Below are positions 1 through 64,000 of a stretch of 64,000 bases of DNA, piece by piece (within the stretch, counting starts at the first letter, position 1; each line of letters opens with the position of its first letter). Both the position numbers and the translations under genes were made by a program. Below the pieces are notes generated by a model. That model was not told the origin of the DNA, did no database searches, and saw nothing but the letters and a program-made list of their open reading frames with translations. The stretch covers positions 1 to 64,000 of IMG/VR virus record IMGVR_UViG_3300028559_000025; one strand, given 5' to 3'. The DNA is from a virus.

Positions 1-52
1 CTCCCATAACCCCCCCATTTTAAATAAAGTGATAGTACTACTCATATTCTGA

Positions 53-58
53 TATAAT
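53..58 (+). promoter_or_regulatory. Extended -10 promoter with Shine-Dalgarno for the first gene
   Basis: TGa-TATAAT at 50-58 is an extended -10 element. A GGAGG Shine-Dalgarno follows at 65-69 with ATG at 75, so this is a leadered promoter that decides the start of the first gene. Confidence 0.6.
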
Positions 59-74
59 AGCAGTGGAGGTCACA

Positions 75-413
75 ATGTCATTAATAGATGAATTAAATAA
101 CAAAACTGTATTTGAGCTAAGATCTTATGCAAAGAAAAACAATATTGACCTATTCGGGGTAAGCACAAAAAAAGATATATTAGAAGTAATTTTTAGTTTT
201 GTACCAAAAGAAACAAAAGAGCCAGTAGTTAAAAAAAAAACACCAACAGAAAAGGTTGCTATATATTCATTGCGTAACATGAGCTGGAATGGTGTTGGAG
301 AGTTGACTAAGGGCTATAACATAGTCACTGTAGAGGAGGCTGAAAAATGGGTAACAAACAAGTCCGTTCGTACAGCCACCCCAGAAGAAGTGAAGAGAGC
401 ATACGGTAAATAA
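75..413 (+). CDS. Small head-associated protein with SAP/Rho-N-like N-terminal helices
   Basis: This 112-residue protein begins with a short helix-extension-helix (about residues 5-35, ELRSYAKKNNI followed by STKKDILEVI) like the SAP/Rho-N motifs of small phage head proteins encoded next to head-tail connectors. A Lys/Thr-rich linker (about 45-60) joins it to a small beta-rich C-terminal part. ATG at 75 is preferred because GGAGG lies 5 nt upstream; a GTG at 63 is in frame but would overlap that ribosome binding site. The connector gene starts 3 nt after the stop. The structural role is inferred from position and the N-terminal motif, and the exact function is unknown. Confidence 0.6.
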   Translation: MSLIDELNNKTVFELRSYAKKNNIDLFGVSTKKDILEVIFSFVPKETKEPVVKKKTPTEKVAIYSLRNMSWNGVGELTKGYNIVTVEEAEKWVTNKSVRTATPEEVKRAYGK

Positions 414-416
414 CCC

Positions 417-1379
417 ATGGAAGCTTTAAGAGTCCCACCATATCCTATTCTTATTACGTATACCGTCGCAGAACCAAATACGGAACATATAGTAGAAATC
501 ATGGATAAAGATAGAAATGATATTCTTGCAGAGTATGAGGTAGACTCTTCTGCAGATTCAAAGATTGCCATAGAGGTTTCTGGAGATCTTACTAAGTATG
601 ACGATAGCTACTACTTGGTTGTTTATCAGGAACTAAGAGAGCAAGACTCAATAGTGGTTGAAGATAACCTAGAAATTAAAAGACCTTACGTTAATCCTCA
701 AAAGCTTGGAACTACTGCATCAGAAATAGCTGAGTACGCACAGTATGAAAGAATAGCAAGAGCAATCATTGACTCTGTAACTGGTGGATTTTATTATAAA
801 GTAGAGTGGCTTGATACCACTGGACAAGCTACTGACTACCTACCTATCTGGGACAGAGTTTACAAAATTTTACAAGCTTATGAAAACTCATCTTTAGTTT
901 ATGATGCAAGTCTAGCAGAACCTGTTCTTGGTGAATGGTCATACGATCTAAGTAAAGATAAAACTGCCATTGTTAAAAATGCACAAACAACAGGTCTAAT
1001 TGAAAATAGGTCTCAGCAAAAAGGTTTAAATCTTCAAGTTGCTCCATCAGATTCATTTAATGTTTACGATACAGACTACAGCGAAAATGCATATACATTT
1101 TCTACTGGAGTAGCATTTCCAGAAGGTTGGGACTATTTGTTCTTACTTGAAATAGGATATAAGGTTGTTCCACACGACATTTATGAAGCAGCAATGATGT
1201 TAATTGAAGATATTAAATGTGGAAAAATAGATTATTACAAGAGATATGTAACTGCTTATAATACAGAACAGTTTAGAATTCAGTTTGATAAAACAGTTTT
1301 AGACGGTACTGGAAATATGCTAGTTGACAAGATCCTTGATAAATACAAGAAGAGTATAACAAGAATTGGTATTCTTTAA
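417..1379 (+). CDS. Putative head-tail connector/adaptor structural protein
   Basis: This 320-residue protein has no export signal. The N-terminal 90 residues look beta-rich and Ig-like. The middle contains a helical stretch (EIAEYAQYERIARAIID) like the first helices of phage head-tail adaptor proteins, and the C-terminal part (HDIYEAAMMLIEDIKCGK, then a Tyr/Lys-rich helix) resembles gp6-like connectors. The stop overlaps the next ATG (TAATG), so it is translationally coupled to the head-closure candidate. Position between the SAP-like gene and the neck genes supports an adaptor role. No decisive motif is visible. Confidence 0.5.
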   Translation: MEALRVPPYPILITYTVAEPNTEHIVEIMDKDRNDILAEYEVDSSADSKIAIEVSGDLTKYDDSYYLVVYQELREQDSIVVEDNLEIKRPYVNPQKLGTTASEIAEYAQYERIARAIIDSVTGGFYYKVEWLDTTGQATDYLPIWDRVYKILQAYENSSLVYDASLAEPVLGEWSYDLSKDKTAIVKNAQTTGLIENRSQQKGLNLQVAPSDSFNVYDTDYSENAYTFSTGVAFPEGWDYLFLLEIGYKVVPHDIYEAAMMLIEDIKCGKIDYYKRYVTAYNTEQFRIQFDKTVLDGTGNMLVDKILDKYKKSITRIGIL

Positions 1380-1825
1380 TGCAATGCGAAGCAACAGACT
1401 TTATGTACCCAATGCTTGCAGACATCTATTACCCAATAGTTGATCAAGGAGCATACGGCAACTTAAAAAAACAATGGGTTCTTGATAGGTCCATAGCCTG
1501 TAATTTTGCTCCAACTGGGCAATCTGCTTCAGAAGAAGTAAAGCCAAATGTTAATATCAGCAAAGAAAATATTTTACTTGGTAGGACAAAGACTGACCTT
1601 CGTATAGCCTCTAATAATGCAAGAAACTCAATTACAAATGTTGTAGTTACAAATATTAGAACACAGCAGCAAAGCAATATATACATGGAAACCTCTGGAA
1701 CAAGAGATGGCAAGTCCACCCTTTATGAAATAGCATCAAGCGAAGCTATAGTGGGTCCATTTGGAAATGTTGAATACTATAAGGTTGTATTGCGAAGATC
1801 AGAGAATCAGGCAAGTGACCTCTAA
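1379..1825 (+). CDS. Putative head-closure / head-tail joining protein
   Basis: This 148-residue, beta-rich protein is the size and place of siphovirus head-closure (stopper) proteins, between the connector and the HK97 gp10-like neck gene. It begins with an aromatic-rich segment (MYPMLADIYYP). Both ends overlap the neighbouring genes by one base in TAATG junctions, indicating a coupled structural operon. The assignment rests on gene order and size rather than on a recognised domain. Confidence 0.45.
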   Translation: MQCEATDFMYPMLADIYYPIVDQGAYGNLKKQWVLDRSIACNFAPTGQSASEEVKPNVNISKENILLGRTKTDLRIASNNARNSITNVVVTNIRTQQQSNIYMETSGTRDGKSTLYEIASSEAIVGPFGNVEYYKVVLRRSENQASDL

Positions 1826-2496
1826 TGAAAGTTATAATGAATGACGTCATGTTCAAAAAAGAGATGAAAAATATTATTGATTACTCTGTTGGATTTTTAG
1901 ACGGTATCAAAGCAGGAAAAACAAAGTTTTTGAACAACATAGGAATAATGACAAAAGAATTACTAGAAGAATATATTGACACAAATGCCAGGGTAAATCC
2001 AAAAGCACTACACCATATATATGAATGGTCTAAAGTGGGAAGTCCTGATGCACGTCTATATGATATAAACTACACAATAAGCAACCTTGGCCTTTCGTTT
2101 GTGTCAACGATGAAGCAATCAACATCAATTAAGGATGGCTCATCAGTACCTTTTTATAACAAGGCTAAAATTATGGAACAAGGAACTCCAGTAACCATTA
2201 GACCAACAAGATCAAGCGTGTTGGTTTTTGAAGATGGTGGAGAAACATTCTTTACTAAAGGCGAGGTTGTAGTAGATTCACCTGGAGGAATAGAGACAAC
2301 AGGCTCTTTTCAAAAAGTTGTAGACACATTTTTTAATAGATATTTTACACAAGCATTTTTAAAAACAAGTGGTTTGCATGAATACTTAAGTAACCCACAA
2401 GTTTATAAAAGAAATTTAGCATCAGGAAAAACAATGGGCAGATCAAAAGGTTTGCAGGTTGGTTATAGATGGATAGCGAATGCGGGGATTAGATAA
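1825..2496 (+). CDS. Putative neck / tail-completion protein (HK97 gp10-like)
   Basis: This 223-residue protein starts with a long helix, followed by a beta-rich core and a basic C-terminus. Its size, fold impression and location directly before the tail-terminator candidate match HK97 gp10-like tail-completion proteins. The ATG overlaps the previous stop (TAATG), and its own stop overlaps the next start in the same way. No catalytic motif is visible. The function is inferred from context. Confidence 0.45.
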   Translation: MKVIMNDVMFKKEMKNIIDYSVGFLDGIKAGKTKFLNNIGIMTKELLEEYIDTNARVNPKALHHIYEWSKVGSPDARLYDINYTISNLGLSFVSTMKQSTSIKDGSSVPFYNKAKIMEQGTPVTIRPTRSSVLVFEDGGETFFTKGEVVVDSPGGIETTGSFQKVVDTFFNRYFTQAFLKTSGLHEYLSNPQVYKRNLASGKTMGRSKGLQVGYRWIANAGIR

Positions 2497-3122
2497 TGGC
2501 TAATGATTCACTTTTAAATACACCCGTTCTCTGGGTTAATAAATATCTTGAAGATAAGATTCCTTTGCTAACCAACATTGAAGTTCCCCTATTTCCTTCA
2601 ACCCCCTCAATACTAGATGACCTAACTGGGTCATTTCCAGCAGCTGGTGTTATGGGCACATGGGATAGACTTGTAAAGATGAACCGTAAAACTCTGCCAC
2701 ACATTAAAAGTGAGCAAATATTATATTATTTTTATGCTACCGCAGAAAATACCATAGAAAATATGGTTCAAATACAAGAGGCTGTTCTTAGACTTATGGA
2801 TCGCCTAGATGAAACAGCAGAAGAAGTAAATAACTGGTGCTCAAATAGAGCCATAAATATAGGTACAGAAGCAATCCCAAATTTAATAGAAAATATGTTC
2901 TATTTTCATAACTTTAAGATATACCAGCTTGAAGAGACAAGAGATATCATAGACTTTGGAACTGCCCGTACTTATGGTGGAAATAAGATAATTATTGATT
3001 TTGAGTACCACCAGATGCCAGAACTAACCTCAAATAACTGGTCTCCAGAGACACCCCCTTCTAGTGGGCAGGGCTATGAGGTAGCATCAATAAACGGAAA
3101 GACTAAAAGAATAGTTATATAA
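2496..3122 (+). CDS. Putative tail terminator protein
   Basis: This 208-residue protein lies immediately before the tail tube gene, where tail terminator genes are normally found in siphoviruses. A long helix (about residues 80-125, IENMVQIQEAVLRLMDRLDET) is followed by beta strands and a polar tail. It is the last gene of the TAATG-coupled run that begins at 417. Assignment is by synteny. Confidence 0.45.
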   Translation: MANDSLLNTPVLWVNKYLEDKIPLLTNIEVPLFPSTPSILDDLTGSFPAAGVMGTWDRLVKMNRKTLPHIKSEQILYYFYATAENTIENMVQIQEAVLRLMDRLDETAEEVNNWCSNRAINIGTEAIPNLIENMFYFHNFKIYQLEETRDIIDFGTARTYGGNKIIIDFEYHQMPELTSNNWSPETPPSSGQGYEVASINGKTKRIVI

Positions 3123-3130
3123 AAGGCTGT

Positions 3131-3136
3131 TATAAT
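3131..3136 (+). promoter_or_regulatory. -10 element upstream of the tail tube gene
   Basis: TATAAT lies in the 77-nt gap before the tail tube gene. An AAGAGG Shine-Dalgarno sits at 3186-3191, ahead of ATG 3200. A separate promoter fits the high copy number needed for tube subunits. Confidence 0.45.
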
Positions 3137-3199
3137 TGTTTTGAGGAAACAAAACGCCGTACAACTTAATATATACCCTAATAGAAAGAGGTAAAATAA

Positions 3200-3835
3200 A
3201 TGGCATACAGTCGTGGAACTAATACCAACATTATTGTTGGTGCAGCTGCACTTTTTATTGCAGATGAAGTTCTGACTCCAAATACATTGGAGACAGCAGT
3301 ATCAAGTGAATCGTTTAGAGAGACTCTCGCAGATGATGCATTTTATACAAACGTAGGTTACACCATGAACGGTCTTGAATTGCAGTTCCAACCTGATTTC
3401 GGTGAAGTACAGGTTGACCAACTTCTTGACGTTGCTAAGCTTTACAAGCAAGGAATGCAAGTAAATCTTGCTACAGCATTTGCTGAAGCAACTCTAGAGA
3501 ACTTGCTTTATGCATTGGCATCAAATGATACACAAATTGAAGGAAACAAGTTATCATCAACAGGAAGAGCTCTTAACCTTTCTGCAGGTGAAATTGGAGA
3601 ATGTCCAGTTGAGCGTGGTATCGTTGCAGTAGGACCAGGAACTGGTGACTGCGAAGATTCAGCATACGTAGAGCGTGTTTACACAGCTTATCGTGCACTC
3701 TCAATTGAGAATGTAACAGTATCTGCAAAGCGTGATGAGGCTTCAATGTTTGAAGTTTCATTCCGTCTTCTTCCAGAGGATGGATCAGGATCATACGGTA
3801 AGATCGTTGATCGTACTTGGACCCTAGGTTCATAA
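3200..3835 (+). CDS. Major tail (tube) protein
   Basis: This 211-residue protein has the size and position of siphovirus tube subunits: after the neck genes and before the chaperones and tape measure. It is beta-rich and carries a pattern common in tube proteins, with a short N-terminal arm, a loop region and a C-terminal strand pair (EVSFRLLPED, then VDRTWTLGS). Codon use looks more GC-rich and regular than its neighbours (many CGT and GCA codons), consistent with strong expression. It has its own promoter and Shine-Dalgarno, and a strong intrinsic terminator follows 20 nt after the stop. Confidence 0.8.
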   Translation: MAYSRGTNTNIIVGAAALFIADEVLTPNTLETAVSSESFRETLADDAFYTNVGYTMNGLELQFQPDFGEVQVDQLLDVAKLYKQGMQVNLATAFAEATLENLLYALASNDTQIEGNKLSSTGRALNLSAGEIGECPVERGIVAVGPGTGDCEDSAYVERVYTAYRALSIENVTVSAKRDEASMFEVSFRLLPEDGSGSYGKIVDRTWTLGS

Positions 3836-3855
3836 TAATTAAATAATACGACTTG

Positions 3856-3890
3856 GCCCACCTTGTAATGAGGTGGGCTTTGTTGTTTTT
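3856..3890 (+). terminator. Intrinsic terminator after the tail tube gene
   Basis: GCCCACCT (3856-3863) pairs perfectly with AGGTGGGC (3871-3878) around a 7-nt loop and is followed by a T-rich tract. It separates abundant tube mRNA from the chaperone/tape-measure unit. Confidence 0.9.
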
Positions 3891-3894
3891 GTGG

Positions 3895-3900
3895 TAAACT
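3895..3900 (+). promoter_or_regulatory. Extended -10 (TGg-TAAACT) of a leaderless-type promoter
   Basis: TGG precedes TAAACT and the ATG at 3910 lies 9 nt beyond the hexamer, with no Shine-Dalgarno. An overlapping TATACT at 3904-3909 abuts the ATG and would start transcription inside the gene, so the upstream hexamer is preferred. Confidence 0.45.
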
Positions 3901-3909
3901 TAATATACT

Positions 3910-4626
3910 ATGGCTACAGAGATATATAAAACAAAAAATATTTATTTATTTGACGGTACAGAGGTAGAGGCTATGCCGTTAAAAATTAAATATTTACGAG
4001 AATTTATGGATGCTTTTAAGCATATAAAAGAAACTAAGAATGACGATGAGGCAATGCGGGTTTTATTAGAGTGTACAAGAATTGCAATGAAACAATATTA
4101 TCCAAAGATATCTTCTAGTATAGAAGATTTAGAAGATAATATAGACATGCCAACTGTACACGAAATACTAGACATTGCTGGAAATATTAAAATAGGTGGT
4201 GATGAAGAATCTGATGTTAAAGAGCAGGCACAAAAAGGTGATCCAGGTCCATCATGGGAAGAGTTTGATTTAGCAAAGCTAGAATCAGAGGTATTTTTAC
4301 TGGGTATATGGAAAGACTACAAAGAGTTAGAAGCATCTTTATCTTTATCAGAAATAATGGCAATAATATCAAGTAAGAGAGAATTAGATTATCAAGAGAA
4401 AAAGTTCTTTGCAGCTATTCAAGGGGTAGATTTAGATGAAGCATCTGGGTCTGATCGTGGACAAAAAGAATGGGAAGATATGAAGGCTAGAATATTTAGT
4501 AATGGAGCAACAAGTGATAGTAACGATGTCTTAGCACTACAGGGACAGAATGCTAAAAAAGCAGGGTTTGGAATTGGATATGGCTTAGATTACAACGATG
4601 AAAGAGACCCAAATCTTTTAAAATAA
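3910..4626 (+). CDS. Tail assembly chaperone, long form (G+T type in one frame)
   Basis: This 238-residue protein has two parts. Residues 1-100 are clearly similar to the short gene at 5253 (both have a DGTE motif, PLKI, then R-K/E-F-M near the N-terminus, and a shared LEDNIDxPTVxEI stretch). Residues about 115-180 (LLGIWKDYKELEASLS, then REldYxEKKFFAAIQG) match the T-type extension that siphoviruses usually reach by ribosomal frameshift. Here the extension is in frame, so no shift is needed. The C-terminal 50 residues are polar and Gly/Asn-rich. There is no Shine-Dalgarno; the start is supported by N-terminal similarity to the short paralogue. Confidence 0.75.
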   Translation: MATEIYKTKNIYLFDGTEVEAMPLKIKYLREFMDAFKHIKETKNDDEAMRVLLECTRIAMKQYYPKISSSIEDLEDNIDMPTVHEILDIAGNIKIGGDEESDVKEQAQKGDPGPSWEEFDLAKLESEVFLLGIWKDYKELEASLSLSEIMAIISSKRELDYQEKKFFAAIQGVDLDEASGSDRGQKEWEDMKARIFSNGATSDSNDVLALQGQNAKKAGFGIGYGLDYNDERDPNLLK

Positions 4627-4655
4627 TTAATTGAAAATGGAATGGGAATGTGTGA

Positions 4656-4661
4656 TATACT
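4656..4661 (+). promoter_or_regulatory. Leaderless-type promoter of the endonuclease VII-like gene
   Basis: TGa-TATACT is an extended -10 element followed by a 6-nt gap to ATG 4668. A TTGAAA lies 19 bp upstream (4631-4636). No Shine-Dalgarno is present. Confidence 0.6.
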
Positions 4662-4667
4662 TATACA

Positions 4668-5210
4668 ATGAAAACATGTTCTTTTGATAGTTGCACAAAT
4701 AAATCAATATCGCTTGGGTATTGTGATAAGCACTATCGTAGATTTAAAAAATATGGAAGTGCTGATAAAGTACATACATTTATCCCCAAGGTATGCTATA
4801 TAGATAACTGTAATAAGCAGTCAAGATCAAAAGGTTTATGTGAGTTACATTATAGGAGGCTAATAAAGACTGGAACCACAGAATACGTAAAGGTAACAAA
4901 ATCATGTTCAGTTATAGGATGTGAGAGAAAACACGTAGCAAAGAGATTGTGTGGAATGCACTATGAAATGAAAACTCAAAAAATATCTATAGATGACAAC
5001 GCTATAAAAATTATTAATAATCATAGTGGTTTCTGTGATATTTGTGGCACTGATTCACCAGGGTTTGGACGTAAAAATTTTTGTATAGACCACAACCACT
5101 CCACTGGGTCTGTAAGAGGAATGCTTTGTCAAAAATGCAATATAGGTCTTGGTAATTTTAATGATGACCCAGAACTTCTAAAAAATGCAATAAACTACCT
5201 TAAAAACTAA
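4668..5210 (+). CDS. Endonuclease VII-like HNH nuclease with three zinc-finger repeats
   Basis: This 180-residue protein has three N-terminal zinc modules of the form C-x4-C ... GxCxxHYRR (about residues 4-25, 43-65 and 79-98). They are followed by a recombination endonuclease VII-type domain (about 122-175) with CDICG, then the FCIDHNHSTGSVRGMLCQKC core that is diagnostic for that fold. Such genes behave as free-standing homing or junction-cleaving nucleases. It has its own leaderless promoter and lies between two tail-chaperone paralogues, a position suggesting insertion into the chaperone locus. Confidence 0.85.
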   Translation: MKTCSFDSCTNKSISLGYCDKHYRRFKKYGSADKVHTFIPKVCYIDNCNKQSRSKGLCELHYRRLIKTGTTEYVKVTKSCSVIGCERKHVAKRLCGMHYEMKTQKISIDDNAIKIINNHSGFCDICGTDSPGFGRKNFCIDHNHSTGSVRGMLCQKCNIGLGNFNDDPELLKNAINYLKN

Positions 5211-5220
5211 GCGTATATGG

Positions 5221-5226
5221 TATAAT
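5221..5226 (+). promoter_or_regulatory. Extended -10 promoter of the short chaperone/tape-measure unit
   Basis: TGg-TATAAT is followed by a GGAGGG Shine-Dalgarno (5241-5246) and ATG 5253, giving a normal leadered start. Confidence 0.6.
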
Positions 5227-5252
5227 TGTTTAAACCTATGGGAGGGATCAAC

Positions 5253-5576
5253 ATGGCAACAACAGTGCACGAAGCACAGAAGATCAAGCTAATTGATGGT
5301 ACAGAAATAACTTTAAGACCGCTTAAAATTTCACTTTTGAGAAAGTTTATGGCAAAGTTTGAGGGTATAGCAGCAGTAGTAGATGACAACGAAAAGTCTA
5401 TTGACCTGCTAATGGAATGTGTTCTAATTGCAATGGAGCAGTACAAGCCAGAGCTAGCTACAGACATTTCAGTACTTGAAGATAACATTGATTTGCCTAC
5501 CGTTTATGAGATTGTTGAAGTAGCTTCAGGAATTAAGATTTCTGATGCAGCAACAATGTTCAGCGGTAATGAATAA
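5253..5576 (+). CDS. Tail assembly chaperone, short form (G type)
   Basis: This 107-residue protein is a paralogue of the first 100 residues of the gene at 3910 and lacks the T-type extension. ATG 5253 is chosen because GGAGGG lies just upstream; a TTG at 5226 is in frame but falls within the promoter. It sits 24 nt before the tape measure, the usual place of gpG. The 24-nt gap leaves no room for a T-type extension, and I see no slippery site near its end, so the G and GT products appear to come from two genes. Confidence 0.75.
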   Translation: MATTVHEAQKIKLIDGTEITLRPLKISLLRKFMAKFEGIAAVVDDNEKSIDLLMECVLIAMEQYKPELATDISVLEDNIDLPTVYEIVEVASGIKISDAATMFSGNE

Positions 5577-5600
5577 TAACTAAATAAAGAGGTATAGTGA

Positions 5601-8600
5601 ATGGCTGATACTCAGTCCAATATTCAAGTAAACATTGATACTGCTCAAGCACTTGCTAGTATCAAAAACTTGCAGAGACAGATATCAGCCTTTCATTCCT
5701 CAATGGCTAAGGGTGGAGCTGCAGCTAATGCAGTTTCTACCCAGCTTCAGCAAACATTAATTAATTCAATAAACGCTACTGGTCAGTTTTCAGCAGGAAT
5801 AAGAACAATAAGGACTACCACTGAATCTTTTACTAATAGCCTAGAAAAAAATAAATTCTCACTAGGAGAATATTTTAGATACGCTGGTGGTGCAACAAAA
5901 ACTTTCGGCAGACTATTTAAGACTGAACATGACACCATAAATAAAGTAGCAAGAGAAAATGTAAAAGATTTACAAACACAGTATATTCGTCTAGGTCGTG
6001 ATGCTAGCGGAGCAATGAGGTCAATTGCTGTTAGACCTCTAGCTCTTGATATGACTGATCTTGGAACAAGAACACAGATAGCTGCTCAAAAGCAAGCAAT
6101 CTTAAATCAACTTTTAAAACAAGGATCAACCAACCTTCTTAACTTTGGTAAAAATACCCAATGGGCAGGACGCCAGCTTATGGTTGGTTTTACATTGCCA
6201 CTTATTGCAGTTGGATCTGCTGCTTCCAAAACATTCATGGATATGGAAACACAGGCTATTAGATTTAAGAAGGTCTATGGAGATTTATTTACACCCACTG
6301 GAGAATCACAGCAAGCATTAAAGGATATTCAAGAGCTGGGTAAAGAGTTTACTAAATATGGCATTGCAGTTTCAACAACCGTTGGTCTAGCAGCAGAAGC
6401 TGCAGCAGCAGGCTTTAAAGGTGTTGATCTACAAAGACAGACAGCAGCAGCAACCAGACTTTCTATTCTTGGTCAGGTAGAAAGCCAAAAAGCACTTGAA
6501 ACAACTATTGCATTACAAAATGCTTTCTCAATGTCTTCGGAAAATCTTTCGGAATCAATTGACTTTCTTAACGCAGTAGAAAACCAAACAGTACTTTCTC
6601 TTGATGACATTTCAACAGCTATTCCAAAAGCAGCTCCAGTTGTTCAACAACTTGGTGGTGATGTTAAAGATTTAGCTTTCCTTATGACTGCTATGAAGGA
6701 AGGTGGAATTAATGCATCAGAAGGTGCTAACGCACTTAAGTCAGGACTTGCATCTTTAATTAATCCAACTGGCAAAGCAAACGATATGCTTTTGAGTTTT
6801 GGAATTAATGCAAAAAAGATAGTTTTAGATAATAAGGGTGATCTTAAGAAAACTGTTGTTGAATTTGCAACAGCTTTAAACATGCTTGATCCACTTAATA
6901 GAGCTCAAGCCATTGAGCAAATGTTTGGAAAGTTTCAGTTTGCACGTCTTTCTACACTATTTGCAAACGTAACAAAAGAAGGAACTCAAGCATCTCGTGT
7001 TCTTGATTTAGCTGGAGCTTCAGTTCAAGAACTTGCAGGTTTGGCAGAAAAAGAATTAGGCATGACTTCAGAGTCTGCTATGAATAAATTTAAGGGTGCT
7101 GTTGAAAATCTAAAGCTATCTCTTATTCCGCTTGGAGAACAATTCTTAAAAGCAGTAACACCAATTGCTGAATTTATTACAAAAGTATTAGACAAGTTTA
7201 ATGGTTTTAGTGATAATACTAAAAAGATTATAGTTGTACTTACTGGAATAGTTGCAGGCCTTGGGCCAGTCTTGTTGATGACAGTTGGTTTGGTCATGAA
7301 CGGTCTTGCAAACATGATTAAACTTTTTTCATTTTTAAAGTCATCATTTAATAAAACTGGACAGGCAACTGCAATTCTAGGAACTGAAGTTCAGTATATG
7401 ACCACTGAACAAAGAAATGCAGCAGCAGTTGCAGCATCTCTTGATCAGGTTCACACTAAACTTGCACAAACATTTACCTCTGAAACAACAGCAGTTAATG
7501 CACTAACACGAGCATATCAAAGAGCAATTGCAGCTCAGTCACAATTTGTTCCAGTAGCTCCACCCATTACTCGTGGACCAATTAAAAAGTTTGCAGACGG
7601 AAGACCATTAACCGTTGGCGGTACAGGAAATCAAGATTCTGAACTAGCACTCTTGATGCCTGGAGAGACAGTAATACCAACAAAGATGAGTAAAAAGTAT
7701 GGTCCACTTATTAATGCAATGATTGCAGGAAACATACCTGGATATGAGTTTGGAAAAGAAGACGGAACCCCTGGAGCATTTTCTTTTGGCGGAAGAGAGT
7801 TTCCAGTAAGACAAGCCTCAATCCCTTCAGTAAGAAGATTTATAGCACAAATACAACAACTAGGCGGAGTAGTCTCTAACATTGATGATGTTATATTTAA
7901 AGTACTAGAAGATATGACATCGGAACTTGAAAAAGGTGCAAAGATTACCAAGTCAGGCCTTGAAAAAGCTATGGCAGCCAGTAATGTAACTGAATTAGCA
8001 AAAAGCACAAAGGCAGCACAAGGTGGTTTTGAAGGAAATGCTGGCGCAGTAATGGCGCATGGATTGCCTAAGATTACACTAACTCCAGAACAAGTAAAGG
8101 CATTTGAAGGTACAACAGTTGGAACAAGACTAGCAGACAGAGTTCCAGGTGCACCAGTAACTGGATTAAGTAATATGGTGTTTCCAATGCCAGCTGCATT
8201 TAATCAAGACAGAATGACTGGAGCAGAAGGTGCACAGTGGATAGGTCAAAATAGAACAAGGTTTACAACAGATTTTGCTGCACAGGCAGGCCTTAATCCA
8301 AATGATCCAGACTTACTTAGATTTGGAACTGCAGTTGGAAAGGCGCTAAAGTCTGCAGCATATAGAGGTGTAGTTGTAACTCAAGAAGATTTTGAAAGAA
8401 TAATTAGTCAGGCACTGGAAAAAGAAATATTTGATGTTGGAAAAAATACTTCTACTGCAGTTAAAACAGCTTTTGCAGATGCAAAAAAAGTTTCTACACT
8501 TATGTTCCCAACCGTATCCCAATCTGGAAGAACGGGTTATAGTAGAGTTCCTGTTGCAGAAGATATGCGAGGAACAACCGTAGATGGTATACCACTAGCA

Positions 8601-11600
8601 CAAGGGTCATCTTATAAAAATAGAGGCGTTACTGGCGCTCAGCATGAAGCAGCAGATAAGTTTACAATGAAAGCTGTTAGAGCAAGAGTCCGAAGATTCT
8701 TTACTAAAATGCCTAAAGAGGTAGAGCAAGAAGTTAAAGAAGTACTAGATATTAATTCACCATCAAGAGCTACCAAAAAGCTTGGTAATGATACAGCAAC
8801 TGGATTTGTTTCTGGTGTTAAGGAACTTAATGATGAGGCAAGGGCTGCTGGTAAACAGGTAGGCTCATCAGTAGTTTCTGGTGCTACACAAAGTGGAAGA
8901 GCACGCAGGGTAGCCACAAGACCTCAAGGACCTGCACCAATTGGAGCTACACCACAACCAGGCATGAGAATATTGCCAATCGTTCCTCCAAATCCTAAAG
9001 GACCAATTCCTCCAGATCCTAATGGGCCAACTCCAACAACTCAAACAAGAGGGCAGATGCTTGCTGATAGAGCAAGAGGTGTTGGTACAAGAATGAACTC
9101 TATGGGTGGAGGCATGGGTCTTTTGGGAGTCAACATGGGACTTTCAATGCTTCCAGATTTTGCTGGAAAAGGTGTTATACAAGGAGGTCTTGCAGGCGCC
9201 AATCTTGGCATGATGTTTGGTCCTTATGGAATGGCAGCTGGTGCAGCAATAGGATTAGTTACATCTGCTCTTGGCAATTTGATTGAAAAGCAAAAGCAAC
9301 ACAAAGCCATGACAGAGGCAATGTTTAAGTCAAGTTCATCTGTTGCAGAATTTTTTGGTAACGCTGTTGTAAATACAACAATGGAAGTGGGAAGACTTAG
9401 TAGCGCAACTCTGGCTGCTTCATCATCAACAGAAAATTTAGGAAAAAACTTTGGATATACAAATGAAGAACTACAAAGGTTTAGTGATCTAGTTAACTCT
9501 CTACCACAAGGTAATCCTCTAAAAGATATTTTGGTTGGACTAGAAGATGTAACTGATCCAGAAGAAATAAAGAAAATTATAGACAATTTTGTTACAACTC
9601 AAGTTGCTGTTGGCCAAACTCTTCCAGAACAAGCTCAAAAGATCTATGATTTAATTTTAGCTCAAAGTGGCAACCAATCTATGGTTGGGCAATCTTTCTA
9701 TAATTTTAAAACACAGTCTGAAGCTGTTTCTGCTACACTTAAAAATGCACGTAAAAATTCCGTAGATCTTGGTAATAGTTTAATTCAACTAACGGGTGCA
9801 GCATCTAATAGCTCATCTTTAATATTCATAAAATCAATTATTGACGGTATAGCCGCCTCTGGCATCAGCGCAGCAGAAGGTTTAAATGCTATGTACTATG
9901 CCTATATTAGAATAGGAAATCAGGGTGCAGCAGATTCATTACAAAACCTTAGAAGAATTCAGGGACTTACCCAAGCTGAGATAAATAGCCTTATGATATC
10001 TGGTACACAGGGATTTAGTTATCCAGTTGGACAAGATACAACACGTAAAGAAATACTAGAAGCCCAAGCAGAATTTAATAAAACCCTTAAAGAGGAAGGT
10101 CTTGTAAAATCAGGAATAAAGCCGTACAAAAATTTGGCTGATGAAAAAACAATTTCTATTAAAAAAGAAATTGACTTGTTAAAAAAGAGAAAAAAGATAA
10201 TTGATGATCAAATTAAAAAAGAAAAACAAATTACAGATGAATTAAAGAAGCAAAATGACTATAGAGATAAACAATTAAAGATTGACAAAGATATAGTTGA
10301 AGCAAAAATACGTGGAGACTATATTGGAGCTGCTATTCTTTTACAAGAAAAAACAAGCTTAACTGATGAATTTAATAAAGAAAATCAACTTTCAGCATTG
10401 CAGGCTCGTTCTGATGCTCTTCAACAACAGATAGAGGAAAGACAGTCTGTTAGTGATGATATGGTTGCAGCAATTCAATCCACAACAGATGCTGTTACAA
10501 CAGGTTCAGCAAACATTGTCACAGCTGTTAGAGAAGCAGGTGGATTTCCAAGTATAGACGGAGATGGAAGTTTTAAATCACCACTTACTATTGCTTCAGA
10601 TGCGGCATCAATAAAATCATATATAGAATCAGATAAACCATCAGCTGGAGTTTCAAACGAAGGGGTATCTGTAGGCACAGTAGCTCCTTCAGCAATTGAT
10701 GCAGCAAAAGCTTATAATGAAACTTTTGCAGAAAAAATTACTAGGCTGACTCAGCCAGGTCTTAAAACAGAAATGCAAATGCTTGAAGATTATATCAGAA
10801 CCCAGATTGTTTTTCCCCCAGACAAAAAACATATTTTTATTGAGATCAAAGGCAGTGATGGTTTATTTTATAAATTTAAGGTTGCTAAAGATAAAAATGC
10901 AAAAAATGGTTTTATTAGAGTTGGTGATCCAATTAAGAAAGCAGCTGGTGGATACATTGAAAACTTTATGGGTGGAGGAAATGTAAGAGGTGCTGGCACT
11001 GAGACTTCTGATTCTATAGCTGCATATCTTTCAAATGGCGAATATGTTATTAAAGCAAAATCTGTCAAGAAATATGGAACAGAAACTTTTGATGCTCTAA
11101 ATGCTGGAAGGTTTGCTAATGGTGGACTAATTAAAGGATATGATAATGGTGGATTAGTCTCAGGTACAGGTATGTACAGCGGAAGAATGTTTATCCCACC
11201 AAAGTATTCAACATCATATTCTGAACAATACGATCCACGCACCAAGCAACCTTTTAAATTCCCCGCTGAAGGTGAAACTGTTCATTTTATGGAAGACATG
11301 CTGCCACCTTCAATGCGTCCGCAAAAGAGTTTGTTCGGACAATTTAAGCGTCTGTTTACCCCTTCACTTTGGGGAATAGGAAAAGATGTACGGGGTAAAG
11401 ATGTAACAGGTGGAGTAGTAGATCTTCCTTATAATGTTGGATATAAAGGTATTTATAAGAATTTACTATTCCCAACTGCACTAATGCTAGACAGAGCTAC
11501 AAGGCTTGGCCCTAGTGGGCCGTCTGGTCTATATGGTAGCCCATTAGCTGGTACAAATAAAAAGAGAGAGGCTGAACTATTAGCTAGATCTAGAGCAGAA

Positions 11601-14162
11601 GGATTTGGCTCAGTCGCACCTGAAGTATTGCTCACCGCAGGACTTGATATGGCAAGTGTTTTTCCACTTACTGGAGTTGGTTCTAAAATAGGAAACATAG
11701 GATTCAGTCAAGCACAGATTGCAAAAATGGCTGCTGAAAAAGCTGCTCAAAAAGCTGCTACAAGATCAGCTTTAGAAAAAGCAGGTATTGGACTTCCAGG
11801 TATGATGCAGTCCATTCAATCTAGACTTAGTCCACAAGCTGCACTTAGAAAAAAGACCGCGTTTGCTAAAAATGCTGCAGTTGCAGCAATGATAGGTGCA
11901 TCAAAACCATTTGCTGAAAATAAACTTTCCTTAATGCTACCAGAGCTAAAGTCAAAAAATTCTGTTTCAACTTCTATTACAGCTAAGCCTGGTACTAAAA
12001 AACATGCTGGCACTCTTTCTGACTGGGTAGAGCACGATGGCTATAGAATACCAGTTTATCGTGGGGGCCCTTTTGGAGAAAACGAGTCAGTAATATTTCA
12101 AGGAATGGGAGAAGATTTTTCTCCAATTTTAAAACGCGGTCACGTTACAACAGTAATACCTACGTCACCATCAGGAATTTTAAAATATGCATTAGACCAA
12201 AAGCCAGGAGATAAAAATCTACAAGAATTACTAAATAGTTTTACTGCTGACCCAACAATACCTGGAGTAATAGGTAAAAAAGAAGAAGAATTTTTAATGC
12301 AAATGTTAGCAAGTTTAAATATAAATCTTGTAAAAAATACAACATTTGGTAGCAAAAGAACATTCTTTCCTAAGTTAGCGGATAGTCAGTCTACAGAAGG
12401 ATTAATGACATTTATTTCTTCTCTATTAGGAAATGAAAAAGCATCTTCTATTGTTAAATCTAAAACAAAAGCTATGAACCCTGAATTAAAAAAGATTGTA
12501 GATTCTTATGTAAAAGAAGCAGAGGAGCAACGATCAGCAATGGCTGCAAGAGCTGCTCAAGGGTATGATGTAGCACCAACAATAACATTAGACGAAGTTC
12601 CAATGATTAGGTCTTATAATCATGGAATAACATACAATAAAGACGGAGACATTGTTGAGCAAGCTGCTGGATTTCATATATTTAAAGATATATTCGGCCC
12701 ATCTGGTGGCACTCAAGGAGGAATTGCTAGATCAACAAAGCACTTCACAATAGGAGATTCAGTTCAGCAAAGAACTGGACATACTAGTGGATCAGTATGG
12801 AGTCCAAATCAACCAAAAGTAGTTACCACATTAAGAAATTTAATTGACAACAATGGTAATCCAGAAAATTTACATGAAGTAGACAGTTGGTGGATACAGC
12901 AATTTGGCAAAGAGTTTAAAATAGGAAGAAAAAACGCTAGCGTTATTCAACCCATTACTGGAAGAAAAGACTATATTGAAGAGCTAAAAAAGCTTGGGAT
13001 ATATAAAGAAGGAGAAGAATTTCCAATAATTGCAGAAAACGCTACAAATAAGTCTGTACACTATTTGCAAAAACCAAAATATTCTGAAAAAGAAATAGAG
13101 CAGATACTAAAAGAATTTAGTGATAATCGTTACGAGCTTCCATCAATATCAAGAATACCACAATCAAAAATGAACGGAAATCTAAAAAGAAAAGGCTTTC
13201 TATTTCAAGATTCACATGGAATAGCTTATACAGCCCATAGATTGTTAGAAATACTTGCCATACAACGTGCAAAAAAACAAATTGGTATAGATACACCATT
13301 TCAAAGACTTCAAGATCATAGCTCATCAAGCATAACTTTAAGTGATGACATAGCAGCGATAGCTCGCACTATTGGAGCAAAACCTAGTTCACGCCACAGC
13401 GATTCTAGTTTAAGCGATTTAGAAAGCGCTGGAACTAAAGGATTTTTTGATCAAGGCACTGAAGAAAATCCAGATTTTAGTAACCCATTTAAACTTCTAC
13501 AACGGGGTGGAACTTCAAGCACAGAGAATGCACTATCAGCAATGCTAATGCATCAATTTTTTGGAAAATATAGTAGCGGAAAAGTTAGATCAAATTCTAC
13601 TGACCCCGCGATAAGACTTTCTGAGGCAACAGGGCTGTATGTTCGTCAATTGATGGAATATAGGTCAGGTGCAACAACAACTCCCCCAAGCTGGGAAGAG
13701 TATGTTGCGTTAACAAAAAAAATACAAAAAGACTTGGAAGATAGCAGACTAGCCCTTTCTGCTGGTGGATATATCAATAACAGAAAAGTTAAACTTCCTA
13801 AGTTTGCTAATGGAGGTTCTATTAAGGGCTATGCAATGGGCGGACTTATAAAGGGACCAGGTACAGGAATATCAGATTCAATTCAAGCAGGCTTTGGATA
13901 TGCTGGTGGAGGATCAATTAGAGTTTCAAATGGAGAATATATTGTAAAGGCATCATCTGTTAGAGATTATGGCGTTAAGACAATGGATGCAATTAATAAC
14001 GGTACCGCAAGAGTTGGCACAGAATCTGGCGGTACAGTGTATAATATAAATATGCCTGTTACAAGTAATAATGCAAATCCAGAAATTGTTGCAAATGAAG
14101 TTATGAGAAAGCTAAAACTTGAAATAAGCAAGAATAATAAAACAAATAGAGTTGGTGGATAA
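5601..14162 (+). CDS. Tail tape measure protein (2853 aa) with a large C-terminal insertion
   Basis: It sets tail length and is ejected with the DNA. Residues about 210-460 form a TP901-type tape-measure core. A hydrophobic segment (about 541-575) is probably membrane-active, and a Lys/Glu coiled coil lies near 1515-1580. Gly-rich modules with a pattern like GGxIxGxGTxxSDSIxA ... SNGEYVIxAxxVxxYG occur near 1779-1851 and 2721-2802, with a divergent copy near 663-711. Between the last two modules, residues about 1852-2720 look globular rather than tape-like; R2154, T2188-S2189 and E2228/E2230 recall the R-S-E signature of ADP-ribosyltransferases. The start has an AAGAGG Shine-Dalgarno. It is much longer than typical tape measures. 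Confidence 0.93.
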   Translation: MADTQSNIQVNIDTAQALASIKNLQRQISAFHSSMAKGGAAANAVSTQLQQTLINSINATGQFSAGIRTIRTTTESFTNSLEKNKFSLGEYFRYAGGATKTFGRLFKTEHDTINKVARENVKDLQTQYIRLGRDASGAMRSIAVRPLALDMTDLGTRTQIAAQKQAILNQLLKQGSTNLLNFGKNTQWAGRQLMVGFTLPLIAVGSAASKTFMDMETQAIRFKKVYGDLFTPTGESQQALKDIQELGKEFTKYGIAVSTTVGLAAEAAAAGFKGVDLQRQTAAATRLSILGQVESQKALETTIALQNAFSMSSENLSESIDFLNAVENQTVLSLDDISTAIPKAAPVVQQLGGDVKDLAFLMTAMKEGGINASEGANALKSGLASLINPTGKANDMLLSFGINAKKIVLDNKGDLKKTVVEFATALNMLDPLNRAQAIEQMFGKFQFARLSTLFANVTKEGTQASRVLDLAGASVQELAGLAEKELGMTSESAMNKFKGAVENLKLSLIPLGEQFLKAVTPIAEFITKVLDKFNGFSDNTKKIIVVLTGIVAGLGPVLLMTVGLVMNGLANMIKLFSFLKSSFNKTGQATAILGTEVQYMTTEQRNAAAVAASLDQVHTKLAQTFTSETTAVNALTRAYQRAIAAQSQFVPVAPPITRGPIKKFADGRPLTVGGTGNQDSELALLMPGETVIPTKMSKKYGPLINAMIAGNIPGYEFGKEDGTPGAFSFGGREFPVRQASIPSVRRFIAQIQQLGGVVSNIDDVIFKVLEDMTSELEKGAKITKSGLEKAMAASNVTELAKSTKAAQGGFEGNAGAVMAHGLPKITLTPEQVKAFEGTTVGTRLADRVPGAPVTGLSNMVFPMPAAFNQDRMTGAEGAQWIGQNRTRFTTDFAAQAGLNPNDPDLLRFGTAVGKALKSAAYRGVVVTQEDFERIISQALEKEIFDVGKNTSTAVKTAFADAKKVSTLMFPTVSQSGRTGYSRVPVAEDMRGTTVDGIPLAQGSSYKNRGVTGAQHEAADKFTMKAVRARVRRFFTKMPKEVEQEVKEVLDINSPSRATKKLGNDTATGFVSGVKELNDEARAAGKQVGSSVVSGATQSGRARRVATRPQGPAPIGATPQPGMRILPIVPPNPKGPIPPDPNGPTPTTQTRGQMLADRARGVGTRMNSMGGGMGLLGVNMGLSMLPDFAGKGVIQGGLAGANLGMMFGPYGMAAGAAIGLVTSALGNLIEKQKQHKAMTEAMFKSSSSVAEFFGNAVVNTTMEVGRLSSATLAASSSTENLGKNFGYTNEELQRFSDLVNSLPQGNPLKDILVGLEDVTDPEEIKKIIDNFVTTQVAVGQTLPEQAQKIYDLILAQSGNQSMVGQSFYNFKTQSEAVSATLKNARKNSVDLGNSLIQLTGAASNSSSLIFIKSIIDGIAASGISAAEGLNAMYYAYIRIGNQGAADSLQNLRRIQGLTQAEINSLMISGTQGFSYPVGQDTTRKEILEAQAEFNKTLKEEGLVKSGIKPYKNLADEKTISIKKEIDLLKKRKKIIDDQIKKEKQITDELKKQNDYRDKQLKIDKDIVEAKIRGDYIGAAILLQEKTSLTDEFNKENQLSALQARSDALQQQIEERQSVSDDMVAAIQSTTDAVTTGSANIVTAVREAGGFPSIDGDGSFKSPLTIASDAASIKSYIESDKPSAGVSNEGVSVGTVAPSAIDAAKAYNETFAEKITRLTQPGLKTEMQMLEDYIRTQIVFPPDKKHIFIEIKGSDGLFYKFKVAKDKNAKNGFIRVGDPIKKAAGGYIENFMGGGNVRGAGTETSDSIAAYLSNGEYVIKAKSVKKYGTETFDALNAGRFANGGLIKGYDNGGLVSGTGMYSGRMFIPPKYSTSYSEQYDPRTKQPFKFPAEGETVHFMEDMLPPSMRPQKSLFGQFKRLFTPSLWGIGKDVRGKDVTGGVVDLPYNVGYKGIYKNLLFPTALMLDRATRLGPSGPSGLYGSPLAGTNKKREAELLARSRAEGFGSVAPEVLLTAGLDMASVFPLTGVGSKIGNIGFSQAQIAKMAAEKAAQKAATRSALEKAGIGLPGMMQSIQSRLSPQAALRKKTAFAKNAAVAAMIGASKPFAENKLSLMLPELKSKNSVSTSITAKPGTKKHAGTLSDWVEHDGYRIPVYRGGPFGENESVIFQGMGEDFSPILKRGHVTTVIPTSPSGILKYALDQKPGDKNLQELLNSFTADPTIPGVIGKKEEEFLMQMLASLNINLVKNTTFGSKRTFFPKLADSQSTEGLMTFISSLLGNEKASSIVKSKTKAMNPELKKIVDSYVKEAEEQRSAMAARAAQGYDVAPTITLDEVPMIRSYNHGITYNKDGDIVEQAAGFHIFKDIFGPSGGTQGGIARSTKHFTIGDSVQQRTGHTSGSVWSPNQPKVVTTLRNLIDNNGNPENLHEVDSWWIQQFGKEFKIGRKNASVIQPITGRKDYIEELKKLGIYKEGEEFPIIAENATNKSVHYLQKPKYSEKEIEQILKEFSDNRYELPSISRIPQSKMNGNLKRKGFLFQDSHGIAYTAHRLLEILAIQRAKKQIGIDTPFQRLQDHSSSSITLSDDIAAIARTIGAKPSSRHSDSSLSDLESAGTKGFFDQGTEENPDFSNPFKLLQRGGTSSTENALSAMLMHQFFGKYSSGKVRSNSTDPAIRLSEATGLYVRQLMEYRSGATTTPPSWEEYVALTKKIQKDLEDSRLALSAGGYINNRKVKLPKFANGGSIKGYAMGGLIKGPGTGISDSIQAGFGYAGGGSIRVSNGEYIVKASSVRDYGVKTMDAINNGTARVGTESGGTVYNINMPVTSNNANPEIVANEVMRKLKLEISKNNKTNRVGG
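7588..7733 (+). repeat. Divergent Gly-rich module in the tape measure (copy 1)
   Basis: It encodes a degenerate copy of the module (GGTGNQDSELALLMPGETVI, then KYG) shared with two later copies in the same gene. Confidence 0.4.
10935..11153 (+). repeat. Gly-rich GxGT-SDSI-NGEYVI module in the tape measure (copy 2)
   Basis: It encodes GGGNVRGAGTETSDSIAAYL, NGEYVIKAKSVKKYG and trailing GG repeats. Copy 3 near 13762 repeats the same order of motifs. Confidence 0.65.
13762..14004 (+). repeat. Gly-rich GxGT-SDSI-NGEYIV module in the tape measure (copy 3)
   Basis: It encodes GLIKGPGTGISDSIQAGFG, NGEYIVKASSVRDYG and flanking GG repeats. It closes the roughly 2.6-kb insert that follows copy 2. Confidence 0.65.
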
Positions 14163-14611
14163 TGGCTTATTCAATTCAATCAGGTATACAGGTATCCCTA
14201 GATAATGTTAATTGGCAAAAAATTACAGATCATAATAGAGAGCCAATTTCAGTGTCTACAGAGCTTATTGAAACCCAGGCTAGAATGGCTAACGGTAGAA
14301 TGAAGAAGTATGTAGTTTCTCAGAAAAATACAATATCAGCATCATGGACATATGTCCCATCAAAAACATCTGAAACAGCAGACCTCAACCATGGTGCTGC
14401 TTGGCTTGAATCATTTTATAGATCTAATGTAGGGTCTCCAATTTATGTTAAGATAGTAGAGTCTGGACTAAATGGGTCTGAAGATTTTGTTACTGCACAA
14501 CATACCTCTAAGGTATATACTGTATTTATGACTAACTTTTCTAAAACCATTATTAACAGAACAAAGGTTTCAGATTACGTTAGTATGAGCATTGACTTTA
14601 CGGAGATCTAA
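14162..14611 (+). CDS. Small minor tail protein, possible distal tail or tube-like component
   Basis: This 149-residue beta-rich protein lies between the tape measure and the hub protein, and its start and stop overlap both neighbours by one base in TAATG junctions. Size and place suggest a distal tail or tube-related protein. No specific domain is recognised with certainty. Confidence 0.55.
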   Translation: MAYSIQSGIQVSLDNVNWQKITDHNREPISVSTELIETQARMANGRMKKYVVSQKNTISASWTYVPSKTSETADLNHGAAWLESFYRSNVGSPIYVKIVESGLNGSEDFVTAQHTSKVYTVFMTNFSKTIINRTKVSDYVSMSIDFTEI

Positions 14612-17600
14612 TGCTAGGTAATGTCAGCTCTTCAGTCTTCACAGGCTCAGACTCAATCACTTTGACACCAGTAGTTTCTGCAGAGTGGAATCATAATTTA
14701 TTTAATGCTCCATATATAACTACCGCTGGAATCGGAGAAGAGTTAACGGCAACTGCAATATCACCTTTGCCAACAGATGTAACACCTACGCTTAAGCCTA
14801 ACTTTGTAACTAAAAGCTTTGCTATGTTGCGACCAGTTAACGTTCAACCAATTACTACATCAACACCAAGCGCAAGTGACTTTGCTATAACAAATTCAGT
14901 TGTATCTTCATCTAGTATTAATGTTTCTTGGTCTAATCCACCAACTGGAACTGTATTTTATAGAGTTCAAACAACTGGTCAGTCAGACACAATTTCATCA
15001 GGAACAAGCTATACATTTTCTGGACTATCATCAGGCCAATCATATACTATAAGCATTGAGGCATGTAATTCTTCGTTTGGTGTTCTTGGTAGTATTAGTC
15101 AAATTTTTACAACTCAGTTATCTCCACAAGATATGGTTAGTCAAGGAAAAGTATCATATACTATATCTGGAGGATCTAGTTCTGCATATAAAGTAGTCAC
15201 ATATGTAAAGACTAGTAGTCCTATTCCAGTAATGATAAATGCATCAGGAAGAGGAACAGGCGTTCAGTACGGCTCTGAGTACGTTGAGGCAGACTCTTTA
15301 GGATGGACTAAGGTTGTTACCTACGTAGCCTCCCAAAGCTCTGATAACACCTTTGCAGGCTTTGTATACACTATCGCAGCCAACTCCATAAGTGGTGAAA
15401 CAAATAATCCAATAGTATATTTTACAGAACCTAAAGTATACGCTACCACTTATTTTGATTATCAAAACCACTCACTATTTCCAACAGAAATGCCATTTAC
15501 ATATTTTAGGCCAGGGGAGTCATATGTAGGATCAGGTAATACAAAGTCAAACTTCCCATCTGCATTTAGAAAGATTACCTCTCCAGTGCTTACTGGATAT
15601 ACTACTCCTACATATTTTCCAGTAACTCCAATTTTACAAAATCCAAAGTTTTGTCTTGCCTCTAAGCCTGTACCAATATTAAAAAATGCTTTACCAACAG
15701 ATACATCTGCATATAGATATTTTGTTTCAGATGAATCATCAAGAAGCATTACATCTATTTATGAAAAGCCAATTACAACAAACAAGTTAGTTATTAAATT
15801 TAATACATTAATGACTGTGCCAGTTGTTAACATAGCTATTGATGGAACTAACATTACAGTTGACGATAGTCAAAATATATCACCTTCAGCTAACTCAGAA
15901 GGTGGAAGAAGTACTGGAGTCCTAATTCTATACTGGAATGGTTCTGCTTGGACTAAAACAAAGTGGTCATCAATGCCACAATTCAGCTCTACTGGATCAT
16001 TATATTTGTCTACATCATTTAGCAAGATAACTATAACTCAGATAGATCAAAGAACTAATCCAGAATTTTTATCTTTGACAGGAGAAACACCACCACCTTC
16101 AGCAGGACCAACAATTACCTCATTTTCTGCTCAGTGTGCTAACCCTGATAATGGAAGATGTTTATCTTCATCAGTTGGTCAAACCCAATCTATTTGGGCA
16201 CTGTTTAGTTACGCTAACGCATCATCTTATAAAATAACAATGTCTCCCTCAACAACTGCTGGAAGCACAAAAACAAGCAATGCAAACTCAGACACAGATG
16301 CTTATCTTGGACTAGGATCTTGTGGAACAACTTATGCACTAACTTTAACGGTATACGCAGCAGACAACCAGCAAGGAGCTTCTTCATCTCAGACAATAAA
16401 CTATACAGTAAACTGCACTTCAACACCAACAGAAATTCCTTCAGCTTCATTAAATGTAGTATCTGATTTAAAAAGAATGCACGTAGTAGAAATTTCTCCA
16501 AGACTTGAGATTGATTTGACAGATTTTGTTCAGTCTGTATCTATTGATAAATCTTTAGATGCAAGCAATAGCCTACTTCCCATTTCTTCTCTAAATTCCA
16601 ACGATGCCCGAATTACTTTATCTGGAATACCAGCTATGATTGGATCAACAATAGTTCCAATTTTTTCTAGTCAAAGTGATCAGTCATCTACAATATTGGC
16701 AAACATGCTAAGAAAAAATATTAAGTTTTATATAAACTTTCATCTTAAAGAATACGCATCACCTAACTCAAAAATATCGTCAGACACCTATATTCCTGGC
16801 GGAGTTTTTTATTCAGACTCTTGGGCTGAAAATGATATTAAGGATATTACAGTTCAATGTTTTGACATTTCTAGGTACTTACAATCAATAGCAGTAGCAG
16901 ACTATGTTGTGAATTTAAAGAGGCCATTTGAAATTATAACAAATATTTTAGATTTATCTGGATTTACAGACTATGACTATGACTCTCTTTATAGAATATT
17001 TGACTCATCAGAAGCTCCAGTAAATCTTTATTATTATTATTGTAATTCTAAAGATTCAACCATTATGGAATGCTTAAATGAATTGTTTATAGCTTATCAA
17101 ATTGGCGCATATATTGATGAGTATGGAGTTATGAAGTTTTTAAGTTTACACAACATATTATCATCTTCAGGATCTAACCTTGCTTTGACAGATGGCAACA
17201 TTATGAAAGATGGATTTAATATATCAAATAATGCTAAACCAGGAAAAATTTCTTTAAAATATCAAACACCAAAAATTAAACAATCACCAACTGTTCAGAA
17301 TGTAAACAATGTTGATATAAAAAATTCCCCATCTTATATATACACAACTTCAAATGATGTTGTTTGGAGCCAGCAAACCGTTGACTCTGTTGGATTTAAT
17401 TATCTTAAATCAGATATGCTAGAAAATTCCAATATATTTGAGATTAACACTAGTGATTTACTAGATATTTTTTATACATTTGATATGAGTAATGATGGCT
17501 TTGCATTTATTGAAAATGAAATTGTTTCTTTTGCATATAAAGAATACAAGCTGTCAACTCTTAGTGGCAGCAAAGAAAAATTTATATCTATTAAAAATAA

Positions 17601-19602
17601 TCTTGATCTTACTTCATATATAGATACATTTATTAAAGAACAAGGTATTGGGCTTAGACTATCTAGTGCTAAAATTACCTCTGTCTCTGGTAATGGAACT
17701 GAGATTACTTATACATCAGCGAATACCTTTAAAGTTGGTGACAGAGTAATGATTGCTGGAGTTGTTCCATTTCTTTATAATATTCAAGGTATTATTAGTG
17801 AAAGAACAGCAACATCATTTAAGATATTAGGAAAACAAACAGGAACATATGTATCAGGTGGGGAAGCCTATATATCTGCAGACTATGACGTCCTCGTAGA
17901 ACTAACAGGAAAAATTACAAATGTAGAACGTGGTCTATTTGGAACCGTTCCTATGGAACATAAAAAAATAGAAGATTTAGCAAGCAAGGGTTTGTCAAAA
18001 ATAGCTATAACTCCAGGCTTTGAAATATCTAATACAGCACCTACAACATCAATTGTTAACAGTAAGGCAGAGTACCCTAAACTGCCAGAGGTAAAAAGCA
18101 TTTCTTTAAGTACAGCAGATTCTGATTCAACACTTATATTTCCAACATCTCAAGTAGACATTGGCTATAAAACATACTCTGTTAAATTTAAATTAGATGA
18201 AGAAGGTGGAGCAGCAGCAGGTTTATTTTTTAATATGACAAGTGCAACTGATCCTACAGGCACATACTTTGTAGAACTTGCAAGATATAATAAGATTAAT
18301 CCAAAAACACAGGAACTCTATGATGCACCAACATATAATTACACCCTAAGCATTTATGATCATACAGGAGCAACCCAGTCATGGGCAGATGTTACTGCTG
18401 AGTGTGTTAATATAATTGATAATTTTTCTAAAGTATTAAAGAAAGAAGGTACAGAAGATGCACCTATATATTCTTATGAAAGAGATCAGTGTTTCAATTT
18501 AAAGGTGGTTCATTATTTAACAGATGGTAAAGATGGAGAAGATGCAACAGTTGAAGATCCAAAAAACTGTTTGTTAGTGTTTATAAATAATGTTGAGATA
18601 ACTGGCTGGCAAATTCCAGGAACAGAGTATAATGGAACTACTGCTCCGTCAGCAACTGGATGGCAAGCATCAAAAGTTAATCAGCTTACGGGCCTGGGGC
18701 AAAAGCCAACGATACCAGATGACATTAAAATTGGTACAAAATTTGGGTTTTTTGCTTGTAGTATCCCACAGAGCATAACTAATCTTTTTCCACCACGTAT
18801 AAATTATCTTCCAGTCTCTAATATACCAGCGACACTGAGAGAAATACATTCTACTGTAAAACCATTAAAAGAAAGAAGTGTAAATTACTTCTATCAAGAT
18901 AGAGAATTTTTAAATGGACTAGTTCAAAAACAACCACTGTATACAAAGTCTCCCACATACCTTATGCAAACAACTCCAGAAGTATCTGGAATTAATTATT
19001 ATGATGTTGAGTATCAAACCCCAGCTGCTGTTTCTGTAGACGTTTTTCCAGTTAGCTATATGATGAAATATTTTCCAGGTAATAAGCCAATAGATAAACA
19101 ACAAGCTCAGAAGAAAATAGTTGATGAATATTCTCTAGCTTATTCAACACCAATAAATACTGGGTTCAGATTAAGAATGGCAATAGCCAATGGATCCCCA
19201 CATATGGTGTACCTTAAAAAAGACTCTGATGATGTAAACAATGCTACTGTATTTCTAAATCTATTTACACAGGAAATAATTGCACCTTCAGATCCAGAAA
19301 TTATTGAAAGCATTATAGATTATTCTAACTTGTCAGAAACAGTTCAGGTAGACTCAGAGTGGATACAGTCTAAGCAAGCAGCCTATAAAACACTAAAGGT
19401 TGTTCAAAGAGGTATTGAGGGTTTTTCTAAAAATGTATCTTTAAGTATATTTGGCAACCCTTTAATTCAGGTGGGAGATATCGTAACCCTGTCTTACTCC
19501 TTAAATGGCATTGTTGGTCAAAGATATCTAGTACACTCAGTATCTCACAGCTTTAGCCAAGGACTATCAACATCTCTAAATCTTAAAAGGATTCAAGAGT
19601 AG
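14611..19602 (+). CDS. Large baseplate/tail hub protein with fibronectin type III domain
   Basis: In this 1663-residue protein, residues about 90-170 form a fibronectin type III domain (INVSWSNPP, then YTFSGLSSGQSYTISI). A second Cys-containing Ig-like segment lies near 500-610. From about 620 a hub-like region begins (RLEIDLTDFVQSVSIDKSL). An ERGLFGT-type motif near 1110 (NVERGLFGTVPMEHKK) and the C-terminal strand set (FGNPLIQVGDIVTLSY, then YLVHSVSHSFSQGLST) are typical of siphovirus tail-hub/tail-associated proteins. It probably forms the tail tip together with the lectin-like and fibre proteins encoded next. Confidence 0.8.
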   Translation: MLGNVSSSVFTGSDSITLTPVVSAEWNHNLFNAPYITTAGIGEELTATAISPLPTDVTPTLKPNFVTKSFAMLRPVNVQPITTSTPSASDFAITNSVVSSSSINVSWSNPPTGTVFYRVQTTGQSDTISSGTSYTFSGLSSGQSYTISIEACNSSFGVLGSISQIFTTQLSPQDMVSQGKVSYTISGGSSSAYKVVTYVKTSSPIPVMINASGRGTGVQYGSEYVEADSLGWTKVVTYVASQSSDNTFAGFVYTIAANSISGETNNPIVYFTEPKVYATTYFDYQNHSLFPTEMPFTYFRPGESYVGSGNTKSNFPSAFRKITSPVLTGYTTPTYFPVTPILQNPKFCLASKPVPILKNALPTDTSAYRYFVSDESSRSITSIYEKPITTNKLVIKFNTLMTVPVVNIAIDGTNITVDDSQNISPSANSEGGRSTGVLILYWNGSAWTKTKWSSMPQFSSTGSLYLSTSFSKITITQIDQRTNPEFLSLTGETPPPSAGPTITSFSAQCANPDNGRCLSSSVGQTQSIWALFSYANASSYKITMSPSTTAGSTKTSNANSDTDAYLGLGSCGTTYALTLTVYAADNQQGASSSQTINYTVNCTSTPTEIPSASLNVVSDLKRMHVVEISPRLEIDLTDFVQSVSIDKSLDASNSLLPISSLNSNDARITLSGIPAMIGSTIVPIFSSQSDQSSTILANMLRKNIKFYINFHLKEYASPNSKISSDTYIPGGVFYSDSWAENDIKDITVQCFDISRYLQSIAVADYVVNLKRPFEIITNILDLSGFTDYDYDSLYRIFDSSEAPVNLYYYYCNSKDSTIMECLNELFIAYQIGAYIDEYGVMKFLSLHNILSSSGSNLALTDGNIMKDGFNISNNAKPGKISLKYQTPKIKQSPTVQNVNNVDIKNSPSYIYTTSNDVVWSQQTVDSVGFNYLKSDMLENSNIFEINTSDLLDIFYTFDMSNDGFAFIENEIVSFAYKEYKLSTLSGSKEKFISIKNNLDLTSYIDTFIKEQGIGLRLSSAKITSVSGNGTEITYTSANTFKVGDRVMIAGVVPFLYNIQGIISERTATSFKILGKQTGTYVSGGEAYISADYDVLVELTGKITNVERGLFGTVPMEHKKIEDLASKGLSKIAITPGFEISNTAPTTSIVNSKAEYPKLPEVKSISLSTADSDSTLIFPTSQVDIGYKTYSVKFKLDEEGGAAAGLFFNMTSATDPTGTYFVELARYNKINPKTQELYDAPTYNYTLSIYDHTGATQSWADVTAECVNIIDNFSKVLKKEGTEDAPIYSYERDQCFNLKVVHYLTDGKDGEDATVEDPKNCLLVFINNVEITGWQIPGTEYNGTTAPSATGWQASKVNQLTGLGQKPTIPDDIKIGTKFGFFACSIPQSITNLFPPRINYLPVSNIPATLREIHSTVKPLKERSVNYFYQDREFLNGLVQKQPLYTKSPTYLMQTTPEVSGINYYDVEYQTPAAVSVDVFPVSYMMKYFPGNKPIDKQQAQKKIVDEYSLAYSTPINTGFRLRMAIANGSPHMVYLKKDSDDVNNATVFLNLFTQEIIAPSDPEIIESIIDYSNLSETVQVDSEWIQSKQAAYKTLKVVQRGIEGFSKNVSLSIFGNPLIQVGDIVTLSYSLNGIVGQRYLVHSVSHSFSQGLSTSLNLKRIQE

Positions 19603-19612
19603 TCCTTTGTGG

Positions 19613-19618
19613 TATAAT
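19613..19618 (+). promoter_or_regulatory. Extended -10 promoter upstream of the lectin/fibre unit
   Basis: TGg-TATAAT is followed by an AGGAG Shine-Dalgarno at 19627-19631 and ATG 19638, giving a leadered transcript for the adsorption genes. Confidence 0.6.
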
Positions 19619-19637
19619 TAATTGACAGGAGACAAAA

Positions 19638-20180
19638 ATGCCATATGTTAAAATATCAGACCCTAATATTATAGATCTTGCTGCTTGGCACCAAGTTATT
19701 AATGTTATTAATCAACACAGCGATACTCTTTCTGCTATCACAAATAATTTTGGTATTAAAGGAACTGCTGTTACAGACTGGAATGGCGAAACAGAAATTT
19801 ACGAAGAATTTAATTCTGGCTCACAAAAAATACTTTATGGAAAGATTGTGATTGATACTAGAGCAGGTTCTGCCCAAGATTTAAACGTAAATAATTATCG
19901 TATGTTTTATCAAACAATAGATTTTGATAACGCTCCAAGTGGAACAGCTAGCTTTAAAGCAAAACCAGTTATAACAACTTCAATATCCCTTCCTGGCTCA
20001 ACTGTTACATCAGATAGAAACGTTGGTCTTATCTGTACTGTAATTGCAGTAACTCAAACAAGTTTTACGGTTCGTGTTATTAAGGCAAGAGAATTAACTG
20101 CAGAGACAGGCACAACGATTGCTGATCCAAAGCCAATTCAAACTTTTCAAATAAACTGGATTGCTATAGGACCAAAGTAA
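19638..20180 (+). CDS. Minor tail protein with H-type lectin-like C-terminal domain
   Basis: This 180-residue protein has an N-terminal part (about 1-60) that looks like an attachment segment. Residues about 65-178 follow the pattern of H-type lectin domains: a GKIVIDTR strand, [26 protein letters not shown] and a terminal INWIAIG strand. H-type lectins bind GalNAc-like sugars in other organisms, so a glycan-binding role at the tail tip is a reasonable inference. It is coupled to the fibre gene by a TAATG overlap. Confidence 0.6.
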
Positions 20181-23100
20181 TGGCTAAGGTACCACCTAAG
20201 TCTGTTTATAAAAGCCCCAAGTCTGTTGCTAGAAATCAACCCGTAACAATAAGTGTTGATGATCCAAGAGCAGCTTGGGATAAGATTGGACAGACTAGAG
20301 CAAGGTTAGGCTCTGAACTTGAACTTGTTGGATTAGATGACATCCCTTTAATTAGTGGAGGAAAAAGTTTAACAGCATCGGTTGGTCCACCAACATTGGG
20401 TATACCAAAAGATCTAGAAAAATTTGTAAGTCCTCCAAGTAATGGCCAAGAAGCTAAAATTGTATATGGATTTGGTGCTATAGTACCAACAGATATTACT
20501 AATGTTTCAACAGCCTGGTCAGGATCAAGTCTTGTAGTTACATTTGATTGGGACTATGCAGATCCTGCTAATGCAACCGTTACAGAATTTATTTTAGAAA
20601 TAACTTTATCTACAGGCACAGTTCGTCAAACTCCATACGGTTCTTTTCCAGTAAATAGAACACAAACAGGACAAACAACAACACTTACAAAATCTTTAAA
20701 TAGATCTACCCTTGGCGTATTTGGAACAAACATTACAAGTATTTGTGTTTATGCTATTGATGCATTTTATAATACAAGTGGTAAGGTTTGTGATGCAACA
20801 GTTCCTGCATACGTGGTTAACCTACCAGTACCAGTTATTACAGTTACTTCAGCAATGAGTGGATATAGCGTAGCTTGGACAATTCCAACATCTGTTCAAG
20901 ATCCAGATGAGGTGTTTGACGCTATTGATATTTATGAATATGAGTCTAGTGCTTCTACAGAACCAACAGATGTCACTTATTCAAGGGTATACTTTGATCA
21001 AGTTTCACCAGCAAATATTATTACAGTTAATAGTAATGATAGATGGGTAAAGGCAAGATTTTCTTCAGATGGAGGAACATACACAGCATTTTCTGCTGCA
21101 CAAAAAGTAACACCAACATCTCCAGTTACAGTAGACACCACTGGACCAGCCGCTCCAACTGGATCAGTAACTGGTGGATTAGAAACTTCTGGAACGATAG
21201 GCTTTAATGCTTTCTTAAATATATCTTGGACTGCAGTATCAGATACTACTTTACGAGGGTATAGAATTAGGTTTAGACCAGTAACTACTCCAGCATCTGC
21301 TTACTCTTATGTAGACTCCCCAGGAAATGGAACAACTTTTAGAATTACAGGTCTTGCTTCAGGCACAAGCTATGAAGTTCAAATTGCATCATATGATGAG
21401 TTTAATAACACTTCTTCATCATATCAAACATTAACTAATAGCCCAGTGTCAACTGCTGGATCTCCCTTTATAGGAACAAATGTTTCTACAACTGGATACT
21501 TTGAAGCTGGAGTTTCTGGAACAGATACAGGAGTTTTTAGATTTGGCTACGGGGTAGCTACTGGTAAAAGAGGCTTATCATTTAATACAAACAATTATTG
21601 GTATATAGATTCATCTCAGTCAGCGTCTTTAAAGGTTGGTGGAGCAGACAACTATGTTACTTGGGACGGCTCATCTCTTATAGTAGCTGGAGACCTACAG
21701 GCTAAAAAAGGATCGTTTAGCGGAAACGTAAACATTGCAAGTGGTGCATCTCTATATAGTGGTACTTTAACTGGAAATACCGTTACTGCTTCTGCTAATA
21801 CTGGTGGTTCATTGTCTAGTGCAGGATACATATTAAATGAAGATGGAATTACATTTTCTAATGGGCTATCAGGAAATGATTTAAGACAAACTACTATAGT
21901 TGGAGCAAGTGGATTACTCACAACAAATTCAGCAAATATAGGTGGATGGATTATAACTCCAGGCTCAATAACAAAAACTGCAAGGGGAGAAGGAAAGATT
22001 TCTTTAGACTCAGCAAATGGATACATCTATGTAACTAGAGACGATGTAGAGACAATTACTGCTGGTATTAATAGTCCAAAAGATGATAACGATAATGTTT
22101 TTTGGTCTGGCGGAAGTAATCCAACAGATGAAACAAGCCCATTTAGAGTTAGACTAAATGGAGATCTATTTGCAAGCAATGCAGAAATTAAAGGTGTTAT
22201 AAGGGCTACTAGTGGTGGTTTTGGAACATTTGATCCATCTACTAACCTTATTACAAACGGTTGGACTATTAGTACCAATGGAATAATTGCAAAGGGTGAG
22301 GGTAGCATTAAAATTGGAAACTATTCAATACAAACTCTTGAGCCAGACGGTTCTGATTTTTCAATAAAATATATTGCAGGTAATGAAAACCTAATAAGAA
22401 CAGATTCTTTTGCTAGCAATGTTGATGATCCAAAAAGAATATTTATAGGTGATAGTACAAGACAGGTTGAAGTTGCTAAATCAGCAAGCCTATCTGGAGC
22501 TGGTTCAATAGTAACTTTGCCAACAAGCAATGCTACAGCTCTAAGTGCTTATCGCTCAGGTGGTCTAAGAAATATATTTACTGTTTCAGAGTCCGCAAGA
22601 AGTGGTTCAACTGGAGACGGAGTAGATTTTAGTGGAAATGTGCTAGATTATCCATCAGCAATTAAGGGTGACATGCTGATTGTTTATAAAACTACAGGAA
22701 CCAATCCAGACCCTAAATGGAGAGAGGTAGTCGCAACATACGTAGCCATTACTGGTACAGCCCCTACTCCAACGCCAACACCTACTCCAACGCCAACGCC
22801 AACTCCAACGCCAACACCTACGCCAACACCTACACCAACTCCAACCCCTACTCCTACGCCAACACCTACGCCAACACCTACGCCAACACCTACTCCAGTA
22901 CAAAGCACCTATTACTTTGTTTGTGACGATACACAATGTGGTTCAGTACTTGCCTCATCCGCTCTTGAAGCAGTTGCACTTGGAAACGCATATTGTCAAG
23001 ATAATGCAGATCCAGGACTTACAAATAATGTAGCTGGAGGAGTATCACTAACACCAATTCCTGGTTGTGCTCCAACTCCAACACCTACTCCAACACCTAC

Positions 23101-23446
23101 GCCAACACCTACACCAACACCTACACCAACACCTACGCCAACTCCAACGCCAACACCTACGCCAACACCAGTAACAGAAACAAGTAGAACAGTTGGAACC
23201 TGTATATCATATGTTTATTGCCCAGAAGGTGGAGAGAGACTAGATACTGTTTATTATTCAAATGGAACTAGTAGTGAGCAATATGTTTGCTGTTCTTATA
23301 CAGCAACAGCAACTCCAACGCCAACTCCTGAACCAACACCAACCCCAACCCCTACACCAACTGAATGCCAAACATGCGGCATCTGCTGCCTGTACGGACC
23401 ATGTGAATATGGCTGTGGCCCATGCGACTTTTGGTGTGATGACTAG
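20180..23446 (+). CDS. Tail fibre with fibronectin-type domains, Pro-Thr stalks and Cys-rich tip
   Basis: This is a 1088-residue adsorption protein. The N-terminal 100 residues probably attach to the tail. Residues about 110-420 hold two or three fibronectin type III-like domains (GYRIRFRP, then [19 protein letters not shown]). A beta-rich region (about 430-830) resembles fibre shafts. Residues 862-906, about 965-997 and about 1045-1061 are (Pro-Thr)n stalks, separated by two Cys-containing modules of about 45-58 residues. The protein ends in a very Cys-rich tail ([16 protein letters not shown]). Pro-Thr stalks are classic substrates for O-glycosylation or proline hydroxylation, and a prolyl-hydroxylase-like gene and a GlcNAc transferase follow within 1.3 kb. 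Confidence 0.85.
22763..22897 (+). repeat. Pro-Thr codon repeat tract 1
   Basis: There are 45 codons alternating Pro and Thr. Third positions vary (CCA/CCT/CCC and ACA/ACT/ACC/ACG), so the tract is kept at protein level rather than being a recent perfect DNA repeat. Confidence 0.95.
23072..23170 (+). repeat. Pro-Thr codon repeat tract 2
   Basis: There are 33 codons alternating Pro and Thr with mixed synonymous codons, lying between two Cys-containing modules of the fibre. Confidence 0.95.
23312..23362 (+). repeat. Pro-Thr codon repeat tract 3
   Basis: This shorter Thr-Pro run is interrupted by a Pro-Glu step and leads into the Cys-rich C-terminus of the fibre. Confidence 0.85.
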
Positions 23447-23451
23447 TATGG

Positions 23452-23457
23452 TAGAAT
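23452..23457 (+). promoter_or_regulatory. Possible -10 element after the fibre gene
   Basis: TAGAAT preceded by GG lies in the short gap, followed by an AAGGAG Shine-Dalgarno (23469-23474) before ATG 23480. It may start an mRNA for the modification genes. Confidence 0.35.
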
Positions 23458-23479
23458 TTTATAATAAAAAGGAGAAAAA

Positions 23480-23875
23480 ATGAAAAGAAAAAATTTCTAT
23501 TTAAATGTAGAGGATGATAAAATCATCTTTTATTCAATAGAACTTAAAGATGATGGCTCTGTTTTAGATGATAATAAGCACAATAAAGATTATGCTTTAT
23601 CTAATAGTCCAGAAATATTAAATATTACACATTTGAATTATGTTCCAGCCAAACTTAGTGTTTGGGATGGATCAGAGTTTATTGCTCCAGAAGGGCTAGA
23701 GCACAGGCTGCCTTGTATAAGAGATTGCATAGATGGATGTATATCTTTTGCGTTTTTAAAAAATAATACGTATTATGGAATGAACGGATATTGTATTGGA
23801 GTGGCACATAATGATATGCTTATTGCTGCATTATCAAGCAATCCAACAATAACATTTGAGATTGTAGAATCTTAA
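23480..23875 (+). CDS. Hypothetical protein between fibre and modification genes
   Basis: I do not recognise this 131-residue protein. It is acidic in the N-terminal half, with an aromatic beta-rich middle (LSVWDGSEFIAPEGL), and has three closely spaced Cys in a CIRDCIDGC segment. There is no signal peptide or membrane segment. It is the first of four genes (to 25686) that follow the Pro-Thr fibre in the same direction. It could be an accessory factor for the fibre or an unrelated early gene. Confidence 0.75.
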   Translation: MKRKNFYLNVEDDKIIFYSIELKDDGSVLDDNKHNKDYALSNSPEILNITHLNYVPAKLSVWDGSEFIAPEGLEHRLPCIRDCIDGCISFAFLKNNTYYGMNGYCIGVAHNDMLIAALSSNPTITFEIVES

Positions 23876-23896
23876 TAATAGAATGGGTGGAATTTT

Positions 23897-24136
23897 ATGA
23901 AAGACGAATTAACTCCTTGGCAAAAGTATAAACAAAATCTTGGAGATACAAGACCTTGGGATTTATTAAATCCGAACACAGAATATGTTAGTGATGACTT
24001 ACATTCTGATAGACTTAATATATGCAAGGCTTGTCCAGAGTTTATATCTCTAACAACTCAATGTAAAAAATGTGGTTGTGTAATGAAATTTAAAACAAAG
24101 TTAGAAAAAGCAACTTGTCCAATAGGAAAATGGTAA
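23897..24136 (+). CDS. Small zinc-binding phage protein (DUF6171-like)
   Basis: In this 79-residue protein, a conserved WQKYKQNLGDTRPWDLL start is followed by CKACPEFI and CKKCGCVMK with a final CPIGKW, a Cys arrangement expected to bind zinc. Near-identical layouts occur in many aquatic phages, and I place it in the DUF6171-type family from memory. The function is unknown. The oxygenase gene starts 3 nt after its stop, so the two are probably co-translated. Confidence 0.8.
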   Translation: MKDELTPWQKYKQNLGDTRPWDLLNPNTEYVSDDLHSDRLNICKACPEFISLTTQCKKCGCVMKFKTKLEKATCPIGKW

Positions 24137-24139
24137 AAA

Positions 24140-24739
24140 ATGATAAAAGAAGAAGTTGCACCAGGTATAGTTGTATATAATAATGTAATTCCAGATAGCG
24201 AAAATCTATACAAAGATATTGAAGAAGGTATAATTTCTGCGGGATTAAAATGGATAGAAGCAGAAGTAAAAGAATCTTCAGATCCAATGGTAAATACTAA
24301 AACAAGAGATACAAGCGCTATTGGTATTCCTTACATGGGTGGTCTTAAAGATATATCAACAGAAAGTAAGTCTGAGACCTTTCTTATAAACACTAATAAT
24401 ATGTTTTTTAAAAATTTTGATCCAATAGAAAAAGATTATATGCAAACATACGGGGTATATTCAGAGTGGCACGACACCTATGGCATTTTAAAATATGGAT
24501 CTGGTCAGTTTTTCAGTAACCATATAGATGACCACCCTACATATCATAGAAGAATTTCTACTCTATACTATTTAAATGATAACTATACAGGTGGAGAAAT
24601 TAATTTTCCTCGTTTTAATATTACTTTTAAACCAAAAGCTAATCAAATGATTTTATTTCCATCAACCTATGTCTATAACCACTCAGTGTCTCCAGTTATT
24701 GAAGGAGAAAGATATGCTGTGGTTTCATGGATGAAGTAG
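24140..24739 (+). CDS. 2OG-Fe(II) oxygenase, prolyl 4-hydroxylase-like
   Basis: This 199-residue protein has a double-stranded beta-helix motif set: H128-x-D130 (NHIDDHP), distal H181 (YNHSVSP) and R191 for 2-oxoglutarate. The central LYYLNDNYTGGEINFP stretch is typical of prolyl-4-hydroxylase-like (P4Hc) domains. Such enzymes hydroxylate proline in proteins, though some phage relatives act on other substrates. It sits in a short run of genes directly after a fibre with long Pro-Thr tracts and 17 nt before a GT60-type GlcNAc transferase. The substrate is inferred from this context. Confidence 0.85.
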   Translation: MIKEEVAPGIVVYNNVIPDSENLYKDIEEGIISAGLKWIEAEVKESSDPMVNTKTRDTSAIGIPYMGGLKDISTESKSETFLINTNNMFFKNFDPIEKDYMQTYGVYSEWHDTYGILKYGSGQFFSNHIDDHPTYHRRISTLYYLNDNYTGGEINFPRFNITFKPKANQMILFPSTYVYNHSVSPVIEGERYAVVSWMK

Positions 24740-24744
24740 TCTGA

Positions 24745-24750
24745 TACAAT
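24745..24750 (+). promoter_or_regulatory. Leaderless-type promoter of the GlcNAc transferase
   Basis: TGa-TACAAT with a 6-nt gap to ATG 24757 and no Shine-Dalgarno. Confidence 0.5.
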
Positions 24751-24756
24751 ATAAGT

Positions 24757-25686
24757 ATGGATAAAATTTTTGTAAGTCTTGCTGGGTATAGAGATCCAGA
24801 TTTAATTAATACAGTTAGAAGTTTTTACGAAAATGCAAAAAATAAAGATAATCTGTTTTTTTCTTTAGTCTCACATGAAGGACCAGAAACAAATTTTGAT
24901 TTTTCATTTATACCAAAAGAACAAATATCTTATCAAAAGATTGACTATAAATTAGCAGATGGAGCATGCTCTGGAAGACATTTAGCTAACTCCCTACTAT
25001 CTGATCAATATAAATATTTTTTGCATACAGACTCTCACTCAAGAGCAAAAGTAGAATGGGATAGAATGCTTATTGATGAATATACTAAGTGTTCTTCAAA
25101 ATGGGGAACAGATTATATATTTACTAAATACCCCCATGGATTTTTAAAAGAGTGGGATGAAAATGGAAACGGCACTGACAAAATAAATCTAAATAACGAA
25201 AGTTTACATAAGGTAGTTCCAGAGTGGGATGAAATAGAGAATGTTTATTTGTTAAGATGGAGAGACCTTGAGGACTTAGAGTTTGGCGATAAAGTTTATG
25301 GCTTTGCTGCTAACTTTGCTTTTGGTTCTGTAAAGGCATTTATGAAGGCCCCATATGATCCATATTTATATTTTCTAGGAGAAGAAATAAGCCTTGGAGT
25401 TCGTCTTTCAGTACAAGGGGTAAATCTAGTTGCCCCAGCAATCAATGCAATATATACAAATTACGATAGAGATAATGGAAAAAGGGGTGGGTTTCATTGG
25501 AATGATAATTCAAACTGGGGATTAAGAGATAAAAGCGCAAGAGAAAGACTGACAAAACTATTTACTCTACAAGATTTGGGAATGTATGGATTACAAGATC
25601 ACGTTGAAGAGTATAGAGCTTTGCAAACAGAAATGGGTCTTGACTTTGAATCAAAAGATTATATAAAGCCAATTTATAAAAACTAA
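24757..25686 (+). CDS. GlcNAc transferase of the PF11397/GT60 (Skp1-type) family
   Basis: This 309-residue protein has the family hallmarks: IFVSLAGYRDPDL at the N-terminus, a DGACSGRHLA segment, a metal-binding HTDSH (D92, H94), and GEEISLGVRL (E209, E210) with a preceding YDPYLYFL. The best-studied member is the Dictyostelium Skp1 transferase, which adds GlcNAc to hydroxyproline made by a prolyl 4-hydroxylase. Here a P4H-like oxygenase gene lies directly upstream and a Pro-Thr-rich fibre gene just before that. Family placement is strong; the sugar and acceptor are inferred. Confidence 0.85.
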   Translation: MDKIFVSLAGYRDPDLINTVRSFYENAKNKDNLFFSLVSHEGPETNFDFSFIPKEQISYQKIDYKLADGACSGRHLANSLLSDQYKYFLHTDSHSRAKVEWDRMLIDEYTKCSSKWGTDYIFTKYPHGFLKEWDENGNGTDKINLNNESLHKVVPEWDEIENVYLLRWRDLEDLEFGDKVYGFAANFAFGSVKAFMKAPYDPYLYFLGEEISLGVRLSVQGVNLVAPAINAIYTNYDRDNGKRGGFHWNDNSNWGLRDKSARERLTKLFTLQDLGMYGLQDHVEEYRALQTEMGLDFESKDYIKPIYKN

Positions 25687-25702
25687 GCAATACTCGTATT
25701 GC
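25687..25702 (+). other. Short hairpin after the GlcNAc transferase gene
   Basis: GCAATA pairs with TATTGC around a CTCG tetraloop. There is no T-run, so at most a weak processing or pausing signal. Confidence 0.25.
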
Positions 25703-25712
25703 AAGCGTGTGA

Positions 25713-25718
25713 TATACT
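25713..25718 (+). promoter_or_regulatory. Extended -10 promoter of the replication module
   Basis: TGa-TATACT is followed by AAAGGGG (25731-25737) and ATG 25742. It precedes a dense co-directional run of replication genes. Confidence 0.6.
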
Positions 25719-25741
25719 TATAATAAAGCAAAAGGGGAAAA

Positions 25742-25876
25742 ATGACTACAAAACATGATCTTGTGATAACTGCACTACAGCAAAGAATAGGCGAGCTAGT
25801 AACTCACTATGAAACACAAATGGCTATTCTTAGAGCAGATATTACAATGCTGGCTGGTGAAAAAGAAGAAGATTAG
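25742..25876 (+). CDS. 44-residue helical protein at the head of the replication module
   Basis: A short open frame encodes 44 residues predicted to form one amphipathic helix (LQQRIGELVTHYETQMAILR) and an acidic tail. It has a clear promoter and Shine-Dalgarno (AAGGGG), which makes it a real gene despite its size. Similar short coiled-coil proteins accompany replication genes in other aquatic phages. The function is unknown. Confidence 0.7.
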   Translation: MTTKHDLVITALQQRIGELVTHYETQMAILRADITMLAGEKEED

Positions 25877-25884
25877 GATACTTA

Positions 25885-26076
25885 ATGTTAAAATGCAGCA
25901 AGTGTGATGGACGTGTATTTGTTGATAGACAATATACAAGTGTTGACCATATAGAAACATCTTGTCTTACATGTGGCAATAGAAAGTTTTATCACCCAGT
26001 AGGGGCGACAACAGAGGGACAATGGATACTTCAAAAGGAAAGATTCAGAGCCAAGCATACAATAACGAACCTGTAA
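25885..26076 (+). CDS. Small zinc-ribbon protein
   Basis: This 63-residue protein has CSKCDGR near the N-terminus and CLTCGNRK about 25 residues later, a zinc-ribbon arrangement, with a basic C-terminus. Its last 55 nt overlap the next gene in another frame, which suggests translational coupling. It may bind nucleic acid; the function is unknown. Confidence 0.65.
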   Translation: MLKCSKCDGRVFVDRQYTSVDHIETSCLTCGNRKFYHPVGATTEGQWILQKERFRAKHTITNL

Positions 26077-26564
26077 TTAAGGGTAAAGTTAAAGTATGGT
26101 TTTTGAATGGTGATCTGGTCAGGGTATATCATAACTCCCGTTCAACTGGAATGGTTACGTTTTACAATATAACTAAAGATCGTTTAGAGACATGCTTACT
26201 TTCTGATTTCAAAAAAGGCAGAGAAAGAGCATACAGTGTAGCAGAGACTGCTAAGCTTGTCAATAGACATAGAAAGTATATGCCAAGTTTAATTAAACGA
26301 GGAGTTATTCCTCCGCCTATTGGTGCAAAGCTTAATGGTGAAAGAGGTTTTACAATTAGATCTTATTACTCTGAGTCACAGGTAAGAGAGATCCGTTCAA
26401 TTTTAGCAAGCATACATATTGGTCAACCAAGAAAAGATAAACTTATTACAAATAACATGACACCAACAACTCAAGAATTGACTCGCAGGATGGGAGATGG
26501 TATACTTACATATACGAAGACAGAAGATGGCAGGTTCATTCCTGTTTGGTCAGAAAATATTTAA
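26022..26564 (+). CDS. MerR-like helix-turn-helix DNA-binding protein
   Basis: In this 180-residue protein, the middle part (about residues 70-125) has a winged-helix pattern: AYSVAETAKLVNRHRKY, then IPPPIGAKLNGERGF and SYYSESQVREIR. This resembles MerR/excisionase-type DNA-binding domains and suggests a regulator or origin-binding protein. AGAGGG lies before the start. It overlaps the upstream zinc-ribbon gene. Confidence 0.65.
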   Translation: MDTSKGKIQSQAYNNEPVIKGKVKVWFLNGDLVRVYHNSRSTGMVTFYNITKDRLETCLLSDFKKGRERAYSVAETAKLVNRHRKYMPSLIKRGVIPPPIGAKLNGERGFTIRSYYSESQVREIRSILASIHIGQPRKDKLITNNMTPTTQELTRRMGDGILTYTKTEDGRFIPVWSENI

Positions 26565-26584
26565 AACTATGAAATGGGTGGATA

Positions 26585-26791
26585 ATGGAAAACAATACAA
26601 CAAAGATTAATGTAACACTTGGTTATACCCTTAATCTAGGTAACTTTCAATCACTTAGACTTGATCTAGGTATCGTAGATAGCAAGCGTGATGGAGAGAC
26701 TACAAACGAAGCTTTTGAGCGTGTATATAAGTTTGTAGAAGATAAGCTAACTGAGAAGATTCAAGAAGCAAAGTCTGAAATCTCAGAGTAA
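26585..26791 (+). CDS. Small acidic protein of unknown function
   Basis: This 68-residue protein has a beta-strand-like start (INVTLGYTLNLGNFQS) and an acidic C-terminal helix (RVYKFVEDKLTEKIQEA). GGTGG lies 6 nt upstream of the ATG. It overlaps the next gene by one base. Such a gene often precedes the helicase in phage replication operons. The function is unknown. Confidence 0.65.
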   Translation: MENNTTKINVTLGYTLNLGNFQSLRLDLGIVDSKRDGETTNEAFERVYKFVEDKLTEKIQEAKSEISE

Positions 26792-27099
26792 TGGCTGAGC
26801 GCAAAGACCGAATGGCTTTGCTTAGCAGATACTCAAAATTGCATACTGCAAGATATGAACAAAAGCCATCTCTAAATTTAAATGTTGAACAGTGGGCCTC
26901 AGATGGTCTTATTGAGTCATACGGTATTTCTCAATGCTATGACTTACTTGAGTATTACTTTTCTGTTGCACAAGATCCAACTTGGAACTACTTTGCATAT
27001 AACGCAGAAAAAATTCTTAATGGTAAACTAGATGTAGAACAAGATATAAAAGAGAGACAACAACGCAGGGCTAAAGCAAGGGAGTGGCTAAATGAATAA
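26791..27099 (+). CDS. Possible helicase-associated/loader protein
   Basis: This 102-residue helical protein is encoded directly before the DnaB-like helicase and overlaps it by 8 nt. A conserved-looking core (GISQCYDLLEYYF, then PTWNYFAYNAEKIL) and a basic C-terminus are visible. Position and coupling suggest a helicase partner or loader; there is no motif proof. Confidence 0.55.
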   Translation: MAERKDRMALLSRYSKLHTARYEQKPSLNLNVEQWASDGLIESYGISQCYDLLEYYFSVAQDPTWNYFAYNAEKILNGKLDVEQDIKERQQRRAKAREWLNE

Positions 27100-28315
27100 C
27101 ACTGAGGCTAAAGTAATTTCAGCGGTATTGCAAGATAAACAACTCCATGTACTACTGCAAGCCAATGTAGAGACACTGCTAAGAACACATAATGATGTAT
27201 GGAACTTTATTCGTCTGTATGCTGAAAATAATGGAACAGTGCCACCTTCATCTCTTGTGGTAGAAAAGTTTAGAGACTTTGATATTGTCAAGGATGTTGG
27301 TGCAACCAAGCACCACCTTGAAGAGCTAAAGGTTGAGTATGTTAATGATAGTATGAAGGACATATTAAGGTCTGCTGCAACTGAAGTTCAAAGTGGTCAA
27401 GGTGCACAAGCACTTGAAGAGCTAATCACTAAGACATCTGCACTAAAGAAAAATACATCTTCTATTCGTGATATTGATGCAACAGATATTGATTCTGCAA
27501 TTGCATACTTTGAAAATGTTAAAGAACAGCAAGCACTAGGTCAGCGTGGAATTAAAACAGGCTTGCCAGGATTTGATAATTACCTGCCATCTGGAATTAT
27601 GCCAGGACAGCTTGGGGTATTCCTTGCCTATCCTGGAATTGGTAAGTCATGGATGGCATTGTACTTTGCTGTGCAGGCATGGAAGCAAGGCAAGACACCA
27701 CTAATTATTTCTCTTGAAATGAGTGAGACAGAAGTTCGTAACCGTGTATTTACAATTATGGGCGAAGGTCTTTGGTCACATAGAAAACTATCAAATGGTG
27801 AAGTAGAAATTGATATGATGAAGAAGTGGCACACCAGTAAGATTGAAGGTCGTCCACCATTCCATATTATATCTAACGACTCTGGTGGAGAGGTTACACC
27901 ATCTGTTATTCGTGGAAAGCTAGATCAGTATAAACCAGACTTTGTTGTGGTTGATTATCTTCAACTTATGAGTCCAAACCAGAAGGCTGATAATGAAACG
28001 GTAAAGATGAAAAATCTATCAAGAGAGCTTAAGCTAATGGCTATTAGTGAAGAAGTTCCTATTATTGCTATCTCATCTGCTACACCTGATGATGTCAAGG
28101 ATATGTCCACTGTACCTACCCTTGCACAGACAGCATGGTCAAGACAGATTGCCTACGATGCTGACTGGGTTATGGCACTTGGTCGTTCTAGCAATAGTGA
28201 CATTATTGAGTGTGCATTCAGAAAAAACCGTAATGGTTTTATGGGAGACTTCCTAGTTCAATGTGACTTTGACAAGGGGTATTATCGTTATAAGGATTTT
28301 GAAGATGGCAAGTAA
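27092..28315 (+). CDS. Replicative DNA helicase, DnaB family
   Basis: In this 407-residue protein, a helical N-terminal region (about 1-120) is followed by the RecA-like motor with Walker A YPGIGKS (G182-S186), the LIISLEMSE motif and Walker B VVVDYLQLM (D288). It is shorter than cellular DnaB, as usual for phage versions. It unwinds DNA at the fork, partnered by the primase encoded immediately downstream (genes overlap by 11 nt). Confidence 0.92.
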   Translation: MNNTEAKVISAVLQDKQLHVLLQANVETLLRTHNDVWNFIRLYAENNGTVPPSSLVVEKFRDFDIVKDVGATKHHLEELKVEYVNDSMKDILRSAATEVQSGQGAQALEELITKTSALKKNTSSIRDIDATDIDSAIAYFENVKEQQALGQRGIKTGLPGFDNYLPSGIMPGQLGVFLAYPGIGKSWMALYFAVQAWKQGKTPLIISLEMSETEVRNRVFTIMGEGLWSHRKLSNGEVEIDMMKKWHTSKIEGRPPFHIISNDSGGEVTPSVIRGKLDQYKPDFVVVDYLQLMSPNQKADNETVKMKNLSRELKLMAISEEVPIIAISSATPDDVKDMSTVPTLAQTAWSRQIAYDADWVMALGRSSNSDIIECAFRKNRNGFMGDFLVQCDFDKGYYRYKDFEDGK

Positions 28316-29231
28316 AGAGATTTATACAGAAGAGCAGATACGTCGTGTTCTTAATGGTGCAGGCTTAGACATTGAGGCTGAGTTTGGAAATGACTTTATT
28401 ATATACTGTCCTTATCACAATAACACTAGAACACCAGCTGGAGAAGTAGCTAAAGATAGTGGCTTGTTCTTTTGCTTTGGATGCCAAACAACAAAAAATA
28501 TTGTTGAGCTAATTATGTTTACTTCTAGCAGATCATATTTTGAAACTGTTCGCTATATTAAAAGTAAAGAGCAGCAATCAGATATTCAAGAGATAGTTGG
28601 AAAAGCATTGTACGCACCACCTGATTTTGTTCAATATGATGAGCTTCTTATTAAAAGATTAAATAAGCAAGCACTTGATGCGCCAAAAGCAATGAACTAC
28701 TTCAATGGTCGTAGAATCAACAAGGATTCTGTTATTAAGTTTGATCTAGGATATTCTGAAAAGCAGGGGTCTGTAACTATACCAGTTCATTCTCCTGACG
28801 GAATGTGCATAGGGTTTGTTGCAAGAACTATTGAAGGTAAAGATTTTAAAAATACTCCAGGGCTTCCAAAAAGTAAGGTGCTATTTAACTTACATAGAGT
28901 CAAGAGTTCTAGTATAGTATATGTAGTGGAATCATCATTTGATGCAATCCGCTTAGATCAAGTAGGTTTTCCAGCAGTTGCAACGCTGGGTGCTAATGTG
29001 TCTGTATCTCAGATCAGACTATTAGAAAAGTACTTCAATAATGTTGTACTAATTGCAGATAACGATGAAGCTGGTAGCATTATGAAAGATAAGTTAGTTG
29101 AAAAACTAGGTCATCTTGTAACTGTTATTAGCCTAGACAAAAAATATAAAGACATAGGAGACATGGAAGATGATGACATTAAAAAGCTGGAGTTCCAGTT
29201 TGATAATTCAATCATTTCTATGCTAAAATAA
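28305..29231 (+). CDS. DNA primase, DnaG type (zinc finger plus TOPRIM)
   Basis: This 308-residue protein has a zinc-binding set C35-P-Y-H38 ... C57-F-G-C60 at the N-terminus. A TOPRIM domain follows with E209 (VVESSFD) and D252/D254 (ADNDEAG). ATG 28305 is chosen over an in-frame upstream ATG (28263) because it gives the family-typical start and a short overlap with the helicase gene. It makes RNA primers for the DnaE-type polymerase encoded 1.6 kb downstream. Confidence 0.9.
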   Translation: MASKEIYTEEQIRRVLNGAGLDIEAEFGNDFIIYCPYHNNTRTPAGEVAKDSGLFFCFGCQTTKNIVELIMFTSSRSYFETVRYIKSKEQQSDIQEIVGKALYAPPDFVQYDELLIKRLNKQALDAPKAMNYFNGRRINKDSVIKFDLGYSEKQGSVTIPVHSPDGMCIGFVARTIEGKDFKNTPGLPKSKVLFNLHRVKSSSIVYVVESSFDAIRLDQVGFPAVATLGANVSVSQIRLLEKYFNNVVLIADNDEAGSIMKDKLVEKLGHLVTVISLDKKYKDIGDMEDDDIKKLEFQFDNSIISMLK

Positions 29232-29257
29232 AAACAATAAACAAGGAGAAATAAAAA

Positions 29258-29914
29258 ATGGCAATTGTAAAAGGACTAAAAAACATTAACGCACTAGTAG
29301 ATAAGCCAAAGTTTGAAGGAACTGGAACTAAGGTTCGTTGGTTTAAGATCGCTGACGGACAAGCAGTTAAGATCCGCTTTATTGAGGAACTTGATGAAGA
29401 CTCAGCCAACTACAATGTAGATCGTGGACTGGCTCTAGTAGTATCAGAACACACAAATCCAAAGGACTATAAGCGCAAGGCTGTAGATACAATGGAATCA
29501 GAAGGACGTGACTGGGCAGAAGAGATGCATCGTAAGGACCCAAAGGCTGGCTGGAGAGCTCGTCTTCGCTTCTACTGCAACGTTCTTGTTGACGATGGAA
29601 TTGAAGCACCATATGTTGCAATTTGGAACATGGGTGTTAGCAAGCAGTCAGCATTTAATACTATCCGTGAATATGCACTTGAGACAGGTAGCATTTCAAA
29701 TCTTACTTGGAAGGTAAAGCGTAATGGCCAGGGAACTGAGACAAGCTATACACTTATTCCAAGTACCCCAGATTCTGCACCATTTGATTGGTCAGGAATT
29801 GAACCTTATCCATTGGAGAAGGCTCTAAACAAGGTTCCATATGCGGAACAAGAAGCCTTTTATCTAGGCTTTGATACTCCTTCATCTTCTTCATCATCAA
29901 ATATTGACTGGTAA
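29258..29914 (+). CDS. Putative single-stranded DNA-binding protein
   Basis: This 218-residue protein lies between primase and polymerase and has a clear AAGGAG Shine-Dalgarno. Beta-strand-rich segments (VRWFKIADGQAVKIRFIEEL, then ARLRFYCNVLVDDG) and a polar Ser-rich C-terminus ending in an acidic-aromatic NIDW tip resemble phage SSB (gp32-like) layouts. Frequent CGT/CTT codons suggest high expression. There is no experimental-grade motif, so the SSB call is by context and layout. Confidence 0.7.
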   Translation: MAIVKGLKNINALVDKPKFEGTGTKVRWFKIADGQAVKIRFIEELDEDSANYNVDRGLALVVSEHTNPKDYKRKAVDTMESEGRDWAEEMHRKDPKAGWRARLRFYCNVLVDDGIEAPYVAIWNMGVSKQSAFNTIREYALETGSISNLTWKVKRNGQGTETSYTLIPSTPDSAPFDWSGIEPYPLEKALNKVPYAEQEAFYLGFDTPSSSSSSNIDW

Positions 29915-29918
29915 TTAG

Positions 29919-32900
29919 ATGAATTACGTTGGCTTACATGTCCATACTCACTACTCCTTAATGGATGGTGTTGCTACTCCAGAAGAATACGTGAACCGTG
30001 CAGTTGAGTTGGGGATGCCAGCATTGGCAATTACTGACCACGGTACTTTATCTGGGCATAGGGAACTGCACCGTATTGCAAAAGCAAATGGAATTAAGCC
30101 AATACTTGGTGTAGAAGGCTATATGACGACAAGTATGGAAGACAAGAGGGCGAAGGCAGATCGCACAGACCCTCTTGACCAAAACTATCATCATATAGTC
30201 CTTCTCGCTAAGAACCAAATTGGTCTTGAAAACTTAAACAAGATCAATGAGATTGCATGGACAGAAGGATTCTTTAGCAAGCCAAGATTTGATTTTGAAA
30301 CACTTGCTAAGTATAAAGAAGGAATTATTGTTACATCTGCATGTTTAAGTGGATGGATAGCAAAAGCTGTTGAACTAGGAGAACTAGCAACAGCAAAGAA
30401 GCACATTCAGTGGTTTAAAAAAGAATTTGGTGATGATTACTACATTGAAGTAATGCCACACAACCCACCTGAAGTTAACAAGGGAATTATTGATCTGGCT
30501 GATGCAGCTAAGGTTAAGATTGTTGTAACTCCAGACTGCCATCACTCAGACACAAGTCAAAAAGAAGTTCAAGAACTAATGCTTCTTCTGAACACACATG
30601 CTAAGTTGCAGAAAGATGTAACCTATGATAAGTCTAAGAAGCACGAATCATTTATGGATCGTCTTGACTATCTATACGGTGCAGACCGTATGATGAGTTT
30701 TAATAAGTTTGATATACACTTGCTTTCATATGAAGAAATGAAAGACGCAATGCTCAAGCAGGGCATTGATCGTGAAGATATGTTTACGTCAACTATAGAG
30801 ATTGCTAATAAGGTAGAAGACTATGACATTAAAGAACACCTAGACTTGCTTCCAGTTCAATACAAAAAGCCAATGGATGAACTTAAGAATCTTGCAATTG
30901 AAGGATTAAAAGAAAGAAATCTAGAAAAGAATGAAGAGTATTTATCACGACTTGATGAAGAGTTAGAGATTATTGGTCAGAAAAACTTTGGACCATACTT
31001 TCTAGTAGTTCGTAACATGCTTAACTGGGCAAAGAGTGAAGGCATTATGGTAGGTCCAGGTCGTGGATCTGCTGCAGGCTCTTTGCTTTGTTACGCACTT
31101 GGAATTACTGACATTGATCCAATCAAGCATGGTCTTCTGTTTTTCCGTTTTATTAATCCAGATCGTAATGACTTCCCTGATATTGACTCAGATATTCAGG
31201 ATACTCGTCGTGATGAAGTCAAAGATTATCTAGTTCGTCAGTATCGCCATGTTGCTTCTATTGCTACATTCTTACAGTTTAAAGATAAGGGTGTGGTGCG
31301 AGATGTTGCAAGATGCCTAAATATTCCTTTGCCTGATGTAAACAAGGTACTAAAGGTTGTTGATACATGGGATGACTTCTGTAATTCAAAGAATACTTAT
31401 TGGTTTAGAGAGAAGTACCCAGAAGTAGAGCGCTATGGAGATCAGCTTCGTGGAAGAATTCGTGGTACTGGAATCCACGCAGCAGGAGTTGTAACAAGCA
31501 AGGACCCAATCTTTAGATATGCTCCATTAGAAACACGTTCAGTAACTGGACAAGATGAACGCATTCCTGTGGTAGCAGTAGATATGGGTGAGGCAGAAAA
31601 CATTGGTTTGATTAAGATTGATGCTCTTGGTCTAAAGACACTTAGTGTTCTTAAAGACTGCATTGATATAATTAAAGAGCGTGAAGGAACAAAGATTGAC
31701 CTTCTCAAAATTGATATGGATGATGCAAATGTTTACACTATGTTGTCTGATGGTTATACTAAAGGTGTCTTTCAGTGTGAAGCAGCACCATACACGAACC
31801 TTCTAGTTAAGATGCGTGTAAAAAACCTTGCAGAACTTGCAGCTTCAAATGCTCTGGTTCGTCCAGGTGCCATGAATACAATTGGTAAATCTTATATTGC
31901 TCGTAAGCATGGTCGTGAAAATATTGATTATAAACATCAGGTTATGAAATCATTTACGGAGGAAACATATGGTTGTATTCTTTACCAAGAACAAGTTATG
32001 CAAGCATGCGTACAGCTTGGCGGTATGTCCATGTCGGAAGCGGATAAAGTTAGAAAGATCATTGGAAAGAAAAAGGATGCTAAAGAGTTTGATGTCTTCA
32101 AGGATCAATTTGTTAAGGGTGCTTCTCAATACCTTTCGCCGAATGATGCGCTAGACCTATGGCATGACTTTGAGGCTCACGCAGGGTACTCATTTAATAA
32201 GTCTCACGCAGTAGCATACTCAACACTATCCTACTGGACAGCATGGTTAAAGTACCACTATCCACTAGAATTTATGTTTGCACTATTGAAGAATGAAAAA
32301 GACAAAGATGGAAGAACGGAGTATTTGATTGAAGCAAAACGTATGGGTATCCCTGTTAAACTTCCGCATCTTAATGATTCGGAAATTGATTTTAAGATTG
32401 AAGGTAAGGGAATTAGATTTGGGCTTACGGGTATTAAATATATCTCTGACAAAATTGCAGAAAAATATATCGCAGGCCGTCCGTTCACATCATATAAGCA
32501 AGTAGAAGAGTTTACTTTTACCAAGGGTAATGGAGTTAATAGTCGTGCACTACAGGCAATGAGATGCGTAGGAGCACTTACATTTCCAGATAATCCAGCA
32601 AATCCGCAGGAAGTTAAAGAAAATCTGTATGAGTATCTAAACCTTCCTGAGTTTAATACTTCTATTCCACAACATTACTATGCATACATAAATGATATTG
32701 AGGAATATGAAGAGACTGGATCATTTGTATTGCTTGGCATGGTAAAATCAATTAAAAGAGGAACAGGATGGTCAAGAGTTGAAGTTTTGGACAAGACTGG
32801 CAGTGTTGGTATATTTGATGAGGAGTCTCCGTCTATTGAGAGTGGTCGTACTTATCTCATTCTTGCAAGTGACAATAGGATTGTTTCTGCAGTACCTGCT

Positions 32901-33194
32901 GATGAGATAAAAGGGTCTAAAAGCTCTTTAGTAAAGTTTTTAAACTATAAGATGCTTCCATATAAAGAGGGTGAACACTTTGTTGTTTCTTTTAAACCTA
33001 GAGTAACGAAGGCTGGGAAAAAGATGGCGTCATTAGTATTGGCAGATGCTGGCAGAGAAATGCATTCAGTTGTTGTATTTCCAATGCAATTTGCAAAAGC
33101 TTATATGAAGATTGAAGAAGGAAATGTTTATAAGTTTGATTTTGGAAAAACAAAAGATGGTACCGTGACTATGAATGAGGTGGAAAGTGTTTGA
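29919..33194 (+). CDS. dnaE: DNA polymerase III alpha subunit (DnaE type) with PHP domain
   Basis: This 1091-residue protein has a PHP domain at the N-terminus (H7-V-H9, ITDHG). The polymerase palm includes PGRGSAAGSL and the catalytic Asp set D421/D423/D425 (FPDIDSDI). The fingers, a helix-hairpin-helix region and a C-terminal OB-like part (about 940-1090) follow. The length is close to bacterial DnaE. It is the phage replicative polymerase; no separate beta clamp is seen in the window, so the host clamp may be used. Confidence 0.95.
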   Translation: MNYVGLHVHTHYSLMDGVATPEEYVNRAVELGMPALAITDHGTLSGHRELHRIAKANGIKPILGVEGYMTTSMEDKRAKADRTDPLDQNYHHIVLLAKNQIGLENLNKINEIAWTEGFFSKPRFDFETLAKYKEGIIVTSACLSGWIAKAVELGELATAKKHIQWFKKEFGDDYYIEVMPHNPPEVNKGIIDLADAAKVKIVVTPDCHHSDTSQKEVQELMLLLNTHAKLQKDVTYDKSKKHESFMDRLDYLYGADRMMSFNKFDIHLLSYEEMKDAMLKQGIDREDMFTSTIEIANKVEDYDIKEHLDLLPVQYKKPMDELKNLAIEGLKERNLEKNEEYLSRLDEELEIIGQKNFGPYFLVVRNMLNWAKSEGIMVGPGRGSAAGSLLCYALGITDIDPIKHGLLFFRFINPDRNDFPDIDSDIQDTRRDEVKDYLVRQYRHVASIATFLQFKDKGVVRDVARCLNIPLPDVNKVLKVVDTWDDFCNSKNTYWFREKYPEVERYGDQLRGRIRGTGIHAAGVVTSKDPIFRYAPLETRSVTGQDERIPVVAVDMGEAENIGLIKIDALGLKTLSVLKDCIDIIKEREGTKIDLLKIDMDDANVYTMLSDGYTKGVFQCEAAPYTNLLVKMRVKNLAELAASNALVRPGAMNTIGKSYIARKHGRENIDYKHQVMKSFTEETYGCILYQEQVMQACVQLGGMSMSEADKVRKIIGKKKDAKEFDVFKDQFVKGASQYLSPNDALDLWHDFEAHAGYSFNKSHAVAYSTLSYWTAWLKYHYPLEFMFALLKNEKDKDGRTEYLIEAKRMGIPVKLPHLNDSEIDFKIEGKGIRFGLTGIKYISDKIAEKYIAGRPFTSYKQVEEFTFTKGNGVNSRALQAMRCVGALTFPDNPANPQEVKENLYEYLNLPEFNTSIPQHYYAYINDIEEYEETGSFVLLGMVKSIKRGTGWSRVEVLDKTGSVGIFDEESPSIESGRTYLILASDNRIVSAVPADEIKGSKSSLVKFLNYKMLPYKEGEHFVVSFKPRVTKAGKKMASLVLADAGREMHSVVVFPMQFAKAYMKIEEGNVYKFDFGKTKDGTVTMNEVESV

Positions 33195-33504
33195 TGATTT
33201 AGCAATTGCATTACATGAAGTAGCAGTAGAAAAAGGTTTTTGGCCTGAAGATGTTGATGACATTTTTATTGCTAAGCAATGTATGATGATCGTATCTGAA
33301 GTAACTGAGGTTATGGAAGCAGTACGCAAAGATAAAGGCGAAGAAGAAATTGCTAAGGAAGTTGCAGACATTTTGATTCGTACACTAGATCTCTATGCAG
33401 GAATGGTTGAAGCAGGGTATACTAAGATGTCACTAGATTATGCAATGGAAGAAAAAACTAACTTTAATAAAACTAGACCAGAAAAACACGGGGTACGATT
33501 TTAA
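33175..33504 (+). CDS. MazG-like nucleotide pyrophosphohydrolase
   Basis: In this 109-residue protein, helices carry the all-alpha NTP pyrophosphohydrolase pattern: KQCMMIVSEVTEVMEA, then EEEIAKEVADILIRTLDL, with the acidic EVxEVxE and EVADIL residues binding magnesium. The start at 33175 overlaps the polymerase end by 20 nt; a GTG at 33187 is an alternative. Phage MazG proteins hydrolyse (d)NTPs or alarmones during infection. Confidence 0.8.
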   Translation: MRWKVFDDLAIALHEVAVEKGFWPEDVDDIFIAKQCMMIVSEVTEVMEAVRKDKGEEEIAKEVADILIRTLDLYAGMVEAGYTKMSLDYAMEEKTNFNKTRPEKHGVRF

Positions 33505-34517
33505 TGATAACGGTAGAAGAAGTATTGGCTCAGCTTAGCCCAAAGCTAAGAAAGACTGTAATGGCTGGAGACACTATTCCAGCAACAGAATATGCAGCAA
33601 CACCTAGCTTCGGTTTAAACCGTGCTCTGAATGGTGGCTTGCCATATGGAAGACAAGTACTAGTTTGGGGCTCAAAGTCCTCTGCAAAGTCCTCTCTATG
33701 CCTTCAGATGATAGGTCTAGCACAGAAGGAAGGCAAGGTTTGTGCATGGATTGATGCTGAAATGTCATACGATAAGAAGTGGGCCGAAAGTCTTGGGGTT
33801 GACTCATCAAAGCTTATTGTTTCTCAGTGTCGTACAATTAATGAGATGGTTGACGTTGGCACAAACCTAATGCAGGCTGGAGTTGATATAATAGTTATTG
33901 ACTCTATTACGTCATTGCTGCCAGCAATATACTTTGAAAAGGATTCTGATGAACTTAAGCAACTTGAAAATACCAAGCAAATTGGTGCAGAGTCTAGAGA
34001 CTTTAGCAATGCATGGAAGATGCTTAATTACGCTAATAATAAAGTTAAGCCTACTATGCTTGTGCTTATTAGCCAGTCTCGCAATAATATTAGTGCTATG
34101 TATACTAGTCAGCAGCCTACTGGTGGTCAAGCTACTAAGTTTTATTCCTCAACAGTTATTAAGTTATTTTCGTCAGAGTCAGACAATCAAGCGATTAAGG
34201 GCAAGATTCATGTTGGAGATAAACTTATTGAAGAAAAGATTGGTCGCAAAATTCGTTGGGAACTACAGTTCTCTAAGACTTCTCCTGGCTTTCAGTCTGG
34301 CGAGTATGACTTTTATTTCAGGGGAGATAATGTTGGTATTGATAGCATTGGTGATCTTGTTGATACGGCTGAAATGATGGGTATTGTTGAGCGCACAGGA
34401 GCATGGTATGTATTACCTGACGGTACTAAGGTACAAGGAAGAGAAGGGTTTGTTAATAGGGTTAGAGAAGATTTAGATCTACAAGACTCTATTAAGAATA
34501 AAATACTAAATGTCTGA
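33504..34517 (+). CDS. RecA-family recombinase with variant Walker A
   Basis: This 337-residue protein has RecA motifs: a GLPYGRQVLVWG lead-in, phosphate-binding loop G56-SKSS-A61-K62-S63, Walker B IIVIDSITSL, a QIGAESRDFSNAWK segment and LVLISQSRNN. The second Gly of the canonical loop (GxxxxGKS/T) is Ala here. The C-terminal region lacks the long cellular RecA extension. It overlaps the MazG stop by one base and probably promotes recombination-dependent replication and repair. Confidence 0.88.
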   Translation: MITVEEVLAQLSPKLRKTVMAGDTIPATEYAATPSFGLNRALNGGLPYGRQVLVWGSKSSAKSSLCLQMIGLAQKEGKVCAWIDAEMSYDKKWAESLGVDSSKLIVSQCRTINEMVDVGTNLMQAGVDIIVIDSITSLLPAIYFEKDSDELKQLENTKQIGAESRDFSNAWKMLNYANNKVKPTMLVLISQSRNNISAMYTSQQPTGGQATKFYSSTVIKLFSSESDNQAIKGKIHVGDKLIEEKIGRKIRWELQFSKTSPGFQSGEYDFYFRGDNVGIDSIGDLVDTAEMMGIVERTGAWYVLPDGTKVQGREGFVNRVREDLDLQDSIKNKILNV

Positions 34518-34686
34518 AAAGTTTAAGATTTTTCCAGGAAAGTTTGCATGCAAAAAATGCAATGAAGAAGTTAATGCTTTAAGACTATGGCTTGAGACTG
34601 CAGACGTAACATGGATGTGTAGTCAAAAACACATATCAAGGGTCCCACTAATACTTACAAGGAAAGATTATGAGCGAAAGAGCTGA
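34510..34686 (+). CDS. 58-residue zinc-ribbon protein overlapping RecA
   Basis: A 58-codon frame starts within the last codons of the RecA gene and ends inside the next gene. CKKCNEE and a later CSQKH give a possible Cys2-Cys/His zinc site. The compact overlaps at both ends (8 and 17 nt) fit a coupled operon. The function is unknown. Confidence 0.65.
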   Translation: MSEKFKIFPGKFACKKCNEEVNALRLWLETADVTWMCSQKHISRVPLILTRKDYERKS

Positions 34687-34960
34687 GAGCAAAAGAATAG
34701 GTGCTAAGCAGCATAAAAATTCTGGACGTAACACTCATAAAGGTGATGCTACTTGGAAAAATTTTACTGTAGATTTTAAAGAATGCTCAAAATCTTTTAC
34801 CTTAAATAAAGATGTTTGGGCTAAAGCAGTAACAGATGCAATCAGAAATGGCAATGATCCAGCAATCCTAGTAGTCCTTGGTGACGGCAATTCAAAGGTA
34901 CGGCTAATGATAACTGAATTTGAAATAATGGAACAGATAATAGGAGAAGATGATGAGTGA
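34670..34960 (+). CDS. Possible small resolvase/nuclease (PD-(D/E)xK-like)
   Basis: This 96-residue protein has a basic start with HKNSGRN, then KGDATWKNFTVDFKE and a Trp/Ala-rich helix (KDVWAKAVTDAIRNG). The GD...VDFKE spacing resembles the acidic-lysine core of small phage Holliday-junction resolvases, and the gene lies in the recombination block. A dedicated RuvC-like resolvase is encoded 1.6 kb downstream, so the role remains tentative. Confidence 0.55.
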   Translation: MSERAESKRIGAKQHKNSGRNTHKGDATWKNFTVDFKECSKSFTLNKDVWAKAVTDAIRNGNDPAILVVLGDGNSKVRLMITEFEIMEQIIGEDDE

Positions 34961-35255
34961 ACAAACAACGCTAGATATGGTAAACGGTCTGTCTGAAATA
35001 GCAGACTATATGCAAGATGAAGAGCTAACACAAGCTTTAACATTCATAGCCAAGGTAATTATTAAGCCAGATATTCCAGCACAAGTAGCCAGTATTGAGA
35101 TTGTAAGGCTGCAGGCTATTGCTGCAAAGATGGCTTTCAAGGCAACATGGATGGCCAATGTTGACAAAAATGACAGGGCAAAGAAGAACATATACTACAC
35201 AGCAGCAGAATCAATCAACAATTTAGTGTCAGCACTCAAATATATCATGCGCTAA
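34953..35255 (+). CDS. Helical hypothetical protein in the recombination block
   Basis: This roughly 100-residue all-helical protein (LSEIADYMQDEEL, then LQAIAAKMAFKATWM) carries no recognisable motif. Of two adjacent ATGs, 34953 is favoured because AGGAG lies 6 nt upstream (34942-34946). It overlaps the previous stop by 8 nt. The function is unknown. Confidence 0.65.
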   Translation: MSEQTTLDMVNGLSEIADYMQDEELTQALTFIAKVIIKPDIPAQVASIEIVRLQAIAAKMAFKATWMANVDKNDRAKKNIYYTAAESINNLVSALKYIMR

Positions 35256-35260
35256 CATGC

Positions 35261-35266
35261 TATACT
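35261..35266 (+). promoter_or_regulatory. -10 promoter element before the Cas4-like gene
   Basis: TATACT lies 21 nt before ATG 35288, with an AAGAGA Shine-Dalgarno-like stretch. It starts a second transcription unit of recombination and packaging genes. Confidence 0.5.
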
Positions 35267-35287
35267 TATATAAAGAAAAGAGATAAC

Positions 35288-36073
35288 ATGACAAAAAATT
35301 TACTAAAGCAGATTATGATAAAAGATGTTGAGACCAGCGCACAGATTGATGCTAAAGAACTTGTAAAGGCTATTGAGGCTGGATATCTTGTTGGGCGTGA
35401 GCCTAAGCATACACAGAAGAAGACGTTTGGACCTTCTACTATTGCCTATGGACATGGAGAATGCCCAAGATACTGGTACCTTGCATTTGAAGGAGCAGTG
35501 TTTGAAGATAACTCTGACCCATACGCAGTAGCAAATATGACTAATGGAACACTTGCTCATGGAAGAATTGAGACAGCGTTTAAGAACTCTGGAATTTCAA
35601 TTGATTCAGAGTTTAAGATTTTCAATGATGATCCTCCAATTTTTGGTTATGTAGATAACTTTATTAATTGGAATGGTGAAGAAGTAGTTGTTGAAGTAAA
35701 GACAACCAATAACGAAGTGTTTGAGTATCGTAAGCGCACAGGCAAGCCTAAGATGGGTCACGTTGTGCAGATACTTATCTACATGAAGATTCTTAAGAAA
35801 GCTAAGGGTGTTCTTATTTATGAGAATAAGAATAACCACGAACTTCTTGTTATTCCAGTAGAGGTAAATGATCATTATCGTAAATGGATTGATGAAGCTT
35901 TTGAGTGGATGAGGGTTGTTCGTAAGTCTTGGGAAGTTAAAGAGCTTCCAACCAAGAACTACAGATCAAACTCTAAGGTTTGTAAAAACTGTCCAATCAG
36001 AAAAGCATGTGATGAGGCAGGAACAGGCGTTGTTAAGATAGCATCGCTGGAGGAACTGAGTGAAGCTTTGTAG
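35288..36073 (+). CDS. Cas4/RecB-family PD-(D/E)xK exonuclease with Fe-S cysteines
   Basis: In this 261-residue protein, catalytic residues D123 (GYVDNF) and E136-V-K138 (VVEVKTT) precede a QxxxY-like QILIYM helix. Four cysteines (C59 in GECPRYW, and C232, C235, C241 at the C-terminus) match the 4Fe-4S cluster of Cas4/AddB-type nucleases. There are no CRISPR genes nearby, so a role in phage recombination or DNA-end processing is most likely. Confidence 0.85.
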   Translation: MTKNLLKQIMIKDVETSAQIDAKELVKAIEAGYLVGREPKHTQKKTFGPSTIAYGHGECPRYWYLAFEGAVFEDNSDPYAVANMTNGTLAHGRIETAFKNSGISIDSEFKIFNDDPPIFGYVDNFINWNGEEVVVEVKTTNNEVFEYRKRTGKPKMGHVVQILIYMKILKKAKGVLIYENKNNHELLVIPVEVNDHYRKWIDEAFEWMRVVRKSWEVKELPTKNYRSNSKVCKNCPIRKACDEAGTGVVKIASLEELSEAL

Positions 36074-36350
36074 CAGATGTGATATCAGGTTTAGCCCAAA
36101 GGTCAGTTATCAAATTTACTGTAGCCTTGAGTGCAGAGACCTTGCTACAAAAGATAAAATTCAGGAAAGATATCAGATAAATCGTAGACAAAAAAGAAAG
36201 GGGAAGGACCGTAGATGCTTAGGTGGATGCGGAACTTCTCTTTCTATCTATAATGATTCTGGTTTTTGTGCAAATTGTAATGTAAGTGAAAAAGCAGTTA
36301 ATAAAATGTTAAAAGAGTTAAAAGGATTTATTGAGTATGAGCAAGAATAA
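36060..36350 (+). CDS. Small zinc-finger protein
   Basis: In this 96-residue protein, CSRCDIRF and CSLECRD form one Cys pair set, and CLGGCGTS with CANCN forms another, separated by a very basic RRQKRKGKDRR linker. A nucleic-acid-binding role is likely. It overlaps the Cas4-like gene by 14 nt and the resolvase gene by another 14, so it is tightly coupled to recombination functions. Confidence 0.7.
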   Translation: MKLCSRCDIRFSPKVSYQIYCSLECRDLATKDKIQERYQINRRQKRKGKDRRCLGGCGTSLSIYNDSGFCANCNVSEKAVNKMLKELKGFIEYEQE

Positions 36351-36933
36351 ATGGGGATTGGAACTTATTCCAAAAAGAATATGTGCTATTGATGCCAGCA
36401 CTAATAGTCTTGCCTTTGCTATTTTTGATACCTTTACAAAAGACATTGTTAGTGTAGGTAAAATTAATTTTGAAGGCAAAGATACTTATGAAAAAGTTAT
36501 GGATGCTGGTAAAAAAGTAAAGGCTTTCCTAGATATTTACGATGGATTTGAAGTAATAGTAATTGAGCATACAGTATTTATGAATAGCCCAAAGACCGCT
36601 GCAGATCTTGCTCTTGTGCAAGGAGCAATTCTTGGTTCTGCAGGTCAGACTGGAACAAAGGTTATTGGCAAGGTATCTCCAATTACTTGGCAAAACTATA
36701 TAGGCAATAAAAAGATATCTAAAGAAGAAAAGGCAATCATTGTTGCAAGAAATCCTGGCAAATCTGAGTCATGGTATAAAACTTATGAGCGTAATCTAAG
36801 AAAGCAAAGAACAATTGATTTTATTGAGTTTCAGTACAATAGAAAAATAGATGATAATGATGTAGCTGATGCCTGCGGTATTGGTCATTGGGCTATAAAA
36901 AATTGGGGAAAGGCGATAGGAGTTGATAAATAA
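36337..36933 (+). CDS. RuvC-like Holliday junction resolvase
   Basis: This roughly 198-residue protein has an RNase H-fold acidic set: D19 (CAIDAST), E77 (VIVIEHT), and D175/D178 near the C-terminus (DNDVADACGIGHWA). This is typical of RuvC-like resolvases. ATG 36337 is preferred over an in-frame TTG six bases upstream. It resolves branched intermediates before packaging; the terminase genes follow within 2 kb. Confidence 0.85.
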   Translation: MSKNKWGLELIPKRICAIDASTNSLAFAIFDTFTKDIVSVGKINFEGKDTYEKVMDAGKKVKAFLDIYDGFEVIVIEHTVFMNSPKTAADLALVQGAILGSAGQTGTKVIGKVSPITWQNYIGNKKISKEEKAIIVARNPGKSESWYKTYERNLRKQRTIDFIEFQYNRKIDDNDVADACGIGHWAIKNWGKAIGVDK

Positions 36934-37577
36934 TGCCTGAGTTAAATGCAAATATTCCACCAATAGAATGCTATGTGCGTGGAAATTTTTTAAGAGATCA
37001 ACTAGATAGTCATGATCAGTATTTTCCATGTGTAATATTTGGTGTTTCAAGTATTAAAGCAAGAAGCCCATTGTTTCACTTTATGATGGAGGATGGTGGG
37101 ATTTGGTGGAGAATGCCAATTAATGCATTTTGTACTAAGCCAGGAGTTCCAGAAGAGCCAATTCACAACCTTGTCTTGTGGAACTCTTTTAGCTCTCATG
37201 TTTCTGTTACAAAGTTTCAAGCATTAAGCAATATGAGAATGTCATACATGGATAGAACTCATACAACGGTGCCAGGTACATACTTGTTTACACTTGATTG
37301 GCATAGTCCAGAAACCAATATTTTAGATGATGGATACTCTGAAAATCCAGGTCAGCATAAGTGCGGTCATGTAATTCAAAGAGATGATGGAAATTTTGCG
37401 GTACAGCCAAATAACAGGGTAAGAATAAAAGAACCATCCTTTGTAACAAAGAAAGATCTACTAATACAAAGACTTATTAATACAAATAAATGGGATGTTG
37501 AAAGCTATGACAAGTGGATTCTTGAGGACTCAGATGCCTATAATTATGATGTGTTGGAATCTAATGGTGAATTATGA
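36933..37577 (+). CDS. Hypothetical protein, conserved-looking 214 aa
   Basis: This 214-residue soluble protein is rich in aromatic residues and His (GIWWRMPINAFCTKP, then LFTLDWHSPET). It has a compact beta-rich central part and an acidic helical C-terminus. Start and stop overlap both neighbours. I do not recognise the family; its place in the recombination/packaging operon is the only hint. Confidence 0.75.
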   Translation: MPELNANIPPIECYVRGNFLRDQLDSHDQYFPCVIFGVSSIKARSPLFHFMMEDGGIWWRMPINAFCTKPGVPEEPIHNLVLWNSFSSHVSVTKFQALSNMRMSYMDRTHTTVPGTYLFTLDWHSPETNILDDGYSENPGQHKCGHVIQRDDGNFAVQPNNRVRIKEPSFVTKKDLLIQRLINTNKWDVESYDKWILEDSDAYNYDVLESNGEL

Positions 37578-37756
37578 GCGATAGAGATATTTTTTTATTT
37601 AAAGAAGAAGAGTCTGATGTTACACTAACTGTAAGAACTCTTGCTCCAACAAAATGGCTATTGATGGACCGTGAAACTGGTCAAATGTATCAGGGTAGCC
37701 CAAAAGGATACTGGGATAGACTTGATCCTATTATAAAGGTTGACAAAGAGGTATGA
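37574..37756 (+). CDS. Small hypothetical protein, 60 aa
   Basis: This 60-residue beta-rich protein (VTLTVRTLAPTKWLLMD) is coupled to its neighbours by ATGA-type overlaps at both ends. The function is unknown. Confidence 0.6.
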   Translation: MSDRDIFLFKEEESDVTLTVRTLAPTKWLLMDRETGQMYQGSPKGYWDRLDPIIKVDKEV

Positions 37757-37911
37757 TGTCTGCTAAACTATATACTTCAGAGGTATGGCTAAAAAAGAGA
37801 TTTCTTATTGATAGGAAGTCTCCAGAAGAAATTGCAAAAGAGTGTGGGGCAAGCGTAGAGACTATCTATGTTTACTTAGCTAAATTTAATTTGAGAAAGA
37901 GTAAAAGATGA
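37756..37911 (+). CDS. Small helix-turn-helix protein, 51 aa
   Basis: A 51-residue basic protein whose central part (SPEEIAKECGASVETIYVYL) has the helix-turn-helix pattern of homeodomain-like/sigma-region-4-like DNA-binding domains. It overlaps both neighbouring genes by 1-4 nt. It could regulate late genes or act with the terminase, but that is inference. Confidence 0.65.
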   Translation: MSAKLYTSEVWLKKRFLIDRKSPEEIAKECGASVETIYVYLAKFNLRKSKR

Positions 37912-38033
37912 ATAAAACACAAAAAGTTCTTATTGGTTTAGGGGTTGCTGGTGCAGTAGGATTAACCTATGTAATAACAGCACTAAAGGGATTGCCAGAA
38001 GCTTTTGAGTGGGAAGAAGATGAATATGAGTGA
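37908..38033 (+). CDS. Single-span membrane micro-protein, 41 aa
   Basis: This 41-codon frame encodes a short basic start, one transmembrane helix (VLIGLGVAGAVGLTYVITAL) and an acidic tail. It overlaps the previous gene by 4 nt (ATGA). The function is unknown. Confidence 0.6.
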   Translation: MNKTQKVLIGLGVAGAVGLTYVITALKGLPEAFEWEEDEYE

Positions 38034-38268
38034 AAACCTAAATATCACGGTTGATCAAGTTAACCATCCCAAACATTATACAACAGACCCTTCTGGCGTT
38101 GAGTGTATAGAAATTACTCGTCATCGTAACTTTAATATTGGTAATGCATTTAAGTATCTTTGGAGAGCAGGACTTAAAGATGAGTCAAAAACAATTCAAG
38201 ATTTAAAAAAAGCAATTTTTTATATCAAGGATGAAATTAATAGACTAGAAGGAAAGTATGTCAACTGA
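38026..38268 (+). CDS. DUF3310 protein
   Basis: This roughly 80-residue protein carries the DUF3310 signature: NHPKHYT, then ECIEITRHRNFNIGNAFKYL and WRAG, followed by a Lys-rich helix. Proteins of this family are common in phages and sometimes loosely annotated as nucleotide kinases, but the role is unproven. ATG 38026 overlaps the previous stop; ATG 38020 and TTG 38005 are in-frame alternatives. Confidence 0.85.
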   Translation: MSENLNITVDQVNHPKHYTTDPSGVECIEITRHRNFNIGNAFKYLWRAGLKDESKTIQDLKKAIFYIKDEINRLEGKYVN

Positions 38269-38791
38269 AGAAGATTTAGTTAAGCATCTTGACCAAGTAA
38301 ATAATGTTGTCAGTGAATACTTAAAAGGCAATGATCCTACAGTCATCTCAAAAGAGTTAGATATCCCACGTACACGTGTTGTCTCTCTTATTAATGAGTG
38401 GAAGACAATGGCTTCCGACAATGCTGCAATTCGTGCCCGTGCAAAAGAGGCATTGGTTGGTGCTGACACACACTACAGCAAGCTGATTTCTAAATCTTAT
38501 GAAGTTATTGATGAAGCCTCACTAACTAATAACCTTAGTGCAAAAACTGCTGCCATTAAGCTTGTAATGGACATTGAGTCTAAGCGTATTGACATGCTAC
38601 AAAAGGCTGGCCTTCTTGAGAATAAAGAACTTGCAGAAGAAATGGTTGAGATTGAGCGTAGACAAGAAGTACTTGTAGGAATTCTTAGAGATATTGCATC
38701 AGAGCATCCAGATATTAGAGATCTTATTATGCAAAGACTATCGTCTATTGCTAAAGAAGGAGAAGTGATTACAGTTGTCCACGACGTTTAA
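38258..38791 (+). CDS. Putative terminase small subunit
   Basis: In this 177-residue protein, an N-terminal helix-turn-helix (DPTVISKELDIPRTRVVSLI) is followed by long coiled-coil-like helices. It directly precedes the large terminase gene and overlaps it by 17 nt. Size, architecture and position fit the DNA-recognition subunit of the packaging motor. Confidence 0.75.
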   Translation: MSTEEDLVKHLDQVNNVVSEYLKGNDPTVISKELDIPRTRVVSLINEWKTMASDNAAIRARAKEALVGADTHYSKLISKSYEVIDEASLTNNLSAKTAAIKLVMDIESKRIDMLQKAGLLENKELAEEMVEIERRQEVLVGILRDIASEHPDIRDLIMQRLSSIAKEGEVITVVHDV

Positions 38792-40556
38792 TGATTTCTT
38801 AGAAGTTCTAAAAGAAAATCATTTTGTTGAAAAGCCTGTTGACGCAAAGACATTTGTTGAGTCCCCAGACTATCTTGGACAACCACCATTATCTGATATT
38901 CAATATACAATTGTAGAAGCAATGAGCCAGATTTATCGCAAAGAAGATGTTGTTGATATCATGGGAGATGCAGGTGAAGAATATTATAAAAAATATACAA
39001 AGAATGAGCTTATCCTGCAACTTGGCAAGGGATCTGGAAAAGACTTTGTATCAACAGTATCATGTGCATATGTAGTATATAAGATGCTATGCCTTAAAGA
39101 CCCAGCAATATATTATGGAAAACCAGCAGGAGATGCTATTGATATTATTAACGTAGCTGTAAATGCTCAACAGGCAAAGAATGTTTTCTTTAAAGGGTTT
39201 AAGTCAAAGATTGAAAGATCACCATGGTTTGCAGGAAAGTATAATCCAAAGGCAGACTCAATTGAATTTGATAAATCAATTACTGTTTACTCTGGTCACT
39301 CTGAGCGTGAGTCACATGAAGGCTTGAACTTATTTATGGCAGTACTTGATGAAATTTCTGGTTTTGCATCAGAGGTAGCAACAGGAAACGAACAAGGAAA
39401 GACCGCTGATAATATTTATAAAGCTTTCCGTGGTACTGTAGATTCTCGCTTCCCTGACCTTGGAAAAGTTGTTCTTCTTTCATTCCCTCGTTATCAAGGT
39501 GACTTTATTTCTCAACGGTATGATTCAGTAATAGCTGATAAAGAAGTAGTAGAAAGAACACACAAGTTTATTATTAATGAAGACCTTCCTCATGACAATC
39601 CAGACAATACTTTTGATATCTCATGGGATGAAGATCATATACTTTCATACAAGATACCTAGAATATTTGCACTTAAGCGACCAACTTGGGAAGTAAACCC
39701 TACTCGCAATATTGATGATTTTAAGATTGCATTCTTAACAGATCTAGGAGATGCGATGATGCGTTTCCTATGTACACCAACATACTCATCAGATGCTTTC
39801 TTCAAGCAAAAAGATAAACTTATTAGCTGCATGACACTAAGTAATCCTGTGGATAGCTTTAGAAGGTTTGCAGAAAATTTTAAGCCAGACCCAGACAAGA
39901 TTTATTATGTACATGCTGACCTTGCACAAAAGCATGATAAGTGTGCTGTTGCAATTGCACATGTAGACAAGTGGGTAAATATCCAGGTAATTAAAGATTA
40001 TGAACAGGTAGCACCTATCGTTATAGTAGATGCAGTAGCATGGTGGGAACCAAAAGCAGAGGGGCCAGTTAATCTATCTGAGGTAAAACAGTGGATTCAA
40101 AACCTAAGAAGACAAGGTTTTAATATAGGATTAGTATCTTTTGACCGTTGGCAGTCATTTGATATTCAGCAAGAGCTTAAGGCTGTTGGAATAAGAACTG
40201 ATACTGTTTCTGTTGCCAAAAAACACTACGAAGATTTAGCAATGATGGTCTACGAAGAGCGCATTGCTATGCCAATGATTCCATTGCTTCTTGAAGAAAT
40301 GTCTGAGTTGAAGATCATGAAGGGTAATCGTGTTGATCACCCTAGAAAGAAGTCTAAAGACTTAGCAGATGCTGTTTGTGGTGCCGTTTTTGGTGCTATT
40401 TCTCATACTCCAAAAGAAATGAATATTGAAATAGAGATTCATACATGGGGAACAAGTGATAAACTTGCAAGACAGCAGAGAGCTATGGTAGAATTGGAAG
40501 ACAGGCAAATGCCTGAAGATGTCAAGAGTTTTCTTGATAATTTAAAACTAATATAA
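38775..40556 (+). CDS. Terminase large subunit
   Basis: In this 593-residue protein, the ATPase has Walker A GKGSGKD (G84-D90) and Walker B VLDEIS (D192, E193). The RNase H-like nuclease has D382 (VHADLAQ), D457 (SFDRWQS) and D532 (SKDLADAV). It starts at TTG inside the small-subunit gene. It cuts and translocates DNA into the prohead. Its location after the recombination genes, some 39 kb from the neck genes at the left edge, is unusual for siphoviruses. Confidence 0.93.
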   Translation: MSTTFNDFLEVLKENHFVEKPVDAKTFVESPDYLGQPPLSDIQYTIVEAMSQIYRKEDVVDIMGDAGEEYYKKYTKNELILQLGKGSGKDFVSTVSCAYVVYKMLCLKDPAIYYGKPAGDAIDIINVAVNAQQAKNVFFKGFKSKIERSPWFAGKYNPKADSIEFDKSITVYSGHSERESHEGLNLFMAVLDEISGFASEVATGNEQGKTADNIYKAFRGTVDSRFPDLGKVVLLSFPRYQGDFISQRYDSVIADKEVVERTHKFIINEDLPHDNPDNTFDISWDEDHILSYKIPRIFALKRPTWEVNPTRNIDDFKIAFLTDLGDAMMRFLCTPTYSSDAFFKQKDKLISCMTLSNPVDSFRRFAENFKPDPDKIYYVHADLAQKHDKCAVAIAHVDKWVNIQVIKDYEQVAPIVIVDAVAWWEPKAEGPVNLSEVKQWIQNLRRQGFNIGLVSFDRWQSFDIQQELKAVGIRTDTVSVAKKHYEDLAMMVYEERIAMPMIPLLLEEMSELKIMKGNRVDHPRKKSKDLADAVCGAVFGAISHTPKEMNIEIEIHTWGTSDKLARQQRAMVELEDRQMPEDVKSFLDNLKLI

Positions 40557-40569
40557 TAAGGAGAAGTAA

Positions 40570-42276
40570 GTGAATTCATTTAAGAAAATCGCTTTGGGAC
40601 TAGCTGCAGCAATGTCTTTTGGCGTACTATCAGCACTTCCGACAAGTGCTGCTGTAAACGCACCAACTCTAGCCATTGACTCAGCAACAGACGCTGTGAC
40701 ATCTGGAGAGTCTGCTACAGCAGTCGTAACATTGTCATTTATTTCAGAAACATCAGCAGATACAGCAACAATTATTTCTGCTATGTTTTCTCAGCCAGCA
40801 GGGGCAGCAAAATCTGCAACCCTATCACTTCTAGAAACATCAACATCCTCAGTAGTTATTGCAGGAAATAATGTTTCAGCAAACATTAACTCAACAGTTA
40901 ACACACCAACATATGTAACGGCAAAGTTCTTGGTAACTTTGAATGCACCAACAGTTGCAGGTACATATGATGCAAAGATTCTAACAACAAGCCCAATCAA
41001 TGGCCCATCAGTTTCATGGACAGTAACAGTTAAGGCAGCGGATCTAACTCCATCTGCTTCAACTACTACATCTATCCTCAATGCTGGTGAAGTAACAACT
41101 GCAACAGCAGATGCTACAGTTTATGCTCCAAAGGCTACTTCAACAGATGCAGCAGCAGTAATTGTTGTTACACCTAAGAATGCAGCAGGTGGATCAGCAA
41201 CTGAGTCAATCCTTGCAACAGTTTCAGGTTCAGGAATGATTGGTAGTGGATCAAACGCTACATCAATTTCAGCACAGGGTCGCTCATTGGTAATTCCTTC
41301 AGGAAACCACATTGGTGTATTTGCTGACGGTACAGCAGGAGTATCAACAATTACTCTTACAACACTTACAGGTGTAGTTCTTGCAACTGAGAAGGTAACA
41401 TTCTACGGAGATATCGCATCTATCGTAGCAACAACAGTTAAGCCTGTTATCCCAGTAGGATCAAATGTTTCAACAATTAAGGCAGTGGCCTACGATGCTG
41501 CTGGAGTAACAGTTGGAGCAGGAACAATTAACGCTTTCTCAAGCGATGTTTCAGTGGTATCCGATTCAGGAACTGCAGCAACAATCGTAAACGGTGAAGC
41601 AGTGTTTACTCTTACAGGAGTTAAGACAGGCGGAGTCGCTGTAACTGTTAAGTCAGGTACAGTATCATCTGCTCCAGTTGCTACTCGTGTAGAAGGTGCA
41701 GCAGCAACAGTTAAGTTGTCTTTTGATAAGGCTCAGTACCTTCCAGGAGAAGCAGCAACTATTACAGTTCAGGTTCTAGATGCAGCAGGTCTTCCAGTAT
41801 CTGGTAAGACACACGCTAATCTATTTGCTACAGGTGGAATTGTTTCTAACTATGCATTTGGATCAGCATCTGATGTATTAACAGCGACTTCTGTAACAAC
41901 AGACACAGCAACCGTTAAGACATATAAGGTCTTTATGCCACTTGTACAAAATACAGTCAAGATCACAGCAACTGGTGGATCATCTCTTCCAGTAGCAGGT
42001 CAGGTTGTAGTTTCTGCAGAGGCACTTGTTGAAGATTCTGCACAGAAAGCAGCAACAGATGCAGCTAACGAGGCAACAGATGCAGCAAATGCAGCAACAG
42101 ATGCAGCTCTTGCTGCAGCTGAGGCAGCAGATGCTGCTACAACAGCAGCTCAGGAAGCATCTGATGCAGTTGCAGCTCTTTCAGAGTCTGTAACCAAGTT
42201 GATCGCAGGCCTACAGGCTCAGATCAAGTCACTTGCAGCAGTAGTTGCAAAGATTGCTAAGAAGGTAAAGGCTTAA
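40570..42276 (+). CDS. Secreted S-layer-like protein with Ig-like repeats and coiled-coil C-terminus
   Basis: This 568-residue protein starts at GTG after an AAGGAG Shine-Dalgarno. It has a clear Sec signal peptide (KK, then ALGLAAAMSFGVLSAL, cleavage near TSAA). Residues about 30-470 are Ala/Thr/Val/Ser-rich beta-sandwich-like repeats of bacterial surface-protein type. Residues about 480-568 form an Ala-rich coiled coil ending in a Lys-rich tail. Codon use looks more GC-rich than neighbouring genes, suggesting strong expression or host origin. It looks like a host surface-layer protein rather than a virion protein. Its own terminator follows. Confidence 0.75.
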   Translation: MNSFKKIALGLAAAMSFGVLSALPTSAAVNAPTLAIDSATDAVTSGESATAVVTLSFISETSADTATIISAMFSQPAGAAKSATLSLLETSTSSVVIAGNNVSANINSTVNTPTYVTAKFLVTLNAPTVAGTYDAKILTTSPINGPSVSWTVTVKAADLTPSASTTTSILNAGEVTTATADATVYAPKATSTDAAAVIVVTPKNAAGGSATESILATVSGSGMIGSGSNATSISAQGRSLVIPSGNHIGVFADGTAGVSTITLTTLTGVVLATEKVTFYGDIASIVATTVKPVIPVGSNVSTIKAVAYDAAGVTVGAGTINAFSSDVSVVSDSGTAATIVNGEAVFTLTGVKTGGVAVTVKSGTVSSAPVATRVEGAAATVKLSFDKAQYLPGEAATITVQVLDAAGLPVSGKTHANLFATGGIVSNYAFGSASDVLTATSVTTDTATVKTYKVFMPLVQNTVKITATGGSSLPVAGQVVVSAEALVEDSAQKAATDAANEATDAANAATDAALAAAEAADAATTAAQEASDAVAALSESVTKLIAGLQAQIKSLAAVVAKIAKKVKA

Positions 42277-42292
42277 TAAGCAAAACAATTAG

Positions 42293-42320
42293 GGGAGTCA
42301 GGCAACTGGCTCCCTTTTTT
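42293..42320 (+). terminator. Intrinsic terminator after the S-layer-like gene
   Basis: GGGAGTCAG pairs with CTGGCTCCC (one G-T wobble) around a 4-nt loop and is followed by six T. Confidence 0.9.
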
Positions 42321-42334
42321 GTTGCATAAAATGG

Positions 42335-42340
42335 TATAAT
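42335..42340 (+). promoter_or_regulatory. Extended -10 promoter of the PA14/coiled-coil gene
   Basis: TGg-TATAAT lies just after the terminator and 17 nt before the TTG start at 42358. Confidence 0.55.
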
Positions 42341-42357
42341 AAGGCTATTAAACATCT

Positions 42358-44637
42358 TTGAAAGGATGGCCCTCTATCAGAAACTTCCTACTAAAAAGTT
42401 GTTTGGTGGGATTTTTTGTATTGCTTTGGCTATTCTTTGCATCTGGAGAACCTGCACATGCAGATGAGGTTTTAACTGTACAGGTAGATACAGCAACAGC
42501 AACTTCTACTGGGACAATACAGTTAACAGAGTCTGCAACAGTAACAATTGAAAGCGCAACAGCCATTATTGAGTCAGCAACTGCTGTAATTACTCAGGCC
42601 GAAACTGTCACGGCAGTCATACAAACCCAAGCAACAGCCATTACAAGCCCTACAGAGACTATTACAGCCACCATCACACAGGCTCAGAACTTTATTACCC
42701 AGGCTCAGACAGTAGTAGATAGTGCTACTGTGGCTATTGCACAAGTTGATTCTGCTACCGTTTTAGTTGAAGAGGCTGAAGAAGATGTTGAGATTGCAGA
42801 GATAGCAGTAGAGGCACAGATAGCAGTTGTTGAAGATAAAACTCAGGTAGTTGAATCTGCTACAGCAGTAGTAAATGAAAACACAAGCCCTGGATTAACT
42901 ACAACAGTTTACCAAAATATTGGATACAACAATGCACCACCATTGGGTGCAGGTCAGGTAGTTTCTACGACTACTGATACAAATGGAATTAATGAGCAAT
43001 GGGGCGGATCAGGCCCAGCAAATACGTACCCTGAAGACTTTCAGGTTAAGTGGGAAGGGATTTGGACACCAACCCATACAGGTACAACATATCTTCATGC
43101 TCCAGCCGATGATGGAGTTCAACTATACTTAGATAATCAACTTGTGATTAATGACTGGTACGACAAAGGTGGCGGAGGATCTGTTGTAGGTGTTCAAACT
43201 ACAGCAGGAACAGGGAAAGACTTTATATTGTGGTTTTATGAAAATGGTGGCGGTGCAGGTGTTTCTTTATATAAAAATACAGGCAATGGCTGGGAATTAA
43301 TTCCAGGATCTGAATTTAGCACATCTAGTGCATCACAAGAACAAATTCAAACACTTCAAGCAGCACAAACAAATCTTGAGGTTGCAGAAGAAACTCTAGA
43401 GATACTTAATAGCGATTTAGAAACCTCACAAGAAAACCTAACAACTGCTCAGTCAAACCTAACAAGTGCTCAGGAAAACCTAACAAATGCTGTTGTTGCA
43501 GTTCAGGTTGCAGTAGAAGTAATGAACAATAATGTTGCAGCAGCACAAAATATTGTTGTATCAACACTCGCTGCTGAAGAGGCAGAGCGAGCAAGAATTG
43601 CTGAGGAAGCAAGACAAGCAGAAATTGCTAGGCAAGCAGCACTAGCAGCAGAAGCAGCAAGGGTTGCTGCACAACAAGCATATGAAGCAGAGCAGTCTAG
43701 AATTGCAGCAGAAGCAGCACGAGCAAAGGCAGAGGCAGAGGCGAAGGCAGCAGAAGAAGCAAGAATTAAAGCAGAAGAAGAAGCAAAAGCGGCTGCGGAG
43801 GCAGTAGCAAAGGCTGAAGCAGATCGTATAGCAGCAGAAGAGGCTGCAAAGAAAGCAGAACAAGAAAGAATTGCTGCAGAAGAAGCAGCAGCCAAAGCCA
43901 AGGCGGAAGAAGAAAAGGCTGAGTCTGATAGATTAGAAGCAGAGGCAAAAGCCAAAGCAGAAAAAGAAGCGAAAGCAAAGGCTGAGTTAGATGCAAAGAT
44001 TAAGGCTGAAGAAGAAGCCAAAAGATTAGCGGAAGAAAAAGCAGCAGAGGAAGCAAAGGCTAAAGCAGAATCAGATAGATTAAAGGCAGAAGCAGATGCT
44101 AAAAAGGCTGAAGAAGAAAGATTAGCAAAGATTGCAGAAGATGCTAAAAAAGGAATAGAGTTATCTAAAGAAGAAGTTGCAGCAGTTGTAACAGCATTGG
44201 TAGAAAATTTAAAACCAGGAGAGTCAATTTCAGCAGAACAAGTACAAGCATCTGGAGTCTCTTATGCAGACCTTCCACCATCTACACCAATTGAAGTTAG
44301 AGCAGATAAAAATGGAAATGCTCTTGTAATTACAGCAGAATTAGCAGCAAATGTTGAACTTGTACAAGATCCAGGTGCGCTACTTGAAGCAGTATTCAGT
44401 GATCCAGGAGCAGCGCTAGCAGCCTTTGGAAGCATAGGTGCAGACATGACTGAAGGCGAAAGAGAAGAAGCAACAGACATGGTTATAGCAACAGTAGTAG
44501 CAGCAGGAGCAGCAATTAATGCAGCAGCCGTAGCCACAGGCGGAGCTGCAGGTGGAAGCACAGGTGGAGGAAGTTCTGGTGGAGGTGGTGCTTCAGGTGC
44601 TAATTCACCAGGTTCAAGAGGAGGAAGAAAATGGTAA
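42358..44637 (+). CDS. Secreted PA14-domain protein with long Ala/Glu/Lys coiled coil
   Basis: This 759-residue protein has a signal peptide (hydrophobic core LVGFFVLLWLFFASG, cleavage near AHA-D at about 36). A Thr/Ala/Val-rich segment (about 40-175) leads to a PA14-like domain (about 180-320; FQVKWEGIWTPTHTGTTYLH, DDGVQLYLDNQLVINDWYD). A TolA-like Ala/Glu/Lys coiled coil spans about 330-600. A small globular part and a Gly/Ser-rich basic tail end it. PA14 domains bind glycans or act in adhesion. It starts at TTG at the end of a 17-nt leader. A surface or periplasm-spanning role is inferred. Confidence 0.8.
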   Translation: MKGWPSIRNFLLKSCLVGFFVLLWLFFASGEPAHADEVLTVQVDTATATSTGTIQLTESATVTIESATAIIESATAVITQAETVTAVIQTQATAITSPTETITATITQAQNFITQAQTVVDSATVAIAQVDSATVLVEEAEEDVEIAEIAVEAQIAVVEDKTQVVESATAVVNENTSPGLTTTVYQNIGYNNAPPLGAGQVVSTTTDTNGINEQWGGSGPANTYPEDFQVKWEGIWTPTHTGTTYLHAPADDGVQLYLDNQLVINDWYDKGGGGSVVGVQTTAGTGKDFILWFYENGGGAGVSLYKNTGNGWELIPGSEFSTSSASQEQIQTLQAAQTNLEVAEETLEILNSDLETSQENLTTAQSNLTSAQENLTNAVVAVQVAVEVMNNNVAAAQNIVVSTLAAEEAERARIAEEARQAEIARQAALAAEAARVAAQQAYEAEQSRIAAEAARAKAEAEAKAAEEARIKAEEEAKAAAEAVAKAEADRIAAEEAAKKAEQERIAAEEAAAKAKAEEEKAESDRLEAEAKAKAEKEAKAKAELDAKIKAEEEAKRLAEEKAAEEAKAKAESDRLKAEADAKKAEEERLAKIAEDAKKGIELSKEEVAAVVTALVENLKPGESISAEQVQASGVSYADLPPSTPIEVRADKNGNALVITAELAANVELVQDPGALLEAVFSDPGAALAAFGSIGADMTEGEREEATDMVIATVVAAGAAINAAAVATGGAAGGSTGGGSSGGGGASGANSPGSRGGRKW

Positions 44638-44810
44638 GAATACTAAAAAATATAATCAAAGACCTAATAGATCAGGCATGGACTCTTCTTGGAATGTTTA
44701 TTGCTTGGGTGGTTTTAGATGGTAGTGCAAAAACAATAGTTGGCTATGGAATTATAGCAACCACAGCACTATGGATATTAACTAGTCCTGCTAGAAATAA
44801 AGAAGAGTAG
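44631..44810 (+). CDS. Two-span membrane micro-protein, 59 aa
   Basis: This 59-residue protein starts 7 nt before the PA14 gene's stop. Two hydrophobic helices (WTLLGMFIAWVVL and GYGIIATTALWIL) flank a short loop. It could be holin-like, but the endolysin is 3.4 kb away. Function unknown. Confidence 0.7.
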   Translation: MVRILKNIIKDLIDQAWTLLGMFIAWVVLDGSAKTIVGYGIIATTALWILTSPARNKEE

Positions 44811-44816
44811 TATAAT
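44811..44816 (+). promoter_or_regulatory. Leaderless-type promoter of the lipoprotein gene
   Basis: TATAAT directly follows the previous stop; ATG 44824 lies 7 nt beyond it with no Shine-Dalgarno. Confidence 0.5.
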
Positions 44817-44823
44817 ACTAAAT

Positions 44824-45033
44824 ATGAGAAAAATATTATCCACCATATCTGTATTAATACTATCTGTCTCTTTGACTTCTTGCGGTATGCTAGAAAACAG
44901 ATACCGTTATGAGTGCCATGACCCAGAGAACTGGTATAATAAAGAGTGCACTGTTCCAGTCTGCTTAGCAGATGGATTATGTACAAAAGATATACTTGGT
45001 TTTGATCCTGCGGAGGGTGGAGTAAATGAGTAG
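44824..45033 (+). CDS. Small lipoprotein
   Basis: This 69-residue protein has a lipoprotein signal peptide: basic MRK, hydrophobic core and a lipobox LTSC-G (Cys near residue 21). The mature part has four more Cys (CHDPENWYNKEC, then CLADGLC). Similar Cys-rich ECxDPxNW lipoproteins occur in other aquatic phages. It probably faces outward from the host membrane, as superinfection-exclusion lipoproteins do; that role is inference. Confidence 0.8.
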   Translation: MRKILSTISVLILSVSLTSCGMLENRYRYECHDPENWYNKECTVPVCLADGLCTKDILGFDPAEGGVNE

Positions 45034-45382
45034 AAAAAGATATTCATCAGATGAATTAGATGCAAGACTAAAGTTTTTCCTTGGAATGACACTAGGAACA
45101 ATTTTATTGTTTACAACAATGGGTATTCTTTATGCCCTTGTTTTTGTAACACAGCCAATAGGTGAGCAGTCAGAAAATGATAAGATGTTCTTTAATGTCT
45201 TGTCATCTGTGGCAACATTTATCACAGGTACACTGGCTGGTATTTTGATTGGTAAAAATGGTGGAAGCTCAGAAGTTACACAAACTTCTCAGCCATATGA
45301 GCAACAGTCTATTCAGACATCTAAGCCTACTGCAACACAAGCAGTAGATGAACTTGATGATCTTGATGATTTTATTGAATAA
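45026..45382 (+). CDS. Two-span membrane protein with acidic tail
   Basis: This 118-residue protein has a basic N-terminus, two transmembrane helices (about 18-42 and 57-75, the latter ending GTLAGILIGK) and a polar tail ending in an acidic DELDDLDDFIE run. It overlaps the lipoprotein gene by 8 nt, so the two are coupled. It could be a holin or a membrane partner of the lipoprotein. Confidence 0.7.
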   Translation: MSRKRYSSDELDARLKFFLGMTLGTILLFTTMGILYALVFVTQPIGEQSENDKMFFNVLSSVATFITGTLAGILIGKNGGSSEVTQTSQPYEQQSIQTSKPTATQAVDELDDLDDFIE

Positions 45383-45393
45383 ATAATCAATTC

Positions 45394-45422
45394 TTGACAC
45401 CATCTAGGGCAGATGGTATACT
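45394..45422 (+). promoter_or_regulatory. Consensus sigma-70 promoter of the Ntn-hydrolase gene
   Basis: TTGACA (45394-45399), 17-bp spacer, TGg-TATACT (45417-45422). ATG 45452 is preceded by an AAGGGG-type Shine-Dalgarno. Confidence 0.85.
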
Positions 45423-45451
45423 TTAATATACACATCTAAAGGGGTTGGGGC

Positions 45452-45976
45452 ATGACTTGTATTGCAGTGGTAAAACATGAAGATAAAATCTACATGGCTG
45501 GAGATCGTGGTGCTTCAGATGATGGAACAATTCTAGCACTTGATGCACCAAAGGTTTGGAAGATAGGTCCATACCTTATTGGATATGCAGGTGCAATGGA
45601 TGGAGAAAGAATCCGTTACAACTTTAAACCAACACCTCCAAACATTAAAGATACTGATAAGTTTATGCAAACTAGATTTATCAAAGAGCTTCGTGAATTC
45701 TATAATGAGTTCTGGGTTGATACATCTAAAGATGGTGATCTTGGTTTAATAGTGTGTGTGCGTGGTGAAATTTATGAACATAGTTCTGCCGATATGTCTT
45801 TATCTAAGTATACCCTTCCATATTTAGCTATGGGATCTGGAGCTGAGTATGCTTATGGAGTTCTCTATGCAACAGATAAACAAAAAAATGCAAGAAATAG
45901 AGTGATGTCTGCAGTATCTGCTGCAATTAAATTTAGCCCATCATGCATGGGACCAGTTGACATCGTTAGCCTTTAA
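45452..45976 (+). CDS. Proteasome-beta/HslV-like Ntn hydrolase
   Basis: In this 174-residue protein, after removal of Met1, T2 (MTCIAVV) would be the N-terminal Thr nucleophile. IYMAGDRGASDDG matches the GD-R/G motif after strand 2, and PKVWKIGPYLIGYAG supplies the Lys and the family GxxG strand. This is the layout of HslV/20S beta-type peptidases, seen in some phages without a partner ATPase. Actinobacteria own 20S proteasomes, so interference with or mimicry of host proteolysis is possible; the target is unknown. Confidence 0.8.
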   Translation: MTCIAVVKHEDKIYMAGDRGASDDGTILALDAPKVWKIGPYLIGYAGAMDGERIRYNFKPTPPNIKDTDKFMQTRFIKELREFYNEFWVDTSKDGDLGLIVCVRGEIYEHSSADMSLSKYTLPYLAMGSGAEYAYGVLYATDKQKNARNRVMSAVSAAIKFSPSCMGPVDIVSL

Positions 45977-45985
45977 GGGTATACT
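45957..45985 (+). promoter_or_regulatory. Consensus leaderless-type promoter
   Basis: TTGACA (45957-45962), 17-bp spacer, TATACT (45980-45985), then only 6 nt to ATG 45992 and no Shine-Dalgarno. It lies within the end of the Ntn-hydrolase gene. Confidence 0.75.
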
Positions 45986-45991
45986 TAATAT

Positions 45992-46213
45992 ATGGAAGAA
46001 GAGTTTGAAGAAGTATTAAATCAAATGCAAAACAATGACTCAGACTACAAAGAGTTTGAGATTTGGTTAAATAACGGTATTGATAGAGGCTGGATTACAG
46101 AGCCTTTCTGCAATACTCATGATGGAGATCCATACATGACAGAAGAAGAAATGCAAGAGTGGTCAGATGGTGGAGATCCATGCCAAGTAGTATTTAAAAT
46201 AAAAGAATCATAA
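45992..46213 (+). CDS. Acidic hypothetical protein, 73 aa
   Basis: This 73-residue, very acidic protein has paired Trp motifs (FEIWLNNGIDRGWIT, EMQEWSDGGDPCQ). It has its own consensus leaderless promoter. I do not recognise it. Confidence 0.7.
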   Translation: MEEEFEEVLNQMQNNDSDYKEFEIWLNNGIDRGWITEPFCNTHDGDPYMTEEEMQEWSDGGDPCQVVFKIKES

Positions 46214-46236
46214 CAACAAAAACAAGGGGTAATAAA

Positions 46237-47103
46237 ATGAAGAAAGTAATCGTAGTTCTAGTATCAGTAGTAATGTCATTTATGGCAATTCAGCCAGCAC
46301 ATGCAGAAGATCAAAAGGTCTTGGCTATCATTGACACAGCAATTGACTCATCAAGAATGACAAATGTAATCCATGAAGTATGTTTTACATACAATAATAC
46401 ATGCAACAATAAAGCTGGGTATGATGAGGGTCCAGGATCTGCAAGAATTAATAACTGGAAGATTAAGGGTGCTCTTCACGGATTTAGTATGGCACAGGTT
46501 GCAGTCCAAGCAAATCCAAATGTAAAGATTGTCTTTATCAGAATTTCTGATGAAAAGGTATACGATACATTTTCAATGATTCGTAATGATGGTGGATCAA
46601 TCGCACGTGCTATTGACTGGGTATCTAATAATGCATCACGATTTAACATCAAGGCTGTATCTATTAGTCAGTCAAGAAGCAACTTTGCTGCTGGAACATG
46701 CCCATCTGATACGCTTTTTGAGGAATCTGTAAAGAAGCTAAAAGTACAGAATGTTCCTACATTTGTAGCAACTGGCAATGATAGTAAAAAGAATCAAATT
46801 GGATTCCCAGCATGTGTTTCTGGAGTATACTCAGTTGCAGGTACAGATGCTAAGAATAATATTGTTAGATCAAGCAATGTCAATGCAACAACAAGCCTGC
46901 TTGCCTCTACATGCTTTAGTTTTAATAAAGATGCATGCGTAGAAACAAGAGACTACTTTGGGGTTATGCGCCCAATCGTTGGAACATCTACGGCTACAGT
47001 GCTTGCTGCAACACTATCTATTAGCAAGAATAGTCTGTCAAACTTTGATCAGTTCTTGGCAACATTGCCTAAGTCAGGCAACTATCCATACCTATCAAAG
47101 TAA
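46237..47103 (+). CDS. Secreted subtilisin-like serine peptidase (S8)
   Basis: This 288-residue protein has a signal peptide (about 1-23, cleavage near AHA-E) followed by a short S8-type domain without a recognisable propeptide. D33 (LAIIDTAID), H81 (ALHGFSMAQVA), N181 (ATGND) and S251 (VGTSTATVLAA) occupy the family's catalytic positions. Several Cys pairs suggest disulfides outside the cell. It may process surface proteins encoded nearby or host envelope proteins. It begins 23 nt after the previous stop, with an AAGGGG Shine-Dalgarno. Confidence 0.85.
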   Translation: MKKVIVVLVSVVMSFMAIQPAHAEDQKVLAIIDTAIDSSRMTNVIHEVCFTYNNTCNNKAGYDEGPGSARINNWKIKGALHGFSMAQVAVQANPNVKIVFIRISDEKVYDTFSMIRNDGGSIARAIDWVSNNASRFNIKAVSISQSRSNFAAGTCPSDTLFEESVKKLKVQNVPTFVATGNDSKKNQIGFPACVSGVYSVAGTDAKNNIVRSSNVNATTSLLASTCFSFNKDACVETRDYFGVMRPIVGTSTATVLAATLSISKNSLSNFDQFLATLPKSGNYPYLSK

Positions 47104-47109
47104 GAGGTT

Positions 47110-47131
47110 TTGGTCTGTAGATTCAGACCAA
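47110..47131 (+). other. Hairpin just upstream of tRNA-Asn
   Basis: TTGGTCTG pairs perfectly with CAGACCAA around a 6-nt loop and ends next to the tRNA 5' end. There is no T-run, so RNA processing or a T-less terminator for the peptidase mRNA are both possible. Confidence 0.5.
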
Positions 47132-47203
47132 TGGGGTATAGTGAAATGGCTATCACGGAACGCTGTTAACGTTCAATACTTGGATCGTAACCAGGTACCC
47201 CAG
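47132..47203 (+). tRNA. tRNA-Asn (anticodon GTT)
   Basis: Acceptor TGGGGTA pairs with TACCCCA; D stem GTGA/TCAC; anticodon stem GAACG/CGTTC with loop CTGTTAA; T stem CTTGG/CCAGG (one wobble) with loop ATCGTAA, an unusual T loop. CCA is not encoded. Confidence 0.85.
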
Positions 47204-47207
47204 CAAT

Positions 47208-47281
47208 GCGGATATTGCATAGTGATAGTGCGTAACCTTGCCAAGGTTAATGTGCGGGTTTGATTCCCGCTATCCGCTCCA
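47208..47281 (+). tRNA. tRNA-Gly (anticodon GCC)
   Basis: Acceptor GCGGATA/TATCCGC, anticodon stem TAACC/GGTTA with loop TTGCCAA, T stem GCGGG/CCCGC with loop TTTGATT, discriminator T and encoded CCA. It lies 4 nt after tRNA-Asn. Confidence 0.92.
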
Positions 47282-47291
47282 AAAAGTTTGA

Positions 47292-47297
47292 TATAAT
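47292..47297 (+). promoter_or_regulatory. Extended -10 promoter of hsp20
   Basis: TGa-TATAAT lies 55 nt before ATG 47353. The leader has an AAAGGGG Shine-Dalgarno near 47341-47346. Confidence 0.6.
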
Positions 47298-47352
47298 AGT
47301 ATTGTATTGCCTACGGGGATACATTAACTTATTCGCTTGAAAGGGGAATAAC

Positions 47353-47769
47353 ATGGTAACAAAGTACGCTATGGATCTATTCAATGATCCTTTTTTTATT
47401 GGCTTTGGCAGGGAGCTAAGTCGCCTTAATGGTGCATATAAAACAAATTCACAGTCATATCCTCCATATGATCTTATTAAGCTAGATGAAGATACATATA
47501 GACTATCACTTGCAGTTGCAGGTTTTACAAAAGAAGATATTGATGTATCAGTAGATAATGGTACATTAATTATTAAGGGTGAGATTGTTGAAGTAACAGA
47601 TGCTGAAGTTGTTCACAAAGGTATCGCAGCTCGTAAATTTGTAAGATCATTTGCACTTGGAGAATACATGGAAGTAACAGGGGCTGATCTAAAGGATGGT
47701 ATGCTACATATTAATGTTGATCGTATCGTTCCTGAAGAAAAGAAACCCAAGACAATTAAAATCAAGTAG
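47353..47769 (+). CDS. Small heat-shock protein Hsp20/IbpA family
   Basis: This 138-residue protein has an alpha-crystallin domain (about 38-130): PPYDLIKLDEDTYRLSLAVAG, TLIIKGE and FALGEYMEVTGADLKDG, with a short basic tail. Small heat-shock proteins are common in aquatic phages and probably hold unfolded proteins during infection or scaffold assembly. It has its own promoter and a 55-nt leader. Confidence 0.92.
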   Translation: MVTKYAMDLFNDPFFIGFGRELSRLNGAYKTNSQSYPPYDLIKLDEDTYRLSLAVAGFTKEDIDVSVDNGTLIIKGEIVEVTDAEVVHKGIAARKFVRSFALGEYMEVTGADLKDGMLHINVDRIVPEEKKPKTIKIK

Positions 47770-47781
47770 TACAATATAGAA

Positions 47782-47868
47782 GTCCCCACACAGGACCTTA
47801 GAGATGGATTAGTTACCCATTTATATATAACCTGGCCTTCGTGCCTGAATTACCTGTGTGGGGCTTTT
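47782..47868 (+). ncRNA. Multibranched RNA element ending in an intrinsic terminator
   Basis: CCCCACACAGG (47784-47794) pairs perfectly with CCTGTGTGGGG (47853-47863) and is followed by TTTT. The 58-nt internal region can form two more hairpins: AGATGG/CCATTT and a GGC/GCC stem. An 11-bp outer stem closing a branched interior is more elaborate than a simple terminator, so a small RNA or a structured 3' end of the hsp20 mRNA is possible. Confidence 0.55.
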
Positions 47869-47879
47869 AACATTAGGTG

Positions 47880-47885
47880 TATAAT
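47880..47885 (+). promoter_or_regulatory. Leaderless-type promoter of the HNH gene
   Basis: TATAAT directly after the structured terminator; ATG 47895 lies 9 nt beyond with no Shine-Dalgarno. Confidence 0.5.
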
Positions 47886-47894
47886 TATAAAACC

Positions 47895-48170
47895 ATGTCA
47901 GAAAAAGAATTGGCAGTTTATAATAAACAGCAATTCAAGATGCGCCTTAAGGCAATTAAGGAGGCAAGTGGATGTGTTGACTGTGGAGAATGTAATCATA
48001 TAGTTTTAGACTTTGATCACATTAGAGATAAAAAATATAATATTTCAAGAATGATCCACGATGGGTTTTCTTGGGCAGCAATAAAAAAAGAAATAGCAAA
48101 ATGTGAAGTAGTCTGTGCCAACTGTCATAGAATAAGAACTCATAATCGTTTGACAGAAAAAGCTTCATAG
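47895..48170 (+). CDS. HNH endonuclease
   Basis: In this 91-residue protein, CVDCGECNHIVLDFDHI, then CANCHRIRTHNR, form the zinc-bound HNH/beta-beta-alpha-metal site. ATG 47895 is chosen; an in-frame GTG at 47877 would include the promoter. It is probably a free-standing homing endonuclease inserted between hsp20 and the endolysin with its own leaderless promoter. Confidence 0.85.
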   Translation: MSEKELAVYNKQQFKMRLKAIKEASGCVDCGECNHIVLDFDHIRDKKYNISRMIHDGFSWAAIKKEIAKCEVVCANCHRIRTHNRLTEKAS

Positions 48171-48179
48171 TGATATACT
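48150..48179 (+). promoter_or_regulatory. Consensus promoter of the endolysin gene
   Basis: TTGACA (48150-48155), 18-bp spacer, TGa-TATACT (48174-48179), then AGGAGG (48198-48203) before ATG 48208. A strong, fully leadered promoter. Confidence 0.8.
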
Positions 48180-48207
48180 AGAATGTCGTACTTAACAGGA
48201 GGAACAA

Positions 48208-48999
48208 ATGGCGGTAAAAGGTAGTTTAGAAGCAATCATTGAGGTTGCAAAGAAAGAAGTAGGAACCATTGAAGGTCCTAAAGATAATGAAACAAAGTAT
48301 GGAAAGTGGAGTGGTGCAAACTTCCTTCCATGGTGCCAGTCATTTGTTTCTTGGTCAGCATTTACAGCAGGATTAAATCCAAATAAATACCCAAAGACTG
48401 CTTCAACAGTTGCAGCAGCAGATTGGTTTAAGAAAAATAATCGTTGGGCAGATGCTCGTAATGATGATCCAACACCAGGTGATTGGATTTATTTTGATTT
48501 CCCAGATGATGGTGTAAATAGAATTTCACATGTTGGTATATGCATCAAGAACAATGGCGATGGAACAATTCAAGTTATTGAAGGAAATACTTCAGGAACT
48601 GCAAAGGGAGACCAGCGTAATGGCGGAATGTGCGTAGAAAAGACTCGTGCATACGTAAAGAATAAAAAGGGAATTATAAATGCAGTAGTTGGTTGGGGTC
48701 GTCCAGTTTATGCTGGTGAAGAGAATGTCCCACTTCTGTCAAAGGGTGGATCAGTATCACAGCCTGCAACAACTACATCTCAGCCTGCAGCACCTGCAGC
48801 AAAGAAAGAGTTTAAGCCATTTAAGGTTGGCTCAAAAGGAGAAGCAGTAAAGAAAGTTCAAGAGCTTCTTAGTCTAAATGCAGATGGTGATTTTGGTCCA
48901 GGAACTGAAAAGGCAGTCAAGGCATTTCAGAAGAAGTCTGGTCTTCCAGTAACAGGAATAGTAGATCAGGCAACTCTAAAAGCATTAAGAGGAAAGTAA
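48208..48999 (+). CDS. Endolysin: CHAP amidase/peptidase plus peptidoglycan-binding domain
   Basis: In this 263-residue protein, the N-terminal CHAP domain has C43 (PWCQSFVSW), H108 (ISHVGIC) and a following IEGN segment. A Pro/Ala/Thr linker (about 178-198) leads to a PG_binding_1 domain (about 203-263; VGSKGEAVKKVQELL, DGDFGPGTEKAVKAFQ). It cleaves host peptidoglycan at lysis. There is no signal peptide, so it needs a holin; candidates are the 49001 and 54947 membrane proteins. Confidence 0.9.
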   Translation: MAVKGSLEAIIEVAKKEVGTIEGPKDNETKYGKWSGANFLPWCQSFVSWSAFTAGLNPNKYPKTASTVAAADWFKKNNRWADARNDDPTPGDWIYFDFPDDGVNRISHVGICIKNNGDGTIQVIEGNTSGTAKGDQRNGGMCVEKTRAYVKNKKGIINAVVGWGRPVYAGEENVPLLSKGGSVSQPATTTSQPAAPAAKKEFKPFKVGSKGEAVKKVQELLSLNADGDFGPGTEKAVKAFQKKSGLPVTGIVDQATLKALRGK

Positions 49000-49000
49000 T

Positions 49001-49201
49001 ATGGAATCAACAAAGAAAACACTTCTCAAAACATTAAGCTGGGAGACATTCCATCTTGTTGGTGTTGCTGGAGTTATTTATTTGTTTACTGGTGAATGGG
49101 AATACGCCAGCCTTGGCGCATTGTTATACATTGGTTGGGAAGCTATTGGATATTTTCTTCACGAAAGAGTATGGGCTAAATTTGGAAAGAAAATAAAGTA
49201 A
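49001..49201 (+). CDS. DUF2061 membrane protein
   Basis: This 66-residue protein has KTLSWETFHLVGVAGVIYLF and a second hydrophobic helix (YASLGALLYIGWEAIGYF) with HERVWAKF, which matches the DUF2061 family of two-span membrane proteins. It starts 1 nt after the endolysin stop, so a holin-like role is plausible but unproven. Confidence 0.85.
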   Translation: MESTKKTLLKTLSWETFHLVGVAGVIYLFTGEWEYASLGALLYIGWEAIGYFLHERVWAKFGKKIK

Positions 49202-49202
49202 T

Positions 49203-49385
49203 ATGGCTTTATACGAATATGATTGTATGCCCTGTGGTGTCAGAGTTGTTAAGGAAAGATCAATTAATGATTCTGACCCAGGGTATGCATGTGAGACTTG
49301 TAATCATACGTTAGTTCGTGTATACTCTAATGTAGGAGTTGTATTCAATGGCTCTGGCTACTATTCTACAGATAACAGAAAGTAA
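49203..49385 (+). CDS. FmdB-like zinc-ribbon protein
   Basis: This 60-residue protein, MALYEYDCMPCGVRVV, then CETCNHTL and a terminal VVFNGSGYYSTD, fits the FmdB putative regulatory zinc-ribbon family. It follows DUF2061 by 1 nt. The molecular role is unknown. Confidence 0.85.
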   Translation: MALYEYDCMPCGVRVVKERSINDSDPGYACETCNHTLVRVYSNVGVVFNGSGYYSTDNRK

Positions 49386-49388
49386 AGG

Positions 49389-49394
49389 TATACT
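49389..49394 (+). promoter_or_regulatory. Leaderless-type promoter that revises the next start
   Basis: TATACT abuts an ATG at 49395, which would lie upstream of the expected transcription start. The in-frame ATG at 49404 lies 9 nt beyond the -10 box, the geometry seen elsewhere in this genome. Confidence 0.5.
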
Positions 49395-49403
49395 ATGAGT
49401 ACA

Positions 49404-49649
49404 ATGATTACAGACGAAGTTGTAGAAAAAGAGTGGATACTTAAAGCAACAGATCGCTGTGATTCGTGTGCAGCAGAAGCCCTAGTTAAGGTCACTGGCC
49501 TTAATGGTGATCTTATGTTCTGCGGTCATCACTATAATAAGATTATGGATAATCCAGAAGGATACAATAAGATGATGTCCTTTATGATTAGCGTAGTTGA
49601 TGAACGTGATAAATTAATTGAAAATAAAGCAAAAGGTAAAGACTACTAA
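49404..49649 (+). CDS. Small zinc-binding protein (DUF7455-like)
   Basis: In this roughly 81-residue protein, RCDSCAAEALVKV, then LMFCGHH, resembles the DUF7455 zinc-binding family of actinobacteria and their phages. The ATG at 49404 is preferred over 49395 because of promoter geometry. The C-terminal half is helical and charged. The function is unknown. Confidence 0.7.
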   Translation: MITDEVVEKEWILKATDRCDSCAAEALVKVTGLNGDLMFCGHHYNKIMDNPEGYNKMMSFMISVVDERDKLIENKAKGKDY

Positions 49650-49687
49650 TGCAAAATAATAAAATTAAGAAAGATATTTGTGTATGA
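49649..49687 (+). other. Possible 12-codon leader peptide before the monooxygenase gene
   Basis: An ATG overlapping the previous stop opens a 12-codon frame ending at TGA, which overlaps the next ATG (49684). It may only serve translational coupling. Confidence 0.25.
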
Positions 49688-50475
49688 GATTTCACTGGAT
49701 GGAAAGGGGTAAAGATACTAGTACCCGTCATCTAAAAACAATTTCTGCAGTAGTTGATGAGTTTGGTTACGAATCTATTCTTCTTGTCTATCATTCTAAA
49801 ATAGATGATAATTGGATTAAGGCAGCACGTGTTTTAGATACTAACCATAAATTTAAATATATGCCAGCTATTAGAACATACGCAATAAGTCCTGAATACT
49901 GTGCTATGATGGCTAAATCTTTTCATGATATATCACCTAGTAGGCTTATGCTAAATATTGTTTCTGGTGATATACATCAAGAAGAAACATCAATAGATGA
50001 TTTGGTATGGATTAATGACAAACTAGATACTGCAGAAAAAAGGCTTGAGTATACAGATGAATGGCTAAATAAATTTATTAAGATGTCTAATGGCACAGTA
50101 TCTCAAATAGTCATGGGCGGTCATTCTAGCAAGACCAAGGCTATGGCTGAAAAATATGGGGCTACTCACCTTTCTATGCTTAATATGCACAAACAGATGT
50201 ACAACAAACCTGATTTTATAAAAAACTCTAAACAGATGCTGTCCTTAAGTGTTATTATAAATAATTCTAAAAAAGAAATTGATAGACTTTTACATACCAA
50301 CAAAGGGTCAGAGCAGTGGACAATATTTGGAAACAAAGAAAGCGTTAAAGAGCAAATCAATAGCTTAACAGATTTGGGTGCAACTGATGTATTGATCAGC
50401 TCACATCCAGAAGACAAAGATGTCTCATCAATACATTATTTAATAAAAGAAATGGTAGAGGAACAAAATGTATGA
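49684..50475 (+). CDS. Luciferase-like (LLM-class) flavin/F420 monooxygenase
   Basis: In this roughly 263-residue protein, the bacterial luciferase-like TIM-barrel pattern is visible: VVDEFGYESILLVYHSK, DNWIKAARVLDTN, KYMPAIRTYAISPEYCAMMAK, then SRLMLNIVSGD. The segment ending in an EYTDEWLNKF helix matches SsuD-type members. Actinobacterial members often use F420 or FMNH2. Such an enzyme is rare in phages; here it precedes an SNase and a thioredoxin. The substrate is unknown. The start at ATG 49684 is favoured over an upstream TTG. Confidence 0.8.
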   Translation: MRFHWMERGKDTSTRHLKTISAVVDEFGYESILLVYHSKIDDNWIKAARVLDTNHKFKYMPAIRTYAISPEYCAMMAKSFHDISPSRLMLNIVSGDIHQEETSIDDLVWINDKLDTAEKRLEYTDEWLNKFIKMSNGTVSQIVMGGHSSKTKAMAEKYGATHLSMLNMHKQMYNKPDFIKNSKQMLSLSVIINNSKKEIDRLLHTNKGSEQWTIFGNKESVKEQINSLTDLGATDVLISSHPEDKDVSSIHYLIKEMVEEQNV

Positions 50476-50875
50476 ATACTATGTAAGAAAAGTAGAAAAT
50501 GTAGTAGATGGAGATACCATTGATGTTCTTATTGATTTAGGGTTTGATATTTTGTTTCAATCCCGTGTGAGATTGGCTGGTATTGATACCCCTGAGTCTC
50601 GTACAAAAGATTTAATGGAAAAGGCTCTTGGAATTGAGTCTAAAGAATACCTAAAGAAGGCTCTAAAAGATGCCAAGTCAGTTGTAATTAAGACTGAGAA
50701 GATGAACTCATCTGAAAAGTATGGTCGCATTTTAGGCTGGGTATATATTAATGGAGACACAGTATCTCTTAATGACATGATGATTAATGATGGATATGCG
50801 TGGGGCTATATGGGTGATACTAAGGTAAAGGATTTTGATGTACTTGCTAAGGCAAGAAAGAAGTCTGGTAAGTGA
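50468..50875 (+). CDS. Staphylococcal nuclease-like (SNase) protein
   Basis: In this 135-residue protein, VVDGDT (D14-T17), RLAGIDTPE and KYGRILGW carry the Ca-binding and Arg/Glu catalytic residues of thermonucleases. It has no signal peptide, so it probably acts inside the cell on host DNA/RNA. It overlaps the monooxygenase gene by 8 nt. Confidence 0.9.
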   Translation: MYEYYVRKVENVVDGDTIDVLIDLGFDILFQSRVRLAGIDTPESRTKDLMEKALGIESKEYLKKALKDAKSVVIKTEKMNSSEKYGRILGWVYINGDTVSLNDMMINDGYAWGYMGDTKVKDFDVLAKARKKSGK

Positions 50876-51123
50876 GTCACGTACTTTACTTTACTGCTGA
50901 ATGGTGTAAACCATGTGAAAGAACTATGCCAGTAGCAGAAGAATTAAAGAGGGGTGGACTTATAGATTTTATATTTGTTGATGCAGACTACGAAAGAGAG
51001 CTTTTTGAAACATTTGGTGTTAAGTCTGTTCCTACATATATACTTCTTAAAGATGGTCTAGAGGTTAAACGTATGACTGGTGCAAAAACTCGTGAAGAAT
51101 TCTTGGACTTCGTAAATGCTTAA
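50872..51123 (+). CDS. Thioredoxin-like protein
   Basis: In this 83-residue protein, the GTG start overlaps the SNase stop. VLYFTAEWCKPC (C12, C15) is a WCxPC active site, and SVPTYILLKDG has the cis-Pro loop. It is shorter than cellular thioredoxin but with all key parts. It may reduce phage redox enzymes or host targets. Confidence 0.9.
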   Translation: MSHVLYFTAEWCKPCERTMPVAEELKRGGLIDFIFVDADYERELFETFGVKSVPTYILLKDGLEVKRMTGAKTREEFLDFVNA

Positions 51124-51460
51124 TGATGAAGAAATAAGTAAAATAGTAGACAGCCTAATACTTGAAGGTGGCATAGAGTTTGCTGGTGTTGATCCAGAGA
51201 GTGGAGAAATACTATACTCTCTTACCCCAAAAATAAAAGAAATAATGCCAGAGCTGTATGAGGAGCATATAAACTTCATAAACAATGACTTGATGGCTCT
51301 TTGGGAAAAAGGGTTTGTAAATATAGATTTTTTTAATGATGATCCATTAATATATATTAGTGATAAATCTTATGATAAATCTGAGGTTATGAAGCTTTCC
51401 AGAGAAGAGCGATGGTCTTTGCAAGAGCTAAAAAGAACCATAGACTCTCAAGAACTCTGA
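51116..51460 (+). CDS. Acidic hypothetical protein, 114 aa
   Basis: This 114-residue acidic protein begins with a helix (EEISKIVDSLILEGG), followed by a Val-Asp-Pro-Glu turn and a helical C-terminus (LSREERWSLQELKRTI). It overlaps the thioredoxin gene by 8 nt. I do not recognise the family. Confidence 0.7.
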   Translation: MLNDEEISKIVDSLILEGGIEFAGVDPESGEILYSLTPKIKEIMPELYEEHINFINNDLMALWEKGFVNIDFFNDDPLIYISDKSYDKSEVMKLSREERWSLQELKRTIDSQEL

Positions 51461-51466
51461 TATAAT
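51461..51466 (+). promoter_or_regulatory. Leaderless-type promoter
   Basis: TGa-TATAAT with a 6-nt gap to ATG 51473 and no Shine-Dalgarno. No convincing -35 box. Confidence 0.55.
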
Positions 51467-51472
51467 GATTAT

Positions 51473-52615
51473 ATGTTGAACATACAAGAAGGCAATTTTG
51501 TCATGGGCATGACCAAAGAAGGCATAATCCATGGAATGGTTGAGCACATAATGGTAGAGGGTGGAACACTTGGCACACCTGGATCAGAATATTCTCTTGT
51601 CTCTATGCCACCAGATAACCCAGCAATGTCTGTAAGAATTTATGAAGAAGAAGATGGCGGTTGGGAAGAAACCGCATATAGTATTGGCATGATGTATAGT
51701 GATGCTACAAAATTAGAAACCTTGGATGGTCACACAATGAACTCAAATAATAACACTGACGCCTATGATAACTCAGTTGGTAAAGCAGAAAAACCTAACT
51801 ATGCAGAAATAATTGATGAGCGTGAAGGTGGTAGTGAGCCATCCAACAGAGAGCTTTATAATAGAATTATTGCTGAAGCAAAAGCAAAGTTTGATGTTTA
51901 TCCTTCAGCAGTAGCAAATGCGTGGGTATCACAAGAATATAAAAAACGTGGTGGAACATATAAATCTTATGATGAAGACGATAAAGTTAAAAAAGAATAT
52001 GAAGGTTGTGGATGTCCTACGTGTAAAGAATTAAATGTTAACTGTGATAACTGTCCAATGTGTCAGGCTGGAGAAATGAAGTCAGATTGCTGTGGCAATG
52101 TAAGCAAGCAAGCACCTTGTTGGGATGGATATGTACAAAGAGGAATGAAGCCTGGAAAAAATGGCAAAATGGTTCCTAATTGTGTGCCTGCTGCAAAAGC
52201 AGATGACTTATGGGAAGATGATGACACAGTTGAATACGATACAGATTCAGTATCAAAGGCTGAAGGTTACTCACCACCAGAAGGAGCAAGATCAGCTGCT
52301 CGTAAAGCAATTAAGTTTAAAGAAGATGGCAAGGCCACTGGTGCAGGAACTGCAGTTGGCTGGACTCGTGCAGGGCAGTTAGCAAGAGGAGAAACTATAT
52401 CTCTTAGTACTGTTAAAAGAATGTACTCATACTTCTCACGCCATGAAGTAGATAAGAAGGGTAAGGATTGGGGAAACCAATCAAACCCTTCTAATGGATA
52501 TATCATGTGGTTGGCATGGGGCGGAGACGCAGGATTCTCTTGGTCACGAGGTATTGTTGAGCGTGAAAAGAAAAAGACAGTATGGGTTGGAAGCGCATTT
52601 AGTTTTAGAGGTTAA
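51473..52615 (+). CDS. Multi-domain protein: DUF5872-like, Cys-rich and phage C-terminal domain
   Basis: In this 380-residue protein, residues about 130-170 (AEAKAKFDVYPSAVANAWV, KKRGGTYKS) resemble DUF5872. About 180-225 is a Cys-rich putative zinc region (CGCPTC, CDNCPMC, CCG). About 270-375 (PPEGARSAARKAIKFKEDG, ISLSTVKRMYSYFSRHE, WLAWGGDAGFSW) matches a domain found in some phage head-morphogenesis proteins. A structural or packaging-associated role is possible. It has a leaderless-type promoter. Confidence 0.65.
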   Translation: MLNIQEGNFVMGMTKEGIIHGMVEHIMVEGGTLGTPGSEYSLVSMPPDNPAMSVRIYEEEDGGWEETAYSIGMMYSDATKLETLDGHTMNSNNNTDAYDNSVGKAEKPNYAEIIDEREGGSEPSNRELYNRIIAEAKAKFDVYPSAVANAWVSQEYKKRGGTYKSYDEDDKVKKEYEGCGCPTCKELNVNCDNCPMCQAGEMKSDCCGNVSKQAPCWDGYVQRGMKPGKNGKMVPNCVPAAKADDLWEDDDTVEYDTDSVSKAEGYSPPEGARSAARKAIKFKEDGKATGAGTAVGWTRAGQLARGETISLSTVKRMYSYFSRHEVDKKGKDWGNQSNPSNGYIMWLAWGGDAGFSWSRGIVEREKKKTVWVGSAFSFRG

Positions 52616-52617
52616 AA

Positions 52618-53037
52618 ATGGTATCAACCTTGCTTATTGGCTTGACATCTATAGTCCTTTGCTCTATAATTATAAGAGTAGTACAAAAGCGTAAGAAGTA
52701 TTTTGCTAAAATTGTTTATACTCAAAGCAGTATTCATCAAATAGTAAAAAACATTTTACCAAAAGATCTTTTTGAGGTACCTAAAATACTTTCTCAATCA
52801 AGAAAGCATGTCAGTAATAATACTGTCAAGGTACTGATAATAGAAGATAACGCATATTGGGTACACAACAATATGTTTTATGTGGCAGATGCAGTTGATG
52901 GATCAGTAGATTCAGAAACTGTTAGGCCAGTAGACACAAACAATATGTCAAAGCGAGATATTGATAAGATGCTATTCATACTGGATAGCTTAAAGAATGG
53001 GAATTCTGATGATAGTAGCAGTGCATGGAACGAATGA
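52618..53037 (+). CDS. Membrane-anchored hypothetical protein
   Basis: In this 139-residue protein, an N-terminal transmembrane helix (TLLIGLTSIVLCSIIIRVV) is followed by a basic stretch and a soluble domain with beta strands (VKVLIIEDNAYWVH). It starts 2 nt after the previous stop and overlaps the next gene by 41 nt. The function is unknown. Confidence 0.7.
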   Translation: MVSTLLIGLTSIVLCSIIIRVVQKRKKYFAKIVYTQSSIHQIVKNILPKDLFEVPKILSQSRKHVSNNTVKVLIIEDNAYWVHNNMFYVADAVDGSVDSETVRPVDTNNMSKRDIDKMLFILDSLKNGNSDDSSSAWNE

Positions 53038-53359
53038 CTTTAATGATTATAAAGTCTTTCTTCGTGCTATGAGCGTTGCCCTTTCTGGAATGCAAGATGG
53101 AGATACAGAGTTTATAGTTTATTCTGCTGGACCAGCTTCAATAAACTCATTTGTATCTGAGTTTTGTAATTTATCAGAAAGAGGAATGAAGTCTCGTGGA
53201 AGAAAGATTAAGTTTTACAATGTTCCTTCTTCCTGGATTGAAGAAAACATGCTTAGTGTAAACTATCTTGCTTTCTTGAGCAGACCACATCAGTCTGTAT
53301 CAAAACTTGTTAAAACTGCAGAAAAAAACAACATTGAAGTAGGAATTTTCCGATACTAA
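52997..53359 (+). CDS. Rossmann-like protein, possibly SLOG/DprA-like
   Basis: In this 120-residue protein, an alternating strand-helix pattern (IVAVHGTNDFNDYKVFLRAM, then FIVYSAGPASINSFVSEF) resembles SLOG/DUF2493-type nucleotide-binding folds with a GxNDF turn. Two ATGs are possible (52997 and 53009). It overlaps the membrane-protein gene by 41 nt. The fold assignment is tentative. Confidence 0.6.
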   Translation: MGILMIVAVHGTNDFNDYKVFLRAMSVALSGMQDGDTEFIVYSAGPASINSFVSEFCNLSERGMKSRGRKIKFYNVPSSWIEENMLSVNYLAFLSRPHQSVSKLVKTAEKNNIEVGIFRY

Positions 53360-53369
53360 AGGGGTAAAA

Positions 53370-53579
53370 ATGATTGTAAAAGATTTAAAAACAATGGAAA
53401 AGATTGTTGCAAAGAACAACAACTTGCATTGGGATGGTTGGACAGTTGTAGAAACAAAGCAGTCTGATATTGCCAAGACTGCTATTAATGGAATTCGTCG
53501 TAATGGTAAATGGTTTTTGGCAAAGACTTTCGTACCTGATCGTAATGGCTGGGATATTCCAAATAAATACAAGGAGTAA
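53370..53579 (+). CDS. Small hypothetical protein, 69 aa
   Basis: This 69-residue basic protein has paired Trp/Gly motifs (LHWDGWTVVE, RNGKWFLAKTF, RNGWDIP). An AAGGGG Shine-Dalgarno precedes it. The WhiB gene starts 2 nt after its stop, so the two are co-translated. The function is unknown. Confidence 0.7.
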   Translation: MIVKDLKTMEKIVAKNNNLHWDGWTVVETKQSDIAKTAINGIRRNGKWFLAKTFVPDRNGWDIPNKYKE

Positions 53580-53581
53580 CC

Positions 53582-53869
53582 ATGAAGCAACACTTATGGA
53601 AAGACGAAAGTGCTTGCTTTGGTACAGATACCAATTTATTCTTTGAAAGATATGAAGATGATGAGCTTATTAGACCAATAATAGACAACCTGTGTCAATC
53701 GTGCCCAGTGCAAAAAATATGTTTTGCTAACGGTGTATCTGGCAAAGAGTGGGGTGTATGGGGTGGTATATACTTAGAGAATGGTGAAATATCAAGAGAG
53801 TTTAGTAAGCATAGAACAAAAGAAAAATGGGGTGAGATGTGGAAATCTCTAACAATGGAGAAGATGTAA
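53582..53869 (+). CDS. WhiB-family iron-sulfur transcription regulator
   Basis: In this 95-residue protein, C12, C38-x2-C41 and C47 (CPVQKIC) form the [4Fe-4S] set, followed by the GVWGG turn (58-62) and a basic tail. This is the diagnostic WhiB layout. WhiB proteins occur only in Actinobacteria and their phages and act with the primary sigma factor, so it probably redirects host transcription. An AAGGAG site precedes the ATG. Confidence 0.95.
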   Translation: MKQHLWKDESACFGTDTNLFFERYEDDELIRPIIDNLCQSCPVQKICFANGVSGKEWGVWGGIYLENGEISREFSKHRTKEKWGEMWKSLTMEKM

Positions 53870-54141
53870 CCAGCTTTGATTCAATATGTGCCATCCTTGG
53901 AGAACTGTGGATGGACTATAAGTCTGATAAATACTTTAAAGACTTTATTGAATACAACGATATTGGTCTTCCAATTGCATTTTTAATTGATAATGAACTT
54001 GTTGAGCCAACGGTATTGGCAAGACAGTATGTTTATGAAACATGGGATATTTTTCTTGGAGCACTAGAAGTTAAAGAAGATTTAGGCTGGGAATCATTAG
54101 AAGATTTATTTCATTATGTAGATAAGAAAGATAAGCAGTAA
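53839..54141 (+). CDS. Acidic hypothetical protein, 100 aa
   Basis: This 100-residue acidic, helical protein starts at GTG inside the WhiB gene end (31-nt overlap) and ends in TAATG with the next gene. DSICAILGELWMDYKSD and FIEYNDIGLPIAFLI mark the conserved-looking core. The function is unknown. Confidence 0.65.
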   Translation: MEISNNGEDVTSFDSICAILGELWMDYKSDKYFKDFIEYNDIGLPIAFLIDNELVEPTVLARQYVYETWDIFLGALEVKEDLGWESLEDLFHYVDKKDKQ

Positions 54142-54371
54142 TGTATACAGATTCAATGCGTAGAGCTTTTCATGCCGTTCAAGCACCAAAAGGTTTTGGT
54201 GTGCAACTTATTGACAACGAGCACTTTCTTACGATAAAATTAGATGAAAGACACTTTGTAGGATTATCGCATGATGAAAAGATTGCAGCATTACAATATG
54301 TTGTTCAACTTAAAAATGCTTTAGAGATGGAAGGTGCTATAGTGTTAGTTACAAGAGAGGCTTTAAATTAA
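54141..54371 (+). CDS. Small hypothetical protein, 76 aa
   Basis: This 76-residue mixed alpha/beta protein (GFGVQLIDNEHFLTIKL, LSHDEKIAALQYVVQLK) is coupled by TAATG to both neighbours. The function is unknown. Confidence 0.65.
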   Translation: MYTDSMRRAFHAVQAPKGFGVQLIDNEHFLTIKLDERHFVGLSHDEKIAALQYVVQLKNALEMEGAIVLVTREALN

Positions 54372-54781
54372 TGAATATCCTAGAAGTTACAGTGATTGTT
54401 GGCTCTTTGCTTTTTGCTTCCTTGCTTTCAGTATTAGTTTTATCAATTAAGTTTTTAAGACTAAAGAACGATATTAAAAAGATGGCTACTGCCTATTCTA
54501 AAGTTACTCAGCTAATGCTATCTAATGATAAGCTAGATAACAATGTGCATCAAGAAAGCTTTATTAAGTTTCTTTCTGATTCTCGTGATTCCGCATTTGA
54601 TTATATTGAAGAGGTTCAATCAGGTATATCTAAGTTTGTTGAGCAGGTTGATCCAGAAATATCATACTTTAAAGAGTACGGAGACATAATAGCGATGGCA
54701 CCTAATTACAACTCTATGAATAAAATTGCTACTGCCTATGAAGATCTTATTAAACTATTACCAAAAGAGGAAGTTGAATGA
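54371..54781 (+). CDS. Membrane-anchored helical protein
   Basis: This 136-residue protein has an N-terminal transmembrane helix (VTVIVGSLLFASLLSVLVLS) and a soluble helical rest. It overlaps the XapX-type gene by 4 nt. It may be part of a lysis-related membrane operon with the next two genes. Confidence 0.65.
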   Translation: MNILEVTVIVGSLLFASLLSVLVLSIKFLRLKNDIKKMATAYSKVTQLMLSNDKLDNNVHQESFIKFLSDSRDSAFDYIEEVQSGISKFVEQVDPEISYFKEYGDIIAMAPNYNSMNKIATAYEDLIKLLPKEEVE

Positions 54782-54936
54782 AAGACATTATTCTATCAAC
54801 ATTAACAGGTTTTGGATGCGGTGTCGTGTTCGCAGCATTCAAATTGCCAGTACCAGCACCACCAGTTTTTGCGGGAGTCGCAGGAATTATTGGTCTATGG
54901 ATTGGCTTTACATTACTAACACGAGTTATATCCTAG
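54778..54936 (+). CDS. XapX-domain (DUF1427) membrane micro-protein
   Basis: A 52-residue protein with the XapX signature GCGVVFAAFKLPVPAPPVFAG followed by a second hydrophobic helix. XapX proteins are two-span membrane proteins of unknown function. The frame starts inside the previous stop (ATGA). Confidence 0.8.
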   Translation: MKDIILSTLTGFGCGVVFAAFKLPVPAPPVFAGVAGIIGLWIGFTLLTRVIS

Positions 54937-54946
54937 GAGGAAAACA

Positions 54947-55222
54947 ATGAATACAGAACAACTAAAGGCACTACTGGCATCATATGGTCGCTCAGTACTT
55001 GCATCAGGTCTAGCACTCTATATGGCTGGCGTAACAGATCCAAAGGATCTATGGACAGCACTAGTTGCTGCAATTGCACCAGTAGCAATCAGAGCAATCA
55101 ACCCTAATGACAAGGCGTTTGGCGTATTGCCAGATGCTAAGGAAGTAGAGAAGGCTCTAAAGACTGCTAAGGCACCTGTAAAGAAGGCAGCAGCTAAGAA
55201 GGCTGCTCCAAAGGCTAAGTAA
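54947..55222 (+). CDS. Putative holin-like protein with Lys/Ala-rich tail
   Basis: This 91-residue protein has a hydrophobic segment (VLASGLALYMAG, then ALVAAIAPVAIRAI) and a basic Lys/Ala C-terminus (APVKKAAAKKAAPKAK), the usual holin layout of a membrane part plus charged tail. A strong AGGAGG Shine-Dalgarno precedes it and a terminator follows. The tail is also histone-like, so DNA binding is a less likely alternative. Confidence 0.6.
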   Translation: MNTEQLKALLASYGRSVLASGLALYMAGVTDPKDLWTALVAAIAPVAIRAINPNDKAFGVLPDAKEVEKALKTAKAPVKKAAAKKAAPKAK

Positions 55223-55237
55223 ATAGTAAAAATAGTT

Positions 55238-55268
55238 AGGGCCAGTCCATTTGGGCTGGCTCTTTCTA
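55238..55268 (+). terminator. Intrinsic terminator after the holin-like gene
   Basis: AGGGCCAG pairs with CTGGCTCT (one wobble) around a 10-nt loop, followed by a short T-rich tail. It closes the long + strand gene run. Confidence 0.75.
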
Positions 55269-55271
55269 TGC

Positions 55272-55277
55272 TATGAT
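55272..55277 (+). promoter_or_regulatory. Leaderless-type promoter of the glycosyltransferase gene
   Basis: TATGAT with an 8-nt gap to ATG 55286 and no Shine-Dalgarno. Confidence 0.4.
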
Positions 55278-55285
55278 AGGATTAT

Positions 55286-55972
55286 ATGTCAAATACAGCT
55301 TTAATTATGTGCACTTATATAAGGTTTGAAAACCTTAAAAAAACTTTGGGTTGCATAGAAAGACAAACCAATAAAGATTTTGATTTTTATATTGTTGATA
55401 ACTCTAATAGACATGAAAAGTTGTTGGGGTACCTTGATAAATTTGGCAAAGGTATTGATATAACTGTACACAACTATCATAATGAATTTAAACAGTTCGC
55501 TAGATTCTTATTGGCAAGAGATCTTGCTGAGCAAGGATATGAAAAAATTATATTTATTGATGATGATGAAATTATTCCAGACACATTTATACAGGAATGC
55601 CACGAACAATATGAAGAAGGCTCTATAAAATCTTTTTGGGCACATATGGTTGAAGAAAGATATAACAGAAAAATAAAATTAGAAAAAAATGAAATAGGTA
55701 ACTACGCTGGAACAGGTGGACTTATATGTAGCTCTAAGCTATTTTTAAATGACGACTTTTTTGATTGCCCTGAAGAATATTGGATCATTGATGATCTTTG
55801 GTTATCTTATTATGTATTAAGTTTTACAGACTATAAGATTAAAGAACTTAAAACAAATATTCAATTTATAAAAGATATGAAGGCAACATTCATGACATTA
55901 GGAAACTTAAAACAAAAATTTTCAAATGATTTTATTATCCCAGTATCTAAAAAGCTTGATTTAAAGCTGTAG
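55286..55972 (+). CDS. Glycosyltransferase family 2-like
   Basis: In this 228-residue GT-A fold protein, TALIMCTYIRFENLKKTL starts the Rossmann-like part, and IIFIDDDE is the DxD metal/nucleotide-sugar motif. It is the only + strand gene of the glycan island and converges on the GT4-like gene with a 12-nt overlap. The sugar and acceptor are unknown. Confidence 0.85.
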   Translation: MSNTALIMCTYIRFENLKKTLGCIERQTNKDFDFYIVDNSNRHEKLLGYLDKFGKGIDITVHNYHNEFKQFARFLLARDLAEQGYEKIIFIDDDEIIPDTFIQECHEQYEEGSIKSFWAHMVEERYNRKIKLEKNEIGNYAGTGGLICSSKLFLNDDFFDCPEEYWIIDDLWLSYYVLSFTDYKIKELKTNIQFIKDMKATFMTLGNLKQKFSNDFIIPVSKKLDLKL

Positions 55973-56995
55973 CAATTCTCTATATCCTGCTATTAAACTA
56001 TTGGCTGAAAAGTTTGTTAATCCTATTTGATATGCCTGATCCTTATAAATACTCATATCACTTTCATAATAATTATCAACTATTTTAGCTAACATTTTAG
56101 CATCTCCCCCATAAACATCAAGCATTATACGAGTCATTAGCCTATCAATCTTTTTAGAGTCTGTAAGCCATTCCTGCGGAAGTATCTTGTTGTTAGGGGA
56201 TATATTGGTCATAAAAACGGGTAGAGCGCTCATTAGAGCCTCGTTCATAGGTAGACATAGGCCTGCATACCGCCTTGGCATTACCATAGCGTCATAGCCT
56301 TCGTAGAGGCTTTCTCTGGTATCTGGACTAGAGGTATCAATGACCAGTCTTGGATCATCACATTCTGTATCTAGGGGGGTTTGACTCTTGATTACAAGTT
56401 GATAATCACTCTTAGAATACTTAAGCATTTCAATTACCGTACTTGTGCCGTTTCTATCTTTTACAGCAGCCTTGCCACCAATGTGTAATATTTTTTTGTG
56501 AGTCTTGCTTGTATTAATATTTTTTGCACCAGCAAATAAATCTATGCTTGTTGGAGGTGGAAGATAAACTACTTTGGTTTTGTCACCAAACTTTTCAACA
56601 ACATCGGTAAAGTTCCATAGGCTTGGAGCAACTAAAATGTCTGGTAGTTGAAGGTCTGGGTTGGCTAAATAGTCCAAGAATTCATAGTTGTATTGAAGAA
56701 CAGTTTTAACTTTTCTTTTCTTTGCTATAGAAATAAATGAGTTGTTGTAGAATATTTCACAACTAAGTACTACATCTAGTCCGTCTATGAACTCATATAC
56801 CTCTTCTTTAGAGGCCATTCCTCGTTTAGTAGTCAAGCAATTGTACCCTTGATACCATTCTGGATGCTGCGTGTTGTCATTAAATTGCGAGGAATCAATA
56901 AGAAGAACCTTATCAGGATTAAGCATTTTAACAAGCTCTTTAGTCTGATTACCTAGTCCAGTGTTGTCAGACCTTGCAATGATTCCTAATCTCAT
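55961..56995 (-). CDS. Glycosyltransferase, GT4-like (GT-B fold)
   Basis: In this 344-residue protein, LGIIARSDNTGLGNQTKEL at the N-terminus is an acceptor-side glycine loop. The C-terminal half (PRRYAGLCLPMNEALMSALP) has the E-x7-E-like donor site of GT4 enzymes. It belongs to the - strand glycan operon; its start overlaps the nucleotidyltransferase stop by 4 nt. Confidence 0.85.
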   Translation of the reverse strand: MRLGIIARSDNTGLGNQTKELVKMLNPDKVLLIDSSQFNDNTQHPEWYQGYNCLTTKRGMASKEEVYEFIDGLDVVLSCEIFYNNSFISIAKKRKVKTVLQYNYEFLDYLANPDLQLPDILVAPSLWNFTDVVEKFGDKTKVVYLPPPTSIDLFAGAKNINTSKTHKKILHIGGKAAVKDRNGTSTVIEMLKYSKSDYQLVIKSQTPLDTECDDPRLVIDTSSPDTRESLYEGYDAMVMPRRYAGLCLPMNEALMSALPVFMTNISPNNKILPQEWLTDSKKIDRLMTRIMLDVYGGDAKMLAKIVDNYYESDMSIYKDQAYQIGLTNFSANSLIAGYRELLQL

Positions 56996-57657
56996 AAATC
57001 CATTTCTTTATATAATTGTTTTAGTCCTCTTAATGTTCCGATATCCATATACTTTCCACCAGGTTTTACCGCTGATATATTAGCACCATCAGATATCCAA
57101 TCTTTTAATTGTTTACCAGGATGATCCAGGGTTGGATCTAAATATCTAATCATGTTTTTTCTAAACATCATGGTTCCCCACATATCTGGGTAATTACAAT
57201 CTTCTACTTTGTCTTCAGACTTAATTACTTTATCTCCAGATAACAATACCTGCCCTACACGACCTTTTAACTCATCACCACATTCCCAAACACCCAAAAC
57301 TATATCAGCATTGGTTTCTTTAATCATTTCTTTATAAATGTTTACAGGTGCATTTAATATATAAGTATCTGGCATTCCAACAAGCACGGTATCGTTATAT
57401 TCACCAATCATAAACTTTACTGCATCAGACATTGTTGATGGCTCACGAATAATCAGCTTAATGTTCATGTCCATATTTTGTATAATATTTACCCACTCAG
57501 GTCTAGTTGATACACGAACCTCATCACATACTTCTAGCATTTGTTCTACATGCCACTGAAGCAAACATCTTTCATCAGAAATAGGTAGGCAAAACTTTGG
57601 TATTCCTCCAATTCTGGAGGCCTTTCCAGATGCTGGTAAAACTCCTATTGTTTGCAT
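56992..57657 (-). CDS. Sugar nucleotidyltransferase (RmlA-like)
   Basis: In this 221-residue protein, LPASGKASRIGGIPKFCLPI is the GxGxR...K nucleotide-binding loop, and VLVGMPDTYI carries the catalytic Asp after strand 4. It would activate a sugar-1-phosphate to an NDP-sugar. It overlaps neighbours on both sides. Together with the glycosyltransferases it suggests the phage makes its own donor sugar. Confidence 0.85.
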   Translation of the reverse strand: MQTIGVLPASGKASRIGGIPKFCLPISDERCLLQWHVEQMLEVCDEVRVSTRPEWVNIIQNMDMNIKLIIREPSTMSDAVKFMIGEYNDTVLVGMPDTYILNAPVNIYKEMIKETNADIVLGVWECGDELKGRVGQVLLSGDKVIKSEDKVEDCNYPDMWGTMMFRKNMIRYLDPTLDHPGKQLKDWISDGANISAVKPGGKYMDIGTLRGLKQLYKEMDL

Positions 57658-58451
57658 TATTTTAACCCATAGTTTTTCTTTAATGTCGCTATATCATTTA
57701 CTGGCCAATAGTCTAAAGATTTTGTAGGATCGTTAAATGGATATTTATATTCTCCCCAACCTTCTCTTGTTCTATCTCCGCCCCATTTAGCCTTAAAGTA
57801 ATCATGAAGAGGTTCAATGTTAATTCTTAGTCCGTCTATTGTTGCACCGCCGTCTATTTGACATGATACATCAACTTCTGCAGCAGGTGCGTTTATTCTC
57901 ATTACATAACTTATAGGTGTATTAGAATGTACAAACTGACTACGCCAAGAAACTGCAACATCCGAATCAGGGTTTATTATAACTTGTTCTTCAAGTATTC
58001 TGCACCTTTGATCCCAGTCACAGTCATCAAAATTATATGGATAAAAATTTTCATCAAAATATCCAATTGCTGAAACTAATTTTTTATTGATTCCACAAAG
58101 ATGCCACCCATGCTGTGTTCTAAACATTAAACCATTGAAGTCTTTAAGCATATCAATGATATGTGAAAAAGGCTGATTAAACAACATTGAAGATGAAACA
58201 ACAAATGTCCAATCATGATTCTTTTTTAATGCTACATTCCATGCTCTTGCTAACCCAATGTTCTCTGACTGATACTCTACCTGAAATCCATACTTTTTTT
58301 CAAATACTTCACACTCTCTGTTTCCACTATTATCTATAAGTAAAACATTTTTATCTCTTATAGATTCCATACATTTATATATTCTTTCTGTTACTCTATA
58401 AACAGGGATACAAATTAGATAATCAATCTCAGTATCTGTTTGCATAAACAT
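57657..58451 (-). CDS. Glycosyltransferase family 2
   Basis: In this 264-residue GT-A protein, LICIPVYRVTERIYKCMESI and VEYQSENIGLARAWN are family 2 motifs; a VVSSSMLF segment stands where the DxD usually lies, which is unusual. NFDDCDWDQRCR lies near the acceptor side. It overlaps the methyltransferase gene by 23 nt. A second ATG at 58445 could be the start. Confidence 0.8.
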   Translation of the reverse strand: MFMQTDTEIDYLICIPVYRVTERIYKCMESIRDKNVLLIDNSGNRECEVFEKKYGFQVEYQSENIGLARAWNVALKKNHDWTFVVSSSMLFNQPFSHIIDMLKDFNGLMFRTQHGWHLCGINKKLVSAIGYFDENFYPYNFDDCDWDQRCRILEEQVIINPDSDVAVSWRSQFVHSNTPISYVMRINAPAAEVDVSCQIDGGATIDGLRINIEPLHDYFKAKWGGDRTREGWGEYKYPFNDPTKSLDYWPVNDIATLKKNYGLK

Positions 58452-59127
58452 ATCCTCCTCTTTCGGGACTACCTAAAATTTCAATGCCAAACTGTTTTGA
58501 AAGCTTTTCAATCATGATGCCAAACCTTCCGTCAAAAGATTTATCAAACTCAAGTGTTAAATATCTAATCTTTGAAAGTATTTCTGGGGGGGTATTAATT
58601 ATAAGATCAAATTCAGCACCTTCAATATCAATCTTCATAACATCTATCTCATCAATACCGTAACGTTCAACAAGGTCTTGAATTGTAATTGCTAAAACCT
58701 CAACAGATTCAGTTAATCCTCCATCAACAATGCTGCTATTACCACCTCTATTTGTAATAAAAACATTTTTTTGTTCATACCAAATAGCATTATTGACTAC
58801 TGTAATATTTTCAGTTGGATTATTTTTAATATTTTCTTTTAACAAGAAGAAATTGTGTGGCTCAGGTTCAATTGAATAAACTTTTATCTTGTTTGCATCT
58901 TCTCTAAACTTATTAAAGCTATCTACATACAGACTAACAGACCCAATGTTTGCACCAATATCAATAAATACTGCATTTTCTTTAAACTGATATTCATGTA
59001 GTCTATAAACATTTTCATTCCATGTTTCATCAACTACTTTATAGTCTAAATTATGATCATCACTTGGATCATCTAGCAACTCTCTAATTTTAAAGGAGTA
59101 GTTTGTATCTATAGTATTGTAATTCAT
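58429..59127 (-). CDS. FkbM-family methyltransferase
   Basis: In this 232-residue protein, AVFIDIGANIGSVSLY (SAM-binding), VYSIEPEPHNF and VMKIDIEGAEFDLI are FkbM hallmarks. Such enzymes O-methylate sugars or polyketides; in a glycan operon a sugar substrate is most likely. Confidence 0.92.
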   Translation of the reverse strand: MNYNTIDTNYSFKIRELLDDPSDDHNLDYKVVDETWNENVYRLHEYQFKENAVFIDIGANIGSVSLYVDSFNKFREDANKIKVYSIEPEPHNFFLLKENIKNNPTENITVVNNAIWYEQKNVFITNRGGNSSIVDGGLTESVEVLAITIQDLVERYGIDEIDVMKIDIEGAEFDLIINTPPEILSKIRYLTLEFDKSFDGRFGIMIEKLSKQFGIEILGSPERGGYVYANRY

Positions 59128-60065
59128 AGTCCCAGCTCTTCAAGTATATGCTTCCATCTATGTTTGTAGGTATAGTTATTCTTCACTAACTCATGCCCTG
59201 CAATTCTTATTTGCTCACGTTCTTCTTCATGTTCTACATAATAGTCAATTAATTCCTTCAGTTGTTCAAAATTTCCATACTCATAAAAAACTAAATGCTT
59301 TCTATCTTCAAATTCTTTTTCCATCCCTTGAACATATGGATGTATAAGAAAACCACCACGACCAAGAGTTTCATAAACACGATCAGACCAATAGTCAGGG
59401 TAGTTAAAGTTTAGACATAACGTATCTCCAACAACTACCTTAGTAGTCCAGTATATTTTATTTAAAGAAATTCCACGAACACTTTTGATACCACCGCTAC
59501 CATAGTGCTCAAATCTATTTTTGTATGTATCTTCAAGCCATTCAACTAACTTTGTTCTATATTGCCACTCTGGATGATATTTTTTACTACCAACAAACAA
59601 CACCTTACGATTAGTTATGCTTGGCCTATAAATACATTCTTCTCCAAATACTCCTGCAGGAAGATAGTGACCCTTAACGTTGGTCTTTTCATTAAACCAT
59701 TGAGCCATTTGGCTATCAACGGTAAAGAAGTGATCAATTAATTTGTATACAGGAAATGATTCAAGGTCTTTCTGTCTTTGAAGGCCAAACCATAAGTCAA
59801 GGTGGTATGTCATACTTGGGATAGATAACGTTTTTAATCTTTCAAGTAGCTTTTCCATAGTTATTTTTCCTGAAGTCTGCCAACCATGTGTATGTATCCA
59901 AATAAAAAGATCACTATTTACACAAGCAGCCAAGATATCTTCTGACCTAGCGTCAGACTCTTGCATCCTAACAACTTTATGTCCAAGTGCCTCTAAAGAC
60001 TTGGCATGGTGAGATTCGCTGGTATAGTCAACACGAAAGTTACCTAAAAAAACTATATTAGCCAA
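59124..60065 (-). CDS. CgeB-like glycosyltransferase
   Basis: In this 313-residue protein, IVFLGNFRVDYTSESHHAKSL begins a GT-B N-domain, and the C-terminal part with YWSDRVYETLGRGGFLIHPY and a KHLVFYEYGNFEQL segment matches CgeB/GT4-like spore-coat-type transferases. It starts at TTG after an AAAGGGG site and is the promoter-proximal gene of the - strand glycan operon. Confidence 0.85.
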   Translation of the reverse strand: MANIVFLGNFRVDYTSESHHAKSLEALGHKVVRMQESDARSEDILAACVNSDLFIWIHTHGWQTSGKITMEKLLERLKTLSIPSMTYHLDLWFGLQRQKDLESFPVYKLIDHFFTVDSQMAQWFNEKTNVKGHYLPAGVFGEECIYRPSITNRKVLFVGSKKYHPEWQYRTKLVEWLEDTYKNRFEHYGSGGIKSVRGISLNKIYWTTKVVVGDTLCLNFNYPDYWSDRVYETLGRGGFLIHPYVQGMEKEFEDRKHLVFYEYGNFEQLKELIDYYVEHEEEREQIRIAGHELVKNNYTYKHRWKHILEELGL

Positions 60066-60086
60066 GACTACCCCTTTGTTTTAACC

Positions 60087-60092
60087 ATTATA
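60087..60092 (-). promoter_or_regulatory. Extended -10 promoter of the glycan operon
   Basis: On the - strand TGg-TATAAT lies just downstream of the tRNA cluster and about 21 nt before the TTG start at 60065, with AAAGGGG between them. Confidence 0.6.
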
Positions 60093-60101
60093 CCAGAATA
60101 G

Positions 60102-60173
60102 CACCCCTGATTGGATTTGAACCAACGACCTGCGGATTAGAAGTCCGTCGCTCTTCCGCTGAGCTACAGGGGT
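60102..60173 (-). tRNA. tRNA-Arg (anticodon TCT)
   Basis: Acceptor ACCCCTG/CAGGGGT, anticodon stem CGGA/TCCG with loop CTTCTAA, and T stem GTTGG with loop TTCAAAT. It reads AGA/AGG, the AT-rich Arg codons abundant in these genes. Confidence 0.9.
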
Positions 60174-60174
60174 A

Positions 60175-60251
60175 TGGTAGAGCAGGTGAGAATTGAACTC
60201 ACGATCTTCAGTATATAAGACTGGTGCCTTTACCAACTTGGCTACTGGTGT
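60175..60251 (-). tRNA. tRNA-Ile (anticodon TAT), with mismatched acceptor stem
   Basis: Anticodon stem CAGT/ACTG with loop CTTATAT gives anticodon TAT, which reads ATA. T stem GTGAG/CTCAC with loop TTCAATT, discriminator A and CCA encoded. The acceptor ACACCAG against CTGCTCT leaves two C-C mismatches, so it may be decaying or edited. Confidence 0.75.
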
Positions 60252-60255
60252 TTAG

Positions 60256-60330
60256 TAGGGCAAGTGGGACTTGAACCCACACCTTCCAATTTATGAGATT
60301 GAAGCTACTAACCAATTAAGCTATTGCCCC
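60256..60330 (-). tRNA. tRNA-Met (anticodon CAT)
   Basis: Acceptor GGGGCAA/TTGCCCT (one wobble), D stem GCT/AGC, anticodon loop CTCATAA, T stem TGGG/CCCA with loop TTCAAGT. CCA is not encoded. A CAT anticodon could also be a lysidine-modified Ile tRNA; an elongator Met tRNA is the simpler call. Confidence 0.85.
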
Positions 60331-60337
60331 AATGACG

Positions 60338-60436
60338 TTATTCTTTATTCTGATTAACTCCAACAGTCATTACTAGGTATGAAACTAGATACCCAGAAAA
60401 AAATGATACTGCAGTTAAAACAATTAGCTTAAGCAT
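60338..60436 (-). CDS. Single-span membrane micro-protein, 32 aa (copy A)
   Basis: A 32-residue frame, mostly one transmembrane helix (LIVLTAVSFFSGYLVSYLVMT) with a short polar tail ending VNQNKE. It overlaps the upstream gene by 8 nt. A very similar micro-protein is encoded at 62389-62478 (shared FF-GY...Y-VMT...V-QN), which supports it being real. Confidence 0.65.
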   Translation of the reverse strand: MLKLIVLTAVSFFSGYLVSYLVMTVGVNQNKE

Positions 60437-60659
60437 TTGCCACTCCTTCCTTTTCATCTTTCTTCCAATGTATATAAGACTTAATATAAACTGCTGCATA
60501 TGCTATTGCCATAGCTATGAAGCCATACTGATCTGTAGCAAGTGCATAAGCAATCCATAAGCACTCATTAACACAAAGTATTAGCCAACCCCAAATAGTC
60601 TTACGACCTACCAAAAATATACCAGTTACACCAATTGCTGCTAATATCCAAGACCACAT
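60429..60659 (-). CDS. Membrane protein, 76 aa
   Basis: This 76-residue protein has two or three hydrophobic segments (ILAAIGVTGIFLVG, WGWLILCVNECLWIAYAL, FIAMAIAYAAVYI) with a basic C-terminus. It resembles small actinophage membrane proteins distantly like PnuC cores. The function is unknown. Confidence 0.7.
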   Translation of the reverse strand: MWSWILAAIGVTGIFLVGRKTIWGWLILCVNECLWIAYALATDQYGFIAMAIAYAAVYIKSYIHWKKDEKEGVANA

Positions 60660-60791
60660 TTATTTAGTAGCTGGCATGATTTTGTCACATGGACAAATTA
60701 TTGATTCTGCCAAATCGCCTTTTGTTTTAATAGTAATTGTTGTTCCACACTCTTTATCCTCACATACATATGTACGTTTATTCATTGCCAT
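60660..60791 (-). CDS. Small zinc-ribbon protein, 43 aa
   Basis: A 43-residue frame with CEDKEC and CPC pairs, a possible zinc site. It starts within the upstream gene's end (14-nt overlap) and ends directly before the next start. An ATG at 60785 is an alternative. Confidence 0.55.
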   Translation of the reverse strand: MAMNKRTYVCEDKECGTTITIKTKGDLAESIICPCDKIMPATK

Positions 60792-61014
60792 GATGTAACC
60801 TTTCGTTTTGTCCTCTTGCAATTGCAGCACATACCTTAAAAGCTGCCTTTGTCCTACGACTTTTCATAAAGCCTAACCTCTGCCATACTGGAACAGTAGC
60901 CTCAATATCAAGTGCAATCTGTTCCCTAATCTCTTTTACCGTTGTGATGATTAAATCCATCACGTATGCTTTTTGATCATCATCAAGATCTTTAGTCCAC
61001 CCAGTTGTTTCCAT
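60778..61014 (-). CDS. Hypothetical protein, 78 aa
   Basis: This 78-residue helical protein (DLDDDQKAYVMDLIITTVKE, then RTKAAFKVCAAIARG) is the first gene of a four-gene - strand unit. It has a consensus promoter with -35 TTGCAA, a 17-bp spacer and TATGAT, and only 6 nt between the -10 box and ATG. The function is unknown. Confidence 0.7.
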   Translation of the reverse strand: METTGWTKDLDDDQKAYVMDLIITTVKEIREQIALDIEATVPVWQRLGFMKSRRTKAAFKVCAAIARGQNERLHHGNE

Positions 61015-61020
61015 GGATCA

Positions 61021-61049
61021 ATCATATCAGAAAATCAGCGGTATTGCAA
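61021..61049 (-). promoter_or_regulatory. Consensus leaderless-type promoter (- strand)
   Basis: On the - strand: TTGCAA (61049-61044), 17-bp spacer, TGa-TATGAT (61026-61021), 6-nt gap, ATG at 61014. It lies back to back with a + strand promoter at 61056. Confidence 0.75.
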
Positions 61050-61055
61050 CTATGG

Positions 61056-61061
61056 TATGAT
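61056..61061 (+). promoter_or_regulatory. Leaderless-type promoter of the 54-residue + strand gene
   Basis: TGg-TATGAT with a 6-nt gap to ATG 61068 and no Shine-Dalgarno. It diverges from the - strand promoter at 61021-61049. Confidence 0.5.
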
Positions 61062-61067
61062 TAGTAT

Positions 61068-61232
61068 ATGTATGAATGCGATCATCACCTAATACCTATA
61101 GTATATGGCTACATGCATGGAGACGTAATTGATAAAATAAACAATTATGAAATAATATACGGTGGAATAAAGAGATCTAGTGATTCAGCAGACTGGTTCT
61201 GCACTAGATGTCTTGAAGATGTTTATATTTAA
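61068..61232 (+). CDS. Small zinc-site protein, 54 aa
   Basis: This 54-residue frame has MYECDHHLIP at the N-terminus and WFCTRCLEDV at the C-terminus, a plausible Cys/His zinc site. It is a lone + strand gene among - strand genes, with its own divergent leaderless-type promoter. The stop lies 5 nt before the end of the - strand SGNH-like gene. Confidence 0.65.
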   Translation: MYECDHHLIPIVYGYMHGDVIDKINNYEIIYGGIKRSSDSADWFCTRCLEDVYI

Positions 61233-61237
61233 TTAAA

Positions 61238-61903
61238 TTAATCAACTGCTAAAAAACTTAATTTATCTGAAAATAATTTCCAGATCTTTTCCATATGCTC
61301 AGGTTTTAATCCGTCTACTGGATGTGGAGCATCTGTATGTGTCATAGATGGAGTTAGCTCAGGTACACCAAGAGCATCTAGGATATCCTGCTGAGTAATT
61401 ACTATTTCAAATCTCGCTTCTTTTGCATACTTATGTAGTGCAGCTAGAAACTCACGATTCTGATCAATTCTCTGCTCATGCGTGTAGTATGGACTAATTC
61501 CTTCATGCTTTAGCAACATCTCAGTAAATTGAGGTAATGGCTCTATCACTACAACACTAGAATTTATAAAGTTATTATTTATATTGTCAATAAATTTCTT
61601 TACTGTCTCATCTGCATTCTTGTACCTAGGTAAAAATGTTCTAGTGTCTACATATCCAAGCCATAAAACCAAAACTCCATCATCTTTAATAACTGAAAAT
61701 GGTTGTGGCATATGGTTAACAGTTCTAGCAATTTCTACTCCAGAAGACATTTCATCTTCTTCACGCATTTGCTCAACACTAAATCCATGCATTTTCTTAG
61801 CAGCTTTAGACCAAGGAATAAAAACTACATCATGTTTTTCTGGATAATAATGCTCTATTGCTCTAGATAAATGGCAATCACCAATCATATAAATTTTTTT
61901 CAT
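61238..61903 (-). CDS. SGNH/GDSL-like hydrolase with Cys in block I
   Basis: In this 221-residue protein, YMIGDCHLSRA resembles SGNH block I (GDS) but with Cys10 in place of the Ser nucleophile. VLVLWLGYVDTR could supply the block III region, and MTHTDAPHPVDGLKPEHM carries the DxxH Asp-His pair. It is the last gene of a - strand operon with several tiny genes. Family relatives deacetylate glycans or lipids; Cys at the nucleophile position makes activity uncertain. Confidence 0.65.
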   Translation of the reverse strand: MKKIYMIGDCHLSRAIEHYYPEKHDVVFIPWSKAAKKMHGFSVEQMREEDEMSSGVEIARTVNHMPQPFSVIKDDGVLVLWLGYVDTRTFLPRYKNADETVKKFIDNINNNFINSSVVVIEPLPQFTEMLLKHEGISPYYTHEQRIDQNREFLAALHKYAKEARFEIVITQQDILDALGVPELTPSMTHTDAPHPVDGLKPEHMEKIWKLFSDKLSFLAVD

Positions 61904-62085
61904 TACTCAAAATCTACCTGCGTTTCAAACTTTTTAGCCCATTCTGTCATATAGTTATCTTCTCCCCTTGCAATATTAGCAGCAGCAATACGCATACCCA
62001 AAGCATTTGTTACTCCTGGAACAATTGGAATAGCCTCTATCTCTGCTGCAATTTCTATTCTTAGCATCATTTCATCCATACTCAT
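61903..62085 (-). CDS. Small hypothetical protein, 60 aa
   Basis: This 60-residue helical, acidic protein (MLRIEIAAEIEAIPIVPG, then AAANIARGEDNYM) overlaps the SGNH-like gene by one base and lies 1 nt after the next gene. The function is unknown. Confidence 0.65.
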   Translation of the reverse strand: MSMDEMMLRIEIAAEIEAIPIVPGVTNALGMRIAAANIARGEDNYMTEWAKKFETQVDFE

Positions 62086-62086
62086 T

Positions 62087-62329
62087 TTATTCCTCCATGT
62101 TTAATTCGTAATAGGTTCCCCACCAATGATAGGGCTTGTACAAAAAGGTTGACATATATGCGTGGTACCTACAAGCAAGACCAAGATCATCATGATCTCT
62201 ATAATGTAAAAACATATTTAGGTGATAGTGAGCATATTTTTCACAAAAATTACCCATCCATCTAAGTGGAAGTATCCTAGTCTTCTCTATCTTCTTTGAT
62301 CTGCTGAGGAATCCATCGTAATCTTCCAT
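62087..62329 (-). CDS. Aromatic/His-rich hypothetical protein, 80 aa
   Basis: This 80-residue protein is unusually rich in Tyr, His and Trp (KYAHYHLNMFLHYRDHDDLG, then YKPYHWWGTYYELN). No family recognised. It overlaps the upstream micro-gene by 53 nt and is translationally coupled to the next gene. Confidence 0.65.
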   Translation of the reverse strand: MEDYDGFLSRSKKIEKTRILPLRWMGNFCEKYAHYHLNMFLHYRDHDDLGLACRYHAYMSTFLYKPYHWWGTYYELNMEE

Positions 62330-62375
62330 CTACATATACCCTTTCATATCCTAAAGCTTTCCAGTCCATCTTCAT
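62277..62375 (-). CDS. Micro-protein, 32 aa
   Basis: This 32-residue frame (MDWKALGYERVYVDGRLRW) ends inside the next gene. It follows the micro-membrane gene by 13 nt and has no Shine-Dalgarno of its own. It is plausible because of tight packing; evidence is otherwise weak. Confidence 0.45.
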   Translation of the reverse strand: MKMDWKALGYERVYVDGRLRWIPQQIKEDRED

Positions 62376-62388
62376 AATACTTGGCTCT

Positions 62389-62478
62389 TTAATTTTGATC
62401 CACCTTGTATGTCATAACAAAATAGCATGTCACATAGCCAATAAAAAATGCTGTAATAAGAAATAATATGTTTATCAT
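62389..62478 (-). CDS. Single-span membrane micro-protein, 29 aa (copy B)
   Basis: This 29-residue frame is mostly a transmembrane helix (INILFLITAFFIGYVTCYFVMT) with tail KVDQN, a paralogue of copy A at 60338-60436. It has a near-perfect promoter (TTGACT, 17 bp, TATACT) only 7 nt before its ATG, which strongly supports it as the first gene of the operon down to 61238. Confidence 0.75.
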   Translation of the reverse strand: MINILFLITAFFIGYVTCYFVMTYKVDQN

Positions 62479-62485
62479 ATATATC

Positions 62486-62514
62486 AGTATATCACTTACC
62501 AGTAAATAAGTCAA
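62486..62514 (-). promoter_or_regulatory. Consensus leaderless-type promoter (- strand)
   Basis: On the - strand: TTGACT (62514-62509), 17-bp spacer, TGa-TATACT (62491-62486), 7-nt gap, ATG at 62478. It diverges from the promoter of the sulfotransferase gene. Confidence 0.85.
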
Positions 62515-62521
62515 GATAAGG

Positions 62522-62527
62522 TATAAT
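62522..62527 (+). promoter_or_regulatory. Leaderless-type promoter of the sulfotransferase gene
   Basis: TATAAT with a 6-nt gap to ATG 62534 and no Shine-Dalgarno. No clear -35 box. Confidence 0.5.
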
Positions 62528-62533
62528 GAATAT

Positions 62534-63109
62534 ATGAAAAATAATAATTATTTAGATTTTTTATACCATAAAATTCCAGACTTAACAATGCTTACTTATC
62601 CTAGATCTGGCAAACATTGGTTATATTGGAACATATTAACAAATACAGACCTAAAAGTAAACTTTTTTCACGCAATAGGTAAAGAATATTATAAAAATAA
62701 TCTTTGTGTCCCAATAATAACAGTAGTCAGAAGCCCAGAAGAATGCTTAGCTTCTATAAATACAATGGAACAAAATACAAAAATTGATAACAGACTAAAT
62801 GAGTATATAAATCATTATGAATTTATTCTAGAGCATGCAGATTTATTTTTTGCATATGAAGACTTAAAGGAAAAAACTCCACAGATAATAGAAGCTATAT
62901 GTAATAGGTTTGGTGGTACGGTATTAGGGTCAAACCATAACTTTCAAGAATATGAAAGATGGTATAAAGAAACACAGAACCCAATTAAACTTATAACATC
63001 AAAAGAGTCTGTTTTGTATCAAGATGTACTTAAACAAACTAAATCTCTTGATTTATCTAAACACAAAAAATTGTATTTTGCTGCAAAAAGCAAAGCAATC
63101 AATCTTTAA
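62534..63109 (+). CDS. Sulfotransferase-family protein
   Basis: In this 191-residue protein, YPRSGKHW (Y22-W29) matches the 5'-phosphosulfate loop of PAPS-dependent sulfotransferases (YPKSGTTW-type), and VVRSPEECLASI (R66-S67) matches the 3'-phosphate site. The small size is at the lower end of the family. It stands alone on the + strand, convergent with a zinc micro-gene. A glycan or surface substrate is inferred from the glycan genes nearby. Confidence 0.8.
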   Translation: MKNNNYLDFLYHKIPDLTMLTYPRSGKHWLYWNILTNTDLKVNFFHAIGKEYYKNNLCVPIITVVRSPEECLASINTMEQNTKIDNRLNEYINHYEFILEHADLFFAYEDLKEKTPQIIEAICNRFGGTVLGSNHNFQEYERWYKETQNPIKLITSKESVLYQDVLKQTKSLDLSKHKKLYFAAKSKAINL

Positions 63110-63209
63110 TTTTATCTTTAATGCACCATATGTGTTTATCTGACATAGTTTGATGAGTATCCCAGTATTCAATGTTTTCTTTGTCCATACCGCAGGCTTT
63201 ACAGTTCAT
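63099..63209 (-). CDS. Zinc micro-protein, 36 aa
   Basis: This 36-residue frame (NCKACGMDK, then KHIWCIKDK) has a possible Cys/His zinc site. A near-perfect TTGACT-17-TATTAT promoter lies just 6 nt before its ATG. It converges with the sulfotransferase gene (11-nt overlap). Confidence 0.65.
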   Translation of the reverse strand: MNCKACGMDKENIEYWDTHQTMSDKHIWCIKDKIKD

Positions 63210-63215
63210 ACATAC

Positions 63216-63244
63216 ATAATACCTTATTTAGAAAATAAAGTCAA
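63216..63244 (-). promoter_or_regulatory. Consensus leaderless-type promoter (- strand)
   Basis: On the - strand: TTGACT (63244-63239), 17-bp spacer, TATTAT (63221-63216), 6-nt gap, ATG at 63209. Confidence 0.8.
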
Positions 63245-63251
63245 ACATGGA

Positions 63252-63377
63252 TTATGATACAAGGCCCATTGATAGATGATTTAAGCACACATCTGCAACC
63301 ACATATTCGTGGTGATTTACTACAACATCGTAATGTGTTGCATCTTTATCGCAGAAGAAGCACTTATCTTTTTTCAT
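63252..63377 (-). CDS. Zinc-site micro-protein, 41 aa
   Basis: This 41-residue frame has CFFCDKDATHYD near the N-terminus and VCLNHL near the end, a plausible zinc site of the kind repeated in this region. TGa-TACAAT lies 6 nt before its ATG. Confidence 0.65.
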   Translation of the reverse strand: MKKDKCFFCDKDATHYDVVVNHHEYVVADVCLNHLSMGLVS

Positions 63378-63383
63378 ACACTT

Positions 63384-63389
63384 ATTGTA
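63384..63389 (-). promoter_or_regulatory. Leaderless-type extended -10 promoter (- strand)
   Basis: TGa-TACAAT on the - strand with a 6-nt gap to ATG 63377. The -35 region is weak. Confidence 0.55.
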
Positions 63390-63399
63390 TCATGCCAAG

Positions 63400-63591
63400 C
63401 TATAGGCTATAAGTCTTCAAAGCGCCATTTGCTGCAATCTCAGCCTCTTCCTCTGTATGGCAATATCCATATCTTACAACCTTCAACCCATCATATAGGG
63501 TCCACTTCCAAGGGATAGATGGCATGTAGAATCCAACACGTTTTTTTTCTACATACTCCTCAACGACTACTTTCAACATATCTCCAAGCAT
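63400..63591 (-). CDS. Small hypothetical protein, 63 aa
   Basis: This 63-residue protein (VGFYMPSIPWKWTLYDGLK, then CHTEEEAEIAANGAL) overlaps the upstream micro-gene by 32 nt. The C-terminal part resembles a small helical single-domain fold. The function is unknown. Confidence 0.65.
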   Translation of the reverse strand: MLGDMLKVVVEEYVEKKRVGFYMPSIPWKWTLYDGLKVVRYGYCHTEEEAEIAANGALKTYSL

Positions 63592-63661
63592 CGCCTGTTA
63601 ATGGATCAATATGCCATCCAAACTCTTCCTGAAACTTTTCATTTCTTTCAATCATATTCAT
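63560..63661 (-). CDS. Micro-protein, 33 aa
   Basis: This 33-residue acidic frame (RNEKFQEEFGWHIDPLTGDA) is preceded by a near-perfect promoter (TTGACT-17-TACAAT) with only 6 nt to ATG. It ends inside the next gene, which supports co-translation. Confidence 0.65.
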   Translation of the reverse strand: MNMIERNEKFQEEFGWHIDPLTGDAWRYVESSR

Positions 63662-63667
63662 GTATTT

Positions 63668-63696
63668 ATTGTAGCAAATTTGTGGGGATAAGTCAA
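63668..63696 (-). promoter_or_regulatory. Consensus leaderless-type promoter (- strand)
   Basis: On the - strand: TTGACT (63696-63691), 17-bp spacer, TGc-TACAAT (63673-63668), 6-nt gap, ATG at 63661. Confidence 0.85.
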
Positions 63697-63702
63697 ATAT
63701 AT

Positions 63703-63936
63703 TTAAACGTATTCGCCATCCCATACTATTTCCCAAGATGTTGTATTGTATAGTCCTGCATCTACAGAAGCAGATTCTTCATTATATAAGCCACCATCAA
63801 TGTATGGCACTGGAGGTGGGAAGTATGTATCATCATATACAGTAATAGTTGGGATCTTGTTTCTTAATGTTATTGTTTCTCTACCAAGGTAAATATTGGC
63901 TTTAGGGTTTTTTTGACGAACCAATATTTGTGGCAC
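63703..63936 (-). CDS. Hypothetical protein, 77 aa
   Basis: This 77-residue beta-rich protein (LVRQKNPKANIYLGRETITL, then DGGLYNEESASVDAGLYN) starts at GTG, overlapping the stop of an upstream gene. The repeated GGLYN/AGLYN motif hints at a structural role. No family recognised. Confidence 0.6.
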   Translation of the reverse strand: MPQILVRQKNPKANIYLGRETITLRNKIPTITVYDDTYFPPPVPYIDGGLYNEESASVDAGLYNTTSWEIVWDGEYV

Positions 63937-64000
63937 TATGATGCTCCAGTTATATCGTTCACTACTGTCATAATTCCAGTCAATACTGTATATATAGTGT
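63936..64000 (-). CDS. Partial gene, C-terminal end of a - strand protein
   Basis: An open frame enters from the right edge and ends at TAG (63936-63938); its last residues are GIMTVVNDITGAS. The stop overlaps the GTG of the next gene, so the pair looks coupled. Too little is visible for a function. Confidence 0.4.
   Translation of the reverse strand, partial: TIYTVLTGIMTVVNDITGAS

Follow-up and report, generated by a model that had tools for sequence, protein, structure and literature searches.

Leaderless genes are common in Actinobacteria, where a TANNNT motif ∼12 bp upstream of the start codon is their signature and where orthologous genes also switch between modes of initiation (Zheng 2011, PMC3160421). 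Leaderless starts have been mapped in Mycobacterium tuberculosis (Cortes 2013, PMC3898074), and leaderless small proteins are known in mycobacteria (Shell 2015, PMC4633059). A leaderless transcript has been predicted for gene 90 of mycobacteriophage Adephagia (PMC11373665). The ESAS/SAS cassettes of cluster K phages, also known from Adephagia (PMC11373665), are SigA-like promoters with 17-18 bp spacing, repeated before actinophage accessory genes; the SAS is a fixed 13-bp sequence extending beyond the RBS, and an inverted repeat lies within the ESAS. In the part of the open-access literature that was covered, no paper was found to describe leaderless starts as systematic among the accessory genes of freshwater actinophages.

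The window (the whole stretch of DNA analyzed, 64,000 nt) is part of a viral record of 76,727 bases (76.7 kb) with a GC content of 37%. Streptomyces phages such as Yaboi and Karimac (Stanwilliamsviridae) have terminases that share 53% identity with that of the present virus. The replication gene order, read by eye from the ORF list, is that of Yaboi: helicase, primase, single-strand binding protein, DnaE polymerase, MazG, recombinase, exonuclease, RuvC and terminase. Likeness to this family is based on the terminase and gene order comparison, with a whiB-like gene and a shared placement of start codons (see below) as further common features; the present virus is lower in GC. A Ca. Nanopelagicales MAG holds a terminase 65% identical to that of the phage, and 338 cultured phage records, every one named for an actinobacterial host, were matched by the 76-aa PnuC-like gene. 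Because of the whiB-like gene, the Streptomyces-phage-like core, the MAG terminase match and the PnuC-like matches, the host is judged almost certainly to be an actinobacterium, and probably one of freshwater, low-GC type. That the host belongs to a group competent for leaderless translation is indicated indirectly, by whiB, the actinophage core genes and the MAG match. A search of the phage for a Sigma70_r4 domain found none. A 1088-aa tail-region protein (20180-23446, + strand) carries long Thr-Pro (TP)n repeats.

The 5-kb region of interest gave no match to cultured phages with Megablast. The following features are referred to in the text (window coordinates).

53597-53770, + strand: whiB-like gene, Shine-Dalgarno-led
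60101-60330, - strand: tRNA-Met(cat), tRNA-Ile(tat) and tRNA-Arg(tct), after the P4 unit
60338-60791, - strand: downstream genes of the P4 unit, encoding 43, 76 (half-length, PnuC-like) and 32 aa
60778-61014, - strand: 78-aa helical protein, predicted leaderless behind P4
61014-61068: divergent promoter region, TTGCAA-17-TGATATGAT-6-ATG leftward and TGGTATGAT-6-ATG rightward
61049-61021, - strand, to ATG at 61014: promoter P4, TTGCAA-17-TATGAT-6-ATG
61068-61232, + strand: 54-aa Cys protein, predicted leaderless
61238-62375, - strand: downstream genes of the P3 unit, of 32, 80, 60 and 221 aa, overlapping or coupled
62389-62478, - strand: 29-aa gene, predicted leaderless behind P3
62514-62486, - strand, to ATG at 62478: promoter P3, TTGACT-17-TATACT (TGA extended -10)-7-ATG
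62534-63109, + strand: 191-aa sulfotransferase-like gene (weak match, Pfam below cut-off), AGGTATAAT-6-ATG
63099-63209, - strand: 36-aa Cys protein (C..C...W[DE]THQTMSD...WC), predicted leaderless behind P2
63244-63216, - strand, to ATG at 63209: promoter P2, TTGACT-17-TATTAT-6-ATG
63252-63377, - strand: 41-aa Cys/His (CxxC...CxxH) protein, predicted leaderless, TGATACAAT-6-ATG without a -35 box
63400-63591, - strand: 63-aa frame overlapping the end of the 33-aa frame, pN/pS 0.48
63560-63661, - strand: 33-aa predicted leaderless frame (MNMIERNEKFQEEFGWHIDPLTGDAWRYVESSR) behind P1, near-identical copies only
63696-63668, - strand, to ATG at 63661: promoter P1, TTGACT-17-TACAAT (TGC extended -10)-6-ATG

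The initial annotation had described P1 to P4 as four - strand promoters with exact 17 bp spacers and 6-7 nt to the ATG, and all four sites read as claimed. It had called them near-consensus, but the -35 box of P4 matches at only 4 of 6 positions. The full pattern (-35, 17 bp, -10, 6-7 nt, ATG) was counted 4 times in the region; 2000 second-order Markov shuffles gave a mean of 0.054 (maximum 2), which bears out the view that the spacing is hard to explain by chance; in the whole 76.7-kb record it occurred 5 times against 0.57 expected. The first genes behind P1, P2, P3 and P4 encode 33, 36, 29 and 78 aa. The annotated size range of 29-78 aa therefore stands for the first genes only, since P3 and P4 head polycistronic units: the P3 operon runs 29-32-80-60-221 aa, and the P4 operon runs 78-43-76-32 aa and then into the three tRNAs. 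The analysis supported the picture of micro-genes set in separate transcription units that each have a promoter. At least three further predicted leaderless starts, overlooked by the initial annotation, at 63377 (-), 61068 (+) and 62534 (+), have a weak -35 box or none. By reading, the four sites have no inverted repeat, no Shine-Dalgarno (SD) sequence and nothing in common beyond -35, -10 and ATG, and they thus differ from the ESAS/SAS cassettes.

Bacterial RNA polymerase begins transcription ∼7 nt past the -10 box. An ATG placed 6 nt after the box (d = 6) would therefore receive the first RNA base on its A, and leaderless mRNAs are then expected. Distances were counted in several sets of sequences. 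In the record itself, 17-spaced promoters had an ATG at d = 6 (10 cases) or d = 7 (5 cases), with ∼1.8 at other distances; extended -10 boxes preceding frames of at least 25 codons gave 9 at d = 6 and ∼1 elsewhere. Among related viral contigs (3.3 Mb), extended -10 boxes gave 383 at d = 6 against ∼22, a raw count biased toward the island genes, most loci having been fetched with these genes as queries. Counts were therefore collapsed to protein families, which lessens the query bias and leaves some of it; 132 families were found at d = 6 against ∼20 at each other distance, and families with at least 3 distinct proteins numbered 48 against ∼3. Yaboi, the cultured Streptomyces relative, gave 10 at d = 6 and 5 at d = 7 against ∼2, so that the -10 placement expected of leaderless genes, with transcription predicted to begin at the start codon's first base, was found in the window, its relatives and Yaboi. 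The peak was confined to ATG; GTG and TTG starts gave none. Neither did a 50 kb T4 control, and shuffle controls were flat across distances. Loci around the terminase gene also had no d = 6 peak, and the rule thus belongs to accessory genes and is not genome-wide. In the MAG contigs, which are of the high-GC Nanopelagicales type, the d = 6-7 signal was weak, a point against the leaderless reading; the phage host is probably low-GC. Among 40 relatives of the MAG, TATAAT patterns were counted 18 times at d = 6 against 5 at d = 10, matches too few to weigh, and the TATAAT-like boxes of Adephagia were too few for the distance test. The larger genes at 4668, 24757 and 51473 (+ strand; 180, 309 and 380 aa) start with TGA-TAnnnT-6-ATG, and the leaderless pattern therefore marks inserted full-size genes too.

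The 6-7-nt distance should thus be read as a leaderless mRNA signature, beyond the near-consensus promoter of the initial annotation. In a competing reading the genes are ordinary leadered ones, with true starts further upstream and -10-like boxes that belong to an AT-rich background. The region is indeed AT-rich (genome ∼37% GC), and promoter-like hexamer pairs alone were not enriched in it (22 against 30.8 ± 6.0 in shuffles), but a background of this kind does not account for distances that peak at one base position while the shuffles stay flat. It is also at odds with the distribution of SD sequences, which are missing exactly where a -10 box is present. In seven families, an SD was found at 2/139 starts with a leaderless promoter and at 118 of the 183 starts without one (Fisher p 4e-37; starts from related loci, hence not fully independent). 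Leaderless and SD starts nearly exclude each other, even inside one family, and the lack of an upstream SD expected of leaderless genes was found. All 50 distinct relatives of the 41-aa family and all 28 of the 54-aa family were leaderless by this measure. The 29-, 36- and 78-aa families switch, with a promoter and leaderless start when heading a unit and an SD or stop-start overlap inside an operon. A divergent 53-bp region (below) that keeps its -10 and TTGCA elements while the spacer varies also speaks against leadered starts, and we regard them as very unlikely. The 43-aa and 60-aa genes were not counted as leaderless despite an apparent match, because their box lies inside upstream coding sequence or beside an SD.

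The favored leaderless reading has its closest likeness in the leaderless genes of Actinobacteria (PMC3160421, PMC3898074), with which these starts share the -10 position, the absence of an SD and orthologues that switch modes. They differ in being found in a phage and in accessory genes only. Starts here are ATG alone, whereas mycobacterial leaderless starts include GTG; a clear -35 or a TGN extended -10 is often present here, whereas M. tuberculosis has no -35 consensus and few TGN boxes. The leaderless small proteins of mycobacteria (PMC4633059) are likewise short ORFs, unannotated and beginning with the first base of their transcripts, often at operon heads, but are host genes and sometimes non-conserved, whereas those described here are conserved across hundreds of viral contigs.

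Conservation of the frames had been set as a test by the initial annotation, with its loss beside persisting promoters pointing to small RNAs. When 14 genes from 60.3-63.7 kb were compared by codon with their relatives, the pooled pN/pS was 0.22-0.48 in 13; purifying selection was seen in the 36-, 29- and 78-aa frames (pN/pS 0.26-0.32) and in ten neighbors. Judged by their codon substitutions, 13 of the 14 micro-frames of the island are real, selected proteins. The remaining one, the 33-aa frame that follows P1, had no copies other than near-identical ones. Promoters making small regulatory RNAs, with the short frames incidental, would fit the expected shortness of the transcripts and this one frame without diverged relatives; such a reading is contradicted for the other 13 by their pN/pS and by conserved Cys/His positions. 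The exact d = 6 ATG in 132 protein families would be needless for an RNA, the same frames are SD-led elsewhere, and a search of Rfam gave tRNAs alone above the gathering score. We therefore consider small RNAs extremely improbable. Searched against PHROGs and Pfam, the micro-proteins had no match other than the PnuC-like one (76 aa) and weak or sub-threshold ones; the microprotein families of 29, 32, 36, 41, 54 and 78 aa had none in PHROGs, and that of 78 aa none in any cultured phage record.

The 41-aa protein has an invariant CxxC...CxxH motif, and its predicted structure is a small hairpin of two strands (pLDDT 79.5), for which reasons it is likely to bind zinc; a PDB fold search with the model gave no significant match. 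The 36-aa protein had 290 matches in viral contigs. The 63-aa frame, whose start codon could be internal, has a ∼41% identical paralogue within 1.1 kb, at genome ∼64.4-64.6 kb (locus L082, ∼4380-4620), and a PWKW motif is common to both. Further on, at genome ∼65.5-66.4 kb (L082, 5500-6400), lies a non-coding, repeat-rich stretch with many CAAACCTT, GACATTACGA and AAGGTTTG words, a possible replication origin or regulator-binding array. The 29-aa product looks like a single-pass membrane microprotein; its gene had 237 matches in viral contigs, mostly SD-led. The 29-aa gene has a paralogue in the 32-aa gene (60338-60436), which is SD-led inside the P4 operon. The tRNA trio lies between this operon and a glycosyltransferase/FkbM-like methyltransferase cluster.

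The 78-aa protein was modelled as helical (pLDDT 88), with no significant match in a PDB fold search; its family was leaderless in 24 relatives and SD-led in 11. The start codons of the 54-aa (+) and 78-aa (-) genes are 53 bp apart, and exactly 53 bp was found in 29 distinct pairs, with conservation of TTGCA and of the two -10 boxes. With footprints of standard size, two polymerases would overlap by ∼27 bp and could scarcely be bound at the same time, which makes a switch plausible in which the two leaderless promoters are mutually exclusive and one microprotein is made at a time per template. The fixed spacing may instead reflect compactness and common descent alone, no regulator site was identified in the pair, and a few relatives have 35-36 or 55 bp; we offer the switch as a tentative and rather doubtful addition to the main reading. 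A second back-to-back pair is formed by the 29-aa gene and the 191-aa gene, which is probably leaderless, with 55 bp between their start codons; it falls outside the strict filter because the 191-aa promoter has neither a -35 nor a TGN element. The 191-aa gene sits among the micro-genes. Its relatives in loci L087 and L097 (68-70% identical) likewise start back to back with micro-genes, and the partner in L087 is a different gene.

Taken with the actinophage affiliation, these sequence data make it very probable that the island consists of accessory transcription units of an actinobacterial phage, with sigma-A-type promoters, leaderless ATG starts and selected microproteins. The host housekeeping RNA polymerase would read each unit from such a promoter, the -10 box of which stops 6 (7) nt short of the ATG. 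The A of the ATG would be the first base transcribed, and ribosomes would initiate on the leaderless mRNA, with later genes of the unit served by SD sites or stop-start coupling. A stretch of ∼35 bp before the gene holds both promoter and start site, and the micro-genes may therefore act as small, self-contained cassettes open to loss, gain and relocation; those taken up into an operon would acquire an SD site instead. As to function, we infer that the microproteins (Cys/His zinc-binding-like, single-pass membrane and helical) are most likely host-takeover or regulatory factors. Leaderless initiation itself is a known mode, used here by modular phage accessory genes for previously undescribed microproteins.

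Conserved microprotein families of 29, 32, 36, 41, 54 and 78 aa are hereby defined, and the viruses concerned occur in many freshwater metagenome contigs. The rule TANNNT + 6 nt + ATG, without an SD, finds real 29-80-aa phage genes that ordinary gene callers can miss. It is possible, though we think it unlikely on balance, that leaderless initiation sets apart one class of freshwater actinophage genes, the mobile accessory micro-genes with their minimal ∼35 bp promoter-start cassette, from core genes that are SD-led. Were this so, the phage could translate takeover peptides when SD-dependent initiation is down, and if the split between accessory and core genes holds, a role of leaderless translation in separating takeover from virion proteins becomes testable.
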